Positions 1 to 64,000 of a stretch of 64,000 bases of DNA are shown one piece after another. Position 1 is the first letter of the stretch, and each line of letters begins with the position of its first letter. This DNA is from Nitrospirota bacterium (GTDB taxonomy: Bacteria; Nitrospirota; Nitrospiria; Nitrospirales; Nitrospiraceae), in contig JAPLLG010000008.1 of the NCBI GenBank assembly GCA_026387665.1, forward strand, positions 62,001 to 126,000, in the 5' to 3' direction. A model generated the notes under the pieces. The model saw only the letters and a list, made by a program, of their open reading frames with translations. It did no database searches and was not told where the DNA came from. The position numbers and the translations under genes are program-made.

Positions 1-571
1 GGGCTAACCGGCTGAGTTCCGGCAAGGGGGCGAGGTCTCCGTCCATACTGAAGAGGCCGTCGGTCACGATTAGCGTGCGCCGTGCCTGGCGTCGTGCGGC
101 CAGCAGGGACTGTAGCTGTTCGGTATCGTTGTGGCGATAGACTCGAAAGTCCGCTGCGCTCAGACGGCAGCCGTCGAGCAAGCTGGCATGGCAGAGGCGA
201 TCGGCCAGGATCAATCCGTTTCGTCCGATCAGTGCAGGGATGGCGCCGATGTTGGCCAGGTAGCCGGAGCTAAAGGTCAGGGCTGCTTCGGTCCCTTTGA
301 ATTGGGCCAGCGCATCTTCCAGTTCCTGGTGCGGGGGCAAGGAGCCTGAGACCAACCGTGCGGCGCCCGCGCCCGCGCCAAACCGTTGTGTCGCTTCGAC
401 GGAAGCCTGAATGACCTCCGGGTGCATGGCCAGCCCTAAGTAGTCGTTGGAGGCGAAGAGGAGGATCTGACGTCCTGCCATCTCCACCACCGGGCCGACG
501 CCTGACTGGAGCGGCGTGAGCCGTCTGGTGAGATGTTTCGCGGCGAATTCGTCCAGCTGCTGTTTAAACAT
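1..571 (-). CDS. bioF: 8-amino-7-oxononanoate synthase, 3' part missing (runs off window)
   Basis: PLP-dependent enzyme of biotin synthesis that condenses pimeloyl-ACP with alanine. The first 190 residues are present; the rest lies before base 1. Reverse translation from the ATG at 571-569 begins MFKQQLDEFAAKHL and shows typical BioF stretches: FASNDYLGLAMHPEV, FGAGAGAARLVSGS and LIVTDGLFSMDGD, the last preceding the PLP-site region. The start is chosen because the family begins there and GGAAAG lies upstream. It is divergent from the TPR gene at 698 across a 126-bp gap that holds a palindrome and a promoter for the other strand. Alternative alpha-oxoamine synthases (Kbl, SPT) are less likely but cannot be fully excluded from half a protein. 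Confidence 0.87.
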   Translation of the reverse strand, partial: MFKQQLDEFAAKHLTRRLTPLQSGVGPVVEMAGRQILLFASNDYLGLAMHPEVIQASVEATQRFGAGAGAARLVSGSLPPHQELEDALAQFKGTEAALTFSSGYLANIGAIPALIGRNGLILADRLCHASLLDGCRLSAADFRVYRHNDTEQLQSLLAARRQARRTLIVTDGLFSMDGDLAPLPELSRLA

Positions 572-616
572 GGGGTCTATGTGCTTTCCGGGAATCGAAG
601 GGAATCCGCCGCCTCA

Positions 617-646
617 TTGACAAGCTTGTCACATCCTTAGTATAAG
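617..646 (+). promoter_or_regulatory. sigma-70-type promoter overlapped by a 14-bp palindrome
   Basis: TTGACA (617-622), an 18-base spacer and TATAAG (641-646) lie about 50 bases before the TPR gene at 698. The -35 box is embedded in the perfect palindrome TGACAAGCTTGTCA (618-631), which looks like an operator for a dimeric repressor. It lies between divergent bioF and the TPR gene and could affect both. It does not resemble the BirA operator. Confidence 0.55.
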
Positions 647-697
647 GCCGAACACCATTTAGGGAAACGGGCTCCGCCCTCTTCGAAGAATCTATCC

Positions 698-1486
698 ATG
701 AGCTACCATATCAAGGTCCCGGCAAAAACTCTTCCGGTCGATGAAGCCCACATGTTGAGCTCGCTCGACCATGCGCTGCACCGGCTACAGAATTATCGAC
801 GCCCCCTGCTGGTCGGTCTGGGCGTATTGCTGCTTGCGGCTGCCGTGGTGGGAGGGGTCTTCTATGTGGACCGCCAGTCCGCGCAGAAAGCGCAAGAACT
901 CGAACGTGAGGCGATGCGCTTCTTGACCGATCCTGCAGTGAACGATCCTCAAAAGATGGATCAAGCGCTGAAGGAAGCGATTGCGCGGTACCGGCAAGTG
1001 GTCGATCAATATCCTCGAACCCCCACAGCGCCACTCGCGTTGTATCATTTGGGAAATACGTTGGTCCAGGCCAATGACCTGGGTGCGGCGATCGAGGCCT
1101 ATCAACGCTATCTGGCATTCTACGGTTCGAATCCTTCCATGGCCGGGCTGGTGCAGCAACGTCTCGCCTATGCCTACTTGCTCAAGGGTGAGCGGGATCA
1201 GGCGGTCAAGGCGCTCACGGCCATTCTGGAGACGCCCGGCACATTGAACCGGGATCAGGCCCTGTTTGAATTGGCTCGGCTGGAAGAGTCTCAGTCTCGG
1301 CCTGAAGGGGCGCTCGCCCATTACCAGGAACTGATCAAGACCTATCCGAGTTCGCCATTTACCAGTGAAGCGACCATCCGGACCAAGGTTATGGACGTGA
1401 AGAAAGCGCAAGAAACGACGTCTGTCACAGCGCCAGTTGCCCCGGTTTCCCCCTCCTCCCCCTCAGCAGGCAAGAAGAAACCCTAG
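698..1486 (+). CDS. membrane-anchored tetratricopeptide protein (YfgM/BamD-like)
   Basis: A 262-residue protein with one hydrophobic segment near residues 36-57 (LLVGLGVLLLAAAVVGGVFY) and the rest predicted outside the cytoplasm. TPR-like helices follow from about residue 85, for example APLALYHLGNTLVQANDLGAAI and the later QALFELARLEESQSRPEGAL. The C-terminus is rich in Pro, Ser and Lys. This matches the layout of YfgM-type ancillary translocon proteins or BamD-like assembly factors, but no specific partner can be named. The stop codon TAG at 1484-1486 starts TAGCAGG, which resembles the terminus of the palindromic repeat family in this window. It converges with the lytic transglycosylase gene. 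Confidence 0.75.
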   Translation: MSYHIKVPAKTLPVDEAHMLSSLDHALHRLQNYRRPLLVGLGVLLLAAAVVGGVFYVDRQSAQKAQELEREAMRFLTDPAVNDPQKMDQALKEAIARYRQVVDQYPRTPTAPLALYHLGNTLVQANDLGAAIEAYQRYLAFYGSNPSMAGLVQQRLAYAYLLKGERDQAVKALTAILETPGTLNRDQALFELARLEESQSRPEGALAHYQELIKTYPSSPFTSEATIRTKVMDVKKAQETTSVTAPVAPVSPSSPSAGKKKP

Positions 1487-1510
1487 CAGGTTAAAGACCG
1501 CCGCTCGTGA
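1484..1510. repeat. degenerate terminus of the about 125-bp palindromic repeat family
   Basis: TAGCAGG followed by a deleted form of the usual ATGCTGAAAAAG and then a GACCGCC segment resembles one end of the repeats at 35281, 49202 and others. Its TAG is the stop codon of the TPR gene at 698. The following 80 bases hold degenerate ACGAGA/CGTGA repeats up to the end of the convergent gene. Confidence 0.4.
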
Positions 1511-1590
1511 AGCGTGACGAGGATCTCGCAAGCAGCGATAATCCCGTCTGCGAACGACGAGATACGAGATGCCAACGACGAAGTTTTGCG

Positions 1591-3000
1591 TTAGCGGCTA
1601 ATGACGAGGAAATCGCCCGGTCGGATGTTCGGACTGGAGAGATTGTTCTTGGTCTTGAGCGTCTTGACGGGAATGCGAAACCGCTTTGATACTTTTCCCA
1701 GCGTGTCTCCCACGCGCACTTTATACCAATGTGACGAGGCGGCTGCTGCAACCTGCGTCTTCTCCGGAAGTTGTGGGAACTTATAGGCCGGAATGCGGTC
1801 CTGCAGCTGCTCGACTTTCGCTTTCATGCCCACCGGCACCTTGAGATGATAGGTCTCGTTGCCCGGGGGGGTGGCGTCTCGCCGTAGCTCAGGATTGAGG
1901 AGCCGGAGTTCTTCATAGGGAATGCCGGTGGCATTGGCGATCGCGCGGAAATGGACGGTTCGGCTGATGATCGCCTCATCGAATTGATGCGGCTCGGCCG
2001 CTTCCTGAGAGAACCCGTATCGATCGGGGTTCCGCGCAATGATCGTGGCGGCCATGAACCGCGGCACATATTCCTTCGTCTCCCGCCGGATCAATCGTGT
2101 CTGGGAAATCTCGGAAAAACTTTCAGCTTGGGCCGTATGGAGGGCGCGCATCACTTTGCCTTCGCCGGCATTGTAGGCGGCCATCGCGAGGGGCCAGGCG
2201 CCGAAGAGGTCGTAGAGGTCCCGGAGGTAGCGGGCGGCCGCGACCGTCGACTTGATGGGGTCACGGCGTTCATCCACGTAGTTATCGACGCGGAGGCCGT
2301 AGGCCTTGGCCGTGCCCTTCATGAACTGCCAGGGCCCCGTGGCCTTGGCCCGTGAGAAGGCGTAGGGATTGAAGCCGCTTTCTACTAGCGAGAGGTAGAC
2401 CAGATCGCTGGGGAGATGAAACTCCGTGAAGATTTTGTCGACAATCGGCCGGTAGCGGCTGAGCCGGAAGAGCCATTGTTCAAAGCGATCGTGGATGCCT
2501 GTATTGAAGTAGCGGATGTGAGCCTGGACGGAGGGATCCATGACGATTGGCATATCGTAGGCGGTGTATTCCGCGGTCGCGCTCCGAGGCGAGTCCTGGG
2601 TCAGGCCCAGTTCAGCCGGAGGGTTCAAGGCGTCCGAGAATCGCGCGGTCGCAGGGGAGTTTCCCGCTTGGTTCAGCTGTAAGAGGTCTTCGGTCCGGGG
2701 GACGCTGCTGGTGGTTGTGGTATGAGAGTTGGTTGTCTCCTGGGCCGGTCCTTCTGTGTCGAGCGGGACCAGATTATCATCCGGGTCGTCTTCCGCCACT
2801 GCGTTTTCGTCCAGAAGAGGCAAGGAGCCAACCGTGGCTGGTTCGGACGGGGCTGCAGCCTGCGCCACCATAATAGGGGTGGTGAAGCTGACGCACAGTC
2901 CAAGGAGGAGCGCCATCGGGAGGATGGCCTGTCCCGGTTTGAACGGTATGGTCGAAGCGCGGAGGCTATCGGTATCGTATGGGCGGTTTATGATATTCAT
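1591..3000 (-). CDS. mltD: membrane-bound lytic murein transglycosylase D-like protein with C-terminal LysM
   Basis: A 469-residue secreted or anchored murein hydrolase. Residues about 25-50 form a signal-like hydrophobic stretch. The SLT catalytic domain spans about 175-320; its start LPSDLVYLSLVESGFNPYAF contains the catalytic Glu, followed by GPWQFMKGTAKAYGL and AMAAYNAGEGKV. The C-terminus (about 420-469) is one LysM repeat, HWYKVRVGDTLGKVSKRF, for peptidoglycan binding. It should cleave the MurNAc-GlcNAc bond leaving 1,6-anhydro ends; this links to the amgK-murU recycling genes at 33.3 kb only by inference. No ribosome binding site is visible; a promoter abuts the start codon. Confidence 0.9.
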   Translation of the reverse strand: MNIINRPYDTDSLRASTIPFKPGQAILPMALLLGLCVSFTTPIMVAQAAAPSEPATVGSLPLLDENAVAEDDPDDNLVPLDTEGPAQETTNSHTTTTSSVPRTEDLLQLNQAGNSPATARFSDALNPPAELGLTQDSPRSATAEYTAYDMPIVMDPSVQAHIRYFNTGIHDRFEQWLFRLSRYRPIVDKIFTEFHLPSDLVYLSLVESGFNPYAFSRAKATGPWQFMKGTAKAYGLRVDNYVDERRDPIKSTVAAARYLRDLYDLFGAWPLAMAAYNAGEGKVMRALHTAQAESFSEISQTRLIRRETKEYVPRFMAATIIARNPDRYGFSQEAAEPHQFDEAIISRTVHFRAIANATGIPYEELRLLNPELRRDATPPGNETYHLKVPVGMKAKVEQLQDRIPAYKFPQLPEKTQVAAAASSHWYKVRVGDTLGKVSKRFRIPVKTLKTKNNLSSPNIRPGDFLVISR

Positions 3001-3008
3001 GTGAGACT

Positions 3009-3037
3009 AGACTATCGATCGACCTCGTGGTTGTCAA
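3009..3037 (-). promoter_or_regulatory. sigma-70-type promoter of mltD, predicted leaderless
   Basis: On the minus strand TTGACA (3037-3032), a 17-base spacer and TAGTCT (3014-3009) are followed after 8 bases by the mltD ATG (3000-2998). The expected transcription start is at or within two bases of the start codon, and no Shine-Dalgarno sequence is present. Confidence 0.6.
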
Positions 3038-3170
3038 GAAATTGCAGGGGATTGGCATTCGTCCCGTGGCCTGGCGCTCGGTCCCGTGCGCAGAATCCTG
3101 CACGTTGGCGGCGCCGGCCTCAATAGGCTGCAACTGTCTGCAAACATGCGGGTCTACAGGGTTCCTCGCC

Positions 3171-3200
3171 TTGACAGCTTTTGGGGGGCAATGGTATCGT
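3171..3200 (+). promoter_or_regulatory. sigma-70-type promoter of the aminotransferase-serA run
   Basis: TTGACA (3171-3176), 18 bases and TATCGT (3195-3200) lie about 50 bases before the aminotransferase start, which has its own strong GAGGAGGA ribosome binding site. It probably drives the aminotransferase, serA, hisZ and dnaB together. Confidence 0.55.
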
Positions 3201-3251
3201 CCCCTCTTCCTGCGTAGGATTTTTCACGTTTCATCCGAGGAGGATCCGTCG

Positions 3252-4391
3252 ATGCTGAAGCGGTATTTGCTGGCCCCCGGTCCGACGCCTGTGCCACCAG
3301 AAGTCTTGCTGGCCATGGCGCGGCCCATGTTCCATCACCGTGCTCCTGAGTTCGACAAGGTGTTTGCGGAAGTCCGTGATGGACTCAAGTGGTTGTTCCA
3401 AACGAAAAATAACGTGCTTATGCTGGCGGCATCCGGAACCGGAGGCATGGAAGGCTCGGTCTCGAACTTTCTTTCTCCTGGCGACCATGCCCTGACCATT
3501 AACGGGGGCAAGTTCGGCGAGCGCTGGACCAAGCTCTGTAAGACGTTCGGCGCCGAAGTAACCGAGATTAAGGTGGAATGGGGCCATGCCGTCGATCCAC
3601 AATTGGTGGCCGATGCCCTCAAGAAGGATCCCTCCATCAAAGCGGTGTATGTGCAGGCGAGCGAGACTTCCACCGGCGTGTCGCACGACATTAAGGCGTT
3701 GGCCGCGATCGTGAAGCCCTATAGCGACACCATTCTTGTGGTGGATGCCATTACCGCCCTTGGCGTGTTCGACATCAAGACCGATGAGTGGGGGCTCGAT
3801 GTCGTGATTACCGGGTCGCAAAAGGCCTTGATGCTGCCGCCTGGTCTGGCCTTTGTCAGCGTCAGCGATAAGGCTTGGAAGCTGGCGGACAAAGCGAAGA
3901 ACACGGCGTTTTATTTCAATTTCAAAAAAGAGCACGAGAATCAGCAGAAGAATCAAACGGCCTATACGCCGGCCGTTTCCCTCATCGTCGGCTTGCAGGA
4001 AGTGCTGAAGATGATGAAGGCGGAGGGGCTCGAGGGGTTGTTCGGCCGCCAAGCCATGCTGGCGAAGGCCATGCGCGAAGGGTTGCAGGGTGCCGGGTTG
4101 GCGCTGTTTCCGAAGGAATCGCCCAGCGATGCTTTGACCGCGGTTCTCGCGCCGGAAGGCGTGGACGGGCAGGCTATCTACAAGAATTTGCGTGTGCAGT
4201 ACGGCATTACGGCGGCCGGTGGGCAAGACCACTTGAAGGGGAAGATTTTCCGGCTCTCCCACATGGGGTACATGGACCGTTTCGATATCATCATCGCTGT
4301 GGCCGCGGTTGAAATGGTGCTCAAGGGGTTGGGGCATCCCGTGAAGCTTGGGAGCGGTGTGGCAAAGGCGCAAGAAATTCTCTTGGCGTAG
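3252..4391 (+). CDS. class V aminotransferase (alanine-glyoxylate / serine-pyruvate type)
   Basis: A 379-residue PLP enzyme that begins MLKRYLLAPGPTPVPPEVL, typical of the alanine-glyoxylate/serine-glyoxylate aminotransferase group (also called soluble hydrogenase 42-kDa subunit in older annotations). The cofactor lysine is in ITGSQKALMLPPG. The ATG at 3252 follows GAGGAGGA at proper spacing; the longer upstream reading frame lacks such support. The gene directly precedes serA, and no separate serC is visible in the window, so it may act as the phosphoserine aminotransferase of serine synthesis. That role is an inference from context. Glyoxylate-linked transamination is the main alternative. 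Confidence 0.88.
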   Translation: MLKRYLLAPGPTPVPPEVLLAMARPMFHHRAPEFDKVFAEVRDGLKWLFQTKNNVLMLAASGTGGMEGSVSNFLSPGDHALTINGGKFGERWTKLCKTFGAEVTEIKVEWGHAVDPQLVADALKKDPSIKAVYVQASETSTGVSHDIKALAAIVKPYSDTILVVDAITALGVFDIKTDEWGLDVVITGSQKALMLPPGLAFVSVSDKAWKLADKAKNTAFYFNFKKEHENQQKNQTAYTPAVSLIVGLQEVLKMMKAEGLEGLFGRQAMLAKAMREGLQGAGLALFPKESPSDALTAVLAPEGVDGQAIYKNLRVQYGITAAGGQDHLKGKIFRLSHMGYMDRFDIIIAVAAVEMVLKGLGHPVKLGSGVAKAQEILLA

Positions 4392-4440
4392 GGATTCAGA
4401 CATTCAGCGAATTCATGACGGCAAATTGGACGGGACTGTA

Positions 4441-6024
4441 ATGAAAATTCTGATCAGCGATAGCCTTTCCAGTCAGGGTGTAGAGCTTCTTGAAAAAGCG
4501 GGATTTACCGTGGTGGTCAAATCCAAGCTCTCGAAGGAAGATTTGTTCAAGGAGATCAAGGATGCTGATGGCTTGATCGTCCGGTCCGGGACCAAGGTGA
4601 CGGCAGAGTTGATCGACGCAGCTCCGCAATTGAAGATCGTCGGCCGGGCCGGGTCTGGATTGGACAATGTCGATACGCCAGCCGCCACCCGCCGTGGTAT
4701 CGTGGTCATGAATACGCCGGGCGGCAATACCGTCACCACTGCCGAACATACCATGTCGATGATTTGCGCCATGAGCCGGCGCATTCCCCAAGCCACCGCC
4801 TCCATCAAGGCCGGCAAGTGGGAAAAAGACAAATTCATGGGGGTCGAACTCTACAATAAGGTGCTGGGCATCGTCGGCGTAGGGCAAATCGGCAGCCATC
4901 TGACGAAAATGGCGCAGGGGATCGGTATGAGCGTAGTCGCCTACGATCCCTATTTGGCCGAAGAGCGCGCGCAGAAGATGGGCGTCACCATGCTGCCGCT
5001 GGATGAACTCTTCAAGCGGGCCGACATTATCTCTGTGCACACGCCGTTGACCCCTGAGACCAAGGGCCTCATCAATGCGAAAGCGATTTCGACGATGAAG
5101 CCTGGCGTGATGATCGTGAATTGTGCCAGAGGCGGCATCATTCATGAGGGTGATTTGGTTGAGGCGTTGAAGACGAAGCGAGTGGCGGCCGCGGCCTTCG
5201 ACGTATTCGAAGAGGAGCCTGTCAAGGCGGACAATCCGTTGCTGGCCCTGGATAACTTCATCTGCACCCCGCACATCGGAGCCCAGACGGCTGAAGCGCA
5301 AGAGAATGTGGCGGTCGGGATTGCGGAACAAGTCGTCGACTATTTCACCAAGGGCATTGCCCGCGGGGCGGTCAACATCCCCTCGGTTTCTCCGGAATTG
5401 CTCCCGCGGCTCCAGCCGTTCCTGTCCTTAGCCGAGCAGCTCGGAAAGTTGCAGACTCAGTTGTGTGAAGGCGGGATCGAACGAGTCACGGTTGAATACA
5501 GCGGAGAAGTGGCCAGTCTGTCGATTGCGCCGCTCACGATTGCCGTGCTGAAGGGCTTGCTGAGCCCGATCATGCAAGCGCCGGTGAATTACGTGAATGC
5601 GCCGATCGTTGCGAAGGAACGCGGGATCGAAGTGCGGGAAGTGAAGAGCTCGGATGCGGGCGATTTCACCAGCTTGATTCGCGTGCGAGTCGAGGCGGGG
5701 AAGAAGTCGTACCAGGTGGCTGGCACGCTCTATCATAAGAAAGATCCGCGCGTCGTTGAAATCGATCAGTTCAACGTCGAGGTGGTCCCAGAGGGGCACA
5801 TGCTCCTGATCCTCAATGTCGATCGCCCCGGGGTGATCGGGATGGTGGGAAAGGTGCTCGGCGACAGCAAGATCAACATCGTCCGGATGCAATGCGCGAT
5901 TGAGAAGCGGGGCGGGAACGCGTTGCTCATTATCGGCTCAGACACGGTGTTCCCGGATGCGGTGTTGAACGCCATCAAATCCAGCAAAGATATTCTCTCG
6001 GTCAAAGTCGCGGCCCTGTCCTAA
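4441..6024 (+). CDS. serA: D-3-phosphoglycerate dehydrogenase
   Basis: A 527-residue NAD-dependent enzyme for the first step of serine synthesis from 3-phosphoglycerate. The N-terminal part shows VRSGTKVTAELIDAAPQLK and GRAGSGLDNVD. The nucleotide fold has VLGIVGVGQIGSHLTKMAQG, followed by NCARGGIIHEGDLVEAL and the catalytic PHIGAQTAEAQ. After about residue 320 comes the intervening (ASB) domain of long-form SerA, and the last 75 residues form an ACT domain (MLLILNVDRPGVIGMVGKVL), implying feedback regulation, usually by serine. The start at 4441 fits the family; upstream codons do not. It lies 49 bases after the aminotransferase and 27 bases before hisZ. Confidence 0.95.
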   Translation: MKILISDSLSSQGVELLEKAGFTVVVKSKLSKEDLFKEIKDADGLIVRSGTKVTAELIDAAPQLKIVGRAGSGLDNVDTPAATRRGIVVMNTPGGNTVTTAEHTMSMICAMSRRIPQATASIKAGKWEKDKFMGVELYNKVLGIVGVGQIGSHLTKMAQGIGMSVVAYDPYLAEERAQKMGVTMLPLDELFKRADIISVHTPLTPETKGLINAKAISTMKPGVMIVNCARGGIIHEGDLVEALKTKRVAAAAFDVFEEEPVKADNPLLALDNFICTPHIGAQTAEAQENVAVGIAEQVVDYFTKGIARGAVNIPSVSPELLPRLQPFLSLAEQLGKLQTQLCEGGIERVTVEYSGEVASLSIAPLTIAVLKGLLSPIMQAPVNYVNAPIVAKERGIEVREVKSSDAGDFTSLIRVRVEAGKKSYQVAGTLYHKKDPRVVEIDQFNVEVVPEGHMLLILNVDRPGVIGMVGKVLGDSKINIVRMQCAIEKRGGNALLIIGSDTVFPDAVLNAIKSSKDILSVKVAALS

Positions 6025-6051
6025 CTCCGCGCGCCATCCATCGGATCAGCT

Positions 6052-7455
6052 ATGGCCTCCGTTCCTTCGAAGCCCCGCCCCTCTTCGGGACAGGTCGCGT
6101 CGTCCCGCGAGCGCTCGCTCGTGCCCGTGGGCATGGCGACGATTCTTCCCCATGCGGCCAAGCAGGTCCGTCGCCTTGAAGAACAGTTGCTCTCGCAGAT
6201 CAACCGGTGGGGCTACGACGAGATCATCCTGCCCACGTTCGAGTACCTCGATGTCCTGGCTCCTGGGCTGGAGCCGGAATTGATCGATCATTGCTATCAA
6301 TTCGTCGACCGTACGACGGGGCGCACACTGCTTCTCCGTCCAGACGCCACGGCGCAGATCGCCAGAACGGTCGCGATGGGGCTCACGGGCGCGGCGTTGC
6401 CGTTGCGTCTCTCGTACCGGACCTCTGTGTTCCGCTATGAAACGGAACATGCGGGGCGGGGCCGTGAAATTTTTCAGGTCGGAGCAGAACTGATCGGCTT
6501 GGACGATGTTGCGAGCGACAGCGAAGTCATCGATCTGATGTTCGAGTGTCTCCACACGATCGGTTTGCAATCGTTTAAAGTTTCGCTCGGCCATGTGGGC
6601 TTCATTAAGGGGCTTCTATTACGGTCCGGGCTGTCGGCACAGGGGCAGAAGTTGGCGGAGCAGGCGGCGGCGAGAAAAGATCTTCCACGACTTGAAGAGG
6701 TCCTGGCGAGCGAGCGGATCTCCAAGAGGTCCGCTCGCGCCATTCGTGAAGCGCCGGAGCTCTATGGCCAAGAAGAAGTGCTGGCACGGGGACGGGTCCT
6801 CGCGGCCGGCGATCCTGATTTGCTGGCTCCGCTTGACCGGCTGGCCCAGGTCTATCAGCTGCTCTGTGCGGCAGGTCACAAGGACTCGTTGTTGCTGGAC
6901 CTCGGAGAGTTTCGAGGATTCGATTATTACGATGGGATTGTCTTCGACGTATTTGCCGAAGGGATGGGGGCGGAGCTAGGAGGAGGCGGACGGTACGATC
7001 ACTTGATCGGTCGATTCGGCAGGCCGTTGCCCTCAACCGGTTTTGGCCTGGATGTCGATCGGCTCTTCCGCACGGTGGCCTTCCCCGAGGAGGGCTCGAT
7101 CGCCGCGCGCGTGGACTATCTGGTGGTTGCGCCACGCAGGGCCGCTCGCCGGTTGGCATCGGTCGCAGCGCAGTTGCGCCGGGCAGGAGCCAGAGTGGTG
7201 CAGCAGACCATGAAGGGGAGTGACGCCACGCTGGTATCCGTCGCAGCGACAGCTGGATTAGCCCAGCAGGCAACCTCTGTGGTCGTAGTGGCTGCGCCAG
7301 GAGTGGAGCCTGATGATGTGTTGGTGCTGGATCTCGCGGCTCAGAGGTCAGGCCTCAGGCCCGGCAAGACGAGTCATCTCTCGAAGAAGATGGGGCTGGC
7401 TGACCTGGTGGCGGCGGCTTGCCGATTCAGACGGAAGACAAAGGAACGGTCGTGA
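6052..7455 (+). CDS. hisZ: ATP phosphoribosyltransferase regulatory subunit (HisS-like)
   Basis: A 467-residue paralogue of the class II histidyl-tRNA synthetase core. Motif 2-type regions LLRPDATAQIARTVAM and RLSYRTSVFRYE and the late ELGGGGRYDHLIGRFGRPL match HisZ better than HisS, which has an LRPEGTA motif. HisZ partners with short-form HisG in the first step of histidine synthesis. HisG is not in this window. The last 110 residues resemble an anticodon-binding-type fold, longer than in many HisZ. The stop overlaps the dnaB GTG start (GTGA), so the two are co-translated. A divergent HisS is the main alternative. Confidence 0.8.
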   Translation: MASVPSKPRPSSGQVASSRERSLVPVGMATILPHAAKQVRRLEEQLLSQINRWGYDEIILPTFEYLDVLAPGLEPELIDHCYQFVDRTTGRTLLLRPDATAQIARTVAMGLTGAALPLRLSYRTSVFRYETEHAGRGREIFQVGAELIGLDDVASDSEVIDLMFECLHTIGLQSFKVSLGHVGFIKGLLLRSGLSAQGQKLAEQAAARKDLPRLEEVLASERISKRSARAIREAPELYGQEEVLARGRVLAAGDPDLLAPLDRLAQVYQLLCAAGHKDSLLLDLGEFRGFDYYDGIVFDVFAEGMGAELGGGGRYDHLIGRFGRPLPSTGFGLDVDRLFRTVAFPEEGSIAARVDYLVVAPRRAARRLASVAAQLRRAGARVVQQTMKGSDATLVSVAATAGLAQQATSVVVVAAPGVEPDDVLVLDLAAQRSGLRPGKTSHLSKKMGLADLVAAACRFRRKTKERS

Positions 7456-8807
7456 AATCCATGTCAGCCATCGATCTCTCCCAGCCAAAACTGCCCCCTC
7501 AGAATGTGGAAGCCGAGCAATCGGTCCTCGGGGCCATCCTGCTGGACAATAGCGCCATGGCCAAGGCCATGGAATTGCTGGTCGAAGAGAATTTCTACCG
7601 CACGTCGCACAAGAAGATCTATGCGGCGATGCTGGAATTGTCTGAGATCGGCGAGGTGATCGATCAGATTACGCTAACGGAACGGTTGAAGGCGGAAGGG
7701 GAAATCGAGGCAGTCGGGGGCGCGTCCTATTTAGCCGAGCTCGTGCAGAGCGTGGCCAGCTCCGCCAATGTTCGTTACCATTGTAAGATTGTGCGCGACA
7801 AGGCGCTGTTGCGAGAGCTGATCAGTACCTCGACGGAAGTCCTGACGCGCGGCTATGAGGGTAGCTCGTCAATCGACGACCTGCTGGATTTCGCGGAGCG
7901 GTCGGTGTTCGGCATCGTCCAGGGGAAGCTGGATCGCTCGTTCACCCCTATTAAGTCCATCATCAAGGAAAGTCTTGATCTCGTCGACAAATTGTCGAAG
8001 CGAAAAGAACATGTCACGGGTGTGCCCACAGGATTTTACGATCTCGACGACATTACGGCGGGGCTTCAACCCTCCGACCTCGTGGTGATCGCGGGACGGC
8101 CTAGCATGGGCAAGACGAGCTTGGCGCTGGGGATGGCCGCCCATGCCGCCATCCACGCCGGGACCGTGGTCGGAATTTTCAGTTTGGAAATGTCCAAGCC
8201 GCAGATCGTGCTGCGTATGTTGAGTTCAGAAGCGAAGGTCGATTCGCATGGCCTCAGGACCGGCAAGTTGCAAAAAGAAGATTGGTGGCGTCTGGCGGAG
8301 GCGGCAGGCAGGCTGGAACAGGCGCCGATCTATATCGACGATACCGGCGGCATCACCGTGCAGCAGATGCGGGGTAAGGCTCGCCGATTGAAAGCGGAGA
8401 AGGGGCTTGGGCTCTTGATCGTCGATTATCTTCAGCTGATGCAGGGACGGAGCGATTCGGAATCCCGCCAGCAGGAAATCTCGGATATTTCCCGTTCGTT
8501 GAAGGCCTTGGCCAAGGAGCTCAATGTGCCGGTCGTCGCGCTGTCGCAGCTCAGCCGCGCGGTGGAAGCCAGAAAACCGCCGGTTCCGATGCTGGCCGAC
8601 CTTCGCGAGAGCGGCGCGATTGAGCAGGATGCCGACGTCGTCATGTTCATTTACCGTGAGGAGGTCTATGACCAGAACTCTGAACGGAAGGGCATTGCCG
8701 ATATCCTGATCAGTAAACATCGGAACGGCCCGATCGGGCGAAAAGAACTCTTCTTCCACGACCGCTTCGCGAAGTTCGAAAGCCTCGATAATCGCGAAGT
8801 CGTTTGA
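7452..8807 (+). CDS. dnaB: replicative DNA helicase DnaB
   Basis: The hexameric helicase that unwinds DNA at the fork, 451 residues. The N-terminal DnaG-interacting domain starts PQNVEAEQSVLGAILLDN. The RecA-like ATPase core has Walker A AGRPSMGKTSLALGMA, Walker B LLIVDYLQLMQGR and the LSQLSRAVE and ADLRESGAIEQDADVVMF motifs. I choose the GTG at 7452 because it overlaps the hisZ stop and has AAGGAACG upstream; an ATG at 7461 is possible. No intein is present. The last codons run into the -35 box of the next promoter. Confidence 0.95.
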   Translation: MKSMSAIDLSQPKLPPQNVEAEQSVLGAILLDNSAMAKAMELLVEENFYRTSHKKIYAAMLELSEIGEVIDQITLTERLKAEGEIEAVGGASYLAELVQSVASSANVRYHCKIVRDKALLRELISTSTEVLTRGYEGSSSIDDLLDFAERSVFGIVQGKLDRSFTPIKSIIKESLDLVDKLSKRKEHVTGVPTGFYDLDDITAGLQPSDLVVIAGRPSMGKTSLALGMAAHAAIHAGTVVGIFSLEMSKPQIVLRMLSSEAKVDSHGLRTGKLQKEDWWRLAEAAGRLEQAPIYIDDTGGITVQQMRGKARRLKAEKGLGLLIVDYLQLMQGRSDSESRQQEISDISRSLKALAKELNVPVVALSQLSRAVEARKPPVPMLADLRESGAIEQDADVVMFIYREEVYDQNSERKGIADILISKHRNGPIGRKELFFHDRFAKFESLDNREVV

Positions 8808-8832
8808 CCCTGCCGACCCCTGCTCGTATAAT
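8804..8832 (+). promoter_or_regulatory. sigma-70-type promoter overlapping the dnaB stop codon
   Basis: TTGACC (8804-8809), a 17-base spacer and TATAAT (8827-8832). The -35 box includes the TGA stop of dnaB (8805-8807). Expected start is near 8839, about 40 bases before the TPR lipoprotein gene. Confidence 0.65.
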
Positions 8833-8877
8833 CTTTTTGATCACCGCAGTTTCATTCACCTATCCAGCAAGAGGATC

Positions 8878-10731
8878 GTGCCGACTCTCACGATGCCCTT
8901 TATGTCGAGCCGAACGGCGAACAGCCGAGGTCTCACGCCGCTGAGGCGGGTGCTCTGCGCGCTCATTCCCTTGGCCCTGGGGGCTTGCGTTGCGCCGACC
9001 CATGCGCCGGACGGGAAGCTTGCCCCTGCTGGTGTGGCGAAGGTCGCGCCGTCGGCTCACCGTCCCGATGCGTCAGCCTCCTACCATTTCATGCTCGGCT
9101 ACCAGGCTGAGCTTGTCCAGGACACAGATCGTGCGATTCAGGAATATCAGGCCGCGCTGAAGACGGACCCGACGTCCCATTCGGTGAACGCCAGGCTGGC
9201 CAGCCTCTATTTTTCACTGGGCGATGCGGCTCAGGCCATTCGTTACGCGAACGAAGCGACGGAGGGATCCGTTCAGGACGGCCCGTTGCTCACGCAGATG
9301 GCAGGCATTTTGGCCAGTGTGGGGCAGGGGGAACGTGCGGTGAAACTGTTGGATCGCGCCATCGAACTGAACCCGACATCCGGCGACCCCTATTTTACCA
9401 AGGGCCTGTTGCTTCTGAATCTGAAACAGCAGTCTGAGGCGGAGCAGGCCATTCGAGCCGGTCTGGCTGTGGCTCCCGAATCGTCCGTCGGCCATTACCA
9501 CTTGGGGCGTATGCTTCTGGATGCGGGGAAGGGGGCGGAGGCAGCGGTCAGTTTGGAACGGGCGATCGTTGCCAATGCGGCGTTTGAACCGGCCTACCTT
9601 TCGCTCGCTTCGATCTATGAATCGCTACAAGATTATGGGCGCGCGATCGCTGTGCTGCGGAAATATCTCCAGACCGTGAATCCGCGAAACCGGGATATCC
9701 GGCATCAGTTGGTTCGGCTCCATGTGGCGGCGAAGGATTACCCGAATGCCAGGAAAGAGTTAGGGGAATTGCTGGCGGAGGATCCGTCGGACCTCGATGC
9801 CCAGCTCAGGCTGGCGCTTCTGTATGGGGAAGAGAAGGACTATCCCAAGGCCATTGATCAACTGATCCAGATTCTCAAGGTTCGCCCGACAGAGCTCAAA
9901 ATTAGAGACTATCTTGGGTTTCTCTACGAGGAAGCCAAGGACACGAAGAAAGCTCTCGAGACCTACACGTTTAACGTGCAACTGGAGCCCTCTTATTTCG
10001 AAGGGCATCTGCATCTTGGTGTGTTGTTTTACCGGTTGAAGCAATTTCCCGAGGCCATTACCCATTTGACCAAGGCCGTCACGATCAATCCGAAACAGCC
10101 GGAAGCCTACATCGTACTGGGCTTGACCTATTTGCAGAAGGACCAGTTCGATGATGCGGCCAGGGTCCTGGAGGAAGGCATCGGCCAGAATCCCAAAAGC
10201 GCCGACCTGCACTTTAATCTTGGCACGGTCTACGACAAGCTCAATCGGTTCGATGACGTGGTGCGCGTCATGGAGGCTGCGATTAAGCTCGATCCCCATC
10301 ATGCCGATGCGCTCAACTATTTGGGGTACAGCTATGCAGAGCGAGGGGTCAAGATCGAGCAAGCGCTCTCCCTGACTAAACAGGCCGTCGCGCTTAAACC
10401 GGCCAATGGGTACTATGTCGATAGTCTCGCCTGGGCCTTGTTTAAATCAGGCTTGCTGCCAGAGGCCTTGACCGAGATGAAGCGTGCGTTGGCCCTCGTC
10501 GGCGAGGACGCGGTGCTCTATGAGCATCTAGGTGATATCTACGCCAAGCAACGAAACCTCTCAGAATCCCGCGAGGCCTGGCTCCGTGCACTGGAGCTCG
10601 ACCCCTCCAATCACAAGTTGATGGACCGATTCCGTGACTTGGGGCTGGGCGACCCAGCGAAGGAAGAGCGTATCCAGCAGGCCAAGCAGCGTGTATCCGA
10701 GAAAGTACAAAGCCCTTCCCCTAATCCCTAG
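8878..10731 (+). CDS. large TPR-repeat lipoprotein
   Basis: A 617-residue secreted protein built almost wholly of tetratricopeptide repeats, about 14 by eye, for example ASYHFMLGYQAELVQDTDRA, the segment before PLLTQMAGILASVGQGERAV and ADALNYLGYSYAERGVKIEQ. The N-terminus has a signal segment ending LALGACVAP, a lipobox with Cys near residue 37. The GTG start at 8878 follows AAGAGG; an ATG at 8893 is a close alternative. TPR lipoproteins of this type serve as scaffolds for envelope complexes, including type IV pilus biogenesis (PilF/Tgl type are smaller). A pilus role is suggested only by the pilA cluster next to it. It has its own promoter. Confidence 0.82.
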   Translation: MPTLTMPFMSSRTANSRGLTPLRRVLCALIPLALGACVAPTHAPDGKLAPAGVAKVAPSAHRPDASASYHFMLGYQAELVQDTDRAIQEYQAALKTDPTSHSVNARLASLYFSLGDAAQAIRYANEATEGSVQDGPLLTQMAGILASVGQGERAVKLLDRAIELNPTSGDPYFTKGLLLLNLKQQSEAEQAIRAGLAVAPESSVGHYHLGRMLLDAGKGAEAAVSLERAIVANAAFEPAYLSLASIYESLQDYGRAIAVLRKYLQTVNPRNRDIRHQLVRLHVAAKDYPNARKELGELLAEDPSDLDAQLRLALLYGEEKDYPKAIDQLIQILKVRPTELKIRDYLGFLYEEAKDTKKALETYTFNVQLEPSYFEGHLHLGVLFYRLKQFPEAITHLTKAVTINPKQPEAYIVLGLTYLQKDQFDDAARVLEEGIGQNPKSADLHFNLGTVYDKLNRFDDVVRVMEAAIKLDPHHADALNYLGYSYAERGVKIEQALSLTKQAVALKPANGYYVDSLAWALFKSGLLPEALTEMKRALALVGEDAVLYEHLGDIYAKQRNLSESREAWLRALELDPSNHKLMDRFRDLGLGDPAKEERIQQAKQRVSEKVQSPSPNP

Positions 10732-10972
10732 TTCGCCTTGTCGTTCCTGTTTTCTCCCTTTTCTTCTCTATCTTTCCTTTATAGCCGGCAGCCAGGATCG
10801 TCAAAAAACTCTGGAATGGGCCAAGTCCAGGCTAGTTTTGTGACAAATATTGGCATATTCAGGCAAAAACAGGATTGAAATTGTCCAGCCAGGATTGGCC
10901 CTGTTGCGAGGCGCAAGTCGTAACGCATTGATATGTAACGGTGCTGTTGGTTTTTCTGACTTGGAATAACGC
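10732..10972. other. non-coding leader region before the pilA promoter
   Basis: About 240 bases without a convincing gene. A pyrimidine-rich stretch (10741-10780) follows the TPR gene. AT-rich sequence with TTGTGACAAATATTGGCA (10838-10855) lies 120-140 bases upstream of the sigma-54 promoter, where an NtrC-type activator such as PilR would bind. The activator site is a guess; no known PilR consensus is clear. Confidence 0.3.
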
Positions 10973-10990
10973 TTGGCACCGAATCTGCTA
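10973..10990 (+). promoter_or_regulatory. sigma-54 (RpoN) promoter of pilA
   Basis: TTGGCACCGAATCTGCTA carries the invariant GG (-25/-24) and GC (-13/-12) separated by exactly ten bases, as sigma-54 requires. Expected transcription start is near 11000, giving a leader of about 90 bases before pilA. pilA genes in Pseudomonas, Myxococcus and Geobacter are RpoN-dependent, so position and family knowledge agree. Confidence 0.7.
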
Positions 10991-11088
10991 AAGGCCTAGG
11001 TAGCAGAAATCGGACGTCGTTCCGATTGAGCAACGAAAGCAAGGGTGTGAAAGGGGCGTTAGTGAACTATCACCAAGGAGGCAGTACG

Positions 11089-11718
11089 ATGGTTAAGACA
11101 TTCCGCAAACAAGAGGGTTTCACCCTCATCGAGTTGATGATCGTCGTGGCGATCATCGGGATCTTGGCGGCTATCGCCATTCCGAACTTCTTGCAGTATC
11201 AGCTGAAGTCTCGGCAGTCTGAGGCCAAGACGAATCTGATGGCGATCAAAACGTCAGAGGTGTCCTGGAACGGTGAGCGTGGTTGCTTCCTGACGGTAGG
11301 CAGATGGCCGGTGGCGGCTCTTCCTGTAGCTGGGACGAAGAATACATTCGCGCCCTGGTTCCCGGGTGCCGCCGCAATTGTTCCCACCCCTGCGAACGCC
11401 GCTACCGGATGGTGCGTTGGTGCTGCTGGTGCGGGAGTCACGACAGGAAACTTTGCGGCTTTGGGTTTTCAGCCAACCGGTAACGTTATGTACAATTATG
11501 CAACTGGTACCTATGCCGCTACACAGACATCCTGTCTTGGTCCAGTGTTAGCACCTGCCGCTAATATTGCTCATGAGGTAGGAACTCTGGATGCTGGCCC
11601 GACCGCCGTTGGCTTTAGAGCGACGGCTTCGAGCAACTTGGATGGAGACGCTACGATCTCCGTCTGGGCAGTGGCCGATGGTACGGGTGCGCAAGACTGC
11701 ACGACAGGTGACTTCTAG
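11089..11718 (+). CDS. pilA: type IV pilin
   Basis: A 209-residue major pilin candidate. The prepilin leader MVKTFRKQEG is cut before Phe by prepilin peptidase, and mature FTLIELMIVVAIIGILAAIA is the canonical N-terminal helix with Glu5. The globular part is rich in Ala, Gly and Thr and has four Cys that could form disulfides (in GCFLTV, WCVGAA, TSCLGP and DCTTGDF). The ATG at 11089 follows AAGGAGG at good spacing. A sigma-54 promoter lies upstream and a strong terminator immediately downstream, so pilA can be made in large amounts as a single-gene transcript. Confidence 0.93.
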   Translation: MVKTFRKQEGFTLIELMIVVAIIGILAAIAIPNFLQYQLKSRQSEAKTNLMAIKTSEVSWNGERGCFLTVGRWPVAALPVAGTKNTFAPWFPGAAAIVPTPANAATGWCVGAAGAGVTTGNFAALGFQPTGNVMYNYATGTYAATQTSCLGPVLAPAANIAHEVGTLDAGPTAVGFRATASSNLDGDATISVWAVADGTGAQDCTTGDF

Positions 11719-11748
11719 TAAATAGGCGAATCCTGTTCGTGGCGAATC

Positions 11749-11787
11749 GTCCCGCCGACTGGCAACAGTCGGCGGGACCTTGTGTTT
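11749..11787 (+). terminator. intrinsic terminator after pilA
   Basis: GTCCCGCCGACT (11749-11760) pairs perfectly with AGTCGGCGGGAC (11767-11778) around a six-base loop, followed by CTTGTGTTTT. It separates pilA from the downstream TPR/ABC genes. Confidence 0.8.
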
Positions 11788-11851
11788 TGAAAGAGGCTCT
11801 GTTACCGATATGAATGTGGTGCCTCTCTTCCAGCCATCAACCATCTATCAT

Positions 11852-12742
11852 ATGAATGTGCGAGCGAAACTCGTCCCCTTGGCGGTGGTTGCCGCATTCC
11901 TGGGTCTTGTGGCCCTTCTTACGTGGTTTCAGCAGAGCCTGGATCGACGGCTCGATCAGCACACCATGAGGATCGAAGAATTGGCGCAACTGCCGCGCGG
12001 CGAATATCTCAAGCCTGCGTTGTTAGGCTATCATCACGTAGGGGCCGATGTGCTTTGGCTCAGGCTCGTGCAAGTGATCGGGGAAAAACGAAATAGCAAA
12101 GATGAGTATGAGTGGATGTACCATGCGTTGGACGTCATCACGACGCTCGATCCTCAATATGCCTATGCCTATTATGCAGGCGGGGTGATTCTCGGTGATC
12201 TCGCTAACCGCACAGATTTAAGCAATCGGTTGCTTGAAAAGGGCGCCACCGCAAATCCAGCCGTCTGGAACATTCCTTTTCTGCTTGGGTACAACCATTA
12301 TTTTCTACTTGGCGATCCAGCCAAGGGGGCAGAATACATTATGCAGGCGGCCAGTTTGCCTGGCCGTCCTGACTATCTTTCCGGACTGGCTACTCGCATG
12401 GCTGCGGAGGCAGGGCAGCCTGAGACGGCTCTGGTGTTTTTGGAAGCCAGATTGCGAGAGACACAAGACCAGGAGATGCGAGAATTCTTGGCGAAGCGGA
12501 TGAAAGAAGTTATCATCGAACGGGATATTCTCATGTTGGAGAAAGCTATCGCCGTCTACCGGGCGCAACATCGGGCCCTTCCTGCGACACTGACGGATCT
12601 CGTCGCGGCAGGAGCCCTCCCGATGCTGCCCTTGGAACCGTTTGGAGGGAACTATCTGTTGGATCGCAAGACCGGTTTAGTCTCTAGTTCGACTCATCCG
12701 GAACGTCTCCGCACGTTTTTCAAACGGAAGCAGCCTGCATAG
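11852..12742 (+). CDS. TPR-like membrane protein in the PilG position
   Basis: About 296 residues. An N-terminal membrane segment (LVPLAVVAAFLGLVALLTWF) is followed by helical repeats (YHALDVITTLDPQYAYAYYA, GYNHYFLLGDPAKGAEYIMQ) and a C-terminal region with LPMLPLEPFGGNYLLDRKTG, a pattern also seen at the ends of pseudopilin-like proteins. It sits between pilA and an ABC ATPase/permease pair, the same order as pilA-pilG-pilH-pilI in Myxococcus xanthus, where PilG is needed for pili. The start is uncertain: ATG at 11810 or 11852, neither with a good ribosome binding site. I take the one just before the membrane segment. Confidence 0.7.
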   Translation: MNVRAKLVPLAVVAAFLGLVALLTWFQQSLDRRLDQHTMRIEELAQLPRGEYLKPALLGYHHVGADVLWLRLVQVIGEKRNSKDEYEWMYHALDVITTLDPQYAYAYYAGGVILGDLANRTDLSNRLLEKGATANPAVWNIPFLLGYNHYFLLGDPAKGAEYIMQAASLPGRPDYLSGLATRMAAEAGQPETALVFLEARLRETQDQEMREFLAKRMKEVIIERDILMLEKAIAVYRAQHRALPATLTDLVAAGALPMLPLEPFGGNYLLDRKTGLVSSSTHPERLRTFFKRKQPA

Positions 12743-12758
12743 TGTAGGAAAGTGAGCC

Positions 12759-13724
12759 ATGACGCCTAGCTCCGATCTCGTGGTACAGACAGACCGACTC
12801 TCCAAGGTTTTCCGTGTGGGGTTCTGGGGGAAACGTGTGACCGCAGTGGACGGCCTGAGCCTCGAAGTCCGTCGTGGGGAAGTGTTCGGGTTTCTCGGCC
12901 CGAACGGCGCTGGGAAAACCACCACTCTCAAGATGTTGATGGGGCTCATCTACCCGACGAGCGGGAGCGCGAAACTGTTCGGCAGGGATCTGGGCGATCC
13001 GCAGAGCAAGGCCCGGCTGGGATTTCTTCCCGAGTCCCCCTATTTTTATGACTACCTCACGAGCCGGGAGTTTCTCCGGTTCTACGGCCATTTGTTCGGT
13101 CTGTGGGGGGCGGATTTGGACAAGCGGATCGACGAACTCTTGGAACTGGTCGGCATGATCTCTGCGAAGGATCTCCAGCTCAGGAAGTTTTCGAAAGGTA
13201 TGTTGCAGCGGGTGGGGATCGCCCAAGCTTTGATCAACGATCCTGAGTTGGTGGTGCTGGATGAGCCCATGTCAGGGCTGGACCCTATCGGACGAAAAGA
13301 AGTGCGCGATCTGATTCTGCGGCTCAAAGAGTCCGGGAAGACGGTCTTGTTTAGCTCCCACATCCTGCACGATGCCGAAGTTTTGTGCGATCGGGTGGCG
13401 ATGATCCTGAAGGGGCGCCTGGTGGCTTGTGGTTCGGTGACCGATTTGCTGGATCAGGGGGCGAGTCACCAAGTGGAATTGGTCGTGGACCGTCTGACAC
13501 AGGAAGGATTGGGCCACTTACGCCCGCTGACTGACAAGGTGGTGCAGCAGGGGGATCGGATGTTGGTGGTGCTGAAGAATCAACAACACGTTAGCGGGGC
13601 GCTGGAGATTATCCGCAGCGCGAAGGCCAATTTGGTGTCGCTCAATCCTCAAAAGGGATCGCTGGAGGACCTCTTCATCCGGGAGGTTGAGGGCCATCGG
13701 AGTCCGTCGGAGCAGCGCCCATGA
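12759..13724 (+). CDS. ABC transporter ATP-binding protein (PilH-like)
   Basis: A 321-residue ATPase of an ABC-2-type exporter. Walker A is GPNGAGKTTTLKM, the signature region is RKFSKGMLQRVGIAQAL, Walker B is ELVVLDEPMSGLDP and the H-loop is in LFSSHILHDAE. The last 90 residues form the extra C-terminal domain common in NatA/CcmA-like exporters. It starts 16 bases after the TPR protein with GGAAAGTGA upstream, and its stop overlaps the permease start (ATGA). The substrate is unknown; position after pilA suggests a pilus-linked role as in M. xanthus PilH. Confidence 0.88.
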   Translation: MTPSSDLVVQTDRLSKVFRVGFWGKRVTAVDGLSLEVRRGEVFGFLGPNGAGKTTTLKMLMGLIYPTSGSAKLFGRDLGDPQSKARLGFLPESPYFYDYLTSREFLRFYGHLFGLWGADLDKRIDELLELVGMISAKDLQLRKFSKGMLQRVGIAQALINDPELVVLDEPMSGLDPIGRKEVRDLILRLKESGKTVLFSSHILHDAEVLCDRVAMILKGRLVACGSVTDLLDQGASHQVELVVDRLTQEGLGHLRPLTDKVVQQGDRMLVVLKNQQHVSGALEIIRSAKANLVSLNPQKGSLEDLFIREVEGHRSPSEQRP

Positions 13725-14482
13725 AAATCCTATCGATCGTGCTCAATACTTTCCGAGAAAACCTGCGAGACAAGCTGCTCTATAATCTGCTGGTTTTTGC
13801 CCTGCTCATGATCGGCAGCTCCGTGCTCCTCTCGCGGTTGACCTTGGGAGAGTTTCACCGCCTCATTCTGGATCTCGGGCTGGGGAGCATTAATTTCTTC
13901 GGAGTCTTGATCGCCATCTTTGTCGGGATCGGGCTGGTGAGCAAGGAGATCGAGAAGAAGACCATCTATACGATCGTCTCCAAGCCGGTGGCGCGCTACC
14001 AATTTCTGCTCGGCAAGTATCTGGGCCTCACGATCACCCTCTTCGTTAATACGGTGGTCATGGCGCTGGGACTGTTGTTGGTGCTCTATGCCCAGGATGT
14101 GCCCGTCGAGGGGGTGCTCTTCAAGGCGCTGGCGCTGATTTTTGTCGAGTTCATGGTCATCACCGCGGTGGCCCTGCTGTTCTCCACCTTTACCAGTGCC
14201 ACCCTGAGCGCCATCTTCACGCTGGCGCTGTATGTAATCGGGCATCTTACGGCCGACCTGAAAACGGCTGGGGCGAAGATGGATGATCTCAGCCGGGGGC
14301 TATTGAACGGGATCTATTATTTCCTGCCCAACCTCGAACGGTTCAACTTGAAGGGCCATGTCGTGCATCACCTGGAAGTTAGCGGGTCGGATTTGCTGTT
14401 GATTGTCGCCTACGGCGCAACCTACACGGCGTTTCTCCTCTTTCTTGCCAGCCTGATTTTTCATCGGCGCGACTTCCGCTAA
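13721..14482 (+). CDS. ABC-2 type transporter permease (PilI-like)
   Basis: A 253-residue inner-membrane protein with about six hydrophobic segments, for example LLYNLLVFALLMIGSSVLL, FGVLIAIFVGIGLVSKEIE and FLLFLASLIF near the C-terminus. The KEIEKKTIYTIVSKPVARYQ stretch is typical of ABC-2 permeases whose cytosolic loop follows the first helices. It overlaps the ATPase gene by four bases, so the two form one transporter. By synteny it corresponds to M. xanthus PilI. Confidence 0.85.
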   Translation: MKILSIVLNTFRENLRDKLLYNLLVFALLMIGSSVLLSRLTLGEFHRLILDLGLGSINFFGVLIAIFVGIGLVSKEIEKKTIYTIVSKPVARYQFLLGKYLGLTITLFVNTVVMALGLLLVLYAQDVPVEGVLFKALALIFVEFMVITAVALLFSTFTSATLSAIFTLALYVIGHLTADLKTAGAKMDDLSRGLLNGIYYFLPNLERFNLKGHVVHHLEVSGSDLLLIVAYGATYTAFLLFLASLIFHRRDFR

Positions 14483-14605
14483 GCTTGTCGGACCGCTGCT
14501 CGGATTCTCTACTTGCATTCTCTCCAGGGGCAAGGTATTGAAGGGAGTGGCGCGACAGCTTGTCGGGCCTTCGATCATGAAGATTTCTACGGGAGAGTCG
14601 TTTCG

Positions 14606-15724
14606 ATGAATGTGCCATTACTCGATTTGAAAGCTCAGTTCCTGCCCATCCGCGCGGAGATCATGGCGGAGGTGCAAACTGTCTGTGACGAGCAGGGCTT
14701 TATCCTGGGACCACGCGTCGTGGCCTTCGAGGAGTCCGTCGCCAAATACATCGGGTCGCGCTATGCGATCGGTTGCGCCTCCGGGAGCGACGCGCTATTG
14801 CTCTCCCTCATGGCCATGGGTGTAAAGGCCGGCGATGAGGTCGTTACAGTCCCGTTTACATTTTTCGCTACAGCCGGCGCGATTTCACGGTTGGGCGCAA
14901 AGCCGGTGTTCCTGGACATTCAGTCCGACACGTTCAACATCGATCCCCAGCTGATCGAGCGAGCGATCACGCCACGCACGAAAGCCATCATGCCCGTGCA
15001 CCTCTTCGGGCAATGTGCGGACATGGCGGCGATCAACGAGATTGCCAGGCGGAAAAATGTCTATGTCATCGAGGATGCCTGTCAGGCCATCGGAGCCGGC
15101 CAGCAGGGGAAACGAGCCGGGGTCCTCGGGGACACAGGCTGCTTTAGCTTCTTCCCTACCAAGAATTTGGGCGGTTTTGGCGATGGGGGGCTCATCACGA
15201 CCAACGACAAAGCCCTTGCCGATTCGATGGCGATGCTCCGTGTTCACGGGAGCCAGGTCCGCTATCTTCATGAAGCGGTGGGGATCAATAGCCGGTTGGA
15301 TGCGCTCCAGGCTGCGGTGCTCACTATCAAGTTGAAGTATCTCGACCAGTGGACCGAGGGGCGACGCAAGAACGCCGAGCGGTATCGGCAGTTGTTTGCC
15401 AAGACGAAACATGCGGATTGCATCACCCTGCCGCATACCACGCCGGGCAATTTCCACGTCTACAACCAGTTCACGGTCCGGGCGCCGAAGCGCGACGAGT
15501 TGCGTGCCTTTCTCAAAGAGAAGGGGGTTGGCACGGAAGTCTACTATCCGCTCCCGATGCATCTCCAACACTGCTATCGCGAGTTAGGCCATCAGAAGGG
15601 GGCCTTTCCTCTATCGGAGCAGGCAGCTGAAGAGGTGATGTCTATCCCGATCTATGCCGAACTGACGGAAGTGCAGCAGGTCTATGTGGTAGAGATGATC
15701 GCGGAGTTCTACAAGCGCGGTTAG
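14606..15724 (+). CDS. DegT/DnrJ/EryC1-family sugar aminotransferase
   Basis: A 372-residue PLP-dependent enzyme that aminates a nucleotide-linked keto-sugar. It has [18 protein letters not shown] near the N-terminus, [14 protein letters not shown] and the cofactor lysine in [14 protein letters not shown]. The C-terminal [18 protein letters not shown] matches WbpE/FdtB-type members, so the product is likely an amino-sugar for surface glycans or protein glycosylation. The ATG at 14606 is chosen because [12 protein letters not shown] is the usual family start. It follows the ABC permease after 123 bases. Pilin glycosylation is possible but not shown. Confidence 0.88.
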
Positions 15725-15860
15725 CTCTGCTCCGTTACACCTCTATTTCTGGCGAGTCTCTCGCCCCCGTCAACCCTATCCATTCCTGCATCCCGGCATA
15801 TCATGAACATACATTCGAAGTAGACGAACACTAGCATCCTGCTAGAAGAAGGAGTCCATA

Positions 15861-16850
15861 ATGAGGTCGCTGACGTGGGGAATCCTGTTCTCGCTTTCCC
15901 TGATGTGGAGCGCTGTTGCCATCGGCAAGGACCTTTCGCCTCGCGAGATTTACGAGCAGGTGGCTCCCGGCGTCGTGATGGTGATGGGCTATGCGGATGG
16001 CGGAGGGAAGGGAAGCGGTGGAACCGGTTCGATCATTCAGTCTGACGGACTGGTCCTCACGAACGCCCATGTGGTGATCGAAGAACAGACCGGGAAACCC
16101 TATGCCAGGCTGTCTGTCTTTCTCAAACCGGCCAGGGTGACGGGAGAGTCGAAGAGCGATCTTTCCCGTATGGTTCGCGCCAAGGTCCTGGCCTATTCGC
16201 AACCGTTGGACCTGGCTCTGCTGAAGCTGGATGGCGTGACTGAGGTCCTGCCTGTCGTCGATCTGAGTGAGTCCGGGCTGGCGAGGATCGGGGATCACGT
16301 CGTCGCCATCGGCCATCCTGAACAGGGTGGCTTATGGACCCTCACCACCGGCGTGATCAGCGCCGAGGTAGACAATTTCAACGGAGTCCGCGGTAAGCAC
16401 GTTTTTCAAACGGAGACAGGGCTCAATCGTGGCAATTCCGGTGGCCCATTGCTCGATGGCGAGGGCCATATGGTCGGGGTCAATACGGCAATTGCTCGCG
16501 TGGCTCCTGATGGCCTTCCGATCACGAGTATCAGTTTTTCGCTTAAGTCGAGCGTTGCCAGAAAGTGGTTGAAGGAACAAGGCGTGACCCTGCGAGGGAC
16601 GCAATTGCCAGCCGGACAAACACAGCCTGTGACCGACCAGCCGCAGGCCCAGCCAGCGCAGCCTCAACCCAAGCCAGTCTCGCCTCCTCAAGCTGAACTG
16701 CCGGTTAAGCCAACGGTCAAGCCGCCGGTGATTCAACCGGCCCCGGTTCGTCCCTATAATCTGGATGAGCTGATCAGCGATCGAGCGAAGGCGGAAGCGG
16801 ATCTCGACAGCATGATGTCTGAGATGCGTGGACGGATGAAGGGGAGATAG
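15861..16850 (+). CDS. trypsin-like serine protease (HtrA/S1C type) without PDZ
   Basis: A 329-residue exported protease. Residues 1-22 are a signal peptide. The catalytic triad is visible: His in LVLTNAHVVIEE, Asp in QPLDLALLKLDG and Ser in LNRGNSGGPLLDGEG. Instead of the PDZ domain of DegP/DegS there is a tail (about 250-300) rich in Pro, Gln and Val, followed by a charged helix DRAKAEADLDSMMSEMRG. It should act in the periplasm, where the Pro-rich tail may span or bind peptidoglycan. AAGGAG precedes the start. It converges with ilvD. Confidence 0.88.
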   Translation: MRSLTWGILFSLSLMWSAVAIGKDLSPREIYEQVAPGVVMVMGYADGGGKGSGGTGSIIQSDGLVLTNAHVVIEEQTGKPYARLSVFLKPARVTGESKSDLSRMVRAKVLAYSQPLDLALLKLDGVTEVLPVVDLSESGLARIGDHVVAIGHPEQGGLWTLTTGVISAEVDNFNGVRGKHVFQTETGLNRGNSGGPLLDGEGHMVGVNTAIARVAPDGLPITSISFSLKSSVARKWLKEQGVTLRGTQLPAGQTQPVTDQPQAQPAQPQPKPVSPPQAELPVKPTVKPPVIQPAPVRPYNLDELISDRAKAEADLDSMMSEMRGRMKGR

Positions 16851-16879
16851 AAGGGAAACAGGTTGTTTGTTCGACAGTC

Positions 16880-16910
16880 TGCGCGCCCGGCACTAAAGGC
16901 CGGGCGCGCA
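16880..16910. terminator. strong hairpin between convergent genes
   Basis: TGCGCGCCCGGC (16880-16891) and GCCGGGCGCGCA (16899-16910) form a perfect 12-bp stem with a seven-base loop. There is no T-run on either side, so intrinsic termination is probable but not certain. It lies between the protease gene and ilvD, which converge. Confidence 0.55.
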
Positions 16911-16971
16911 AGTTGTGAGTTGCTGAGTCTGGAGTGTTCGCCGAATATTCCCGCCGCGTGCCTGCTCACTC

Positions 16972-18645
16972 CTACGTCGTAATCGCTCCTTCCGAGGCAG
17001 AGGAGACATGCCTGGCATATTTGCCCATTACGCCGGAGGTGTAGCGGGGCTTCGGCTGTTTGACCTTCTTGAGCCTGGCGTTGATCTCTTTCTGCGAGAG
17101 CTCGACGGTCAATGTTCGCTTGGCGATATCGAAGACGATCATGTCGCCGTTTTTCACGGCGCCGATCGGACCTCCCTTGATGGCTTCCGGTGCAACATGG
17201 CCTGCCATCAGTCCATGGGTCGCGCCGGAGAAGCGGCCGTCTGTGAGGAGCGCGACTGAGTCGCCCAGACCGGCCCCGACGATGGCAGCCGTGACGCCCA
17301 GCATTTCCCTCATGCCTGGTCCTCCGGATGGACCTTCGTACCGAATCACCACTACATCGCCCGCTTTGATTTTACGGGACTGGACTGCGGCAAAGGCATC
17401 CTCTTCCCGGTTGTAGACCTTCGCCGGGCCGCGGAACGTCATGATCGAGTGGCCTGCCACCTTTACGACGCAGCCTTCGGGAGCCAGGTTTCCCTTCAAG
17501 ATGACGAGCCCGCCGGTTTTCTTGATCGGGTTCGACAGGGGCCGGAGCACTTGCTGCCCTGGAGTTTCCTTGGCTTCCTTGGCCTCTTCGCCGATCGTCC
17601 TGCCTGTCACGGTTGGTTGATTGGCATGCAGGATGCCCGCATCGAGTAGCCGCTTGGCGACCAAGGTGGTGCCTCCAGCCGCATAGAGATCTGACGCGGT
17701 AAATCTGCCGCCTGGCTTGAGGTCGGCGAGCAACGGCACCTTCCGGTTGATCTTGTCGAAATCGTCGATGCTTAGCTTGATCTTGGCTTCGCGCGCGATG
17801 GCGAGCAGATGCAGCACCGCATTTGTCGAGCCCCCGGTGGTGGCCACTGCGGCGATGGCGTTCTCCAGAGACTTTCGCGTGATGATCTGCTTGGGGCGCA
17901 GGTCGCGTTTCAGCAGATCCATGACCATCACGCCGCATTCGAAGGCCACGTCGTCTTTCTTCTGATCCATGGCCGGCACGCCGTTCCGTCCCATCATCGA
18001 GATGCCGAGGAATTCGAAGGCGATGGCCATGGTGTTGGCCGTGAACTGACCGCCGCAGGCGCCTGGGCCGGGGCAGGCATGGTCTTCGAGATCCTTGAGG
18101 TCGGCATCGTTCATGGTGCCGGCCGCATGTTTCCCGACCGCTTCGAAGACGTCTTGAATGGTCACGTCGTGGCCTTGAAAGCGGCCCGGCATGATCGACC
18201 CTCCGTAGAGCATCACCGAGGGTAGGTTCAATCGCGCGAGGGCCATCACGGTGCCTGGAATAGTCTTGTCGCAGCCTGAGAGGGCTACTACGCCGTCGAA
18301 CAGGTGCCCGCGAGCCACGAGCTCGATGGAATCGGCAATCACTTCCCGGCTGATCAGCGAGGCCTTCATCCCTTCGGTGCCCATCGAAATGCCGTCTGAG
18401 ACCGCGATGGTATTGTATTCGATGGGGGTGCCGCCTGCGGCTCTGATGCCGGCTTTCACCCGTTCCGACAAGCGGCGCAGGTGAAAGTTGCAGGGCATGA
18501 CTTCGATCCAGGTATTGGCGACGCCGATGATCGGACGAGACAGATCCTCGTCCGTGAATCCAACGGCTTTCAACATCGCGCGGGCCGGCGCCCGATCGGG
18601 ACCGGCCAGCAACTCGCGGCTTATCAGTTTCAACTCTTTCGACAT
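16972..18645 (-). CDS. ilvD: dihydroxy-acid dehydratase
   Basis: A 557-residue Fe-S enzyme of valine, leucine and isoleucine synthesis that dehydrates 2,3-dihydroxy acids. Cluster cysteines occur in [11 protein letters not shown] and [19 protein letters not shown]; the C-terminal [15 protein letters not shown] and [20 protein letters not shown] are family signatures. Full length for the family. AAGGGGAC precedes the ATG. A palindromic repeat begins 14 bases upstream of the start codon and separates it from the PepSY gene. Confidence 0.96.
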
Positions 18646-18658
18646 AACGTCCCCTTAC

Positions 18659-18782
18659 TGGCTGCTGAAAATGTTCCCCAGCTTCGTTCTCAGTCGCTCG
18701 AACCCCTCAACGTACCCTCTCGGGTATGCCTCGGGGCTCTCTCTCCTTGCGGCCTTGCTGGACGACCTGGTGATCAGCCTGG
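18659..18782. repeat. about 125-bp palindromic repeat, diverged copy
   Basis: Starts GCTGCTGAAAATG, has the internal CTCAACGTACC...GGGTATGCCTCG hairpin and ends GCGGCCTTGCTGGACG then a diverged terminus. The same order of blocks is seen at 49202 and 53042. It fills the gap between the PepSY gene and ilvD. Confidence 0.7.
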
Positions 18783-18823
18783 GGAGGTATCGACGTATGC
18801 GTGAGTCGATCTGACGCTAAGAA

Positions 18824-19162
18824 CTACTTTCCCTTTTTGCCTTCTTTTTTCTTCTCGTCCTTCTTCGCTTCCGTGTCGATTACAGAGCCGGTGGCTGCGT
18901 CGATGTGGACTTCCGTAACGTTTCCGTCCGCGCCGAGAACCTCGACTTCCCAGACGGTCTTGCCATGTTTCTTTTCGAGTTCCGCTTCGACGACCGTTCC
19001 AGGCACTTTCTCGGACGCGGTCTTGATCGCCTGATCGATGGTGACTTTGGCGTCTTTGGCGAGGTCCGTGATCTTGCTTTCCTTATCATCGGCCCAGGCG
19101 CTGGAACCCAGTGCGATGAGTAATCCGACGGCTCCTGCTGTGATGATTCCCACTGCTTTCAT
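18824..19162 (-). CDS. exported PepSY-domain protein
   Basis: A 112-residue periplasmic protein: signal peptide ending SSAWA (residues 1-24), then a single PepSY-like domain with TIDQAIKTASEKVPG, a central EKKHGKTVWEVEVL and HIDAATGSVIDTE, and a Lys-rich tail. PepSY domains are thought to inhibit peptidases or modulate envelope proteins. AGGAGG precedes the ATG. It follows the Spy-like gene on the same strand, so both may belong to an envelope-stress group; that link is inference. Confidence 0.85.
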   Translation of the reverse strand: MKAVGIITAGAVGLLIALGSSAWADDKESKITDLAKDAKVTIDQAIKTASEKVPGTVVEAELEKKHGKTVWEVEVLGADGNVTEVHIDAATGSVIDTEAKKDEKKKEGKKGK

Positions 19163-19202
19163 GGTACACCTCCTAGCTGGATGGTTGGCCCGGTTGTCTA
19201 TT

Positions 19203-19240
19203 TGGCGGCTGTTGAAAAAGTCCGCCAGTCGAAAACGCTG
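19203..19240. repeat. repeat-family terminus fragment
   Basis: GCTGTTGAAAAAGTCCGCCAG matches one end of the palindromic repeat family; the rest is absent and is followed by degenerate ATCGTTCATCGTT-type repeats up to 19320. Confidence 0.4.
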
Positions 19241-19324
19241 AACGGTGAGCGATGAACTATGGGCAAAGAAATGATTGTCACTTCATCGTTCCGCATTCAT
19301 CGTTCATCGTTGAGCTGCTCGTCC

Positions 19325-19897
19325 TTACTTATGCGGGTTGCTCTTCATGGCGCCGCCATGGGGGCTGCTGTGCCCCTTGTCGGCATCCTTGTGCTGCTGC
19401 ATCATCTTCTCATGCTCGGCCTTTTCCTTGGCGCGCTGTTCCGGAGTCAAGAGGGCCAGGACTTCACGGCGGGCCTTGACTGAGGCCAGGCGCAAGCCGA
19501 CTTGCAGGTCCCCGCTTTGCTTTAACTTGGCTTCGATCGCTCCCAGGTCTGATTTCTCATCGTCATTCAAGGCCTTGAACTCGCGCTCTGCGACCTGGAT
19601 ATCGGCTTCGCTCTTGATGCGGAGCTTGTCCATGTTGAGTTGTGCGTCCTTGAGTTTCGTTACTTGCTCCGCCGTCAGCCCGATTTCCTTTTCGTGCTTG
19701 AGGAGATGGCGGATCAGGTGGCCGGTGCTGTTATGCATCATGCCGGCGCCATGTCCGCCCATCGAACCATGCCCGCTCTCTCCGTGTCCTTCCTTGCCGT
19801 AGCCAGGCTCATTGGCCCAGGCTCCGGCAATTCCAACGCTCAGCGCAAATACGGCTGCGACGCCCAGCGTCACGATGGTGCTTGTTCCCTGCTTCAT
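19325..19897 (-). CDS. Spy/CpxP-like periplasmic protein (LTxxQ type)
   Basis: A 190-residue exported protein with a signal peptide (about 1-28), a His/Gly/Met-rich stretch GHGSMGGHGAGMMHN and a helical core carrying IGLTAEQVTKLK and LALLTPEQRAKEKAEHEKM, the two LTxxQ motifs of the Spy/CpxP/CnrX family. These proteins act as periplasmic chaperones or metal-responsive sensors. The His and Met content suggests metal binding. GGGAGG precedes the ATG. Confidence 0.8.
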   Translation of the reverse strand: MKQGTSTIVTLGVAAVFALSVGIAGAWANEPGYGKEGHGESGHGSMGGHGAGMMHNSTGHLIRHLLKHEKEIGLTAEQVTKLKDAQLNMDKLRIKSEADIQVAEREFKALNDDEKSDLGAIEAKLKQSGDLQVGLRLASVKARREVLALLTPEQRAKEKAEHEKMMQQHKDADKGHSSPHGGAMKSNPHK

Positions 19898-19948
19898 GAA
19901 GACCTCCCTAGGTTGAACCGAGATGAAAACGCGTATAATTCACAATGT

Positions 19949-20584
19949 CTATGGCCCCAGCAATCCATGCTCGCCCTTCAGCCCATTGAACAGGAATTGC
20001 ACGGCGAGCGCGGCCAGTAAGAGCCCCATCAAGCGGGTGATGATTTTTTCCGCAATCGGGCTGATCCATTTGGCCCCGGTGGCCCCGAGCGCCAAGGTGA
20101 TATAGCTTGCCAGACCGACCAACGCAACGCAAGCCAGCAACATGCCTCGTTGTGCCCAGGAGATGGCCTGGGCTTCCAAGAGAATCACCGTGGAAATAGC
20201 TGCGGGGCCTGCCAGCATCGGGATGGCCAGGGGCGTGATGGCGATGTCATCCTTGGTGGTCCCCTCGGCCGTTTCCGCCGCAGTTTCATGGACCGGAGAC
20301 CGTTGCGCCCGCAACATGTCCAGGGCGACCAATAAGAGCACGAGCGCTCCGGCGACCTGGATGGCAGGAAGCGTGATGCCTAAGAGGGTAAAGAGCCATT
20401 GGCCGATGAGGGTAAAGACCGTCAAGATTCCGGCTGCGACCAGGCAGGCGGTGCGAGCCATCCGCAGCCGTTGGCCGATCGAATCGCGAGTCGTCATGGC
20501 CAGGAAGGCCGGCACCGTGGCGATCGGGTCGACGACGACAAAGAGGGAGCTGAACGCCAGGACTGCGTATTCAGTGAGTGTCAT
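19949..20584 (-). CDS. MarC-family integral membrane protein
   Basis: A 211-residue protein with about six hydrophobic segments and the family features [16 protein letters not shown] near residue 20 and [20 protein letters not shown] in the middle. The function of MarC proteins is not settled; the early link to antibiotic resistance was not upheld. Its start overlaps the stop of the DnaJ-like gene (ATGA), so the two are co-translated. Confidence 0.88.
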
Positions 20585-21612
20585 GGCTGTGATCGGCGTT
20601 TAGCCTGGGCCAGTAGCTCGGCGCGCGGGTCCGGATGCTCGATAGCCCGGAGTTGGTCGTAGAGTTTGCGTTCTTCATCGGTCAGGGAGGGCGGCATCAC
20701 GATTTGGATCGTCAGAAAGAGATCGCCATGGCCGCCCGCTGCAGCTGGGAGGCCCTTGCCCTTCAACCGAAGCTTGCCCTCAGCCTTGCTCCCAGGCGGA
20801 ACTTTCACGCGAACCGGTTCCATCAGGGTGGGAGCCATTACATCGGCACCCAGGGCCGCTTCCCATGGGAAGACGGGGAGGGAGACGTGAATGTCGCTGC
20901 CCTGCCGGCGAAAGACTTTGTCTTGGATGATTGTCACGCGCAGGTAGAGGTCGCCTGGTTTGCCGCCGTTGGCGCCGGCTTGTCCCTTGCCGGCCACTCG
21001 CACCCTCGTGCCATCCTGAACCCCGGCGGGGATTCGGACTTCGATCGTGTTGGGCTGCAATGTCGCCCCGTGCCCCTGGCAGGTTGGGCAGGTTCGTCCT
21101 CGTAGGGCTCCGCTCCCGTGGCAGGTGGAGCAGGGCACCGGCTCTTGCAAGGTCAGGCGCTTCGTCACGCCGGTGAAGACCTCGGCCAGGGTCAGTTGCA
21201 CTTCCGTTTCAAGGTCCTCGCCCTGGATGGCAAACCCGCGACCATTACCGGCTCGCCCCCGTCCCTTGAACAGATTTTCAAAGATGTCGGAAAAGCCTTC
21301 TCCTCCGGATGAAAACTCTGGGCCGCTCTCCCCGCGGGCAGCGGCTTGTCGGCGCGCTTGCTCGTAGGCCTCAGCTTGCTCCCAGTTGGCTCCATGTTGA
21401 TCGTATTTTTTGCGTTTGGCCGGATCGCTGAGGACTTCGTGCGCTTCGTTCAATTCCTTGAACTTCTTTTCCATTTCCGACTTCTTGGACCCGCTATGGA
21501 GATCGGGATGGACCTGGCGGGCGAGGCGGCGATAGGCTTTTTTGATGTCGTCCGCCGAGGCAGACTTGGGGAGACCGAGAACCTGGTAGTAGTCGCGTGG
21601 TGTCGTAGCCAT
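20581..21612 (-). CDS. DnaJ-type co-chaperone with a half zinc-finger
   Basis: A 343-residue Hsp40. The J domain (1-70) has [18 protein letters not shown] with the HPD motif that stimulates DnaK. A Gly/Phe-rich part follows ([19 protein letters not shown]). The zinc region has only two CxxCxGxG motifs, CSTCHGSG and CPTCQGHG, instead of the four of type I DnaJ. The substrate-binding C-terminal domains complete the protein ([11 protein letters not shown]-like [15 protein letters not shown]). It lies between CbpA (no zinc motif) and DnaJ in architecture. No dnaK or grpE is in the window. Confidence 0.9.
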
Positions 21613-21728
21613 AAAGCGGAAGATAATGTCGCGAGAGAAAAGATCAATAGTCGTTGGCGCAGCTTACGAGGTCGATCAGGGCTTTTCAAGTACCGATGAG
21701 GGGTAGTGGCTGCTACCTGGTGTGTTGG

Positions 21729-22667
21729 TCAGTGTGGGGCGACGGTCTTGGCCCTCGCCATCATCTTGCAGTAGGAGCAGACCTCGGCGGTAGTGGGTTG
21801 ATTACAAGAGGTGCAGGGATGGAGGACGGCGCGGTCTTTCTCCGCCATGGTGGTCGCCGTCGGCTGCTTCTTGCTTTGCTTTTCGAGGAACCCCCAATAG
21901 AAGGTCTGTTTGGTGCCAGGCGACTCGGTCTCCAGACGATTCAAGACTTCCTTGTACTGGATCATCTTGGAACCCTTGGCCATGGGACATTCCTCGACGA
22001 TGTAATCGATCCGGTTCAAGACCGCATAGGCTGCGAGTTCCCGTTCCGAGAGCCGATAGAGGGGCTTTACCTTCTTGGCGAAGCCTGCCACCGAGGCCGG
22101 CAACGAGGGACCCTGCTTGTCCAGATATTCTTCCTGCCAATGGAGCACGTTACCCAGGAGCCTGGCCGCCTCGTCGTCGAGGTTGTGGCCGGTGGCCATC
22201 ACGTCGTATTGCTGCTCGATTGCGACGCGATTGAATTGGTAGCGCTTAATAGTGCCGCATGTCGAACAGGTGGGGCGATGGATGAGCTGGGCCAGCTCCT
22301 TGATCCCTGCGCCGGCCTCCTGCTCGACCGTATGAACGTGCAGCGTGGCGCCATGAGCGGCGGCGACCGTTTCGGTGAACTTCGTGACCTTGGCATGCGA
22401 CTGTTCGGAATAGGCCCCGATACCGAGATTTACATAGAGTGCGTCGGCCTTGTAGCCGAGCTTGAGCAGAATGTCCCAGAGCGCCAGGCTGTCTTTCCCG
22501 CCTGACACAGCCACGAGAATCTTCGCCTCTTTTCCGAACATCCACTCCGATTTGATGGCCCGCGCCACCTGATCGTGGACGAAACCGTTGAAACAACCTT
22601 TGCAGAAGGCCGCATTGTGGCGGGTGAGGCCGATGACCGCCTTGGTTTTACATTTGGTGCAATTCAT
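21729..22667 (-). CDS. ttuA: TtuA/Ncs6-type tRNA 2-thiolation enzyme
   Basis: A 312-residue PP-loop ATPase with SGGKDSLALWD. It has a zinc-finger at each end (CTKCKTKAV..CKGC and CTSCNQPTTAEVCSYC) and an internal CSTCGTIKRYQFN likely to hold the Fe-S cluster. This is the layout of TtuA, which thiolates U54 of tRNA in Thermus, and of Ncs6/CTU1, which thiolates U34. It overlaps by four bases a ubiquitin-like sulfur carrier gene, its probable sulfur donor. The target base cannot be told from sequence alone. Confidence 0.85.
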   Translation of the reverse strand: MNCTKCKTKAVIGLTRHNAAFCKGCFNGFVHDQVARAIKSEWMFGKEAKILVAVSGGKDSLALWDILLKLGYKADALYVNLGIGAYSEQSHAKVTKFTETVAAAHGATLHVHTVEQEAGAGIKELAQLIHRPTCSTCGTIKRYQFNRVAIEQQYDVMATGHNLDDEAARLLGNVLHWQEEYLDKQGPSLPASVAGFAKKVKPLYRLSERELAAYAVLNRIDYIVEECPMAKGSKMIQYKEVLNRLETESPGTKQTFYWGFLEKQSKKQPTATTMAEKDRAVLHPCTSCNQPTTAEVCSYCKMMARAKTVAPH

Positions 22668-22882
22668 TGGGGGCTCGTGAAGCGTGGTGAGCCGCCGGAG
22701 ATGACTGGTCTGACTTCAATCTGATCGCCTTCGTAGAGCATCTCGTCTTCTGTGACGAGATCGTCGCCCTTGATGACCAGATGGGCTTCGACGACGAGAT
22801 TCAATTCGCGCAGGAGATCCTTGACCTTTTTAGGACCTTTGACTTCAACAGTTCTGGATGGGTGGCTCAGTTGAACTTGCAT
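22664..22882 (-). CDS. ttuB: ubiquitin-like sulfur carrier (TtuB/MoaD/ThiS family) with C-terminal extension
   Basis: A 72-residue beta-grasp protein: VKDLLRELNLVVEAHLVIKG and EDEMLYEGDQIEVRPVISGG are typical of TtuB/ThiS. The thiocarboxylate is formed on a terminal Gly-Gly in this family. Here Gly63-Gly64 is followed by eight more residues, SPRFTSPQ, so a protease would have to expose the GG. The stop overlaps the ttuA start, which may explain why an extension was kept or arose. The gene is otherwise full length. Confidence 0.8.
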   Translation of the reverse strand: MQVQLSHPSRTVEVKGPKKVKDLLRELNLVVEAHLVIKGDDLVTEDEMLYEGDQIEVRPVISGGSPRFTSPQ

Positions 22883-22929
22883 GAGGCATCATAGGCTGCC
22901 GTATAGGCAGGGGGCAAGAGGTGAGATTG

Positions 22930-23062
22930 GCAGGGTGCTGAAAAATGCCGCTAGCTTCGTGATCGAGAGCCGTAAAAGGTCAGAGGTGAAAGGTGAAACG
23001 TAGGGATATCGGTGGCTTTGCTCTCGAAACCTTTCACCTTTTACGGTTCACGTCTCACGGCT
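22930..23062. repeat. repeat-family fragment plus GTGAAA/TTTCAC inverted repeat
   Basis: GCAGGGTGCTGAAAAATGCC (22930-22949) is an end fragment of the palindromic repeat family. Beyond it CCGTAAAAGGT and GGTGAAAGGTGAAACG (about 22970-23000) face AACCTTTCACCTTTTACGG (about 23028-23046), giving a long imperfect hairpin that ends just before the galT stop codon at 23065. The hairpin lies 3' of galT, so it may terminate or stabilise its mRNA. Confidence 0.55.
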
Positions 23063-23064
23063 CC

Positions 23065-24069
23065 TTAAATCGTTGCGTCCCGCAGAAACTTGGCTGCTTC
23101 TTCCGGCGCCACAGGATTGATGTAGAAGCCCGTGCCCCATTCGAAGCCGGCCACTTGGGTCAGTTTCGGAATGATCTCGATATGCCAGTGGTAGAAGTCG
23201 CCGGTCTTCTCGTGGAGAGGAGAGCTGTGCAGGATGAAGTTATAGGCCGGGTTGGCGAGGACCTTGTTCATGCGCCGCAGGGCTTCCGAGAGGATGGGGG
23301 CCAGGAACTCGAATTGCGTCTTCTGGCTTTCCTCGAAGTAGCCGGCATGGCGCTTGGGGAGAATCCACATTTCAAAGGGAAAGCGCGGCGCGAACGGCGT
23401 GACGCAAAGGAATTCCTGGTTTTCCGCCACCACACGGTCTCCATCCGAAAGATCCTGCCGGAGGATGTCGCAGTAGATGCAGCGCTCTTTTTTTTCATAG
23501 TGAGCCCGGCAGCCATCGATTTCTTCCAGGACGCTGGTGGGGGTGATCGGCAAGGCGATGAGCTGCGAGTGGCTGTGCTCCAATGAGGCGCCGGCCGATG
23601 CTCCATGGTTCTTGAAAATCAGAATGTAGCGGAGCCGCAAGTCCTTCTTCAGATCGATCATGCGGTCGCGGTAGGCCCAGAGCACGTCTTCGACCCCCTT
23701 CGTCGGCATGTCGGCCAGACTGTCCTTGTGGCTTGGAGTTTCGATGATGACTTCATGGGCGCCGACCCCGTTCATCCGGTCGTAGAGGCCGAGGCCTTCG
23801 CGATCGAGGTTGCCTTCAACTTGGAGCGCCGGGAACTTGTTCGGCACGACGCGTACGGTCCAGTTCGGGCTGTTGGGCTCGGACGGCTGCGGCCGGTAGG
23901 CCATGATCTCTTTCGGCGCGAGCCGCTCTTGTCCCAGACAAAAGGGGCAGAGGGACGCGGCCAACGGCCTGGCTGCTGGCACGGGAGTGAAGTCGTGAGG
24001 GCGGGCGTTGCGTTCCGTCGAAATAATCACCCACCGGCCGACAATCGGATCACGTCGTAAATCAGGCAT
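23065..24069 (-). CDS. galT: galactose-1-phosphate uridylyltransferase-like protein
   Basis: A 334-residue HIT-superfamily nucleotidyl transferase. It begins MPDLRRDPIVGRWVIIS, has zinc-site-type cysteines in ASLCPFCLG and RCIYCDI and an active-site region GASLEHSHSQLIALP. GalT usually has HPHxQ; here it is HSHSQ. The ATG at 24069 follows GGAGGAAAAG, so the longer reading frame upstream is not used. It lies 3' of the GH57 gene, suggesting a role in glycogen or maltodextrin/sugar-phosphate metabolism rather than classical galactose use; no galK or galE is here. Confidence 0.87.
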   Translation of the reverse strand: MPDLRRDPIVGRWVIISTERNARPHDFTPVPAARPLAASLCPFCLGQERLAPKEIMAYRPQPSEPNSPNWTVRVVPNKFPALQVEGNLDREGLGLYDRMNGVGAHEVIIETPSHKDSLADMPTKGVEDVLWAYRDRMIDLKKDLRLRYILIFKNHGASAGASLEHSHSQLIALPITPTSVLEEIDGCRAHYEKKERCIYCDILRQDLSDGDRVVAENQEFLCVTPFAPRFPFEMWILPKRHAGYFEESQKTQFEFLAPILSEALRRMNKVLANPAYNFILHSSPLHEKTGDFYHWHIEIIPKLTQVAGFEWGTGFYINPVAPEEAAKFLRDATI

Positions 24070-24083
24070 CTTTTCCTCCGTTA

Positions 24084-24200
24084 AACGTGAGACGTAAGAC
24101 GTGAAACGTGGGATGCCAGGGGCAAGAAGGCCGCCCACTGCTCAGAGGTGCCTCAGTACCAACATTTTCCGTTTCACGTTTCACCTTTTACCTTTCACGC
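24084..24200. repeat. CGTGAAA-type inverted repeat between galT and the GH57 gene
   Basis: The left arm (24084-24114) consists of variants ACGTGAGACGTAAGACGTG followed by AAACGTGG. The right arm (24166-24200) has TTTCACGTTTCACCTTTTAC. The arms are inverted relative to each other and could form a hairpin with an about 50-base loop. The same short units recur near 22970, 34440, 36884, 44143 and 47860. Confidence 0.55.
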
Positions 24201-24203
24201 CCA

Positions 24204-26405
24204 TCACACGCGCCACAGATTGGCCTCAAAATCAGGACCAGGCACGAGGAAGGTCGCAGGCTTGTGGTGCGGGTAGCGCGCGACTTCCAGCCCATGCTCC
24301 ATCACCAGAATGGTCATGTGGATTTCCTGTCCGGCTGTGAGCTGGAGGTCTGTGAACGGCACAGCCAGTTCGACAATGTTCCGGCAGCAGATCGATGGGG
24401 AAGGGCCGATTTCCTGCCAATGTCCGCTCGGCAACTTCCGCGAGAGCAAGAACTGGTTGGACCCTGACGGCGTAAGGGGAAAGGACAGGCTGTAGAGGTG
24501 TTCCGGTGTCTGGAGTTGCAGCTCGACCGTCAATCCTGCCTGGCGTGGTTGCGATTGCTCGTCCGGATCGAGCCGGAGATACAAGTGGTCAAGGCTCCAG
24601 CCGAAGTGTATAGCGGTCAGCACCCCTTCCGCTTTCCACATCGCGCCGAGCGGCGGCTGCGTGGTGATCCTGCCTGCGCCTCGCCATTCGAAAAAGCTGG
24701 TGACCAGCCCATCGATGGAGGGGCTTAGTAAGGCGAGAGGTTCGGTCACCTGGTCTGCCTCTGGCGCGCCGCGCGGGCGACAGATCGGCTGATTCAATAG
24801 GTCCGGCGGAGTCAGCCCTGCAATCGTCCAGACGTTGCGAAGGTGGGTTCGAAAGAGCCGATCGAACTCCTCGTTGTAGCCGCAATCGAAGTCGTCCCCG
24901 TACCACCAGAACCAATCGCTGCCTTCTGCGGCATAGAGTTCATCCCAGGCTGCCTGGGCTCGTTCCGGCGGGAGGGTGGCGGAAATCTCGGTGAGACGGG
25001 ATCGCGTATGGCTGATCAGATCCCAGCCCCGATTGTCTTCCTGGTGGCCGATCCAGATCTTATAGTCCTGATTGATCCAGGAGCCTGAATGGAGGTGGCT
25101 GACCCGACGAGTGGCCGGAGCCGCTTCGAGCGCTTCGGAAATCGTGGCGGTGGTGGCGCGAACCGCGTCGCTATCGAGCGCGCCGGTCGAGCAGGCCTTA
25201 TAGAGGAGCGAGAGAAACTGTTCGCCTCCTTCGTGGTAATGCTCCCAGGGATTTTCCCCGTCGAGCACAATCGCGATGGTGACCTGTTCCTGCAGCGTAT
25301 CGTGAATGATCTGGCGGAGCCGGCGGAGAACATCGTCAGCTGCCATGTCGGGAGAGGTCTTGTGGTAGACGAACCCGAAGGCATCGGAGATCTCCCGGTC
25401 GCGAAACAATATCGTGACCTCTTGGCCCTCCGGCCCGACCGAGTAAGGCTGATAGAGATCCTGCTGCCGTTGCCACGGTTGCTGGGCCGCGTCGAGCGAG
25501 CGGGCGAGGATGCCCTCGTCGGTCGCCAGCCAGCGGAGTCCGACCTTCGGCAACAGCGGGATCAGCTCCGGGCAGACGGAACCCTCCGACGGCCAGAGGC
25601 CTACGGGGGGGAGACCGAATGTGGCGGTATGAAACTCGACCGCGCGGCGCAGCTGCGTTTCCGCATCGTCCGGCGCATGGAATCGCGCGGGGAGGGGGAG
25701 ATCCGGCCTCGCTCGTCTGGTGAAGTCCGTATCGATGAGGAGCGGCAGGATCGGATGAAAGAAGGGCGTCGTCGTCAGCTCGATCTGTTCCCGCTCCAGC
25801 AGGCGCCGATAGAGCGGCACGATTTCCCTCACGGCGACGAGTTGGAGGGCCAAGACTTCTTGTTTGTCTTCTTCAGTGAAACCCCGGTTTTTCGCGCGGA
25901 GCGCAGCCAGGCGCGGATAGCGGCTGATGGCGCCGTAGCCGAACCAGGCGAGGTTGTGCCAGGTCTGTAGGTCGAGGAGATCCTGCGTGGAAAACTGCCG
26001 CGCCACCCGCTCCAAGTCGTGACCGGAGCTGTCGGCCCCTCGTTTGACGAGCAGTTCATGGTAGCGAGGGTAGGGGCGCACCATGGTGGCCCAATTGGCG
26101 GAGAAGAAATGGCGGACGAGAAAGGCCTTCTCTTCAGGACGGAGGTCCGCCGCCGGACGCTGCGCATGTTCCCAGAAGAGGTCGCGCACCGTTCCCGATC
26201 CAACTTCTTGCAACTGCCGCAGGAGCGAGGGGGTGAAGTTGAACGTGGCCTTGACCGTGGGAAACTTCTCCAGCACATAGGCCATGTCGTAATAGGCCTT
26301 GGTGGCATGAAGGCGCACCCAGGGCATACTGGCAGACCCCGCGACCGGGTCCGTGTAATAGGGCTGATGCATATGCCAGAGAAAACAGATGTGGGCAGTC
26401 TTCAT
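24204..26405 (-). CDS. glycoside hydrolase family 57 protein
   Basis: About 733 residues, retaining alpha-glucan hydrolase or branching/transferase type. It starts with HICFLWHMHQPYY, the first GH57 motif. GLWPSEGSVCPELIPLL holds the likely nucleophile Glu, and VLDGENPWEHYHEGG and YGDDFDCGYNEEFDRLFRTH follow; the Asp of the latter is a likely acid/base. The last about 170 residues are a beta-rich extension with no catalytic motif. No signal peptide, so it should be cytoplasmic, acting on glycogen or maltodextrins. The ATG at 26405 is chosen over an in-frame TTG at 26411; neither has a clear ribosome binding site. Substrate unknown. Confidence 0.88.
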   Translation of the reverse strand: MKTAHICFLWHMHQPYYTDPVAGSASMPWVRLHATKAYYDMAYVLEKFPTVKATFNFTPSLLRQLQEVGSGTVRDLFWEHAQRPAADLRPEEKAFLVRHFFSANWATMVRPYPRYHELLVKRGADSSGHDLERVARQFSTQDLLDLQTWHNLAWFGYGAISRYPRLAALRAKNRGFTEEDKQEVLALQLVAVREIVPLYRRLLEREQIELTTTPFFHPILPLLIDTDFTRRARPDLPLPARFHAPDDAETQLRRAVEFHTATFGLPPVGLWPSEGSVCPELIPLLPKVGLRWLATDEGILARSLDAAQQPWQRQQDLYQPYSVGPEGQEVTILFRDREISDAFGFVYHKTSPDMAADDVLRRLRQIIHDTLQEQVTIAIVLDGENPWEHYHEGGEQFLSLLYKACSTGALDSDAVRATTATISEALEAAPATRRVSHLHSGSWINQDYKIWIGHQEDNRGWDLISHTRSRLTEISATLPPERAQAAWDELYAAEGSDWFWWYGDDFDCGYNEEFDRLFRTHLRNVWTIAGLTPPDLLNQPICRPRGAPEADQVTEPLALLSPSIDGLVTSFFEWRGAGRITTQPPLGAMWKAEGVLTAIHFGWSLDHLYLRLDPDEQSQPRQAGLTVELQLQTPEHLYSLSFPLTPSGSNQFLLSRKLPSGHWQEIGPSPSICCRNIVELAVPFTDLQLTAGQEIHMTILVMEHGLEVARYPHHKPATFLVPGPDFEANLWRV

Positions 26406-26490
26406 GCTCAAGTGTTAAGGTTATCGAGAACTCAAAGTCAGTATGTCATAGAGGTAAAGGGCCTGCAATAAACAGAGAGATAGGCAAACG

Positions 26491-26904
26491 GTGCGTCACG
26501 TAGCTCGGCAAGGTGGGACGGTTCAGGTGTTGGGGTACTGGCTGCCGGTGGGGTTCTATGCCGGAGTCATTTTCTTTTTGTCGTCCCTGTCGCACCTGGA
26601 AGATGAACTGCCGTCGTTTTTGCTTCAAGAAGTCAGCGACAAGATTTTGCACGCGGTGGAGTATGGCATCTTGTCGTTCCTCTGCTACCGAGCGTTTCGC
26701 TGGGCCGCGGGGCCCGCTGCCGCTCGGCATGCAGTCCTGTTGGCGATTGTGACGGCTTCTGTCTATGGCCTCACGGACGAAGTGCATCAAGCCTTCGTGC
26801 CTCTCCGCAACGCGAGCTGGCAGGATTGGCTGGCCGATACGGTTGGCGCGGCGCTTGCCGCGGTGGGCGTCGGTCGAATTGTAAAGACCAGTGCATCGGG
26901 GTGA
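26491..26904 (+). CDS. VanZ-family membrane protein
   Basis: A 137-residue small membrane protein with about four hydrophobic segments. SDKILHAVEYGILSFLCYRA and TDEVHQAFVPLRNASWQDWL followed by ADTVGAALA match the VanZ-like family, whose conserved acidic and His residues face the membrane. Function is generally unknown apart from teicoplanin tolerance by VanZ itself. The GTG at 26491 is the best upstream start. Divergent from the GH57 gene. Confidence 0.82.
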   Translation: MRHVARQGGTVQVLGYWLPVGFYAGVIFFLSSLSHLEDELPSFLLQEVSDKILHAVEYGILSFLCYRAFRWAAGPAAARHAVLLAIVTASVYGLTDEVHQAFVPLRNASWQDWLADTVGAALAAVGVGRIVKTSASG

Positions 26905-27046
26905 AGGTGGGTTCACGGTGAGAAGGGAATGTCCCCTTTTCTCAGTTCTGGTCGTCTCGTCCGGCGACTAGCAGGCTGAGGAAGACTATGTTGGGACGCG
27001 AGGTTTTCGGGAGTTTGCGCGTATGGCGTAACAGGAAGATATTCTT
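26905..27046. other. non-coding stretch before the defence island
   Basis: No gene seen. TGAGAAGGG (26921-26929) can pair with CCCTTTTCTCA (26934-26944) with a bulge; a weak terminator for the VanZ gene is possible. The repeat at 27047 follows. Confidence 0.3.
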
Positions 27047-27176
27047 GCAGGATGATCAAAAAGGCCGTTCAGCAAGGCCGCAGGCGAGTCGAAACCGGAG
27101 GCGTACCCTCAGGGGTACGTTGAGGATTTCGATGAGCCGAGAACGAAGCTGGCGGACTTTTTCAGCATCCTGCTAG
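27047..27176. repeat. about 125-bp palindromic repeat
   Basis: GCAGGATGATCAAAAAGGCC at the left, a central GCGTACCCTCAGGGGTACGT hairpin (27111-27120 is its end) and GACTTTTTCAGCATCCTGCT at the right. Termini are inverted copies of each other. It lies 50 bases before the HNH gene and marks the left edge of the defence island. Confidence 0.85.
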
Positions 27177-27225
27177 ATGATATGGTTGAGTCCTTGGTTG
27201 CTTGGGCCTGTAAGGGAGAACGGTA

Positions 27226-28128
27226 ATGCGCGATACGGAAGATACGAAACGACTCAAGTGGGTTTCAGAGGAACTGCAGAAAGAGCTCTCGCGACGGCTC
27301 GGCAGATTGATCCGTCTCCGGACCACGCTGCCGCTGAAACCGTCTCACACCAACGGGTGGCGTGTGGAGCTGGGATCGTTGGGACAGGGAGAGCCCAGAT
27401 TAGAGATCTGGCACTGCGAATGGGCCGGGAAAAAAGATCAACGGCGAATTTGGTATGGCCTGTATGCCACGCAAGCAGAAAAGCTGCGGAAGAGAGTTGC
27501 CGCATTGCCAGAGTTCCTTCGGCCTGTGCGTCGGTTAAGCGAGAAGGACATGCGGCTCGCGACTGGCTCACGGTCGGACTATCTGCTCAAGAAACCGTTG
27601 GACCCTCGTGAATATGATTGCCCCTTCTATGAGGAATATGAAGAGAGTGGGAACGAGTATGCCTACTACGGGATGTATGATTCCGCCCTTCCAGAGAACG
27701 AGGAACAGGTGCTGGGCATCGTGACTCGCGCAACCAGATTTTTCGAGCAGGTCATCAAGAGCCAGCAGTTCGCGGCACGTTCACAGGAGAAAGAACACGA
27801 GGACGATTACGCGCAGATTGAAAACCGCCAAGTGGTGCAGCAGCACTTGGCCCGCGAACGGAGCCGCACGTTAGCGACGCAATGTCACAGGCGGGACAAT
27901 TATCGGTGCCAGGTCTGTGAAATGACGTTTCGTGAGGTGTATGGGGACGTTGGGAAAGCCTACGCCGAAACGCATCACATCGTCCCCCTCAGCCGCCTGA
28001 CGGACACAGTGGAATCGTCTCTCAATGATCTCGTCACAGTCTGTGCGAATTGCCACCGGATGCTGCACAAACTCGACGGAGGCGAAGAAGACCTGGCGAA
28101 GCTGAGAAGAATGCTGCACCGGCGATAA
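27226..28128 (+). CDS. HNH endonuclease-domain protein
   Basis: A 300-residue protein. The last about 75 residues are an HNH nuclease: CQVCEMTF and CANCHRMLHK supply a structural zinc site, and ETHHIVPLSR is the catalytic His-His motif, as in McrA-like restriction nucleases. The first 200 residues match nothing I recognise and include an acidic, Tyr-rich stretch (EYDCPFYEEYEESGNEYAYY); they may recognise DNA or modified bases. It stands 122 bases before the restriction-modification gene on the same strand, so a defence role is likely. GGGAGAACGG precedes the ATG. Confidence 0.8.
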   Translation: MRDTEDTKRLKWVSEELQKELSRRLGRLIRLRTTLPLKPSHTNGWRVELGSLGQGEPRLEIWHCEWAGKKDQRRIWYGLYATQAEKLRKRVAALPEFLRPVRRLSEKDMRLATGSRSDYLLKKPLDPREYDCPFYEEYEESGNEYAYYGMYDSALPENEEQVLGIVTRATRFFEQVIKSQQFAARSQEKEHEDDYAQIENRQVVQQHLARERSRTLATQCHRRDNYRCQVCEMTFREVYGDVGKAYAETHHIVPLSRLTDTVESSLNDLVTVCANCHRMLHKLDGGEEDLAKLRRMLHRR

Positions 28129-28250
28129 AGACCGGTCTTCACGATCTGCGTCTTACCTTTCACGGTCTCACAAAAGGTGGGGTGATTTCTTGCGGAGAAA
28201 GGGGTATTCTTCGGCGGCATCGAAACTGAAACGAAGAGTGACTGTCGGTT

Positions 28251-31200
28251 ATGAGTCAAGCTCCTCCTATCGTTGCCACCCTCATCGACCGGTTCGAGCA
28301 GAACCGCGAATCCTACAAGAGCCAAGGTTACAACGAAACCCAAGTGCGCCGGGAGTTTCTCGATCCGTTCTTCGAGGCGCTTGGATGGGATGTCGCCAAT
28401 AAGCAGGGCCACGCCGAGGCATACAAAGATGTCATCCATGAGGATGCCATCAAGATTGGCGGCAACACCAAAGCTCCAGACTATTGTTTTCGTATCGGCG
28501 GGGCGCGCAAATTTTTCCTCGAAGCCAAGAAACCCGCCGTTAATGTAAAAGACGAGATCAGCCCTGCCTATCAGCTCCGCCGCTATGCTTGGTCGGCCAA
28601 GCTCCCGTTGTCTATCCTGACAGATTTCGAGGAGTTCGCCGTCTACGATTGCCGGACGCGCCCGAATCCTTCCGATAAACCCAGTACCGGGCGCATTCTC
28701 TATCTCACCTATCGAGACTACCTGGAAAAATGGGACGAGATCGCCTCCATCTTTACAAAGGAGGCGGTGCTCAAAGGCTCCTTCGACAAGTATGCCATCT
28801 CCGATCGCAAGCGTGGGACGACCACCGTCGATGCGGAATTTCTGAAAGAGATCGAATCCTGGAGGGAAGCGCTCGCCAAGAACCTGGCGGTACGCAATCC
28901 CACACTCTCCGTCCACGAGCTGAACTTTTCTGTCCAGCGCACCATCGACCGTCTTATCTTTCTCCGTATCTGTGAAGATAGAGGAATTGAGCCTCCCGAG
29001 CAGCTTAGGCTCATCCTCAACCGCAAGAATATCTACGATCGGCTGCAAGCCGTCTACAAGCAAGCCGATGATCGCTATAACTCTGGCCTCTTTCACTTTC
29101 ATGCTGAAAAGGACCGGGCCGAATCGCCTGACGACCTCACGCCCCGCCTGAAGATCGACGACACGGTCCTCAAAGACATCATCTCGCGTCTCTACTATCC
29201 CCAGAGCCCTTACGCATTCTCTGTCTTCCCCACCGAAATTCTCGGCCAGGTCTACGAGCAGTTTTTGGGCAAGGTCATCCGGCTCACAGCCGGGCATCAA
29301 GCAAAGGTGGAAGAGAAGCCGGAAGTAAAGAAAGCCGGCGGCGTCTATTACACGCCCGCGTATATCGTCGAGTACATCGTGAAGCATACGGTTGGAAGCT
29401 TGTGCGAAGGCAAAACGCCGGCACAGGTTGCCAAGCTGTATATTCTCGATCCCGCTTGCGGGTCAGGGTCGTTTCTACTCGGAGCATATAGCTACCTGCT
29501 GAATTGGCATCAGAAATGGTATGTCGAGCACGGCCCCGAGAAGCATCGGAAAGAACTGTTTAAGGGAATGGATGGGGACTGGCGACTTAAGACAGCCGAA
29601 AAACGGCGGATTCTTCTCAATAACATCTACGGGGTCGACATCGATAGCCAAGCGGTTGAAGTCAGCAAGCTCAGCCTTCTCCTGAAAGTCTTGGAGGGTG
29701 AGAACAAAGAGTCCATGCAGGAATTGTTATTCGGGAGAGTGCGCGCGCTGCCGGATCTCGGCCAGAACATCAAGTGCGGCAACAGCCTGATCGGGCCTGA
29801 CTACTTCGCGGGGCAACTCATGCCGGACGATGAGGAGATGCGTCGCGTGAATCCGTTCGATTGGAAGGCCGAGTTTTCTGAGATCATGAAGGCTGGTGGT
29901 TTCGATGCCGTCATCGGCAATCCGCCCTGGGTCTCTCTCTCTGGGAAGTTCAAGAACGATGTCTTTCCAAAACCCCAAGTCGACTATCTAATAAATCATT
30001 TTCACGGAAACACGTACATGCCAAACATGTATGAGTACTTCGTGTCCCAAGGTCTCAACCTAACACGTGAACGAGGCTTCTTCAGTTTTATCGTTCCTGA
30101 CCGGCTTGGTTTCAACAGTCAGTTCGTTCCTCTGAGAAACAGAATTCTTACCGAATCACGGATCGTGTCTTTGCTGTATAAGGCTCCTTTCTCTGGAGTA
30201 ACTGCGGATACCCTTATTTTTGCTTTACAGAAAGGCAGGCCTGACTCGAACTCAGTTAAAATTTCCGAGTACAACAAGGCTGACATTTTACGACCTCAAC
30301 ACGAATTGCTGAGACAGCCCGCACACACCTTTGAGTACTTCGAGAGCGCAGACATTATGAAGGTTATCGCCGTCCTCGAAGAACCTTCCAGGACTATGCA
30401 CGTCGGAGACCTATGCGACTCGACATCTGGCTTTGGAGGCAAGTCAGCGCTAATCCAGGAAATAAGGACGAACCCGAAGCAAATCCGAACCATGAAAGGT
30501 GACAGTATCGGAAGGTACCAGACAAAAACACTGTATTGGTTCGAGTTCAAACCGCAGAACATTACTGGTCGCACAACAGACACATTGAAACTCGGTGCTA
30601 AACGGAAAGTTCTTCTTCGGAAAACTGGCGATAAGATAATAGCCACGTATGATGATTCTGGAATCTTCCCAGAGCAGTCACTGTACTTTCTCTTTAATCC
30701 ACATACTAAGATCGAGCTGAAATTTATTCTTGGTATCCTCAACTCAAAGCTTCTTGGCGTATACTATCAGGCACGATCCTTAACCAACCGCCGAAGCATT
30801 GCTCAAGTAAAGAAGGTAGACCTAGATCAGCTTCCCATTCCGCGGCTCAACCTGTTAGCTCCAGAACACTCAGCAAAGCATGACAGTATGGTGTCCTTAG
30901 TTGAGTGTATGTTGGACCTGCGCAGGCGGCTGGCCAATACCACACACCCTGACGACAAGACACGTCTCCAACGCCAGATCGACGCCACGGACCGAGAAAT
31001 CGACCGTCTGGTCTATGACCTCTACGGCTTGACGGAAGAGGAGATTAAGATTGTCGAAGCGGCATCGGTTGCATCTTCATTAAAAGTGAAGGAAAATGAC
31101 AGCCATGAATCAGAAACCAAACCAGACGATCGACCTCGCGCAAGCCGAGGTGAGGCTCAAGCAGTGGCGCAGCCAGCACAATACCCCGGCGAAGGTGGCG

Positions 31201-31895
31201 GCGGCACATCGGAAAGTCCTGCTGGAGCGAGTGAGCCAGTCCATGGCGTTCGAGAGTCAGCCGGTCAGTACGGATCGCCTCAAGATCCTGACGGCGATGC
31301 TGAAGGCCAAAGCGAGCTAGGCTCCACTCGCGAATTCGAGACCGCCGAAGGCCGCCTCTCCTATCAAGAGCTCTCTGAACACCTCGCCGTTCCGCTCGTT
31401 GCGATCTACGACGAAATTCTTCAGAGCAGGCCCGAACAGATCATTCTCACTTCTGAATGGCTGTGTGTCCGCCACAAGCGGCTCGCGGGTCATCTGTTCC
31501 CCGATTGGGCAGGCCGGTTCCGTGATGTGAATGTGCAGGTCGGCTCCCACACCCCACCGCCATACTACGAAGTGCCGATCCACATGCGGCAATTCTGCGA
31601 CGATCTGAGCGTACGGCTGTTACATCTTAATCAGGAGTCGGTTGCGAACTGTGCAGAGCTTCTAGCCTGGGCCGACTGGCGCTTCCAATGGATTCATCCG
31701 TTCAAGGATTTTAATGGTCGAATTGGGCGCGTCCTGCTCGCAGCCATGCTCTATAAGCTCGGCCTTCCTCATGTAGAGACCGCACCGCCAGATCCTGAGG
31801 CACGGACTCAATATCTCGGTGCTTTGGGGGCTGCGGATCAAGGAGACCTTACGACACTAGCCGAACTGTGGATTCGACGATTTGTCGAGTTGTGA
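28251..31895 (+). CDS. type IIG restriction-modification enzyme fused to a Fic domain
   Basis: One uninterrupted 1214-residue reading frame. Residues about 75-95 hold a PD-(D/E)xK-type nuclease site (APDYCFRIGG..FFLEAKKP). A gamma-class N6-adenine methyltransferase follows: GGVYYTPAYIVEYIV (motif X), ILDPACGSGSFLLG (motif I, about 400) and IGNPPWVSL (motif IV, about 557). Residues about 570-890 are the target-recognition region, coded by visibly more AT-rich DNA. The usual end of such enzymes, LYGLTEEEIKIVE, is at about 925-937. A 90-residue low-complexity linker follows, then a Fic domain with HPFKDFNGRIGR at 1149-1160. The canonical motif has Gly or Ala where this one has the second Phe. 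The Fic part has no start codon of its own except a GTG at 31164. A separate gene lies in the linker in another frame. Confidence 0.88.
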   Translation: MSQAPPIVATLIDRFEQNRESYKSQGYNETQVRREFLDPFFEALGWDVANKQGHAEAYKDVIHEDAIKIGGNTKAPDYCFRIGGARKFFLEAKKPAVNVKDEISPAYQLRRYAWSAKLPLSILTDFEEFAVYDCRTRPNPSDKPSTGRILYLTYRDYLEKWDEIASIFTKEAVLKGSFDKYAISDRKRGTTTVDAEFLKEIESWREALAKNLAVRNPTLSVHELNFSVQRTIDRLIFLRICEDRGIEPPEQLRLILNRKNIYDRLQAVYKQADDRYNSGLFHFHAEKDRAESPDDLTPRLKIDDTVLKDIISRLYYPQSPYAFSVFPTEILGQVYEQFLGKVIRLTAGHQAKVEEKPEVKKAGGVYYTPAYIVEYIVKHTVGSLCEGKTPAQVAKLYILDPACGSGSFLLGAYSYLLNWHQKWYVEHGPEKHRKELFKGMDGDWRLKTAEKRRILLNNIYGVDIDSQAVEVSKLSLLLKVLEGENKESMQELLFGRVRALPDLGQNIKCGNSLIGPDYFAGQLMPDDEEMRRVNPFDWKAEFSEIMKAGGFDAVIGNPPWVSLSGKFKNDVFPKPQVDYLINHFHGNTYMPNMYEYFVSQGLNLTRERGFFSFIVPDRLGFNSQFVPLRNRILTESRIVSLLYKAPFSGVTADTLIFALQKGRPDSNSVKISEYNKADILRPQHELLRQPAHTFEYFESADIMKVIAVLEEPSRTMHVGDLCDSTSGFGGKSALIQEIRTNPKQIRTMKGDSIGRYQTKTLYWFEFKPQNITGRTTDTLKLGAKRKVLLRKTGDKIIATYDDSGIFPEQSLYFLFNPHTKIELKFILGILNSKLLGVYYQARSLTNRRSIAQVKKVDLDQLPIPRLNLLAPEHSAKHDSMVSLVECMLDLRRRLANTTHPDDKTRLQRQIDATDREIDRLVYDLYGLTEEEIKIVEAASVASSLKVKENDSHESETKPDDRPRASRGEAQAVAQPAQYPGEGGGGTSESPAGASEPVHGVRESAGQYGSPQDPDGDAEGQSELGSTREFETAEGRLSYQELSEHLAVPLVAIYDEILQSRPEQIILTSEWLCVRHKRLAGHLFPDWAGRFRDVNVQVGSHTPPPYYEVPIHMRQFCDDLSVRLLHLNQESVANCAELLAWADWRFQWIHPFKDFNGRIGRVLLAAMLYKLGLPHVETAPPDPEARTQYLGALGAADQGDLTTLAELWIRRFVEL
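31105..31320 (+). CDS. small gene nested out of frame in the RM-Fic linker; possible VbhA/FicA-like antitoxin
   Basis: A 71-residue gene lying wholly inside the coding sequence of the fusion, in the +1 frame. The ATG at 31105 has AAGGA eleven bases upstream; an ATG at 31096 is too close to it. Third-position GC is about 85% by hand count in this frame, against about 44% in the overlapping linker frame, so this frame looks like the evolved one. The product is helical and Lys/Gln/Ala-rich. Its centre, VSQSMAFESQPVSTDRLKIL, resembles class I Fic inhibitors, which use (S/T)xxxE(G/N) to block ATP orientation; here the residue after Glu is Ser. The antitoxin call is inference; the gene itself is well supported. 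Confidence 0.62.
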   Translation: MNQKPNQTIDLAQAEVRLKQWRSQHNTPAKVAAAHRKVLLERVSQSMAFESQPVSTDRLKILTAMLKAKAS

Positions 31896-32018
31896 TAAAA
31901 ATCAAAGGTGAGGTGCCGGGCACTTCTTGGCTTTGTCTTTTTCTGCGAATAGCTCATGGGGAATCTATTGATGAACGGGTGTTAAGCCAAACAGTGCCCC
32001 TCAAGAGCGCTCCTCCTT

Positions 32019-33041
32019 ATGTCTGCCACACACTCAAGATTCCCCAATAGAGTTCTTGTCTTGCCTAATACCAGATACTTTTTCGGGAAAGTACAAGCGC
32101 TGAGCGACTGTTGGAAAGTGATTCGTACATTTGATTGCGATGGGGTGGCTACCGTTTACATAACCTCAATGGGAACTTTTGGGTTCATATTCCCAGATTC
32201 AAGCGATTTGGCATCTATAGACGTTCTGAAATTTCATGGCCAAGGGATTGTGCCGGAAGAGGTAATGGAGGATGCCGACCGCATTCATGATTTGCAGGAA
32301 AAGCGTATGCTGTTTATCAATTTTGTCTCGGCGGCGTTCTTTGGAAGGGTTGCCGCCAAGGCACACACATCTCTCTCGGGCGCTCTCTATAACGGGCAAG
32401 ATAGGATTACGGGCTTTGATATTGTGCAAGGCACAGTTTCCGTCCAATGGACAGAATTGATTAGTCGAGTCATAGAAGAAAAAGTGAATGCTCTCAATAA
32501 TGGGAAGCATCTGAATTATTTCTTGGAGGAGAGCAGCATTGACGATGCCATCTCCTATGTCCGGCATGTTTTAGGGCGACAAAATGATTTTGAATATGCC
32601 GACTTGCAGTCATGTATGGTCATGAACTATCAAGCAGCCATACTTCATAATCAACAGCATGCTGCTGCAAGTTTGGCTCTGAATTTTTCAGTCATAGAGT
32701 CATTGGTGCGGGAAATATTTATGGCTTACGGGCTTGTCGCCAACAGCACAGTTAAGTCGTTCGCCACAAGGCAGCATAATGTTCCTCAAATATCAAAGGG
32801 TGCCTTTGATGATATGAAGGTTAGTGTCGCTGTGAAAGCGTTACATTCTGGCGGGTTGCTCGATGAGTATCTGTATCAGCGTCTTGTCAGCGCCCGTGCG
32901 AAGCGAAATGAGCTTATGCATAAAGGCGCAAGGATAAGCTCCAGAGATTCTGGCGAGTGTCAACCGTTAGTGCGCGATCTTTGGGCGTTTCTCATAGATG
33001 CACCTTTCGAGTTGGTGGCCGGTTGGTCTTACCGTCGCTGA
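32019..33041 (+). CDS. unknown protein with probable C-terminal HEPN domain
   Basis: A 340-residue protein with no signal peptide. I do not recognise the N-terminal two thirds. Near the C-terminus RAKRNELMHKG (about 292-302) carries RNELMH, which fits the Rx4-6H motif of HEPN ribonucleases, preceded by a helical stretch LALNFSVIESLVREIF typical of the first HEPN helices. Codon use and base composition are more AT-rich than the housekeeping genes on either side, pointing to recent transfer. It ends the defence island, so an abortive-infection RNase is plausible. The start is uncertain; no ribosome binding site is visible before the ATG at 32019. Confidence 0.6.
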   Translation: MSATHSRFPNRVLVLPNTRYFFGKVQALSDCWKVIRTFDCDGVATVYITSMGTFGFIFPDSSDLASIDVLKFHGQGIVPEEVMEDADRIHDLQEKRMLFINFVSAAFFGRVAAKAHTSLSGALYNGQDRITGFDIVQGTVSVQWTELISRVIEEKVNALNNGKHLNYFLEESSIDDAISYVRHVLGRQNDFEYADLQSCMVMNYQAAILHNQQHAAASLALNFSVIESLVREIFMAYGLVANSTVKSFATRQHNVPQISKGAFDDMKVSVAVKALHSGGLLDEYLYQRLVSARAKRNELMHKGARISSRDSGECQPLVRDLWAFLIDAPFELVAGWSYRR

Positions 33042-33181
33042 GAAGAAAATTAAATTGAATTATGTTTCTCCAGGAAACCCATGGGGCGCGCAGGGGGTTA
33101 TTGGTTGATGGTGCGCCTCACTCTATTGCAGATTGTCTTGCAGCGTGTATAGTTTCTTAATCTTCTCTTCCCTCTCCCATT

Positions 33182-33279
33182 GGGAGGGGCGTGAGGGTGA
33201 CTCCAATTGCGGCCGTCGAACGAGCACATTCCTATCGTGCGCGTTCCGGGAGCACGGGAGTCGCCCTCACGTCCCTCCC
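33182..33279. repeat. REP-like long palindrome at the right edge of the defence island
   Basis: GGGAGGGGCGTGAGGGTGAC plus TCC (33182-33204) faces its reverse complement at 33257-33279 with two mismatches in 23. GGGAGGG/CCCTCACG-type repeats of this kind occur as REP-like elements in many bacteria. It is just upstream of the amgK promoter. Confidence 0.65.
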
Positions 33280-33294
33280 TTTCCCATCCTGTTC

Positions 33295-33323
33295 GTGACA
33301 ACCTCCCGATATCCCCGTATAAT
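33295..33323 (+). promoter_or_regulatory. sigma-70-type promoter of amgK, predicted leaderless
   Basis: GTGACA (33295-33300), a 17-base spacer and a perfect TATAAT (33318-33323). The expected start is near 33330 and the amgK ATG is at 33333, so the mRNA would have a leader of 0-4 bases. No Shine-Dalgarno sequence is present. Confidence 0.65.
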
Positions 33324-33332
33324 CCGCTATCT

Positions 33333-34436
33333 ATGGCTACCACTGATCCTGTTGCACCGAAACAACCACCGACGTTACCGGACCGCACTCTTGTCGCTGC
33401 CACGGTCGAGGCCCGACTTCCCTTTCCGGGACAATTTAAATCCCTCACGCCCTTGGCTGGCGATGCGTCCAATCGCCGCTATTTCCGTATCGAATTGACC
33501 GGGCCAGATGTTCGCCCTGTGATTCTTATGCAGCTGGCCGAAGCCGAGGCTTTCAAGCAATCGGAAGAGGCTGTGAGCGGGGCAGCCCAGCAAGTCACCG
33601 AACTGCCGTTTTTGAACATCCTCTCCCATTTATCCAAAGCCGGTGTATCCGTGCCGAGCCTCTATCACTACGATCAGGTGGCGGGCCTGCTCTATCTCGA
33701 AGATTTCGGGGACCTCACTCTGTCGGAAGCCTGTCGTGAGGCGAGTGCGGAAGAGCTGGAGGCGCGCTATGCGCAGGCGGTCGATGCGCTCGTGGAGATG
33801 CAAGTGAAGGCCACCTCGCCGGCCGATCCCAACTGTCTGGCATTCCATCGCAGCTTCGATGTGCCGCTCCTCATGTGGGAGTTCGAACACTTCCTGGAAT
33901 ATGGGATCGATGTGCGGCAGGGCGCGCCGATGACCGACGAGGATCGCCGAGACATCCGCGGCGCCTTCGAGAAGGTCGCCAAATTGTTGGCGGGGGAGCC
34001 GCATGTCTTCGTCCACCGGGACTACCATTCACGCAATTTGATGGTGGATGGCGCGAGGTTGGGCGTGATCGACTTTCAGGATGCGCTGATGGGGCCTGCG
34101 ACCTACGATCTGGCGTCGCTGCTGCGCGATGCGTATATCGAACTTGACGAGGCGCTGATCGACCGTCTGATCAACCGTTACCTCGATCAGATGGCGGCGC
34201 ATCGGCAGGTCTGGACCAATCGGGTGGCCTTCCGCCGCCTGTTCGACTTGACAAGTATCCAGCGGAACCTCAAGGCGGCCGGGCGATTCGTCTATATCGA
34301 CCGCGTCAAAGGCAATCCCAAATTCCTCGCCGATATCCCTCGCACGCTGGACTATGTCCGTCGCAATCTCCAGAAGTATCCCGAGCTGGAGCCGCTCCGG
34401 AAGCTTCTCGCCCGCTATGTTCCGGAATTGCAGTAG
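33333..34436 (+). CDS. amgK: N-acetylmuramate/N-acetylglucosamine kinase-like phosphotransferase
   Basis: A 367-residue aminoglycoside-phosphotransferase-fold kinase. The catalytic loop is HRDYHSRNLMVDG and the metal Asp is in LGVIDFQDALMGPATYDLAS; the N-lobe has LAGDASNRRYFRI. The pair with the next gene (MurU-type uridylyltransferase) is the hallmark of AmgK-MurU recycling, in which recovered MurNAc is phosphorylated at C1 and turned into UDP-MurNAc, bypassing de novo synthesis. The ATG at 33333 is chosen because it abuts a promoter and starts the conserved part; the frame is open further upstream through the REP-like palindrome. Confidence 0.85.
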   Translation: MATTDPVAPKQPPTLPDRTLVAATVEARLPFPGQFKSLTPLAGDASNRRYFRIELTGPDVRPVILMQLAEAEAFKQSEEAVSGAAQQVTELPFLNILSHLSKAGVSVPSLYHYDQVAGLLYLEDFGDLTLSEACREASAEELEARYAQAVDALVEMQVKATSPADPNCLAFHRSFDVPLLMWEFEHFLEYGIDVRQGAPMTDEDRRDIRGAFEKVAKLLAGEPHVFVHRDYHSRNLMVDGARLGVIDFQDALMGPATYDLASLLRDAYIELDEALIDRLINRYLDQMAAHRQVWTNRVAFRRLFDLTSIQRNLKAAGRFVYIDRVKGNPKFLADIPRTLDYVRRNLQKYPELEPLRKLLARYVPELQ

Positions 34437-34437
34437 A

Positions 34438-34525
34438 TAAGTAAAAAGTCAAAAGTAAAAAGTCAAAAGTTTGAGGGGGAGGGCGATGTTACTTTTACCT
34501 TTTACCTTGGTGCTTTTGACTTGCG
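34438..34525. repeat. AAAAGTA-type inverted repeat between amgK and murU
   Basis: The left arm (34440-34471) repeats AAGTAAAAAGTCAAAAGT-like units. The right arm (34489-34522) has TTACTTTTACCTTTTACCTT and then GGTGCTTTTGACTT. The arms are inverted copies, with an about 20-base loop. It sits within the amgK-murU transcript. Confidence 0.6.
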
Positions 34526-34541
34526 CGCATGTGGAGTTGCC

Positions 34542-35282
34542 ATGCGCGCGATGATCCTCGCAGCGGGCTTGGGGACTCGCCTGAGACCGCTGACCAACAC
34601 GACTCCGAAGCCGCTCCTCCCCGTGGCTGGCACGCCACTGATTGTCTGGAACCTTTTGCTCCTGAAACGGCATGGGTTCCAGAATGTCGTCATCAATTTG
34701 CATCACCTCGGACCGATGATCGAGCAGGCGCTCGGCGACGGCTCTCGCTATGGGATGCGGATCGTCTACTCGTATGAGCCTGTGATTCTCGGCACGGGGG
34801 GCGGGCTCAAGCAGGCGGAGCCGCATTTCTCAGGGGAGCCGGTGCTGGTGCTGAACGGCGATACGTTGGTGGAGATTGATTTGGGGGCCTTGTGGACCTT
34901 TCACCTGCAGCGAAAAGCCGCAGCCACCTTGGTCTTGCGCAAAGATCCTGAGGCGGTACGGTGGGGGCTCGTGGAAATGGATTCGGATAACCGTATCGTC
35001 CGTATTACCGGCCGCGGAAAGTCGGAGTCCGGCCCAGTCCAGCCTCGCATGTTCGCCGGGATTCATATCCTCGATCCGCGCCTTCTGCGTGATGTGCCGC
35101 AAGGGAAGGAGTCTTCCATCATCGATGCCTATGTCGCGGCGATCCAGCGTGATGAGGTCGTGCTTGGGTACGATCATCAGGGCTACTGGTCCGACGTCGG
35201 CACTCCCGAGCATTATGCGCAAGCCGAACGGGATGCATTAACCGGCCTCATCACCCTCGCAACACGGCAGTTGCCTGCTTAG
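34542..35282 (+). CDS. murU: N-acetylmuramate alpha-1-phosphate uridylyltransferase-like
   Basis: A 246-residue nucleotidyltransferase. It begins MRAMILAAGLGTRLRPLT with the nucleotide-binding LGTRLRP motif, then PKPLLPVAGTPLIVWNL; LVLNGDTLVEID and YWSDVGTPEHYAQAE complete the fold. It follows amgK, so the product is probably UDP-MurNAc; a glucose- or mannose-1-phosphate nucleotidyltransferase is the alternative. The ATG at 34542 has GGAG five bases upstream. The TAG stop (35280-35282) is formed by the end of the palindromic repeat. Confidence 0.85.
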   Translation: MRAMILAAGLGTRLRPLTNTTPKPLLPVAGTPLIVWNLLLLKRHGFQNVVINLHHLGPMIEQALGDGSRYGMRIVYSYEPVILGTGGGLKQAEPHFSGEPVLVLNGDTLVEIDLGALWTFHLQRKAAATLVLRKDPEAVRWGLVEMDSDNRIVRITGRGKSESGPVQPRMFAGIHILDPRLLRDVPQGKESSIIDAYVAAIQRDEVVLGYDHQGYWSDVGTPEHYAQAERDALTGLITLATRQLPA

Positions 35283-35453
35283 CAGGATGCTGAAAAGTGA
35301 GGTGGGGTAGCTGGACGGATCCCCGTGCTCGCGCAACGCGCGGCCTCAGAAGGCCCTCGTTGGACGCGCGCAGTTGGGATCATCCCAGCCACCCCGTAGT
35401 AAGTGATTGCTCGCCTGCGGCCTTGATGGACAGTCTTTTTGAGCATCCTGCTG
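35280..35453. repeat. palindromic repeat, long variant, between convergent genes
   Basis: Left end TAGCAGGATGCTGAAAAGTG, right end AGTCTTTTTGAGCATCCTGC. The middle differs from the other copies: an about 90-base palindrome with GCTGGACGGATCCCCG and GGGATCATCCCAGC arms and an internal GCGCGGCCTCAGAAGGCC hairpin. The TAG at its left end is the murU stop codon. Confidence 0.8.
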
Positions 35454-35504
35454 GTGAGTTATCTTGCTGTGCCACACGTGCGGACTACTGAGCTCTGTCT
35501 AGCG

Positions 35505-36875
35505 CTATTGCTGCTCTTCTTTCATCTTTTGTTGTTTGATCAAGCGGGAGAGGTACGTGCGCTGAAGCTTGAGACGGTCTGCCGCTTTCGTTTGATTCCC
35601 CGCAGTATTTTTCAGCGCCTGCTCGATGATGTAGCGGCTGTGCGCGTCCATCGACTCATGGTAGGGGAACGAGAGATAGGCGAGTCGTTCGTCTTGCGCA
35701 GTTCGGCCCATGCCCTCCAGCGACAGCATATCCGGCTCGATGCTGTCCGACTGGTTCAAGATGACGGCCCGCGCGACAACGTTGTCCAGTTCGCGAATGT
35801 TTCCCGGCCAGCTGTAGCGGCTCATGGCTTCCATGGCCGCAGGGCTGAATAGTATCCCGGGCCGCTTCGCGTCCTTGGCATGTCGGTTCAGGAAAAACTT
35901 GGCGAGGGCCGGGAGGTCTTCGGGCCGTTCGCGGAGCGGGGGCATGGTCAGGCTGATGACGTTCAGCCTGAAAAAGAGGTCCTCACGGAACTCGCCGGTC
36001 TTGACCGCCAGACGGAGATCCTTGTTCGTCGCGGCGATGACCCGCACATTGATCGACACGAGGCGGGTGCCGCCGACGCGATGAAATTCCTTGTCTTGGA
36101 GCACGCGCAGCAGTTTGGCTTGCAGCGGGAGCGACATGTCTCCAATCTCGTCCAGGAAGACCGTGCCCCCGTCCGCCATTTCCAGTTTGCCCTTTTGCAG
36201 GCGATCCGCGCCGGTGAAGGCGCCTCGTTCATGCCCGAAGAGCTCGTTCTCGAGCAATGTTTCCGTGAGGGCGACGCAGTTGATGACCACCAGCGGCAGG
36301 GCTTGCCGCGGGCTCCATTGATGGATGGAACGGGCGAAGAGTTCCTTGCCCGTGCCGCTCTCCCCCAGTAACAATACGCTGGCGTCGGACTTGGCGGCTC
36401 GCTGGGCCGATTCCATCACCGAGCGGATTTTTGCGCTGGTGCCGATGATCGAGGCGTAGCGGCTGTCGACTTCGGACTTGAGGCAGGCCACTTGCCGTTT
36501 GAGGCTGTCCCGCTCCAGGGCTTTGCCGATGACGAGGAGGAGGTGGTCTTTATCCAGCGGCTTGGTGAGGAAGTCGTAGGCGCCGGTTTTCATGGCTTCG
36601 ACGGCGGCATCGATCGACGCATGGGCGGTCATGACAACGACGGGGAGCTCTTCGGCTAGTTTGATTTTCGGGAGCCGCTTGAGGACTTCGAGGCCAGTGA
36701 GTCGGGGCATGTCCAGGTCGAGTAAGATGAGGTGCGGCGCTTCCTGTTCGATCCGCTCCAGCGCCTCGACCCCGTCGTGCGCGATCACGGTTCCGTAGCC
36801 GGAGGCCTGGAGGCGATCCTCCAGCATCGTGACAATATCGGGGTCGTCGTCGACGATGAGGATCTTGGCCTTCAT
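35505..36875 (-). CDS. NtrC-family sigma-54-dependent response regulator
   Basis: A 456-residue activator. The receiver domain (1-120) has ILIVDDDPDIVT and the phospho-Asp in HLILLDLDMPRLTG. The AAA+ domain has LLLGESGTGKELFARSIHQW, the sigma-54-contacting GAFTGA in GHERGAFTGADR, and VFLDEIGDMSLPLQAKLLRV. The C-terminal Fis-type HTH is NQTKAADRLKLQRTYLSRLI. No histidine kinase is adjacent. It must act at sigma-54 promoters such as that of pilA at 10973, but whether it does so is not shown. The ATG at 36875 starts the receiver domain; seven extra codons upstream are unlikely. Confidence 0.92.
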   Translation of the reverse strand: MKAKILIVDDDPDIVTMLEDRLQASGYGTVIAHDGVEALERIEQEAPHLILLDLDMPRLTGLEVLKRLPKIKLAEELPVVVMTAHASIDAAVEAMKTGAYDFLTKPLDKDHLLLVIGKALERDSLKRQVACLKSEVDSRYASIIGTSAKIRSVMESAQRAAKSDASVLLLGESGTGKELFARSIHQWSPRQALPLVVINCVALTETLLENELFGHERGAFTGADRLQKGKLEMADGGTVFLDEIGDMSLPLQAKLLRVLQDKEFHRVGGTRLVSINVRVIAATNKDLRLAVKTGEFREDLFFRLNVISLTMPPLRERPEDLPALAKFFLNRHAKDAKRPGILFSPAAMEAMSRYSWPGNIRELDNVVARAVILNQSDSIEPDMLSLEGMGRTAQDERLAYLSFPYHESMDAHSRYIIEQALKNTAGNQTKAADRLKLQRTYLSRLIKQQKMKEEQQ

Positions 36876-36948
36876 GAGTGCCCCGTGAAACGTCAAACGT
36901 GAAACGCAGGCCTATGTGAACCGCACGCGGTGCTACCGTATTCCCCCG

Positions 36949-38268
36949 CTACTCCATGACGTTGATCACCAACCCGGTCAGCGGTTTCGGGAAGAAGTAG
37001 GTCGACTTATGGGGCATGCGTTCGCCAGCTGTCGCGACGGATTGCACTTCGCTGACCTTGGTGGGATTGAGGAGCAGGGCTCCCGTTCCCGTCCCCTTCG
37101 CCACCCAATCCAGCGCCTCATGATCGTCTTTGGTATAGAGGATCGCTTCTTGTTCCTGCTGCGTCTGGCAGAGCTTCGTGACGACCAGTTGCTGGAGGAG
37201 CGAGACATCCAGCTTGGTGCGAGGCGATGCGGATGCCGGCGGACGATGGGCCGGCTTGAGGGTCAGCGTGAGGTAGGCGTCTTTCCCCTTCAGCGCCAGG
37301 CCGAACATCGGCACGGTGCGGCCGTTGGTGCGCAAGGATTCGATGAATTGCGCGCGCACCGCTGCCTGGGTTCCCGCAGTAAAGGAGAATTCTTGTAGCT
37401 CGAATTGGTCGGCCAGGATGGCTCGCACCTTGTCGTAGGAGGGGAGCGGCGTGGTGACGACCCGATGGGTCGGCAGCACGGTGAGTCCCGGATCTTCAAG
37501 GGCGGCGAGCAACATCATCACGCCGTCGTAGGGCTGGTGGCCGACCGGCGCGCCTGCTTGCTGGCGGCGGAGCTTCTGATAGTTCAAGGCGGTCTCGTAA
37601 CGATGGTGGCCGTCTGCGATAAACAACGGCTTCGTGCGCAGCGCTTCGACGGCTTGCTTCAAGACGCTCTGATCCGTCACAGCCCACAGCTGTTGCCGGA
37701 ATCCCTCGTCATCGCGAAAATCGATATGGGCCGGTTTCCCTTTGATTTCCGCTTCGAGCAGCCCCATGACCGTGTTGTGGGGGTCCGAGTAGAGGGACCA
37801 GATGGGGCTGAAGTTGGTTTTGCAGGCTTCGAGCAGATTCAGCCGATCGGTCTTGGCGGCCGAGCGGGTGTTTTCGTGCGGATAGATATGTCCGGAGTCG
37901 AGCGCTTCCAATTTGACAGTGGCGATAAAGCCCTTGAGGGTCTTCGTCGGCGCGCTGGCTGGCGCATAGGGCGGCGCATATTCGATCGTGTGGTAGTAAA
38001 TCGTCGGCTGCGCGTCGCGTTTCAAGGCCCCGCTCTTGAGCCAGTCTTGCAGGGTGGCTGCGGCTCGCGTGTAACGGTTGTTTGTGGGGCCGTCGCCTGG
38101 CTGATCGAGGCCGAGCTCCAGTCTGATGATGTTCTGCGGATGGCGTTCGTACAGCGCCTTCTGGCCGGCTGCATCGATGATGTCGTAGGGCGGCGCCACG
38201 ACCTGTTTGACGTCTCCCACTACCTTCGCGTCATACACCGTACCGTGAAACGGAATAATCGTCGACAT
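36949..38268 (-). CDS. DUF1015-family protein
   Basis: A 439-residue protein with the DUF1015 hallmarks: VVAPPYDIIDAAGQKALYER near the start, the SGHIYPHENT motif, LLEACKTNFSPIWSLY and FIADGHHRYETALNYQ. The GHHRYE motif recalls the ParB/sulfiredoxin-like fold, and relatives include kinases acting on serine, so a small-molecule phosphotransferase is possible. That role is inference. Downstream of it on the same strand lies the NtrC-type regulator, separated by a short CGTGAAA-type repeat. Confidence 0.85.
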   Translation of the reverse strand: MSTIIPFHGTVYDAKVVGDVKQVVAPPYDIIDAAGQKALYERHPQNIIRLELGLDQPGDGPTNNRYTRAAATLQDWLKSGALKRDAQPTIYYHTIEYAPPYAPASAPTKTLKGFIATVKLEALDSGHIYPHENTRSAAKTDRLNLLEACKTNFSPIWSLYSDPHNTVMGLLEAEIKGKPAHIDFRDDEGFRQQLWAVTDQSVLKQAVEALRTKPLFIADGHHRYETALNYQKLRRQQAGAPVGHQPYDGVMMLLAALEDPGLTVLPTHRVVTTPLPSYDKVRAILADQFELQEFSFTAGTQAAVRAQFIESLRTNGRTVPMFGLALKGKDAYLTLTLKPAHRPPASASPRTKLDVSLLQQLVVTKLCQTQQEQEAILYTKDDHEALDWVAKGTGTGALLLNPTKVSEVQSVATAGERMPHKSTYFFPKPLTGLVINVME

Positions 38269-38374
38269 CGCGTCATCCTCTGCTGCGTAAGTGATGGAGG
38301 TAGTTGGCGTTCAACTACCGAAAGAGACAGATCGTGGCTCCCGGCTCTTCCCTGGAGGCAGGCGGGGGGCCCAT

Positions 38375-39379
38375 CTATCGGTCGCGGGTCACCATATAAT
38401 CGGCAGCCACCGAGAGGGCTCGTTTGGCTGTACAGTCTTCGAACAGGCTGAGATCTCGTTGGGCTTCGTCGATGTAGGATCGTGCGCGGTCTGCGGCGTA
38501 GGCGATCGAGCCAGCGTCGTTCATCAGGCGAATGAGCCGCGCGAGGTCTTCCTCCGTCAGGGTTCTGGTTTCCATGCGGTCGATGATCATTCGCTTGTCC
38601 TGCTCCGAGCAATGGTGCAGCAGATGAAGCAGCGGCAACGTGGCCTTGCCCTGGCGGAGATCCTGTCCCAGGGTTTTGCCCAACCGTTCGCCGTTGGCCG
38701 TGTAGTCGAGCGTGTCGTCGGCCACTTGAAAGGCGATTCCCAGATGCTGGCCGAATTGGAACAGCGCATCCTGCTGCGCTTCCGAGGCGTCCGCGAGAAT
38801 GGCGCCCATGCGACAGGCGGCGGCAATCAGGCCAGCCGTCTTGTGTTCCACAATCTTGAAGTAGTCCGTCTCCAGCATGGCGGGGTTGCCGTTGTAATAG
38901 AGCTGGAGCACTTCGCCTTCCGCCATCTTCTTGCAGGCGTCGGAGAGCACTTCGTTGATGCCCTGGTTCCGGAAGTCGACGACCTGGCAGATGGCTTTGG
39001 AATAGAGGTAGTCGCCGACGAGGATACTGATTTGGTTGCCCCAGACTTTTCTGGCGGTTCGCTGGCCCCGGCGGATATCGGCATCGTCGACCACGTCGTC
39101 GTGGAGCAGGGTGGCGGTATGGATGAACTCCACCAGACTGCCGAGTTGGTGATGGTCGCGACCGGTATAGCCGCAGAGACGGGCGGAGAGCAGGAGGAGT
39201 AGAGGTCTAATTCGTTTCCCGCCGCTGTTCAGGATGTGGCCGGCGACGGTATTGACGAGCGCCACGCTGGAATCGAGGTTCGCCCGGACCTGACACTCCA
39301 CCCCGTCCAATTCATCGCGGTACGCCTCCCAGACGTCCGCCATGTTGTTGATAGTGGAGGTGATTGGGCCTTGGGACAT
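38375..39379 (-). CDS. ispB: polyprenyl diphosphate synthase (IspB-like)
   Basis: A 334-residue trans-prenyltransferase that lengthens isoprenoid chains, most likely for quinone side chains. The first Asp-rich motif is in ATLLHDDVVDDADIRRG and the second is QVADDTLDYTA; GKRIRPLLLLLSARL is the substrate-binding start. Chain length cannot be read with confidence. It is divergent from gltB across 245 bases. Confidence 0.9.
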   Translation of the reverse strand: MSQGPITSTINNMADVWEAYRDELDGVECQVRANLDSSVALVNTVAGHILNSGGKRIRPLLLLLSARLCGYTGRDHHQLGSLVEFIHTATLLHDDVVDDADIRRGQRTARKVWGNQISILVGDYLYSKAICQVVDFRNQGINEVLSDACKKMAEGEVLQLYYNGNPAMLETDYFKIVEHKTAGLIAAACRMGAILADASEAQQDALFQFGQHLGIAFQVADDTLDYTANGERLGKTLGQDLRQGKATLPLLHLLHHCSEQDKRMIIDRMETRTLTEEDLARLIRLMNDAGSIAYAADRARSYIDEAQRDLSLFEDCTAKRALSVAADYMVTRDR

Positions 39380-39472
39380 GCGGCGGATGGTAGGGCAGAG
39401 GGGGAAACAAAGTCAAGCCAATCACCCCTTTGGGGGGCCTGCCGCTATGGGGCCTCTGTGCAAGCGAAAATC

Positions 39473-39499
39473 TTGACAGAGGAATCGTGCTTCTATTAA
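39473..39499 (+). promoter_or_regulatory. possible gltB promoter
   Basis: TTGACA (39473-39478) and TATTAA (39494-39499) with a short 15-base spacer, about 120 bases before gltB. The leader between them shows no recognised riboswitch. Weak call because of the spacing. Confidence 0.35.
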
Positions 39500-39624
39500 G
39501 GTGGGCGGAGCTGATACGAACGGAATAAGCCTTGTGAGTGACGGGGTTATCCATCCCGATCGCCTCTCTGGTGTAGCCTCCGTCCAGTAGCCTAAACGCC
39601 TACCTTTTTAACGAGATACGAACG

Positions 39625-42600
39625 ATGAGCATCCCCGGGCTTCCACCGAAGCAAGGCCTCTACGACCCTGAACAGGAGAAGGACTCCTGCGGCGTCGGCT
39701 TTGTCGTCAACATCAAGGGGCAGAAATCCCATACGATCGTGCAGCAGGGGCTGCAGATCCTTGAAAGCCTCAGTCACCGAGGAGCGCAGGGTTGCGACCC
39801 CTGCACGGGAGACGGAGCCGGGATTCTGCTGCAAGTGCCGCACGACTTTCTCAAGCGAGCCGCCGGCGATGTCGGGGTGGCCCTGCCTGCCGCCGGGGAA
39901 TATGGCGTCGGGATGCTGTTTCTCCCGCCCCAGGCCGATGCTCGGCAACAGTGCGAGGCGCTGGTTGGCAGAATTATCGGCGAGGAGGGCGCGCGGCTCT
40001 TGGGTTGGCGCGATGTGCCGGTCAAGAGCGATGCGATCGGCCCCGTGGCGCGCAGCACCGAGCCCTTCATGCGGCAGCTGTTCATCGCTCGCGACGTCCT
40101 CAATGAAGCGCAGTTCGAGCGGAAGCTCTATGTCATTCGCAAACGGGTGGAAAACGCCATCCGCCAGTCGGCCATTCAGGGGCGCGATTACTTCTACATT
40201 TCGAGCCTGTCGGCCAACACTATCGTCTACAAAGGGCTCTTGCTCCCCCACCAGATGGCGGCCTATTACCAGGACTTGGGCGATACGAGTTTGACGAGCG
40301 CGCTGGCCCTCGTGCATTCCCGTTTCAGCACGAACACCTTCCCCACCTGGCCCCTGGCACATCCCTATCGCTACATTTGCCATAACGGCGAGATCAACAC
40401 GCTGAAGGGCAACGTGAATTGGATGCGCGCCAGACAGGGCCGGCTCAATTCCGAATTGTTCGGTGAGGATCTGGCCAAACTCTATCCGATCGTGTCCGAG
40501 CAGCAGAGCGACTCGGCTTGCCTGGATAATGCCGTGGAGTTCCTGACCATGGGCGGCCGCTCCCTGCCGCACGTGATGATGATGTTGATTCCCGAGCCCT
40601 GGGTCGCGAATCCGCACATGGATCTCGACCGGCGGGGCTTCTACGAGTACCACGCGGCGATGCAGGAGCCCTGGGACGGTCCCGCGGCGGTCTGTTTTAC
40701 CGACGGCAAGTTTATCGGCGCGACGCTCGACCGCAACGGGTTGCGGCCCTGCCGCTATCAAGTGACGACGGACGGTCTGGTGATCCTGGCTTCGGAAGCC
40801 GGCGTGTTGCCGATGGATGTCCAGAAGATCCGGCAGAAGGGCCGTCTCATGCCGGGTCGGATGTTCATGGTCGATACGGTGCAAGGGCGCATCATCGACG
40901 ACGAGGAAGTGAAGTCCGAGATCGCGAGCCGCAAGCCCTACCGGTCCTGGGTCACGCAATATAGAATTTCGCTCGACGAATTGCCCGATCCCAGCAATGT
41001 GCCGCAGCCGGACCACCCGACGATCCGCCAGCGCCAGCAGGCCTTTGGCTACACCGTCGAAGAGTTGAAGATGGTCATCATGCCCATGCTGGTGGAGGGG
41101 CAGGAAGCCACTTCGTCGATGGGCACGGATACGCCCCTGGCGGTGCTCTCCGATCGGCCGCAACTGCTTTTCAAGTATTTCCGGCAGCTCTTTGCCCAGG
41201 TGACCAATCCGCCGATCGATCCGATCCGCGAAGAACTGGTCATGTCGCTCACGACCAGCATCGGGCCCAAGCCTAATCTGATGGACGAGCATCCGGAGTC
41301 CTGCCGTCGGATCAGAGTGAAACAGCCGATTCTGACCAATGCCGATCTCCAGAAGATTCGCGAGATCGCCGATCCGCATTTCAAGAGCAAGACGCTCAAG
41401 ATGCTGTTCCGGGTCGCCGAGGGGCCGGAGGGGCTCGGGGCGGCGGTCGAGGGGCTCTGCAGGGAGGCGTCCCAGGCCATTAAAGAAGGGTACAAGTTCC
41501 TGATCTTGAGCGACCGCGGGGTCAACGAAGAATGGGCGCCGATTCCGAGTCTCCTCGGCATCGCCTCCGTCCACCATCACCTGGTGCGCGACTGCACGAG
41601 GACCGAAGTCGGCCTCATCGTGGAAACCGGCGAACCGCGCGACGTGCATCACTTCGCGGCGCTGATCGGTTACGGGGCCGGGACCGTGAATCCCTACCTC
41701 GTCTTCGAGTCGATCGTGGATATGGAGCGGGACGGCTACTTCCCCGAAGGCTTGGACGCGCAGACAGCGGAAGGCAAGTTCATCAAGGCGATCAATAAGG
41801 GGCTGCTCAAGATCTTCTCGAAGATGGGTATCTCGACGGTGCAATCCTACTGCGGTGCGCAGATCTTCGAAGCCATCGGATTGAATCACGAACTCATCGA
41901 CCGGTACTTCACTGGCACGCCGTCGCGCGTGGAAGGGATCGGCATCCGCGAGGTCGGCGACGAGACGCTTCGGCGGCATCGCACGGCCTATGAGCCGGCG
42001 CCGATCCGGCAGCTCGATTTCGGCGGGGAGATCCATTACCGGATCCAGGGCGAACGCCACAACTGGAATCCCGACACGATTTACAAGCTGCAGCATGCGA
42101 CGAGAAATAACGATCCGAAGACCTTTGCGGAGTTTTCCCAGCTGGTGAACGACGAGAGCAAGCGGCGCGCGAATCTGCGAGGACTGCTCGAGTTTAAGTT
42201 CCTGCCGGAGCCTATCCCGCTTGAAGAAGTGGAATCGGCGAAGGAGATCGTCAAGCGGTTCACGACCGGCGCCATGTCCTTCGGCTCGATCAGCAAGGAA
42301 GCGCACGAGACTTTGGCCATCGCGATGAACCGCCTGGGCGCCAAGAGCAACACCGGCGAGGGCGGGGAAGACCCGGAGCGGTTTACGCCGTTGCCCAACG
42401 GCGATTCCAAGAACAGCTATATCAAGCAGGTGGCTTCCGCGCGGTTCGGCGTCACGAGCCATTACCTGGTGAATGCGAAAGAATTGCAGATCAAGATGGC
42501 GCAGGGCGCGAAGCCGGGCGAGGGCGGGCAGTTGCCGGGCCATAAAGTCGATGAGAACATTGCGCGGTTCCGGTATGCCACGCCTGGCGTGCAGCTCATT

Positions 42601-44142
42601 TCGCCGCCGCCGCACCACGATATCTATTCCATCGAAGATCTGGCGCAGCTCATTTTTGATTTGAAGAATTCCAATCCGGACGCGGCGGTCTCGGTCAAAC
42701 TCGTCTCGGAAGTGGGCGTCGGCACGATTGCGGCAGGAGTGGCGAAGGCCCATGCGGACAAGGTTCTCATCAGCGGCGACTCCGGCGGCACCGGCGCTTC
42801 TCCGCTTTCGTCCATCAAGTATGCGGGCGGGCCGTGGGAACTGGGCCTGGCCGAAACGCATCAGACCCTCGTGCTCAATGATTTGCGTGGCCGCATCCGG
42901 GTGGAAACGGACGGACAGCTGAAGACCGGGCGCGACGTGGCGATCGCCACACTTTTGGGCGCCGAGGAATACGGGTTTGCGACCGCACCCTTGATCGTCG
43001 AGGGTTGCATCATGATGCGAAAATGCCACCTCAATACCTGTCCGGTCGGCATTGCGACTCAGGACCCGGCCTTGCGTAAGAAATTCTCCGGGCAGCCGGA
43101 ACATATCGTGAATTTCTTTTTCTTCATTGCGGAAGAACTGCGCGAGATCATGGCCAAGCTGGGCTTCCGGACCATCAACGAGATGGTCGGGCGCGTGGAT
43201 AAATTGAAAGCTCAAAAGGCCGTCGACCATTGGAAGGCCAAGGGGCTGGATCTCTCTCCGCTCTTGCAAGCGCCCAAGGTGGGGCCGGAGATTGCCCGTT
43301 ATTGCGTGCAGAAGCAGGACCATGGCCTCGCGGACGTGCTCGATAATAAGTTGATCGAACTTTGCAAGTCGGCGTTGGAGAAGAAAGAAAAAGTCACGCT
43401 CGATCTGCCCATCCGAAATGTGAACCGCACGGTCGGGACGATGCTGTCCAGCCGCGTGGCGAAACAGTACGGGCTTGAGGGTTTGCCGGACGATACCATC
43501 ACGATCAAGTTCTCCGGTTCCGCCGGCCAGTCCTTTGGCGCATTCCTGTCCCGTGGCATCACGCTCATTCTTGAGGGCGAGTCCAACGACTATCTGGGCA
43601 AGGGGCTGTCGGGAGGAAAGATTGTCGTCTTCCCGCCGAAGCAGGCGCTCTACAAGCCGGAAGAGACGATTCTCATCGGCAACACCTCGCTCTATGGCGG
43701 GACGCAGGGCGAGGCCTATTGTTACGGCATGGCAGGCGAGCGGTTTGCGGTGCGGAACAGCGGGGTCAGGGCAGTCGTCGAAGGCACGGGCGATCACGGC
43801 TGCGAATATATGACCGGCGGAGTCGTCGTTGTCTTGGGCCGAACAGGCCGGAACTTTGCGGCGGGCATGTCAGGCGGCATGGCTTTCGTGCTGAACGAAC
43901 TGGACAAGTTCCCCGCTCGCTGCAACCTCGGCATGGTGGAATTGGAAAAGGTGACGACGGCAGAAGACAAGAAGCTGCTGCATCAGATGATCACGTCGCA
44001 CTTCATGCATACCGGTAGCCGGAACGCGAAACGCATCCTCGATAGCTGGGAGGCGATTCTGCCGAAGTTCGAGAAGGTGATGCCGGTGGACTATAAGCGC
44101 GTGCTGGAAGAACGGAAGAAGAAAGCGGCTGCGATCAAATAA
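39625..44142 (+). CDS. gltB: glutamate synthase large subunit
   Basis: A 1505-residue enzyme that transfers glutamine amide nitrogen to 2-oxoglutarate. The N-terminal Ntn amidotransferase has its Cys in [15 protein letters not shown] after a short propeptide of about 20 residues. The FMN-binding synthase domain includes [26 protein letters not shown] and [19 protein letters not shown]. The 3Fe-4S cysteines are in [17 protein letters not shown], and the C-terminal GXGXG beta-helix has [20 protein letters not shown]. Full family length. gltD follows after 75 bases, giving the NADPH-type GOGAT that completes ammonium assimilation. Confidence 0.97.
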
Positions 44143-44217
44143 AACGTGAAACGTCGTTCGTGAAACGTGAAGCGTTTTGCGAGGGACGAGAGACGAACGA
44201 CGAGAGACGAGTACAGA
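44143..44217. repeat. degenerate CGTGAAA and ACGAGAGACGA repeats in the gltB-gltD gap
   Basis: Four copies of ACGTGAA-type units (44145-44180) followed by GACGAGAGACGAACGACGAG-type units up to the gltD start. Low-complexity short repeats of the same kind appear in other gaps in the window. Confidence 0.55.
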
Positions 44218-45654
44218 ATGGGTGATCCAAAAGGTTTCATGAAGTATGCCCGCGAGGGCCCCAAGCGGAAACCGGTCGAGCTGAGGGTGCTCGAGTGGAA
44301 GGAAATGTACGAGCCGCTGGCCGAGGACAAGCTCAAGGTCCAGGGTGCGCGCTGCATGGATTGCGGTGTGCCCTTCTGCCAGGGTACGACTGGCTGCCCG
44401 GTCGTGAATCTGATCCCCGAATGGAACGATCTGGTCTATCGCGGCCGCTGGAACGACGCGCTCAAGGCGCTCCATACGACGAATAACTTTCCCGAGTTTA
44501 CCGGCCGCCTCTGCCCGGCGCCCTGCGAAGGGGCTTGCGTGCTCGGCATCAACTCAGACCCGGTCTCCATCAGAATTCTCGAATGGAACATCATCGACCG
44601 TGGTTTCAATGAAGGCTTGGTCGAGCCGATCCTGCCTGTCACGAATACGGGGAAGACTGTCGCGATTGTCGGGTCAGGCCCGGCTGGTTTGGCCGCCGCG
44701 CAGCAGCTGGCCCGCGCCGGCCATCGTGTGACGGTGTTCGAGAAGTCCGACCGTATCGGCGGCCTGCTCCGCTACGGCATCCCTGACTTCAAGATGGAAA
44801 AATGGGTCATCGACCGGCGGCTGGACCAGATGAAGGCCGAAGGGGTGGAGTTCAAGACCGGTGTGACGATCGGGCAAGACATGACGGGCGAACAGTTGCG
44901 CCAGCAGTTCGATGCGGCCGGTCTCTCCATGGGCGCGGAGCAGGCTCGTGAATTGCCGATTCCAGGCCGCGAACTCAAGGGCGTGCATCTCGCGATGGAA
45001 TTCCTTGCGCAGCAGAACAAGCGCAATGCCGGAATCTCCATCACGAAGGAGCCGATCACGGCCAAGGGCAAGCGCGTCGTCATCATCGGCGGCGGCGACA
45101 CCGGGTCCGATTGCCTGGGAACGGCGCATCGGCAGGGTTGTGTCGACGCGCATCAGTTCGAATTGCTGCCGGAGCCGCCTCCGACCCGCGCCGATTCGAC
45201 GCCTTGGCCGCTCTGGCCCATGCAGCTCCGCACGTCGCATGCGCATGAAGAAGGCTGTGACCGTCAATGGAGTGTCTCGACCACCAAGTTCACCGGCCAC
45301 AATGGCCAGGTGACGAAGCTCCATGCCAATCGGGTGAAGTTCGAAGGCGGCAAGTTCACGCCGATCCCCGGTAGCGACTTCGAGCTGGATGTCGATCTGG
45401 TTCTGCTCGCGATGGGGTTTACCGGCCCAGTGAAGAACGGCCTGTTGGACAGCCTCGGGGTGAAGTACGACGCACGTGGCGCAGTGGCCGTGGACGATAA
45501 CTTCATGACCAGCCTCGACGGGATCTTTGCCAGCGGCGACACCAAGCGAGGCCCTTCGCTCATCGTCTGGGCCATCGCCGAAGGGCGTAAGATGGCGGCG
45601 GGCATCGATCAATACTTGCGCGCTGGACAATCCGCGAAGAAATCCGCTTCTTAG
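44218..45654 (+). CDS. gltD: glutamate synthase small subunit
   Basis: A 478-residue Fe-S flavoprotein that feeds electrons from NAD(P)H to GltB. N-terminal cluster cysteines are in ARCMDCGVPFCQG and LCPAPCEGACVLGI. The FAD site is AIVGSGPAGLAAAQQLARAG and the NAD(P)H site is VIIGGGDTGSDCLG. The ATG at 44218 begins MGDPKGFMKYAREGP, the usual start. The last 23 codons are repeated about 700 bases downstream, beyond a toxin-antitoxin-like pair. Confidence 0.95.
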   Translation: MGDPKGFMKYAREGPKRKPVELRVLEWKEMYEPLAEDKLKVQGARCMDCGVPFCQGTTGCPVVNLIPEWNDLVYRGRWNDALKALHTTNNFPEFTGRLCPAPCEGACVLGINSDPVSIRILEWNIIDRGFNEGLVEPILPVTNTGKTVAIVGSGPAGLAAAQQLARAGHRVTVFEKSDRIGGLLRYGIPDFKMEKWVIDRRLDQMKAEGVEFKTGVTIGQDMTGEQLRQQFDAAGLSMGAEQARELPIPGRELKGVHLAMEFLAQQNKRNAGISITKEPITAKGKRVVIIGGGDTGSDCLGTAHRQGCVDAHQFELLPEPPPTRADSTPWPLWPMQLRTSHAHEEGCDRQWSVSTTKFTGHNGQVTKLHANRVKFEGGKFTPIPGSDFELDVDLVLLAMGFTGPVKNGLLDSLGVKYDARGAVAVDDNFMTSLDGIFASGDTKRGPSLIVWAIAEGRKMAAGIDQYLRAGQSAKKSAS

Positions 45655-45705
45655 TACGACACGGGTGGCGTCGCGTGAGATCCTGAGTCGCTCCAGAGCA
45701 ATCGT

Positions 45706-46023
45706 ATGGCAGCGAACATTCTAGAGCGAGTGCGAGCCGCAGGCCGAAAACGGCTGTTGTACCTTCCTCATGCAATTCGACAGATGTCTCGATCAGACAG
45801 GATGATCGCGCCGGAAGAAGTGCAAACGGTTGCCATTACCGGTCGATTAGTAGAAGATTATCCCGATGATCCTCGCGGCCATAGTTGCCTGCTTGTTGGC
45901 CCTGGAGATGGGGGTCGTCCGATTCATATCGTCGTGGCGCCGAAGGATGACTATCTCGCTGTCGTCACAGCCTATGTGCCTGATCCAACGCAATGGTCGC
46001 CGGATTTCTTGAGGAGGGCGTAA
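45706..46023 (+). CDS. DUF4258-type small protein, likely toxin partner
   Basis: A 105-residue protein with LYLPHAIRQMSRSDRMIAPE and VEDYPDDPRGHSCLLVG, followed by RPIHIVVAPKDDYLAVVTAY, which match DUF4258. This fold resembles RelE/BrnT-like small toxins. It is followed after three bases by a YgiT-type zinc-finger gene, an arrangement like MqsR-MqsA. The toxin role is inference from that pairing. Confidence 0.78.
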   Translation: MAANILERVRAAGRKRLLYLPHAIRQMSRSDRMIAPEEVQTVAITGRLVEDYPDDPRGHSCLLVGPGDGGRPIHIVVAPKDDYLAVVTAYVPDPTQWSPDFLRRA

Positions 46024-46026
46024 GCG

Positions 46027-46257
46027 ATGGAATGTCTCCATTGTAAGGGGCGGATGGAGCGGAAGACGGCTCCCTTCAGTTTGGATCGGAAGGGGTACCA
46101 TGTGTCCTGGGATGCCATCCCGGCGTGGGTGTGTCTGCAATGTGGCGAGCCATATTTTGAGGCCAAAGAAGTGGAGCTGATTCAGAAAGCGCTCACCGCG
46201 TTGGAGCGCGAAGGCGCAGCGCTAGTTGGCGCGGGGCCTCCAGCAGTGAAGTCGTAA
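46027..46257 (+). CDS. YgiT/MqsA-type zinc-finger protein, likely antitoxin partner
   Basis: A 76-residue protein with two CxxC pairs, MECLHCKGRME and WVCLQCGEPYFE, forming the YgiT-type zinc ribbon, and an amphipathic helix at the end. It lacks the HTH half of full MqsA, as many YgiT-type partners do. GGAGGG lies inside the end of the DUF4258 gene, nine bases before the start. Together with its neighbour it forms a mobile toxin-antitoxin-like pair inserted between gltD and a second gltD tail. Confidence 0.8.
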   Translation: MECLHCKGRMERKTAPFSLDRKGYHVSWDAIPAWVCLQCGEPYFEAKEVELIQKALTALEREGAALVGAGPPAVKS

Positions 46258-46264
46258 GTAGGGT

Positions 46265-46334
46265 CTCGTTCATCGTCTGGGCCACCGCCGAAGGGCGCAA
46301 GATGGCGGCGGGGATCGATCAGTATCTGCGCGCG
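46265..46334 (+). pseudogene. displaced extra copy of the gltD 3' end
   Basis: CATCGTCTGGGCC (46271 on) through GCGCGC aligns with the gltD end at about 45560-45622: 57 of 63 bases identical by hand alignment, without gaps. In the gltD frame it still reads IVWATAEGRKMAAGIDQYLR. Five of the six differences are synonymous, so the copy diverged while under selection as a working gltD, not after duplication. It marks a recombination border of the inserted toxin-antitoxin-like pair. Confidence 0.8.
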
Positions 46335-46449
46335 AACCGGTCAGTTATCCCGTTCAATTCTAGTAGATGCCATACCTCGTCGCTCCCTTGCCTCTCGGAG
46401 CGACCCTTCCGGACTCATCCGAACAGAAGTCTTCTGGAATTCCTTCGGC

Positions 46450-46574
46450 TGCGGTCATATGCGGGTCCTGTCACGGCGAACAGCCCCACCGTGCTCGCAC
46501 CCCGCCCGGTGTAGGGACCCCGCTCCGCGCGGTGGGGCGCCCAGTTCGCCGCGCCACCCGCATATGATCGCAGT
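46450..46574. repeat. 125-bp long palindrome
   Basis: CTGCGGTCATATGCGGGT (46450-46467) is the inverse of ACCCGCATATGATCGCAG (46557-46574) with one mismatch in 18. Inner arms CGGCGAACAGCCCCACCG and CGGTGGGGCGCCCAGTTCGC also pair, with a bulge. The whole could fold into one long hairpin. No coding signal. Its sequence is unrelated to the AGCAGGATGC family, though its length is similar. Confidence 0.75.
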
Positions 46575-46589
46575 GCTTCAGTCATTTCC

Positions 46590-46620
46590 AGCTTTCCTTC
46601 TCAGCCAAGCCTCGGTGGGA
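46590..46620 (+). repeat. left 31-bp inverted repeat around the broken gene
   Basis: CAGCTTTCCTTCTCAGCCAA followed by GCCTCGGTGGG is an exact inverse of 47792-47822. Weaker similarity extends about ten bases to each side. The two copies enclose about 1.2 kb. Confidence 0.85.
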
Positions 46621-46757
46621 CCCTGCTTCTTCGGCAAAGTCAGCGAGGAGCCCTGGCGCGCGTGAGCATTTGTCCTCCTCGTCTGGTTGACACAATGTCG
46701 TGTGAAAAGTACGCTGTCTCCATTTCCGGTCCTGTTCTTTATTATGGGGCGTACTGA

Positions 46758-47515
46758 GTGCAACTCACCAGAGAGCAGCGTGAGCAGCTTGTCTTTAAGA
46801 GCTTTGCGGAGACGTGTGGTCTTCTCCCATGTGGAACCTTCAGTAGCAGGCCCATTCCCGAGCCAGATATCCTCTTCATTCCAGATAATGGCTCTCCTCA
46901 AGCATTTGAGCTTGTCGAGATCATCGATAACGACTTTTCCCGCTCAATCGGAGCCCAGCTAAGTACCAAGAACGCCTGCCAAGAGCATCTCGATGTTCTT
47001 CCGGATGATCAGGCCGCCGCTTTCCGGGGGCTCTACTCCGATGCGGACATTTCATCGGCTTCCGGGATTCCCTGACCCTGCGGCAACGAAAGAATTCACT
47101 AGCTCAAGTGTTTGAACAACTAATGGGACTGCCTGCTGGGTTTGTTGGCGAAGTATTTGCTGATGGAGGACCACTTTATGATGTCATAGATCGCATCGCG
47201 ATCTATCGGGGACAGTTCATCGGACCACTCTTTGACGTCCCGTCAGTCGTGAGAGTTGGTGATCCAACCGTAAATGCGATTGCTAGCAAGATGGCGAAGG
47301 TGTATCAGCCGAAGGGAACACTGAGCTTGCTGGCCTACATTGCTATGAACCCAATGTTTCCCGATGAAATCTGGCTCTCGGACCTTGACGAATATTTACT
47401 AACTCTCAACTTAGACTGCCAGTTTCAAAATATCTATATCTATGACGGTAGGTCGAAAAGCGTCAAGCGTACTTGGCATCGAGAGAACAAGAAAATGAAC
47501 GGGGATTCTTTTTGA
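46758..47515 (+). pseudogene. unknown gene broken by a one-base frameshift
   Basis: Two open stretches join if one base is added in the ATTTC run near 47050. The first (GTG at 46758) reads QLTREQREQLVFKSFAETCG and continues to GLYSDADI before running to a false stop. The second then continues as FIGFRDSLTLRQRKNSLAQV and FEQLMGLPAGFVGEVFADGG to WHRENKKMNG at the end. The restored product would be about 250 residues. I do not recognise it. The DNA is more AT-rich than its surroundings. A sequencing error in the T-run would also explain the break. It lies between 31-bp inverted repeats. Confidence 0.65.
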
Positions 47516-47791
47516 TAAAAAGAACAATACTCCCTTCGGTCGAGCCCGTTCGGACGTTCTGGTTACGGACAGGGTTTCTGTCGGGGATAGGATTAAATGC
47601 AAAGTGTGGGGTCGCTGCTTAACTTTGCAGCTTGTTGAGCAGCGAAAACAAAGTAACCAGGCTTCTGTATCTCTCGTGGAGACAGGAAAATGTACTGGGA
47701 GTCTTTTCTAACCTAATTCGCTTTCTCTGCCTATCGACATCTACTCTGAGCGCTGGCATGCTGCCGCGCGACCCCACTGGAAGAACTGGGA
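47516..47791. other. non-coding remnant inside the inverted repeats
   Basis: No convincing gene. CTGCTTAACTTTGCAGC (47611-47627) and nearby GAGCAGCG could form short hairpins. The sequence is AT-richer than the chromosome around it and may be debris of the inserted unit. Confidence 0.3.
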
Positions 47792-47822
47792 CCCACCGAG
47801 GCTTGGCTGAGAAGGAAAGCTG
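47792..47822 (-). repeat. right 31-bp inverted repeat
   Basis: Exact inverse of 46590-46620. Downstream, 47856-47880 holds TTTCACGTTTCACGAG, a unit of the CGTGAAA repeat type, before the PilZ gene end. Confidence 0.85.
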
Positions 47823-47903
47823 AAACTGACTTCGGCTCGCGCCTTTCCCTCATACCTCGCGTTTCACGTTTCACGAGATACGGGCGTTTCGCCGTGGGAA
47901 GGA

Positions 47904-48266
47904 TTACGCGCTGATGGCGGTTAACGTCGAGGTTGCGTAGTCAGGCTGGGCCGGCATGTCCGCCGGTGGCACGATCCCGACAAGATCTGTGACTCGTTCG
48001 CGGTCGCCTTGACTGTACCGAATAAATTCTATTCCAACATGGCCGTCCTTGGACCAGCGAACCACCGAGACTTCTACTGCCAGAGGAGTCCGCTCCTGAG
48101 CTACGGCAATCTGTAGCGCGAGATAGGTCCCCGTGTTCAACGCGACATCGCTGCGCATCTTGCAACCAGTTGGGGAGAGGTCGAGCACGACCCCTTCTCC
48201 GGCGCCGGTATCGCTTTGGATGCTGGCAGAGTAGCCGACGGGAACTCGAAGACATCGTGGTTGCAT
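47904..48266 (-). CDS. PilZ-domain protein
   Basis: A 120-residue single-domain protein. MQPRCLRVPVGYSAS starts the domain with an Arg-rich segment, VVLDLSPTGCKMRSD is the D/NxSxxG motif, and GHVGIEFIRY ends it. PilZ domains bind cyclic di-GMP through RxxxR and (D/N)xSxxG; here the first motif appears as R..R spaced differently, so binding is not certain. The ATG at 48266 follows AGGAGA. Possible roles are pilus, motility or exopolysaccharide control. Confidence 0.78.
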   Translation of the reverse strand: MQPRCLRVPVGYSASIQSDTGAGEGVVLDLSPTGCKMRSDVALNTGTYLALQIAVAQERTPLAVEVSVVRWSKDGHVGIEFIRYSQGDRERVTDLVGIVPPADMPAQPDYATSTLTAISA

Positions 48267-48326
48267 TGTCAGGTCTCCTGTGATTGGCACTAAGGGTGTA
48301 TCGGTAGATATGTGGGAAACTTAACT

Positions 48327-48423
48327 GGCAGGCTGTTGACAAGGGCTGCCAGGGGCGTTCTCGCGGCGCTCAGAGGCTCAACGTACGGCGAGAGTACGAC
48401 TCGCCTCTTCGCTTGCTGCTGCC
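48327..48423. repeat. strongly diverged palindromic repeat copy
   Basis: GGCAGGCTGTTGACAAGG, then GGCGTTCTCG, CTCAACGTACGGCGAGAGTA and CGACTCGCC keep the block order of the repeat family but lack the right terminus. Confidence 0.5.
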
Positions 48424-48514
48424 TCGAATGAGCGTGGCAAGAGGGAGACCTGGCTGCTAGGCATTTTTTGCCGAGAAAGACGGGGGCGGCTAGGGGGCGC
48501 AGGAGGCAGCTGTT

Positions 48515-48643
48515 ACAGGATGCTCAAAAAGGCCGTCCAGCAAGGCCGCAGCGAGTGAAGCACCGAGGCGTACCCTTTAGGATACGTTGAGGGACTGAAC
48601 GATGCGAGAGCGACGCTGGCGGACTTTTTCAGCATTCTGCTAG
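48515..48643. repeat. about 125-bp palindromic repeat
   Basis: ACAGGATGCTCAAAAAGGCC at the left, GCGTACCCTTTAGGATACGT in the centre and GACTTTTTCAGCATTCTGCT at the right. Its right end holds, on the minus strand, the TAG stop codon of the gene at 48640-49092. Confidence 0.88.
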
Positions 48644-49092
48644 GCGAGGAGTCTGGAGGACTCTGCTGCGGCTTTAGTCAGGAGCTTCTTGACGGCAACG
48701 TGAGAGAAAATGACATCGGGATCCCGCTGAAGGGCTTCGTAGTAACTCCGTTTAAACCCGTCTCCTTCCTCCGAAGGGCGAATGAGGGATCGGACTTCTA
48801 TCAGGAAATGCTCGACTTCTACCGGCGACAGGTCGAGCTCGCTCTCCAGGAGGTCATCAATCGAGATCACCAGTTGCGAGATGGGGTGCAGCCAGGTGAA
48901 CCAGGGATCGTTCAGGACTAGTTGTAGGAGTTGGCCGGTTGACTCAACGCGGCCATTGATACGTTCATAGGTCACCTGTTCTGCCAAAATGAGGGACTTA
49001 TGGAGCCCCAGGAGGCCGCCCCGCACGTCGAGGATTTTTTCGCGGAGGACGCAGGATTCCCTGGTCGAAGTTCTGTGCGATACAGCTGCCAT
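48640..49092 (-). CDS. unknown protein, paralogue of the gene at 49397
   Basis: A 150-residue soluble, helical protein without signal peptide or cysteine clusters. Conserved with its neighbour: EQVTYERINGRVES, QLVLNDPWFTWLHPIS and GDGFKRSYYEALQRDPDVI. I know no function; similar proteins of about 150 residues occur in proteobacteria. The stop codon lies in the palindromic repeat. A second repeat separates it from the paralogue. Confidence 0.72.
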   Translation of the reverse strand: MAAVSHRTSTRESCVLREKILDVRGGLLGLHKSLILAEQVTYERINGRVESTGQLLQLVLNDPWFTWLHPISQLVISIDDLLESELDLSPVEVEHFLIEVRSLIRPSEEGDGFKRSYYEALQRDPDVIFSHVAVKKLLTKAAAESSRLLA

Positions 49093-49201
49093 AAGACACC
49101 TTTATTCGATCATTGGGGGAACCTGCGACCTCGGGCACTCAGTCGGGAGGTCGATGCCTGCCTTGTTAGTGTGACTATCGGTCGATTCAGTCCCGTCCTG
49201 T

Positions 49202-49328
49202 AGCAGGATGCTGAAAAAGTCCTCCAGCGGCGTTCTCGCTTCACGAAGAGGCTCAACGTACCACAAGGGTACGCCTCGGTGCTTCACTCGCTGCGGCCTT
49301 GCTGGACGGCTTTTTTGAGCATCCTGTA
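49202..49328. repeat. about 125-bp palindromic repeat between two paralogous genes
   Basis: AGCAGGATGCTGAAAAAGTC at the left, CTCAACGTACCACAAGGGTA in the centre and GGCTTTTTTGAGCATCCTGT at the right. A short extra terminus, GTTCAGCAGCCTGCTAAGG, follows at 49332-49350. Confidence 0.9.
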
Positions 49329-49396
49329 GTTGTTCAGCAGCCTGCTAAGGAGCAGGAATGGAATGTGGAAGGGCTGAGTGGCTTGTGTGGGAAGAG

Positions 49397-49831
49397 TTAG
49401 GCTGCTTTTGCCAGCAGAATGCGTGTGATCTGAAAGTGGGCGAGCACGGCATCGGGGGTTCGCTGGAGGGCCTCGTAGTAGGCGCGCTCGAATCTGTCGC
49501 CCTCAACTGAGGGGCGGGTCACGCTGCGCACAGCCGTCACAAGATGTTCGAGGGTTTCCTGGGTGAGGTCACACGCGTCGTCGCCCAGGAGTTGATCGAT
49601 CCTGACTAATAGATCCAGGACGGGGCAGAGCCAGGTGAACCAGGAATCGTGGAGCACCAAATGGAGGAGCTCGTCCGGCGATTCGACGCGGCCGTGGATG
49701 CGTTCGTAGGTGAGTTGCTCCGCCGTAATCAACGCGCTATAGAGCGACAGGAGCCTCTCGCGCATCTCCAGCAGCGTGCAGCGCAGAGGGTTGTCTTGGA
49801 CTGGCGGAGTCGAGGGTGACGATGGTGCCAT
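49397..49831 (-). CDS. unknown protein, paralogue of the gene at 48640
   Basis: A 144-residue helical protein. EQLTYERIHGRVESPDELLH, LHDSWFTWLCPVLDLLVRID and GDRFERAYYEALQRTPDAVL align with the downstream neighbour without large gaps, about half identical by eye. The pair probably arose by tandem duplication. Function unknown. An acid-rich middle region differs between the two. Confidence 0.72.
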   Translation of the reverse strand: MAPSSPSTPPVQDNPLRCTLLEMRERLLSLYSALITAEQLTYERIHGRVESPDELLHLVLHDSWFTWLCPVLDLLVRIDQLLGDDACDLTQETLEHLVTAVRSVTRPSVEGDRFERAYYEALQRTPDAVLAHFQITRILLAKAA

Positions 49832-49912
49832 AGAGTTAGTGTAGCAGAGCTTTCGCAGAATGGAGTCGCTGCCACGACGCGAGGAAGCCGGTGCGGACGA
49901 TGCCGTCTCTTC

Positions 49913-50617
49913 TTAGCGCCCGATTCGAGTGGCGAACTGGGCAAAAAGTTCCCCCGTGAGGTAGCCGGTGTTGGCTGGGTCGATGGCGTCCTTGCGGCGG
50001 AGGTAGTCGTTGAGGATTTTGCCGTCGGCGGTTTTATGGACGTGCGGGAGGGCGAGGTTCATGCGGTAGCGCTCGACCGCGCCGGCCACGCGGCTGATAA
50101 AGAGGATGGTGCCATCGGGCTCTTGCCATTCGACGATCCCGACGTGCGTCAGCGGATCGTTCACCTTGCCATCCCCGTTATAGTCCCAGGTGTTATTGAA
50201 GAAGACGAGATCGCCTGGGTGGACGACCGGCCCTCGATGGAGGGTGCCGTACTGACGCACATGGGCATCGATGAGCCGGACTCCATTGGCGTTGGGATCG
50301 CGCGCGCTACTGTCGTAGAGATCGATGCCGTGCTTTAGGAAGATGGCGCGGGTGACGCCGGCGCAGTCGTAGGCGATCGGGCGGCCGTTGACCTCAAGGG
50401 TGCTGGCTCCGATGAGTTGGGTGGCGGTGCGGACGATGGCGGCTCGATGGGGGCTGGCGTCTTCCCTCTGGCAACAGGCCTGGCGGTCGGTGGAGATTGT
50501 CTGGCTTCCGGCACAGCCGGTTACGGTGATCGCTGCGATCAGAAGAATCAGGCGAGATCTCGTGGCTCGTCTGGCGGTTGTGTCAGCGCGCATGGGGCTG
50601 TGAGTATCGGCCATCAT
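49913..50617 (-). CDS. NlpC/P60- or CHAP-like amidase lipoprotein
   Basis: A 234-residue protein. The N-terminal signal segment ends in AAITVTGCAG, a lipobox. The probable catalytic Cys is in IAYDCAGVTRAIF and the His in DPLTHVGIVEWQ, the order of NlpC/P60 peptidases, with PGDLVFF between. DYNGDGKVND resembles a calcium-binding loop. It should cut peptide bonds in peptidoglycan stems. I use the ATG at 50617; the frame is open further upstream, through the next gene. It lies 26 bases after the SUMF1-domain gene. Confidence 0.75.
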   Translation of the reverse strand: MMADTHSPMRADTTARRATRSRLILLIAAITVTGCAGSQTISTDRQACCQREDASPHRAAIVRTATQLIGASTLEVNGRPIAYDCAGVTRAIFLKHGIDLYDSSARDPNANGVRLIDAHVRQYGTLHRGPVVHPGDLVFFNNTWDYNGDGKVNDPLTHVGIVEWQEPDGTILFISRVAGAVERYRMNLALPHVHKTADGKILNDYLRRKDAIDPANTGYLTGELFAQFATRIGR

Positions 50618-50643
50618 GAATGTGCCGTAGCTTAAGCAACGGG

Positions 50644-51579
50644 CTATTTTACAACGGTCGGTGTTTCTTCTTGAACGGTCGATTGCGCGCAGCGAAATCC
50701 GATGGCGGGGGACCGTTGATCCGGCGCTGACCCGCCACGGGTCGCGGTTCGGAGCATGATCTGGTTGCTTTTCCAGGAGCCGCCGCGGACGCTCTTGTAG
50801 CGCCCGCTGGTCGGGCCAGGCGGATTGCGCTCCGGCATATAGGCGTAGTAGTCGAACCCGAACCAGTCTTGCACCCATTCGGCGACGTTTCCCGCTGTAT
50901 GGTGGAGGCCATAGGGGCTCTTGCCTGCGTCATGCGAATCCACCGCCGCGAGAATGGGGATTTCATGCATGTGGTGCTGCCCGAACATGGCGAGGGTTTG
51001 GTCGGGATCCGCTTTCCCCCAGGGAAAGAGTCCGCCGTCCGGTCCTCTCGCCGCTTTCTCCCACTCCGCTTCCGTCGGAAGCCGTTTGTGCTTTGCCGCG
51101 CAGAGATCTTTCGCTTCGGTCCAGGTGACATAGAGGGCGGGCCACCGGCTGAGAGTCTGGTCCGAGACGGAATGGATCGTGATGACGTGCCAGATGAGTT
51201 TTTGCAGCTCGTCCGACGGATGGAGCTTCTGCTGTTGCAGGAAAGCCAGATATTCCCCGAGGCTCACTTCGTCGCGATCGATCTCGTAGCGGTCCAGCCA
51301 GACGCGATGTTGCGGCAGCTCCGTATTGTCGAACTGGGTCCAGTTTCCATAGGGGTCGTCATCCACTCGCTTGCTGCCGAGCAGGAACGGACCGGCTGGG
51401 ATTGTGACGATTGGCGAGGCCTGAGCCAGTGCTGCGATTCCGGCCAAATGGCGGGCCAGTTCCGGCGATGACTTGGCCCCGGCCATCACGTCTTGCGGCC
51501 CTCCCATGACGATGAGGAGCAAGAGCGCGCTCGCTCCGATCCACTCGGGCCATTGATTCGGCTGAGTCTTATCCCGCAC
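50644..51579 (-). CDS. exported SUMF1/FGE-domain protein
   Basis: A 311-residue protein with an N-terminal hydrophobic segment (ASALLLLIVMGG) and a formylglycine-generating-enzyme-like fold: IPAGPFLLGSKR, RLPTEAEWEKAARG, GNVAEWVQDWFGFDYY and SVRGGSWKSN. The copper-binding catalytic cysteines of true FGE are not evident near the C-terminus (only FRCAQS), so it is likely a non-catalytic or different-role member, as in many bacterial envelope proteins. GTG start with AGGGA upstream. No sulfatase gene is nearby. Confidence 0.82.
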   Translation of the reverse strand: MRDKTQPNQWPEWIGASALLLLIVMGGPQDVMAGAKSSPELARHLAGIAALAQASPIVTIPAGPFLLGSKRVDDDPYGNWTQFDNTELPQHRVWLDRYEIDRDEVSLGEYLAFLQQQKLHPSDELQKLIWHVITIHSVSDQTLSRWPALYVTWTEAKDLCAAKHKRLPTEAEWEKAARGPDGGLFPWGKADPDQTLAMFGQHHMHEIPILAAVDSHDAGKSPYGLHHTAGNVAEWVQDWFGFDYYAYMPERNPPGPTSGRYKSVRGGSWKSNQIMLRTATRGGSAPDQRSPAIGFRCAQSTVQEETPTVVK

Positions 51580-51650
51580 GCACGTCCCTCCATCCGATGT
51601 TCTCGATTATCCACGCTTCGTTCCAGCTTGTCCACGCCGGGTTCCATGAA

Positions 51651-51679
51651 TTGACCGTGTTGCTGTCCGGCGTTATGCT
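51651..51679 (+). promoter_or_regulatory. sigma-70-type promoter, predicted leaderless
   Basis: TTGACC (51651-51656), a 17-base spacer and TATGCT (51674-51679), with the start codon ATGATG at 51686. The expected transcription start coincides with the start codon. Confidence 0.55.
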
Positions 51680-51685
51680 CGCACC

Positions 51686-52375
51686 ATGATGACTTGTCGT
51701 AGGGTTCTGGTCATGGTCCTATCGCTGGTGACGGGGTTGTTCTGTCTGTCTGGGGCGATAGCCGGGTCGGATCAGAACGGCGCGGTCATTCCCGCCGAAG
51801 ATTACGCGCTTTATGACCAGGTGGTGACGAGCAAGTTCCTGACGTCGGCGGCTCGGCTCGTCGTCATCGAACGAATGACGAGGTTTCGTCTCGCTCCGGA
51901 TCAGGAAGAATCGCCGACGGTCGAAAACTTTCGTGAAGGGGGCTATTTCGGCGACGAACTGTCATTGGAGCTGATCCGGGGATTTATCCTGCTCAATCGG
52001 CAGCCGAGCCGGCTTGCAGGGCGATTTCATTTCGGTGTCGGCTACCGGTTCGCCACGGGGGATACGATTGAAGAACCGGAAGTGTCCCTGGCTCGTCCGG
52101 TCACGGTGGCCTATGGGAGGTCGGTTCAAGCACCCTCAGTTCTGGAGCGCCTGGCCTTTTCTCGCGTGGCGCGAAGTCCTCGTAACGATCAGGCCCTGCT
52201 CTATGTCGAAATCCTTCGTCCTGATGGGACTGGCGCGGGTTTTCTATTCTGGTTTGTTCGCCGGGGACGAGAATGGACGATCCTTGATACGGAAGTCGTC
52301 TGGGCCATCCAAGCTCCGGAAGAAGAGAAGGAGCTTGCAGGACCGGAGGAAGAGGCTCCGCTCCTTGCGCCGTGA
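51686..52375 (+). CDS. unknown exported protein
   Basis: A 229-residue protein with a clear signal peptide (VLVMVLSLVTGLFCLSGAIA, cleavage near residue 27). The mature part has mixed helices and strands, for example ALYDQVVTSKFLTSAARLVV and LLYVEILRPDGTGAGFLFWF, and an acidic C-terminal tail rich in Glu. No family recognised. Two adjacent ATG codons at 51686 and 51689 could start it; there is no ribosome binding site, in line with the promoter that abuts it. Confidence 0.7.
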   Translation: MMTCRRVLVMVLSLVTGLFCLSGAIAGSDQNGAVIPAEDYALYDQVVTSKFLTSAARLVVIERMTRFRLAPDQEESPTVENFREGGYFGDELSLELIRGFILLNRQPSRLAGRFHFGVGYRFATGDTIEEPEVSLARPVTVAYGRSVQAPSVLERLAFSRVARSPRNDQALLYVEILRPDGTGAGFLFWFVRRGREWTILDTEVVWAIQAPEEEKELAGPEEEAPLLAP

Positions 52376-52400
52376 GGGGCCAGGACTGTAGCATGCGGGC

Positions 52401-53042
52401 ATGATGCCACGGATGATCCGCAAAACATTTTCCGTCCCGCCCCTCGGCTGCAATTGCTCGATCATCGGAGACCCTGTGACGAAACAGGCGATCGTGGTCG
52501 ATCCGGGCGGCGCGCCGGAGCGGATTTTGCGCGAGGTGCAGCAGCTCGGTCTGACGGTCACGCATATTCTCCATACCCACGCCCATCTCGACCATTTTCT
52601 GGCATCAGGTGACATGAAGCAGGCGACAGGGGCGACCCTGTGCTTGCATCACGATGACTTGGACCTCTGGAAGATGCTGGAGGTGCAATGTGAGCTCTTC
52701 GGCGTCGCCTATGTGCCGGTGCCGCTGCCGGACTATTGGTTGAAGGATGAGGAGAAGCTGCTGATCGGGCAAGTCTCGGTGGTCGCGCTCCACACGCCCG
52801 GTCACACACGAGGGTCGATGAGCTTTCATTTCCCCGGCGACAAATTAGTCTTGGCCGGTGACACGCTTTTTCGCGGCAGCATCGGGCGCACGGATCTCTG
52901 GGGCGGAGATTTCGATACGATCGAGCAATCCATTCGCGAGCGGCTCTATAGTCTGGACGATGCCACGATCGTCGTGACCGGGCATGGACCGGAGACAGAG
53001 ATCGGGATAGAAAAAGAAACGAATCAGTTTGTCCGTCTTTAG
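52401..53042 (+). CDS. metallo-beta-lactamase-fold hydrolase (glyoxalase II-like)
   Basis: A 213-residue enzyme. ILHTHAHLDHFLASGD is the dinuclear metal motif HxHxDH, with later ligands in HTPGHTRGSMSF, LAGDTLFRGSIGRTDL and VVTGHGPETEIG. The short form without the glyoxalase II C-terminal domain matches YcbL-type thioesterases. The TAG stop at 53040-53042 meets the start of a palindromic repeat. Confidence 0.88.
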   Translation: MMPRMIRKTFSVPPLGCNCSIIGDPVTKQAIVVDPGGAPERILREVQQLGLTVTHILHTHAHLDHFLASGDMKQATGATLCLHHDDLDLWKMLEVQCELFGVAYVPVPLPDYWLKDEEKLLIGQVSVVALHTPGHTRGSMSFHFPGDKLVLAGDTLFRGSIGRTDLWGGDFDTIEQSIRERLYSLDDATIVVTGHGPETEIGIEKETNQFVRL

Positions 53043-53169
53043 TAGAACGCTGAAAAAGCCTGCCAGCTTCGTTCTCGGCTCATCGAAATCCTCAACGTGC
53101 CCCTGAGGGCACGCCTTCGGTTTCGACTCGCCTGCGGCCTCGCCGGACAGTCTTTTTGAGCGTTCTACG
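53042..53169. repeat. about 125-bp palindromic repeat between convergent genes
   Basis: GTAGAACGCTGAAAAAGCCT at the left, CTCAACGTGCCCCTGAGGGC in the centre and AGTCTTTTTGAGCGTTCTAC at the right. The changes at the two ends (AGAACGCT and AGCGTTCT) compensate each other, keeping the stem paired. Confidence 0.88.
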
Positions 53170-53229
53170 GGAGAGCGTTTCTTGTTGGGCCGCATCTGCG
53201 GCTCGCCGAAGGCGAGAGACTTGTGAGGG

Positions 53230-53526
53230 CTATTCTTTTTCCATCCTGGCGCGGAGTCGTTCGAGGCGTTTCTGGGTGGACTGTTTGATGAAGGTCATGT
53301 TTTCGGAGAGATGTTGCTCTGCGTTGATTTTGCCTTCTTCTCGCCGTTTCAGTTGGGCCAGCCCGAACTGTGAGATCGAGGGGCCGTCTTCCTGGTTCAG
53401 TTCTTTCCAGACTGCGGCGCATTTGGTCTGTTTGGCCGGGGGATATTTGTCGCAAGGGGGATCGCCCGCCCAGGCTGTGTCCCAACTCACTCCCAGTAGA
53501 ATCGCGACCAGCGCCACTATTCTCAT
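53230..53526 (-). CDS. small exported protein of unknown function
   Basis: A 98-residue protein with signal peptide MRIVALVAILLGVSWDTAWA followed by GDPPCDKYPPAKQTKCAAVW, with two Cys that could pair, and a charged C-terminal helix ending ERLRARMEKE. The ATG at 53526 follows GAAGGAACAG. No family recognised. It converges with the MBL hydrolase gene. Confidence 0.68.
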   Translation of the reverse strand: MRIVALVAILLGVSWDTAWAGDPPCDKYPPAKQTKCAAVWKELNQEDGPSISQFGLAQLKRREEGKINAEQHLSENMTFIKQSTQKRLERLRARMEKE

Positions 53527-53583
53527 CGTCTGTTCCTTCACGGCATAATCGGCGTTTCGTCTCTTGCCTTGTAGCTGATCGGC

Positions 53584-53611
53584 GCCAGCGGACTGTTTCA
53601 GCATCCTGCTA
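53584..53611. repeat. repeat-family terminus at the trpS stop codon
   Basis: GACTGTTTCAGCATCCTGCT then AGA is one end of the palindromic repeat. On the minus strand its TAG (53611-53609) is the trpS stop. Confidence 0.65.
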
Positions 53612-54598
53612 GATCTTCATCGCTTCGGTAACATCGTGCAGCGTCGCCTTGGCGACTTCGCTGGCCTTGCGGCTGCCTTCTTGTACGATGTCCTGCAAAT
53701 ACGCTGGGTCTTTGCTCAGGATCGCGCGTGCGTCCCACATCGGCGTCATCCGTTCGACGACCCGGTCTGCCACCAGCTTCTTGCAGTCGATACAGCCGAT
53801 AGCGGCGCTCCGGCATTCCGTATTGATCTGCTCCTGCACCATCGGCGAGGAAAATATTTTATGGAAATCGTAGACCGGACAGAGGTCCGGATTGCCCGGG
53901 TCGTGGCGCCGGACTCTGGCCGGGTCTGTGACCATCGTTTTGAGTTTCTGGCGCACGACCGGTTCGGCGTCTGACAGGTTGATCGTATTGCCGTAGCTCT
54001 TGCTCATCTTCCTGCCATCCGTCCCAAGCACTTTCGGGAACTTGGTGAGCTGTTCAACCGGTTCGGGGAACACAGGCTTGTAGAGGCTGTTGAACCGGCG
54101 GGCCAGCTCCCGGGTGAGTTCCAGATGCGGCAATTGGTCTTTGCCCACCGGCACGAAATCCGGCTTATAGAGCAGGATGTCCGCGGCCTGGAGGACCGGG
54201 TAGCCCAGAAATCCGTACGTGGTCATGTCGCGATCCTTAATCTCTTCCTGCTTCTCTTTGTAGGTCGGGTTTCGTTCCAGCCAGGAGACCGGCGTCATCA
54301 TCGAGAGCAGGAGATGCAGGACGGCATGTTCCGGGATGCGCGACTGGACGAACACCGTGGCTTTCGCCGGGTCGATGCCGGCGGCCAGCCAGTCGATCAA
54401 GAGTTCGTGAACGAACTCACGGATGCGGCTGGTGTCGGCATAGTTCGACGAGAGCGCATGCCAATCCGCGATGAAGAAGTAACACTCGTATTCGTTCTGT
54501 AGGCTTTTCCAATTCTCTAATGCGCCGAGATAGTTGCCGAGATGGAGCAGCCCGCTCGGCTGCATGCCGCTGAGGACTCGTTTTCTGGGTGTGGTCAT
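53609..54598 (-). CDS. trpS: tryptophanyl-tRNA synthetase
   Basis: A 329-residue class I synthetase charging tRNA-Trp. The HIGH-type motif is in MQPSGLLHLGNYLGAL, and the KMSKS motif is DGRKMSKSYGNTINLS. YKPDFVPVGKDQLPHLELTR is the tryptophan-pocket region. Full length. Its start overlaps the stop of the M50 protease gene. Confidence 0.96.
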   Translation of the reverse strand: MTTPRKRVLSGMQPSGLLHLGNYLGALENWKSLQNEYECYFFIADWHALSSNYADTSRIREFVHELLIDWLAAGIDPAKATVFVQSRIPEHAVLHLLLSMMTPVSWLERNPTYKEKQEEIKDRDMTTYGFLGYPVLQAADILLYKPDFVPVGKDQLPHLELTRELARRFNSLYKPVFPEPVEQLTKFPKVLGTDGRKMSKSYGNTINLSDAEPVVRQKLKTMVTDPARVRRHDPGNPDLCPVYDFHKIFSSPMVQEQINTECRSAAIGCIDCKKLVADRVVERMTPMWDARAILSKDPAYLQDIVQEGSRKASEVAKATLHDVTEAMKI

Positions 54599-55338
54599 GG
54601 TGTGTTTCCTGTTCCGAGACCGATGGCAGTGGAGAGAATCGTATTGGACAGACTATGGGTCAAGGTGCTGGTGATCGTATGGATAATGTGGATCTGCGGA
54701 TCGAAAATGATCAGCCCTATCAGGACGAACATGCCGTAGGGCTCCACGCGCATGAGCACCTGTGCCGCGGCGGGGGGGAGCAGGCTCGTGAGAATCCTGC
54801 CTCCGTCCAGCGGGGGAAGAGGGAGCAGGTTGAACAGCATCAAGAGCACGTTAATCAAGACGGAGTAGACGGCCATCACGGCGATCGGCAGCAGGAGCTT
54901 CGTGCTCCAGGTATCCGGGATGGCGCTGTCCGCCGGTCCGGACCAGTAGCTTCCAATCGCCGGTTCGATGGACAGGAGGAGCGTGAAGAGGAGGGCGCTG
55001 CCGATGGCCAACGCGAGATTCATGGCAGGCCCCGCTGCTGCGACGAGCGCCATGTCGCGGCGGGGTTGATGCATGGCGCGCGGGTCGATCGGGACCGGCT
55101 TGGCCCAGCCGAGAAAGAATCCGCCCGGCATCGCCAGGCAGAGCAGCGGCAGGATAATGGTCCCGAAGGGATCGATATGCGCCAGGGGGTTCATGGTGAG
55201 GCGGCCTTGGAGCTTGGCGGTCGCATCGCCGCAACGATAGGCGACCCAGCCATGGGCATATTCATGGAGCACCATCGCGAAGAGGAGCGGGAGCCCCATA
55301 TAGGAGATGGTATGCAGAATCTGTGGGAGGGAGTTCAT
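54595..55338 (-). CDS. site-2 protease family membrane metalloprotease (M50)
   Basis: A 247-residue integral membrane protein. The zinc site is MVLHEYAHGWVAYRCGD (HExxH), with the third ligand in FNLLPLPPLDGGRIL. Several hydrophobic segments surround them. The short type without PDZ matches the rhomboid-like S2P group often found near trpS. The substrate is unknown. It overlaps trpS by four bases. Confidence 0.9.
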   Translation of the reverse strand: MNSLPQILHTISYMGLPLLFAMVLHEYAHGWVAYRCGDATAKLQGRLTMNPLAHIDPFGTIILPLLCLAMPGGFFLGWAKPVPIDPRAMHQPRRDMALVAAAGPAMNLALAIGSALLFTLLLSIEPAIGSYWSGPADSAIPDTWSTKLLLPIAVMAVYSVLINVLLMLFNLLPLPPLDGGRILTSLLPPAAAQVLMRVEPYGMFVLIGLIIFDPQIHIIHTITSTLTHSLSNTILSTAIGLGTGNTP

Positions 55339-55351
55339 GGGGTCGGCTTTC

Positions 55352-57331
55352 TCAATTGATCTGGAGGAATCGGCCTCGTTTGATTTGCAGGAGGAAGAGC
55401 GGCCGATTCAAGGTTCCGTCCGGTCCGAAGGACGCCGGCCCTGCGAGCGGCGAAAGGTCCGGCTGGGTCATGAACTGGTCGCGGACGGCTTCGCCGGAGG
55501 ACGCGCCTTTTTTCGCCGCATCGATCACCAGCTTTGCGGCGTCATAGCCCTGCATGGCGAAGAGGGTTGGGCTGGTCTGGAATCGTTTCTTGTAGCGGTC
55601 GACAAAGTCCTGCACCGAAGGATTGGGGCTATCCACAAAGAAGCCATCGACGAACACGGCTCCGTCGATCGATGAATCGGCTGTGCGGGCGAAGTCCGTC
55701 GAGTTCCATCCGTTTGCGCCGAGAAATGGCACTTTCATGTCATGGAAATTGAGCTGCGCCGTGATGAGGCCTGCGTCGGCGGCGCGACCGGGAATGAAGA
55801 TCGCATCGAAGCCCGGCGTATAGAGGATTTTCCTGTCCATCTTCGTCTGCTTTCCTGCCAGCTTGCTCAGGTCGACCGGTACGGAGAGGCCATAGCGCTT
55901 GAGGTCCTCCGCTTTCATATGCTTGAGCTGCGTGCTGACGTCTGGCTCGCCTTCCTTGTAGGACTCGATGGCGATCACTTCCCCTTTGGCTTGGCGCACT
56001 TCCTGGGCGAAGAGCCTGGCCAATTCGCGGCCATAGGCGGTGTCGGGATGCAGGATGCAGAACCGGCGGAAGTTCTGTTCCTTCATGGCATAGGTCGCGA
56101 TGCGCTTGGCTTGGAGCTGATAGGTGAGGGAAGTGCTGAACACATAGGAGCCCAGCCGTCTGACGTTGGGGAGGGTCGCAGCTGGCGTGATCAAGGGGGT
56201 ATGGGCTCGCCCGGCCAGTTCGGCCATGGCGGGCAAATGTTTCGAGAGGAGCGGGCCGATGACGGCCAGGGGGTGGTCGTTGTTCAAGAGTCCGGAGAAG
56301 TCGTCTAAAAATGAGGCGCGGTCGAATTCGAAATCCTTGACGATGAGACCGATGGAGGGAACTCCTCCTCGCTCTCTATGTGTTTCGATAGCTAGTTGCA
56401 CGCCGTTGAGGGTTTCGGTCGCGAAGGGGGCGAGCTTTCCTGAAAGAGGCAGGACCGTTGCGACGAAGAACTGATGGGATTTCAGCTTGGATTGGAGTGT
56501 GGCGAGGAGCTCCAGGGTTTTGGCTGCCTGGGGATGCGCCGGGAAGTTGGCGAGGAACTGTTGAATTTGCCGGACGGCCAGATGTTCTTCGCTCCGCTCG
56601 ACATAGAAGTCGATGAGGCGGAGGGCTGCGAGGTCGCCGGGAAAACTGCGAGGAAATGTTTCCCGGATGCGCTCAAGGGCTTTCCGGTCCGATGTGTCGC
56701 CGAGCAACGTGCGGATACGGGCTCGTGCGTCTTCTGCTTGCGCGTCGGTGCCCAAGGCCATTTCATCCTGCCATGCTTGGATGGCGCGGATGGTGTCGTC
56801 TTTCTGTGCGTAGAAGTCCCCGCTCAGACGCAGGGCTTCGCGTTTGATGTTGTCATCTTTTGAGAGGGTGCGGAGACTGGTGAGGAGCGGGAGGGCCAGG
56901 TCGAGGTTGCCCATGGCCGCATGGGAACGGGCCTGCAGCAGCTTGCCCCGGTCTGTGACCTCGGAGGCGGGGAACTCCGCCTGCAGTTGCTGCAAGTATT
57001 TGAGGGCCTCCCCATATTGTTGGGTGTCATGCAGGGCTGCGCCTAGTAATAAATAAGTGTCGTCAAGGAACTCAGGCTTCGGAGACGTGGCCAGAAAACG
57101 ACGGAGGAGGGTGACCGCTTCTTCCGCCCGTTCCGCATCCAGTAAACGTTTCGCCTGGGTCAGGACCGGATGGTTCGCTGGGGCCTGGGCGCCCGTTTGT
57201 GCATAGACGACGGGAGTGAGCGAGGCCCCCATCGGCCAGAGCAGTCCCCATGTCAGGACGAGCGCCGTGCCCCAGCTTGTCGCGAGGGTCGGTGTGCGAG
57301 GGGACAATGCGGGTGATGCCGGGTGGGTCAT
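55352..57331 (-). CDS. LppC/LpoA-like protein: TPR plus periplasmic binding fold
   Basis: A 659-residue exported protein. Residues about 1-45 include a signal segment. Residues about 50-280 are TPR-like repeats (YLLLGAALHDTQQYGEALKY). From about 285 there is a type I periplasmic-binding fold: ATVLPLSGKLAPFATETLNG, PLITPAATLPNVRRLGSYVF and AMQGYDAAKLVIDAAKKG. This combination is seen in LpoA, the activator of penicillin-binding protein 1A, and in branched-chain amino acid-binding proteins. With no transporter genes nearby, an LpoA-like role in peptidoglycan synthesis is more likely. Confidence 0.8.
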   Translation of the reverse strand: MTHPASPALSPRTPTLATSWGTALVLTWGLLWPMGASLTPVVYAQTGAQAPANHPVLTQAKRLLDAERAEEAVTLLRRFLATSPKPEFLDDTYLLLGAALHDTQQYGEALKYLQQLQAEFPASEVTDRGKLLQARSHAAMGNLDLALPLLTSLRTLSKDDNIKREALRLSGDFYAQKDDTIRAIQAWQDEMALGTDAQAEDARARIRTLLGDTSDRKALERIRETFPRSFPGDLAALRLIDFYVERSEEHLAVRQIQQFLANFPAHPQAAKTLELLATLQSKLKSHQFFVATVLPLSGKLAPFATETLNGVQLAIETHRERGGVPSIGLIVKDFEFDRASFLDDFSGLLNNDHPLAVIGPLLSKHLPAMAELAGRAHTPLITPAATLPNVRRLGSYVFSTSLTYQLQAKRIATYAMKEQNFRRFCILHPDTAYGRELARLFAQEVRQAKGEVIAIESYKEGEPDVSTQLKHMKAEDLKRYGLSVPVDLSKLAGKQTKMDRKILYTPGFDAIFIPGRAADAGLITAQLNFHDMKVPFLGANGWNSTDFARTADSSIDGAVFVDGFFVDSPNPSVQDFVDRYKKRFQTSPTLFAMQGYDAAKLVIDAAKKGASSGEAVRDQFMTQPDLSPLAGPASFGPDGTLNRPLFLLQIKRGRFLQIN

Positions 57332-57421
57332 AGGCTCCTGGCGCTGTGACAGATGGGTGATGCGCCAGTGACTACTATCGGAAACCTTGTGAGGGTGTCA
57401 AGGTAACTCCCGCCAGGCTCG

Positions 57422-57450
57422 TTGTGTTCACCGCAGTGATTGGCTATCAT
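57422..57450 (+). promoter_or_regulatory. possible xerD promoter, predicted leaderless
   Basis: TTGTGT (57422-57427), a 17-base spacer and TATCAT (57445-57450). The ATG is at 57458, so the transcript would begin at or next to the start codon. The -35 box is weak. Confidence 0.4.
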
Positions 57451-57457
57451 CGCGCCG

Positions 57458-58375
57458 ATGCTGTTGGACCCGCTGGCCGAGCGATATTTGCGCCATCTCC
57501 GAGTGGAGGGCGGTCTTGCCGTCAACACGGTCGAGGCCTATCGGCGGGACCTGAGTAAATTCCATGCCTATGTGCAGCGAGCCGGCTCCGTACCGCCCGA
57601 ACAGGTCACAGCGGAAACGGTAACGGGATTTCTCCGCTCCTTACATGAGGCCAAACTGTCTCGCGCCTCCTCGGTTCGCTGTCTCTCGGCGATTCGTGGG
57701 TGGTTCCGGTTTTTATTGCAGGAACGGATGATCGAAGAGAGTCCCGTCGTCGGGCTGCCTTCGATGGCGAAAGGCGTTCGGCTGCCTAAAACGCTGCCGC
57801 AGCACGATGTGACCGCCCTATTGGATCTGGCGGCGGTTCCCACCCTTGAAGACTTGCGCGACCGCGCCATGGTGGAATTGCTCTATGCGACGGGGCTGCG
57901 TGTCTCGGAGCTGGTGACGGCTGAGGTCTCGCAGGTGAATCTCGAGGTCGGCTATCTCCGGGTCACAGGCAAGGGGTCGAAGCAGCGTCTCGTGCCGATG
58001 GGTGAGGGGGCGCGGCAGTTGCTACATCAGTATGTAGAAGAGGCGCGGCCCCGGCTCCTGAAGCAACGGGCCTCCCGGTATCTGTTCGTGTCGCGGCGGG
58101 GCGGCCCGTTGACGAGGCAAGCGTTCTGGAAGCTACTGCGGCGCCGCGCGCAGCGAGCGGGCATTACGCAGATCATTTCGCCTCACATGCTCCGCCATTC
58201 GTTTGCCACACATCTGCTCGAAGGCGGCGCAGATTTGCGGTCTGTTCAGGTGATGCTGGGCCATGCCAATATTGTGACGACGCAGATTTATACTCATGTT
58301 GAGCGGGGACGGTTGAAGCGGGTTCATGACGCCTATTTCCCCAGGGCGGGCCGGAGCCGCGGGAAAAAATCCTAA
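57458..58375 (+). CDS. xerD: tyrosine recombinase XerC/XerD
   Basis: A 305-residue site-specific recombinase for chromosome dimer resolution. The SAM-like N-terminal domain includes GGLAVNTVEAYRRDLSKF. Catalytic residues: Arg in LLYATGLRVSELV, Lys in VTGKGSKQRLVPMG, His-x-x-Arg in SPHMLRHSFATHLLEGG, His in LGHANIVTTQIYTHV, whose Tyr is the nucleophile. The SPHxLRH and GGADLR stretches favour XerD over XerC. The ATG at 57458 is chosen over an in-frame TTG at 57440. Confidence 0.9.
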   Translation: MLLDPLAERYLRHLRVEGGLAVNTVEAYRRDLSKFHAYVQRAGSVPPEQVTAETVTGFLRSLHEAKLSRASSVRCLSAIRGWFRFLLQERMIEESPVVGLPSMAKGVRLPKTLPQHDVTALLDLAAVPTLEDLRDRAMVELLYATGLRVSELVTAEVSQVNLEVGYLRVTGKGSKQRLVPMGEGARQLLHQYVEEARPRLLKQRASRYLFVSRRGGPLTRQAFWKLLRRRAQRAGITQIISPHMLRHSFATHLLEGGADLRSVQVMLGHANIVTTQIYTHVERGRLKRVHDAYFPRAGRSRGKKS

Positions 58376-58437
58376 CCGAAACGACGCGATTTACCTGCGT
58401 GAGAGCGAAGAAAATGCAAGAAGAGTGCGAGATTCGG

Positions 58438-58466
58438 TTGACATGGGCCGGTGGACTTGGTAGCAT
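58438..58466 (+). promoter_or_regulatory. promoter of tRNA-Val
   Basis: TTGACA (58438-58443), a 17-base spacer and TAGCAT (58461-58466), 24 bases before the tRNA 5' end. Confidence 0.65.
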
Positions 58467-58490
58467 CCGGCCCAGCTTGCTAAGGAAATC

Positions 58491-58566
58491 GGGCGGATAG
58501 CTCAGTTGGCAGAGCGCCACCTTTACACGGTGGATGTCACAGGTTCGATCCCTGTTCCGCCTACCA
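58491..58566 (+). tRNA. tRNA-Val (anticodon UAC)
   Basis: 76 bases including an encoded CCA. Acceptor stem GGGCGGA/TCCGCCT, D-loop GCTCAGTTGGCAGAGC, anticodon stem CCACC/GGTGG with loop TTTACAC (anticodon TAC), T-arm ACAGGTTCGATCCCTGT. All arms pair, with one G-U in the acceptor. Confidence 0.95.
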
Positions 58567-58685
58567 GGGAAATACTGGGTGAAGGGGACAGGACGGAGAG
58601 AATACGAGCAATAAAAACTTCAGACGGGACCAACCGCCAGTTATCGTCTTGTCAGTAAAATCTTCCGCTATACGTTGAGTATCGA

Positions 58686-58762
58686 GGGGCCGTCGTTCAG
58701 CTGGTTAGGACGCCAGATTGTCAATCTGGAGGTCGCGGGTTCAAATCCCGTCGGCCCCGCCA
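58686..58762 (+). tRNA. tRNA-Asp (anticodon GUC)
   Basis: 77 bases including an encoded CCA. Acceptor GGGGCCG/CGGCCCC, D-loop TTCAGCTGGTTAGGA, anticodon stem CCAGA/TCTGG with loop TTGTCAA (anticodon GTC), T-arm CGCGGGTTCAAATCCCG. It lies 119 bases after tRNA-Val and 72 before tolQ. Confidence 0.95.
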
Positions 58763-58834
58763 TTTTCCCCGTGTTGCTGGAATCCGCAGGCAGGAGGGTG
58801 AGTACTTCCGAGAGTCTGGAAAGGTTAGCGCTGC

Positions 58835-59530
58835 ATGTTTCAGACAGGTCTGTCCGGACTGGTCGGCTCGCTTGGCTCGGTCTCCAAAATCGTGCTTCTG
58901 CTTCTGTTCGTATTTTCGGTCGTCTCCTGGGCTGTAATCTTTTCCAAATCGCGCGCGTTCCGGGTGGCCGACCGAGAGGATCGGCGCTTCCTCGCGTTGT
59001 TGGCCAAAACGAAAGACATCGACGAACTCTACCGGCAAGTCCGACGACTCGAAGGGAGTCCCTGCGCGACCGTATTCGAAGGGGTGATGGAGCGGGTGGG
59101 ATCTGGCCGTGTCGAGGGGAAGAACGGCGCGGGACCCGTCGATCAGCACATCATCGAGCGAGCGGCCTCCTATCTTGGGCAAAGTCAGCTTTCACGGCTT
59201 GAGACCTACCTCCCCTTTCTGGCCACGACGGGCAACATTGCGCCCTTTGTCGGTCTGCTTGGAACCGTGCTGGGCATCATCGACGCGTTTCGTGAGATCG
59301 GGACGCAAGGGACCGCCAGTATTTCCGCGGTTGCGCCCGGCGTAGCGGAGGCCCTCGTCGCGACGGCCGCCGGTCTCTTCACCGCCATCCCCGCGGTCAT
59401 CGCCTACAACTACTTCCTCATCCGGATTCGGAATACGGCCTTCCGGTTGGATTCGGTGACCATTGAGCTTCTGGCCTCTCTCTCGACTACCGCGAAGGCG
59501 AAACCAGTTCCGGCCGGAGTCCAAGGATGA
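58835..59530 (+). CDS. tolQ: Tol-Pal system protein TolQ
   Basis: A 231-residue inner-membrane proton-channel subunit. Three membrane segments: KIVLLLLFVFSVVSWAVIFS, LATTGNIAPFVGLLGTVLGI and VATAAGLFTAIPAVIAYNYF. The GTVLGIIDAFREIG stretch is typical of TolQ/ExbB. First gene of a complete tolQRAB-pal series that keeps the outer membrane attached during constriction. Its stop overlaps the tolR start (ATGA). Confidence 0.92.
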   Translation: MFQTGLSGLVGSLGSVSKIVLLLLFVFSVVSWAVIFSKSRAFRVADREDRRFLALLAKTKDIDELYRQVRRLEGSPCATVFEGVMERVGSGRVEGKNGAGPVDQHIIERAASYLGQSQLSRLETYLPFLATTGNIAPFVGLLGTVLGIIDAFREIGTQGTASISAVAPGVAEALVATAAGLFTAIPAVIAYNYFLIRIRNTAFRLDSVTIELLASLSTTAKAKPVPAGVQG

Positions 59531-59979
59531 CCCTGGAATCTCGGCACCGCCGGTTTCTGGCAGAGATCAACGTTATCCCTCTCGTCGATGTGGTCCTCGT
59601 GTTGCTGGTGATTTTTATGGTCACCGCGCCAATGCTGTATCGCGGGATGGATATCAAGCTGCCGACCTCCGCGACCAATACGATCAAGCCGGAAATGCGG
59701 ACTGTATTGACGATCGAAAAAGATCACCGCTTGTATCTCGATAAAGATCCGGTCGGCGTGGCTCAGCTTGAGCAAAAGCTGAAGCTCTTGAAGCAGACGC
59801 ATCCGGATGTGTCGCTGTACCTCCGGGCGGATCGCGACGTGCCGTATGGTGTCGTGGTGCAAGTCATTGACGGCATTAAAAAAGCCGGGATCGAGAAGAT
59901 CGGGATGGTAACGGAGCCGGTCGGACCAGAACATGTGGTCGCGCCGCATCTCCCGCACCTCCCGCCACGAAAGAATTAA
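59527..59979 (+). CDS. tolR: Tol-Pal system protein TolR
   Basis: A 150-residue ExbD/TolR-family protein with one membrane helix. EINVIPLVDVVLVLLVIFMV contains the proton-carrying Asp, and the periplasmic part has LRADRDVPYGVVVQVIDGIK. It forms the energising complex with TolQ. Confidence 0.93.
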   Translation: MTLESRHRRFLAEINVIPLVDVVLVLLVIFMVTAPMLYRGMDIKLPTSATNTIKPEMRTVLTIEKDHRLYLDKDPVGVAQLEQKLKLLKQTHPDVSLYLRADRDVPYGVVVQVIDGIKKAGIEKIGMVTEPVGPEHVVAPHLPHLPPRKN

Positions 59980-60007
59980 GGCCACGTGTTTGAGGGGGCT
60001 GGTGATT

Positions 60008-61015
60008 ATGGCGTCCCAGGCGACGGTCCAGTCAGGTTTGTGGTTCGACCAGGACGATCAGGCCGGGGTATGGGTTCACCTCAAGCGGACGTTGGTCTGG
60101 TCGCTCGCGCTGCATGTGGTGGTGCTCGTGGCGACAGGACTCAGGCTTCCGCAACGGGCTGAACGGCCGTTGACGTCGGTGGAAGTGTCGCTGGTCAGTC
60201 TGCCTGCACCAGTGAGGCCAGCTGAGTCGGTCAAGCCAGCCGAGCCGGCGAAGCCGACCGAATCAGCGAAAGTTTCGGATCCGAAACCGGTTCCTGCCCC
60301 GTCAGCCAAGCCAGCCGCACAGGCTCCTCCCGTCGCGCCTCCCAAGGGCGGGGTGAAGCGGGATGTATTGCGGGATTTTCAGCTGCCTCCTGATGCGCCG
60401 AAGTTCGGGGATTTGAGCCCCGCAAAGTCGGTGGGGCAGCCACAGCAGGCGGCGAAAATGAAGTCGCTCGATATCCCGCGTGTCCCGGATGCGGCGCCAG
60501 TCCCGGTTGCGAAGCCGGCGCCACGATCGTCGGTCAGCGACGATCTCAATCGTGAGTTAGAAGAAGAGCTGAAGAAGATCAAGCCGTTTCAGCCTGCAGC
60601 CAAGCTGGATCTGCCACGTGAGAACAAGTCCAGTGAGGCGCCGGCCAAGCCGGTGGCTCAGCAGCAGGCGAACGTGTCGGCGCTGAAGACTCCTGAAACG
60701 ACGCTGAAGACTGCTGGCATGGCCGGGTCCAGTTCCTATTGGGCTCGGGTACAATCAATTATCAGTAGCCAGTGGGAGCCTCCCCCTGTCGATATGGCGG
60801 GGCAGACCTACCAGGTCATCGTGAAGTTTCGGCTGCAACGGGATGGGATGATCAAAGATGTGGTGGTTAAGCAGACCTCTGGTAATACCTATTTCGACAT
60901 GGCGGGGCAGCGCGCTGTGTTGCGGCCGCGAGTGCTCCCGGCTTTTCCTGCCGATATGACGGACGGTTATAAGGATATAGAAATGGTATTTCGAGTCGGA
61001 GAACCGGTCGGATGA
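60008..61015 (+). CDS. tolA: TolA-like protein (TonB C-terminal fold)
   Basis: A 335-residue protein with one N-terminal membrane segment (LVWSLALHVVVLVATGL) whose start, ALHVVV, matches the SHxxH-type region poorly, a long linker rich in Pro, Ala and Lys (about 60-230) and a C-terminal TonB/TolA-like domain: YWARVQSIISSQWEPPPV, FRLQRDGMIKDVVVKQTSGN and DMAGQRAVLRPRVLPAFPAD. It bridges TolQR to TolB and Pal across the periplasm. The ATG at 60008 is chosen as it follows GAGGGG and precedes the membrane segment. Stop overlaps tolB. Confidence 0.85.
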   Translation: MASQATVQSGLWFDQDDQAGVWVHLKRTLVWSLALHVVVLVATGLRLPQRAERPLTSVEVSLVSLPAPVRPAESVKPAEPAKPTESAKVSDPKPVPAPSAKPAAQAPPVAPPKGGVKRDVLRDFQLPPDAPKFGDLSPAKSVGQPQQAAKMKSLDIPRVPDAAPVPVAKPAPRSSVSDDLNRELEEELKKIKPFQPAAKLDLPRENKSSEAPAKPVAQQQANVSALKTPETTLKTAGMAGSSSYWARVQSIISSQWEPPPVDMAGQTYQVIVKFRLQRDGMIKDVVVKQTSGNTYFDMAGQRAVLRPRVLPAFPADMTDGYKDIEMVFRVGEPVG

Positions 61016-62352
61016 CACAAGTGAAATGGATCAGTTCGGTGGTTGGAGGGCTCCTGCTGGCAGCAGGGGCTTTTGGCATTCTTGAATCGGGCGCGGCGGA
61101 CGTGTTTCTTGAAGCGACTCGCCCAGATTTCCAAAAGATTTCTCTGGCTGTTGCAGGGATTCAGAACGCGGGAGGTCCCGACTGGTTGGGGGGGCGGATC
61201 GAAGAAGTTCTCAAGAAGGATGTGAGGCGCTCCTTGGTTTTCGATCTGGTGGATTTGCCGAGCATGGGGATCAAGGCTCGCGATCTGGGCACAGGGATGG
61301 AGAGCGGCGCCAAGGCCGTCTTCAAGCAAGCGGCGGAAAACGGGGTGTCGGTGCTGGTCTGGGGCAAGGCAAGCCTGAAAGAGTCGGGTAAAGAAGCCGA
61401 CGTGAATATGGAAGGCCTCGTCTATGACAGCGGCAGCGACGAGGTGATCGGGGGGAAACGGTATGCCGGTGCGCCGGCGGTCCTGCGGCTCATGGCGCAT
61501 CGTTTTGCCGATGAGCTCGTCTTTCGGTATACCGGCGAGCCGGGCATTGCCAGGACCAAGATCGCCTATGTCGCGGAGCATGGGGGCGCCCGCGAGATTT
61601 CCGTCATGGATTATGACGGACATGATGCCCGTCAGGTGACGGCCGATGGTTTTCTGAACCTGATGCCGCGCTGGTCTCCGGATCGCCGGTTTCTCGTCTT
61701 CACCGCCTATCGCAGCCGGAATACGCAGGACATCGACATGATCGAGCTGGCGACGGGCAAGCGGTGGACGGTGGTGTCCCTGGGGGGGTTGAATATTACG
61801 CCGGCCCTGTCGCCCGATGGAAATTTTCTGGCATTTGCCTCCAGCTACGAAGGCAATTCCGAACTCTATCTGTTGGATACCAGAACGAAAGCCCTTCAGC
61901 GTTTGACGGTACATCCGTCCGGCGACTTGTCTCCTTCCTGGGCTCCGAATGGACGAGAGCTGACTTTTGTGTCCGACAGGGGAGGCGGGCCGCAGATATT
62001 CCTCATGAGCGCGGATGGGTCGAATGTGCGCCGGTTGACGTTCGAGGGGGACTATAATGCAGCGCCGGTCTGGTCGCCGCGCGGCAACTGGATCGCCTAT
62101 GTGTGCCGGATTCATAAAGAGTATAAGCTGTGCGTGATCTCGCCGGATGGGCAGAAGCGGATGCAGTTGACGACGGGGCTGGGCGTCGATGACTCGCCGT
62201 CCTGGTCCCCGGATGGCCGCCATCTGGTGTTCAGTTCGACGGTCGAGGGAAAGAGCCACATCTATATGATCGATGCGGACGGCAAGAATCTCGAGCGGCT
62301 GACCTTTGAAGGCACGCGCAATAGCGCGCCCTCCTGGTCTCCGGCATCCTGA
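61012..62352 (+). CDS. tolB: Tol-Pal system beta-propeller protein TolB
   Basis: A 446-residue periplasmic protein. A signal segment (VVGGLLLAAGAFGILESGAA) is followed by the N-terminal domain and six propeller repeats, for example MPRWSPDRRFLVFTAYR, ITPALSPDGNFLAFASSYEG, LSPSWAPNGRELTFVSDRGG and DSPSWSPDGRHLVFSST. It binds Pal and is released by TolA. Overlaps tolA by four bases. Confidence 0.95.
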   Translation: MTQVKWISSVVGGLLLAAGAFGILESGAADVFLEATRPDFQKISLAVAGIQNAGGPDWLGGRIEEVLKKDVRRSLVFDLVDLPSMGIKARDLGTGMESGAKAVFKQAAENGVSVLVWGKASLKESGKEADVNMEGLVYDSGSDEVIGGKRYAGAPAVLRLMAHRFADELVFRYTGEPGIARTKIAYVAEHGGAREISVMDYDGHDARQVTADGFLNLMPRWSPDRRFLVFTAYRSRNTQDIDMIELATGKRWTVVSLGGLNITPALSPDGNFLAFASSYEGNSELYLLDTRTKALQRLTVHPSGDLSPSWAPNGRELTFVSDRGGGPQIFLMSADGSNVRRLTFEGDYNAAPVWSPRGNWIAYVCRIHKEYKLCVISPDGQKRMQLTTGLGVDDSPSWSPDGRHLVFSSTVEGKSHIYMIDADGKNLERLTFEGTRNSAPSWSPAS

Positions 62353-62431
62353 GGCTGACCGTGCGATGGTGTGAGTCGAATGCACGAGGGTAACGGTTGA
62401 GATGAGTAACTTACAAAGAGGAGAGCGATCC

Positions 62432-63097
62432 ATGAAAAAGACACTGTATATGTACGGTTTGGCGATGATGAGCCTGGCATTGATTGGTCTGGCTGGCTGC
62501 GCGTCGAAGTCCGTTCAATCGGGCGGCGATTCGTCTGCTCAAGCTCCGGCGAAGACTGGAAGCGCAGAGAGCGGCGTCACGTCCGGCAGCTTCCCGAGCA
62601 CCGGGGTTCAGCCGAGTGGCAGCGGGCTTCGGGGTCTCGACAAGAGCCCGTCGGAGGAGCGAGTGGGGAATGGCACGATGCTGGCGAAAGTCGATCCCTC
62701 CGCCAGCGCCGCGCGGCAAATGGATGATCTCCGTGCCGAGCAGGCCGCCTCAGCCGCAGCCGGGTTGCGCGATGTGTTTTTCGCCTACGATAGTTGGGCG
62801 ATTTCCGAGGAGGGACGCCAGGCCTTGACTCGCGATGCCGAGTGGATCAAGTCCAGCTCTAGCGCGCAGATCAAGATCGAGGGGCATTGTGACGAGCGCG
62901 GAACCTCCGCCTATAACCTTGTCCTGGGAGAGAAGCGGGCGAAGGCTGTGCGGAACTATTTGGTCGAACTGGGTATTGGCGCCAATCGTCTGTCCGTGGT
63001 GTCCTATGGAAAAGAACAGCCGTCCTGCAGTGAACATGCGGAGCCCTGCTACCAGCAGAATCGGCGTGGCCATCTGGTGGTGAAGTCGGGAAAGTAG
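62432..63097 (+). CDS. pal: peptidoglycan-associated lipoprotein Pal
   Basis: A 221-residue outer-membrane lipoprotein. Signal peptide with lipobox GLAGCAS (Cys near 25), a Ser/Gly-rich linker, and an OmpA-type peptidoglycan-binding domain with VFFAYDSWAISEEGRQAL, IKIEGHCDERGTSAYNLVLG and RRGHLVVK. The ATG at 62432 follows AAAGAGGAGA; ten codons further upstream are unlikely to be used. Confidence 0.95.
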   Translation: MKKTLYMYGLAMMSLALIGLAGCASKSVQSGGDSSAQAPAKTGSAESGVTSGSFPSTGVQPSGSGLRGLDKSPSEERVGNGTMLAKVDPSASAARQMDDLRAEQAASAAAGLRDVFFAYDSWAISEEGRQALTRDAEWIKSSSSAQIKIEGHCDERGTSAYNLVLGEKRAKAVRNYLVELGIGANRLSVVSYGKEQPSCSEHAEPCYQQNRRGHLVVKSGK

Positions 63098-63133
63098 TCG
63101 GGGGCGAGTTGCCTGTGAGGAGTAGCTAGCGTG

Positions 63134-64000
63134 ATGTGGATTGATGGCAAGATGAGCGGAGTCTGGATCTCGCTCTGCGCGGTGCTTACCGCCGGCTGTG
63201 TGGCGCAAGAGGCTGATCTCAAACGGACGGAGCGGGATCTTCAGCAGCGCATCAAGCAGTCCAGCGATGAGTCGGCTCAGACTCGCGCGCGGCAGGGCCA
63301 TGAGATCTCTGCGCTCCGGGAGCAGGAGCTGCCGCAATTGCGTGGCGATGTCGATCGGGCGTTGCATCAGGCGCAGGAGCTCCAAGGGAAGCAGGACGAT
63401 CTTAAGCAGCAAGCGAAGAAGCTCGAGCAGCTGGCGGCGAAAATAGAGGCGGAGAGCGCCACGCGTTACGCCTGGGCCCAGAAAAATTTCGAGACACAGG
63501 AACTGAAAAGTAAAGAAGACCGCGAGCGGTTCATGGCGGACGTGAACAGCCGTCTGGACGATGTGAACCGGCAGACCGAAACGTTGCGGAAAGAGCTGAT
63601 CGAGGTGGTGCAGAAGACCGGCGGCGCGTTGATGAAGAATGTGGATGCCCGCCTGGAGGAACAGCAAAAGGCGGCGGGAACCAGCCAGATCCGTTCCGAG
63701 CAGCTGGCCGAGCAGTTCGCGCAGTTCAGTCGGTCCTTGGCGGAGTTCCGGGATTCATTGACGGGGTTGAACGAACGGCTGAGCCAGGAAGAGCAGGCGG
63801 GCAAAGCATCGATGGCCCATCTCAACGAGATGAATAAGTCGGTGACCGGGTATTTGAGCGAAGTGAATAAGAGCCTGACCTCCGTGGCGCAGAAGTTTGC
63901 GGCCCGTTTCGACGAGCAGGACCAGCGTTTGGATGCGTTGTCCCGGGCGATCGATCAGGATGCGCATCTGCGTGGAAAGAAGCCGGGGGCGCACCAGCCG
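63134..64000 (+). CDS. coiled-coil lipoprotein in the CpoB/YbgF position, 3' part missing
   Basis: Open from the ATG at 63134 to the window end, 289 codons with no stop. The start MWIDGKMSGVWISLCAVLTA leads into GC, a lipobox. The rest seen is almost entirely coiled coil (QQRIKQSSDESAQTRARQG, ARLEEQQKAAGTSQIRSEQL). It follows pal as cpoB does in Tol-Pal operons; CpoB has a coiled coil then TPRs, which would lie beyond base 64000. The coiled coil here is longer than in E. coli CpoB. A GTG at 63131 is an alternative start. Confidence 0.75.
   Translation, partial: MWIDGKMSGVWISLCAVLTAGCVAQEADLKRTERDLQQRIKQSSDESAQTRARQGHEISALREQELPQLRGDVDRALHQAQELQGKQDDLKQQAKKLEQLAAKIEAESATRYAWAQKNFETQELKSKEDRERFMADVNSRLDDVNRQTETLRKELIEVVQKTGGALMKNVDARLEEQQKAAGTSQIRSEQLAEQFAQFSRSLAEFRDSLTGLNERLSQEEQAGKASMAHLNEMNKSVTGYLSEVNKSLTSVAQKFAARFDEQDQRLDALSRAIDQDAHLRGKKPGAHQP

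Follow-up and report, generated by a model that had tools for sequence, protein, structure and literature searches.

The AT-rich gene at 32019–33041 of the window, by which we mean the whole stretch of 64,000 nucleotides analysed, encodes a protein of 340 residues (P0001) whose C-terminal part is very likely a HEPN domain. The reading that we favour as probable is that P0001 is a self-contained HEPN RNase effector, horizontally acquired as single-gene cargo in a variable defence slot. P0001 is probably a toxin that works alone, in phage defence or under stress, and represents an undescribed family of a familiar general kind; the kind is known because HEPN genes beside restriction-modification (R-M) and Fic/Doc genes have been published (available part of PMC3710099). 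The features of the gene and its surroundings are as follows.

32019–33041 (+): HEPN-type protein gene (P0001), 340 aa; from the ORF list, the translation, the relative on contig L001 and composition
32019–32576 (+): N-terminal ~186 residues, without recognised family and with a low-confidence model; from family searches and the structure model
32577–33008 (+): predicted C-terminal HEPN-type domain, residues 187–330; from models, structural alignment and profiles
32697–32711 (+): E227-x3-R231 in predicted helix 2, the Ex3[KR] HEPN feature; from the sequence, the modelled helix and PMC3710099 (available part)
32904–32921 (+): RNELMH, residues 296–301, the predicted catalytic Rx4H ending helix 3; from the sequence, the domain model, PMC3710099 (available part) and the family alignment
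31889–33216 (+): AT-rich cargo segment flanked by the RM-Fic and AmgK-like genes, with borders where DNA similarity to the sister loci is lost

The gene is real and conserved, its composition is foreign, and the slot that holds it varies between genomes. The open reading frame at 32019–33041 (+) bears out the 340-residue product of the preliminary description, as well as its remark that the composition is unlike that of the chromosome: GC is 46.3% and GC3 47.5%, against a window GC of 58.3% and a GC3 of 60–72% in five neighbouring genes that were measured. Of all 1023-nt windows in the 64 kb, taken in 50-nt steps, the five poorest in GC start at 31801–32051. Upstream of the P0001 ATG, the sequence shows no clear ribosome-binding site, and the promoter scan of 31700–33300 returned one promoter-like site, on the opposite strand, with 1.8 expected.

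The sole confirmed relative in a collection of 84,980 species genomes is P0004, which is encoded on the 4.5-kb contig L001, from a Deltaproteobacteria MAG, and is 66% identical over residues 1–340; its gene has no ATG at the matching start. Among 295 genomes of the window's phylum, P0001 as query matched its own genome only, and the two-sequence profile added a second, weak match (L003, E 0.0019). Among 395 genomes of the phylum of L001, only L001's own genome was matched, and a search of 32 genomes of the genus yielded, besides the own genome, a single distant match (G716, locus L071, E 1.4e-5). Searches of 72,556 plasmid records, 50,697 phage records and, in two scans, viral contigs gave no relative of P0001; since none of these carries a close relative, a defence role for P0001 rests on fold and location. 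Between the window gene and that of L001, pS is 0.58 and pN 0.20, a ratio of 0.34 (0.26 in residues 191–340), so the protein has been under purifying selection. The key residues of the HEPN site (E227, R231, R296, N297 and H301) are identical in L001.

Library searches of P0001 gave no informative match, consistent with the earlier statement that the N-terminal part belongs to no familiar family. The whole protein had 0 Pfam matches even at E 10, NCBIfam gave nothing above cut-off, and PADLOC, PHROGs and PDB sequences returned weak, unrelated matches only; the N-terminal part is therefore unrecognised. As far as sequence comparison can tell, the HEPN family of P0001 is undescribed, being unnamed in the four family libraries used, and it adds to the HEPN families one with a distant branch elsewhere on plasmids.

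The RNELMH that had been noticed near residue 296 occupies residues 296–301 exactly and is one of two R-x4-6-H matches in P0001 (R110-x5-H116 and R296-N-E-L-M-H301). In 20,000 shuffles of P0001, R-x4-6-H occurred in 87% and R[NDH]x3-5H in 23%, and because of the former the motif alone is not above chance. What does exceed chance, judging from the models and the aligned sequences, are where the motif sits in the predicted fold and the fact that 5/5 aligned members conserve it.

The full-length model, built from two sequences, has a mean pLDDT of 42, with ten-residue blocks at 21–38 over residues 1–200 and 55–81 over 221–320; an AF2 model of residues 187–340 alone (2 sequences) reached a pLDDT of 71.3 and a pTM of 0.67. 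Foldseek found no match under E 0.3 for either the full-length or the domain model, and the top match in both runs was 2q00 (probability 0.95–0.96). In VIA-align, HEPN structures filled ranks 1–28 for the domain model (Z 10.2–6.6; first other structure at rank 29, Z 6.3) and ranks 1–27 for the full-length model (Z 10.5–6.7; next row Z 6.4). The top rows comprise HepT, Csm6, sacsin HEPN, AbiV, MtlR/YggD, YutE and similar structures; 2jpu, for example, superposes on the domain model with an rmsd of 3.0 over 117 residues. Because VIA-align values of Z below ~13 may be nothing unusual among helical bundles, the HEPN case rests on the gap and on the uniform identity of the top rows rather than on Z. 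The titles of some top-ranked structures name HEPN, HepT (written HpeT) or AbiV, and the entries 1jog, 1ufb, 1wty, 2q00/2jpu, LinB, YggD, HepS and Csm6 are ones that we take to be HEPN-type structures. In the available part of PMC3710099, 1wwp, 1ylm, 2hsb and MtlR are named as HEPN.

According to the same source, as far as available, a HEPN domain consists of two hairpins of helices, with a variable stretch inserted between helices 2 and 3; Rx4-6H stands at the end of helix 3 or the start of the helix 3–4 loop, its R is followed by a polar residue (mostly N, D or H), and helix 2 contributes an acidic residue, typically within Ex3[KR] (PMC3710099). All four features are present in the domain model of P0001. 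Helices are predicted at 188–210, 215–236, 268–277/283–301 and 314–326, with residues 237–267 forming the insert between helices 2 and 3 (short helices 248–252 and 260–264); R296–H301 closes helix 283–301, N297 follows the R, and E227-SLV-R231 lies within helix 215–236, its E-x3-R being kept in L001. The C-terminal HEPN bundle with R296 and H301 at the catalytic positions, as first proposed, thus finds support in the domain model, VIA-align and PMC3710099 (available part), and structure prediction returned a HEPN-type bundle rather than another fold. The HEPN fold and the placement of the catalytic site are predictions from models; catalytic RNase activity of P0001 is likely.

A distant family shares the motif. 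P0012, a 368-aa protein of L071 in G716, used alone as query, found two plasmid proteins, of Azospirillum argentinense and Vibrio coralliilyticus (2/72,556 plasmid records), and none in phages. The P0012-type proteins, of 368–411 aa, are thus those of G716, A. argentinense plasmid p1 and V. coralliilyticus plasmid p319 ('hypothetical protein'). In hmmsearch, the three-protein P0012 profile scored P0001 at 21.2 bits and P0004 at 33.7 bits, with 0/1000 shuffles of each as high, and hhalign paired the P0001+L001 alignment with that of P0012, Azospirillum and Vibrio at 93.8% (E 1.8e-7) over residues 218–310. The inclusion of P0012 is partly circular because it came from the P0001 profile; the two plasmid proteins were recovered with P0012 alone. 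The catalytic stretch in the five members reads RNELMH, RNNLMH, RNELSH, RNSLHH and RNKLAH, with R-N-x3-H, including the N after R, in 5/5. P0012-type proteins accordingly resemble P0001 in a C-terminal domain with the helix-2 E (kept at a comparable place, the R/K of Ex3[KR] not kept) and RNxLxH, whereas their N-terminal parts show no detectable match.

Collectively, P0001 would consist of two parts, a C-terminal HEPN four-helix domain of ~140 residues and an N-terminal part of ~190 residues. The predicted metal-independent RNase site appears complete, with E227 in helix 2 and with R296, N297 and H301 where helix 3 ends, and the N-terminal ~190 residues probably restrain the RNase or sense a trigger. 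By horizontal transfer, the gene would have entered, as single-gene cargo, a slot of variable content that follows a type IIG RM-Fic gene on its downstream side. P0001 most likely acts alone, arresting growth as an RNase when the cell meets phage infection or stress. RNase activity, N-terminal regulation and an abortive-infection role are all inferred here; on balance, the evidence leans towards a role in phage defence or abortive infection.

The slot is best seen against its surroundings.

26491–26904 (+): VanZ-family gene, upstream border of the insertion site; from profile and domain searches
27226–28128 (+): HNH endonuclease gene of the same island; from a domain scan and sister comparison
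28251–31895 (+): type IIG restriction-modification enzyme reading through into a Fic domain (RM-Fic); from Eco57I/TaqI_C/HSDR_N and Fic domains
31096–31320 (+): 74-aa ORF in the +1 frame inside the RM-Fic linker, Fic antitoxin-like (SMAFES); from the ORF list and frame-wise pN/pS
33297–34436 (+): AmgK-like sugar kinase gene, downstream border, start probably near 33336; from AmgK models below their cut-off

VanZ-family and AmgK-like genes share a contig in 13 of the 31 genomes searched, our own included. In 8/13 the gap between them is near-empty, at ~100–530 bp (G151, G690, G693, G696, G697, G698, G706 and G703, the last counted with a partial VanZ match), and in 5/13 it measures 1.2–6.4 kb (G699, G081, G694, G691 and our own), so we read 26904–33336 of the window, from VanZ to the AmgK-like gene, as an insertion site or hotspot. 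The loci read there carry HNH, RM-Fic, other Fic, PIN, DUF6338 or GGDEF genes. Behind RM-Fic, and always on its strand, the next gene is HEPN in our genome, PIN in G691 (PF01850, E 3.2e-5; after HNH and RM-Fic, in the place of the HEPN gene), DUF6338 in G133 and GGDEF in G704 (two contigs), where an unassigned 261-aa gene accompanies it; in G716, a Fic end at the contig end is followed by a 313-aa ORF without assigned family. The GGDEF protein of G704 (289 aa, L049 1620–2489) has a domain cut short C-terminally and may act as an effector of the signalling-cyclase kind.

At the DNA level, the window resembles its sisters up to 31888, where the RM-Fic gene ends, and again from ~33216; in between, only a 27-nt stretch at 33152 is common to the window and G081. 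Together with the differing next genes, this break indicates that the HEPN gene moves independently of RM-Fic. The preliminary description had placed the gene next to the RM-Fic locus, and the RM-Fic ORF (28251–31895, +) does adjoin it on the same strand; the implied link is looser, as other genes stand there in sister genomes, which makes adjacency weak evidence of joint function. The locus is thus a chromosomal site where single defence-type genes swap behind an RM-Fic gene.

This variability bears on the possibility that RM-Fic keeps the HEPN protein in check as a second line of defence, in the way that PrrI guards PrrC, so that a phage disabling the RM enzyme would release the RNase. The HEPN gene lies directly downstream of RM-Fic on the same strand, and an association of HEPN genes with R-M operons and Fic/Doc-like toxins is published (PMC3710099, available part); however, PIN, DUF6338 or GGDEF genes occupy this place behind other RM-Fic genes, and RM-Fic is absent from the 4.5-kb contig of the only close relative, where a DNA methyltransferase gene (N6_N4_Mtase) lies upstream of the relative's gene. 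We consider such guarding unlikely. A broader proposal treats the whole island as one modular defence unit: an RM enzyme joined to Fic has the Fic antitoxin overprinted in its linker, and the effector in the slot behind it, whether HEPN, PIN, GGDEF or a membrane protein, is exchangeable and fires upon disturbance of the RM-Fic protein or of the antitoxin; this we hold to be quite unlikely. If effector and RM-Fic were coupled, the locus would offer a natural setting for testing whether interchangeable suicide effectors are recruited by RM systems. Among the literature matches listed (title and start of abstract), none describes a type IIG-Fic fusion with HEPN.

Returning to the favoured reading of P0001 as a self-contained RNase effector, we compared it with described HEPN systems. 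PrrC/RloC resemble it as HEPN RNases encoded beside R-M and Fic/Doc genes (PMC3710099, available part). P0001 has no ABC ATPase domain, or indeed any Pfam domain, and a fixed R-M partnership of the PrrC-PrrI kind does not apply, the next gene differing after each of 5 RM-Fic or Fic ends. ApeA, a family suggested at the outset, did not hold up: our genome has no PF18739 match, and hhalign gave none (<0.2% for full alignments, no more than 3.9% with the domain profile of five members). Against profiles built from as many as 12 ApeA-type HEPN domains, P0001 scored no better than shuffles (351–525/1000 as high); P0004 beat all but 3/1000 shuffles with one of three such profiles. ApeA also combines an N-terminal domain with a C-terminal HEPN domain, and its relatives carry RNE[IL]AH, but its N-terminal domain is ~300 aa and mostly beta (from the available part of the source), whereas that of P0001 has ~190 aa modelled at low confidence. 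The VIA-align rows include no ApeA, LA2681 or MAE_28990 structure, which excludes none of these, and P0001 was compared with LA2681 and MAE_28990 by Pfam scan only.

Profile searches against curated HEPN families gave no match for P0001 and sub-threshold ones for P0004 and P0012. P0012 matched DUF4145 (PF13643), named as a HEPN model in the available part of PMC3710099, at E 0.0015 over the motif region, below cut-off. In the same region, P0004 had weak matches to HepT-like Pfam (E 0.046), HepT_toxin (E 0.033), Csx1 (E 0.022) and CARF_HEPN (E 0.030), its best Pfam match being an unrelated family (E 0.027); P0001 matched none of these four nor DUF4145. The Azospirillum and Vibrio plasmid proteins matched no HEPN model, and searching PDB sequences with the profiles yielded nothing useful. 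P0004 also matched phrog_21606 weakly; this was set aside as uninformative, since phrog_21606 gave no match wherever it was looked for, controls included. HepT (PF01934, NF047751) and the HEPN domains of Csm6/Csx1 are among the closest described systems, as best structural matches and weak profile matches of P0004, but P0001 has no MNT antitoxin partner and no CARF domain was found in it.

The presence of MtlR/YggD among the best structural matches raises the alternative that the HEPN fold binds RNA or protein without catalysis, a use published for MtlR. Families of that sort partly lose the motif (PMC3710099, available part), whereas R-N-x3-H is intact in every aligned member here, and a non-catalytic module is in our judgement quite improbable. 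The HepT-like weak matches of the L001 relative likewise bring to mind a HEPN toxin whose antitoxin is an unrecognised neighbour; yet, from 33041 to the AmgK-like gene, no same-strand ORF of at least 60 aa exists except those overlapping that gene's start, and the flanking genes scanned include no nucleotidyltransferase, so that this is very unlikely. A HepT/MntA pair in particular was rejected, the flanks being RM-Fic and the AmgK-like kinase with no adjacent MNT nucleotidyltransferase. That an ordinary helical domain matched the motif by chance, for which its frequency in shuffles and the weak sequence scores could speak, is extremely improbable given that, for both models, HEPN structures lead the ranking and a gap separates them from other structures, and that the motif is conserved in the distant P0012 family.

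Within the RM-Fic gene itself, a linker of low complexity joins the RM part to Fic. In G691, residues 9–993 of the sister protein span nearly the whole type IIG model (11–1004 of 1011), and the Fic part is therefore an extension of the type IIG enzyme. Compared with L029 1734–5567, the N-terminal ~630 residues of the window protein (28251–31895) are 81% alike and the target-recognition part differs; the sequences suggest that RM-Fic sisters exchanged DNA specificity.

The small +1-frame ORF is kept in the window, G691, G133, G704 and G716, and also in G081, there without intact RM and Fic parts alongside; the G081 site (L031 1441–2598) holds a different Fic protein and a remnant of the RM-Fic linker/antitoxin stretch. 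The ORF contains S-M-[AK]-F-E-[SN], as SMAFES in the window and SMxFEN in the sisters. Fic antitoxins, whose coding sequences immediately precede class I Fic genes, inhibit through the motif (S/T)xxxE(G/N) (PMC3667792, available part); this ends in G/N, whereas the window's own copy ends in S. Three pairwise comparisons (window, G133, G704) gave a pN/pS of 0.18–0.25 in the +1 frame against 0.99–1.86 in the RM-Fic frame, and 0.11–0.15 in the Fic part; by these ratios, the small ORF is under purifying selection. No family in Pfam, PADLOC or PHROGs names it, and the literature matches listed (title and start of abstract) hold nothing on nested Fic antitoxins. The RM-Fic frame has 0 internal stops in any of the four copies, and hence either a fusion protein is made across the overprinted antitoxin or the fusion is a by-product.

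Two minor observations concern flanking repeats. An attC-like hairpin lies directly 5' of the relative's gene (L001:2634–2695; DNA fold z -4.8, minus strand), missed by the first and caught by the second of two attC scans, both using home-made rules rather than a published tool. An integron cassette origin of the P0001 relative is possible but was kept as a lead only: this is the single attC-like site on the L001 contig, 31501–33500 of the window has none, and the integrase-like gene in L001's genome is split over two frames on a separate contig. In the window, a 23-nt inverted repeat (91%; 33182–33204 / 33257–33279) precedes the AmgK-like gene, and similar GC-rich stretches stand at that place in sister genomes.

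Follow-up and report, generated by a model that had tools for sequence, protein, structure and literature searches.

The window, that is, the whole 64,000-nucleotide stretch of DNA that was analyzed, contains a 1.2-kb unit with inverted ends, which lies between gltD and a gene for a PilZ-domain protein. Both sides are conserved: the 3' half of gltD is matched in 30 of the 32 searched genomes of this Nitrospira-like genus (in two of the 30 by short weak matches only), and the PilZ-side DNA in all or nearly all of the 32. The locus comprises the following features:

44167-45654, plus strand: gltD, glutamate synthase small subunit, conserved left neighbor (Pfam Fer4_20, Pyr_redox_2)
45706-46257, plus strand: toxin-antitoxin-like pair behind gltD, a DUF4258 protein and a YgiT/MqsA-type zinc-finger protein (Pfam, NCBIfam)
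46266-46333, plus strand: second copy of the gltD 3' end, 90% identical (repeat search)
about 46370-46662, plus strand: left border hairpin, the whole unit with a nested insertion, holding the left arm (alignment, fold)
46463-46565, unstranded: nested hairpin inside the left border hairpin, in its loop, with ends CATATGCGGGT and ACCCGCATATG (repeat search)
46590-46620, plus strand: left 31-bp arm, the inner arm of the left border hairpin
46758-47515, plus strand: passenger pseudogene, nearly full-length, related to an uncharacterised protein of 247-264 aa (two ORFs, protein alignment)
47600-47680, plus strand: 81-bp segment, 88-91% identical to DNA directly upstream of intI 3' fragments in two relatives (G011, G017)
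47680-47747, minus strand: 'tail' spacer, in relatives the link between right hairpin and array end
47748-47831, minus strand: right border hairpin, arm-containing half only (comparison with relatives)
47792-47822, minus strand: right 31-bp arm, the inner arm of the right border hairpin
47829-47832, unstranded: junction; the hairpin breaks off at its center, and from there on the sequence is again chromosomal flank, ACTTCGG-TCGCGCCTTTC... (as compared with G031 and G007)
47904-48290, minus strand: PilZ-domain gene, conserved right neighbor (Pfam)

In the segment 45655-46333 the DUF4258/MqsA-like pair is flanked by gltD and the duplicate of its 3' end; pair and duplicate are also found in G025 and G030, and the pair also adjoins gltD in G012. 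A comparable duplicate of the gltD 3' end is present in G013, G016, G019, G023, G025, and G030. Beyond the PilZ gene, 48516-48642 is occupied by a repeat of ~127 bp with very many copies in the genus (about 85-95% identical), many of them also in the genome under study.

The two 31-bp arms are exact inverted copies of each other, as the first-pass annotation had reported, and a repeat search returned the same coordinates. Their similarity extends further, to 44 nt (46580-46623 and 47788-47831, 93% complementary), and by our own estimate the chance of an exact 31-bp inverted match ~1.2 kb apart in 64 kb is about 1e-11. When the genome was searched with the 31-bp end, these two places were the only ones found. 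Each arm lies within a longer repeat, an imperfect hairpin (palindrome) of ~200 bp. Full copies, taken with some flank, have folding energies between about -81 and -135 kcal/mol, and of the 66 pairs in the RNAalifold prediction, 33 show at least one compensatory change. By a covariance model built on the inner part of the hairpin, the repeat occurs in all 32 genus genomes with 1 to 15 copies each, and three further, diverged copies lie elsewhere in the genome under study. A search of 60 relatives with the unit likewise gave many short matches, mostly within the genus, and in a collection with one genome per species the records that contain an exact 20-mer of the inner arm are mostly Nitrospira. 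Rfam had no match in the region. The hairpin model, run with default filters, had no match in the window either, probably because the left copy is interrupted by a 103-bp insert and only half of the right copy is left. REPs measure 20-40 nt, and a single hairpin of ~200 nt differs from REP/BIME palindromes. We also considered whether the repeats might be attC sites and rejected this: the ~200-nt hairpins lie outside the attC R' site, and in relatives the attC sites adjoin them.

Both arms are variants specific to the gltD locus, and the two hairpins that hold them are different variants, with outer stems of the GGTGTGCCA type in one and of the AGCGCTGGCATGC type in the other. On the left, the hairpin runs about 210 bp outside the proposed 1.2-kb unit and matches the left hairpins behind gltD in G004, G013, G019, G020, G023, G026, and G030. 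The nested hairpin in its loop (103 bp) is not related to the border hairpin; it was seen in gltD-bearing contigs only and is 99% identical behind gltD in G013 and G026. On the right, full or nearly full hairpins stand at the same place in G004, G005, G013, G017, G023, G028, and G030, whereas the hairpin of the window ends at its center: at the junction (about 47830) the sequence continues into flank that matches G031 and G007, and the other half-hairpin, a DUF5069 gene, and a gene for a small secreted protein are missing, both genes being present here in relatives. The outer right arm is nearly confined to contigs of the gltD-PilZ locus, apart from two further records for which gltD was not checked.

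No transposase lies within the unit, in agreement with the first-pass annotation, and the enclosed gene is broken, as had been noted: its open reading frames 46758-47075 and 47108-47515 align successively to one protein of ~250 aa (45% identity in G148, 36% in G076). Because the two frames line up with a single protein, the sequence suggests an otherwise near-complete gene with one frameshift, placed between about 47030 and 47110, which could be an assembly error. The family had no match in Pfam, NCBIfam, or PADLOC, no relatives were found on plasmids or in viruses, and those that were found are not near hairpins or attI leaders. The remaining enclosed DNA had been described as AT-rich debris, which holds in part, but 47600-47680 and 47680-47747 are conserved pieces of the locus that can be recognized in relatives. 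The former shows no match to IntI by itself. The latter, the tail spacer, was found at the gltD-PilZ locus only (G004, G008, G016, G018, G019, G030, and as a 27-bp piece in G026), and in G016 preC, tail, and hairpin are contiguous.

For comparison, 36 stretches of the locus were set to one orientation; the relatives are mostly fragmented metagenome assemblies, and independent loci are few. Their order is gltD, forward hairpin, variable DNA, reversed hairpin, PilZ. Both hairpins, the left one forward and the right one reversed, lie on one contig in G004, G006, G013, G019, G022, and G023, with an extra hairpin fragment in the opposite orientation in G019; G013 has two gltD copies. It is in this interval that relatives carry integrons. 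G016 and G019 encode an intact IntI at the locus, with scores of 463 and 464 bits (family cut-off 265); intI there reads toward attI and the cassettes, i.e., in 'reverse' orientation. These two stretches (L140 and L121, respectively) are complete reverse-orientation integrons in Nitrospira, with a cargo that we take to be VOC-like, BrnT/BrnA-like, and others. Only the 3' end of intI is left in G011 and G017, and about a dozen relatives have attI leaders or intI-attI junctions; in the intI-less state, attI is accompanied by a single attC cassette or by a few. In relatives, attC sites of the canonical form (RYYYAAC...GTTRRRY) are recognizable by direct reading. As pattern scans for attC proved either too strict or too loose, an attC model was used instead, which gave 50-70 bits in G005, G012, G013, G016, G017, G019, and G030 (E 4e-13 to 1e-8), several of these being seeds of the model itself. 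A conserved GTTAAACCCGCAAATGTGTACG stretch forms the end of the last attC and is followed by the right hairpin. In G006, G013, G022, and G023 the arms stand ~1.0-1.4 kb apart, which is the size of the unit in the window, around an attI leader and an attC-type site (by eye in G006). Neither hairpins nor an integron are present at the locus in G002, G007, and G031.

None of these integron parts was detected in the window. An integron integrase gene was not found above the cut-off anywhere in the genome, which gave weaker matches of Xer-type recombinases only. The attI leader is absent from the window, and the best hit of the attC model there, a 24-nt hairpin, scores 11.3 bits against the 50-70 bits in relatives. 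At least two attC sites without an integrase, which characterize a CALIN, were likewise not detected in the window. Thus, none of the features that define an integron or a CALIN and were tested is present in the window, which can be named only as the remnant of a site. At 57512-58306 the window contains a gene for a Xer-type tyrosine recombinase, probably the chromosomal XerC or XerD.

We read the unit as the decayed remnant of a hairpin-bracketed chromosomal integron site, with a probability of roughly 0.68. According to this reading, the ancestral site would have been the interval from gltD to DUF5069/PilZ between two convergent hairpins of ~200 bp, and its cargo, as in relatives, a reverse-orientation integron or a version without intI, in which attI is accompanied by one attC cassette or a few. 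The lineage of the window would have lost the integrase, attI, and every attC site, and a deletion with one end at the center of the right hairpin and the other in the flank toward PilZ would have taken the other half-hairpin together with the neighboring genes. What is left, the inner arms of both border hairpins, would thereby look like the terminal inverted repeats of a unit that encloses a frameshifted accessory gene. The parts of this reading differ in standing. What is seen directly is that both arms belong to hairpins and are variants specific to this locus, that relatives have integrons in the same position, and that the right hairpin breaks off at its center, beside a known flank. From this we infer that an ancestor of this genome carried an integron here, that a deletion removed the missing flank, and that the passenger gene is former cargo of the site. 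In favor of the integron remnant we count the intact IntI, attI, and attC in the same interval of relatives; the forward left and reversed right hairpins of six relatives, in four of which the arms enclose an attI leader and an attC-type site over a length similar to that of the unit; the tail, the outer right arm, and the nested hairpin, which are all essentially confined to this locus; the 47600-47680 piece that adjoins intI fragments and the right junction that matches the G031 flank; and the genomes in which both hairpins and the integron are missing together (G002, G007, G031). Against it we count that intI, attI, and attC are lacking in the window, that 47600-47680 alone does not match IntI, that the relatives of the passenger lie away from hairpins and attI leaders, that the assemblies are fragmented, and that gltD is present twice in G013.

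The same bracketing also surrounds DNA of another kind. Between ychF and rpsF, G004, G026, and G019 have the same convergent hairpins around non-integron DNA, and other genomes have one hairpin or none; for this reason, bracketing alone does not prove an integron. The ychF-rpsF stretches are L235, L236, and L248, and the genome of the window is without ychF and without hairpins there. A further pair encloses a 1.3-kb cargo in G026:C2. By eye and among the matches listed, close pairs outside gltD are convergent in G026:C2, G026:C22 (two), G004:C18, and G005:C77, direct in three cases, and divergent in none, counts that are small and include loci related by descent. With regard to a composite transposon, two other loci with hairpin pairs were inspected, and their blocks vary between species. 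These loci give weight to the idea that the site never held an integron in this lineage and that the hairpins are a general border between which an uncharacterised gene was swapped in, as at ychF-rpsF; the forward/reversed bracketing there and around the G026:C2 cargo, together with a window free of any integron part, would fit such a history. We nevertheless consider it unlikely, as the window retains the tail spacer, which in relatives is the joint between hairpin and array end, as well as the 81-bp piece that adjoins intI.

The exactly inverted ends, the enclosed cargo, and the lack of an internal transposase had led the first-pass annotation to propose a non-autonomous transposon, or a unit moved by a recombinase acting in trans. 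As a MITE-type element with terminal inverted repeats of 31-44 bp and a passenger, mobilized by a transposase in trans, the unit is poorly explained, and we regard this origin as highly improbable: the exact arms are internal to larger hairpins, of which the left one extends 210 bp beyond the unit, they are different variants with different outer stems, no direct repeat flanks 46580/47831 by inspection, i.e., there is no target-site duplication at the arm edges, and the unit is single-copy in its own genome, with no whole copy among 60 relatives. What survives of the proposal is a mobile-DNA structure without its recombinase; the arms do not mark the two ends of a single transposable unit, and in relatives the recombinase of the locus is the integron integrase, whose substrates are attI and attC rather than the arms. 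That annotation had also named an ordinary dispersed repeat, with no relation to the enclosed DNA, as the finding that would overturn it. The arm indeed belongs to a dispersed repeat, and with 1 to 15 copies per genus genome a hairpin might have landed twice near gltD by chance; but here the hairpin brackets the enclosed DNA across species, and the same pair in the same orientation with the same locus-specific variants recurs in at least six other genomes, which leaves mere chance neighborhood with hardly any probability. Going beyond the remnant reading, one might speculate that the paired ~200-bp Nitrospira hairpin is a direction-fixed border of exchangeable slots, with the same arm always facing the cargo, the gltD integron and the ychF-rpsF cargo being two fillings, and that the hairpin, through its structure, directs the exchange of DNA or shields the slot; we regard this as doubtful.

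Among known systems, the presumed ancestor of the window resembles in its working the reverse chromosomal integrons of Treponema, which were gained and lost within one genus and left remnants in some species (PMC3607928). Those belong to another phylum, whereas the Nitrospira site is bracketed by inverted hairpin repeats; moreover, the T. phagedenis remnant keeps attC sites (PMC3607928) and the window keeps none. Clusters of attC without an integrase (CALINs) are all that a survey has so far made known from Nitrospira, namely two in Ca. Nitrospira inopinata (PMC9024848). At the gltD locus G013, G006, G022, and G005 are comparable to these as integrase-less descendants of Nitrospira integrons, whereas the window, without attC, is one decay step further; conversely, G016 and G019 combine intI with attC sites, while the survey reported no complete Nitrospira integron (PMC9024848). 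TIME-COMPs and integron mobilization units are composite elements bounded by MITEs (PMC13367494), and like them the gltD site holds cargo, sometimes integron parts, between two short inverted-repeat elements. It differs from them in that it is without target-site duplication and related transposon ends were not found, and in being chromosomal and locus-fixed instead of plasmid-borne, with a constant orientation of the borders. The mechanism by which chromosomal integrons are inserted and deleted was called unknown in the Treponema study (PMC3607928). In Nitrospira, a single fixed locus within one genus is seen with a complete reverse integron, as a platform lacking intI, as a stripped remnant, and empty, and wherever it has borders, these are the same inverted hairpins. 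Such a range of states allows direct tests of the order in which parts were lost and of any role that the borders may have.
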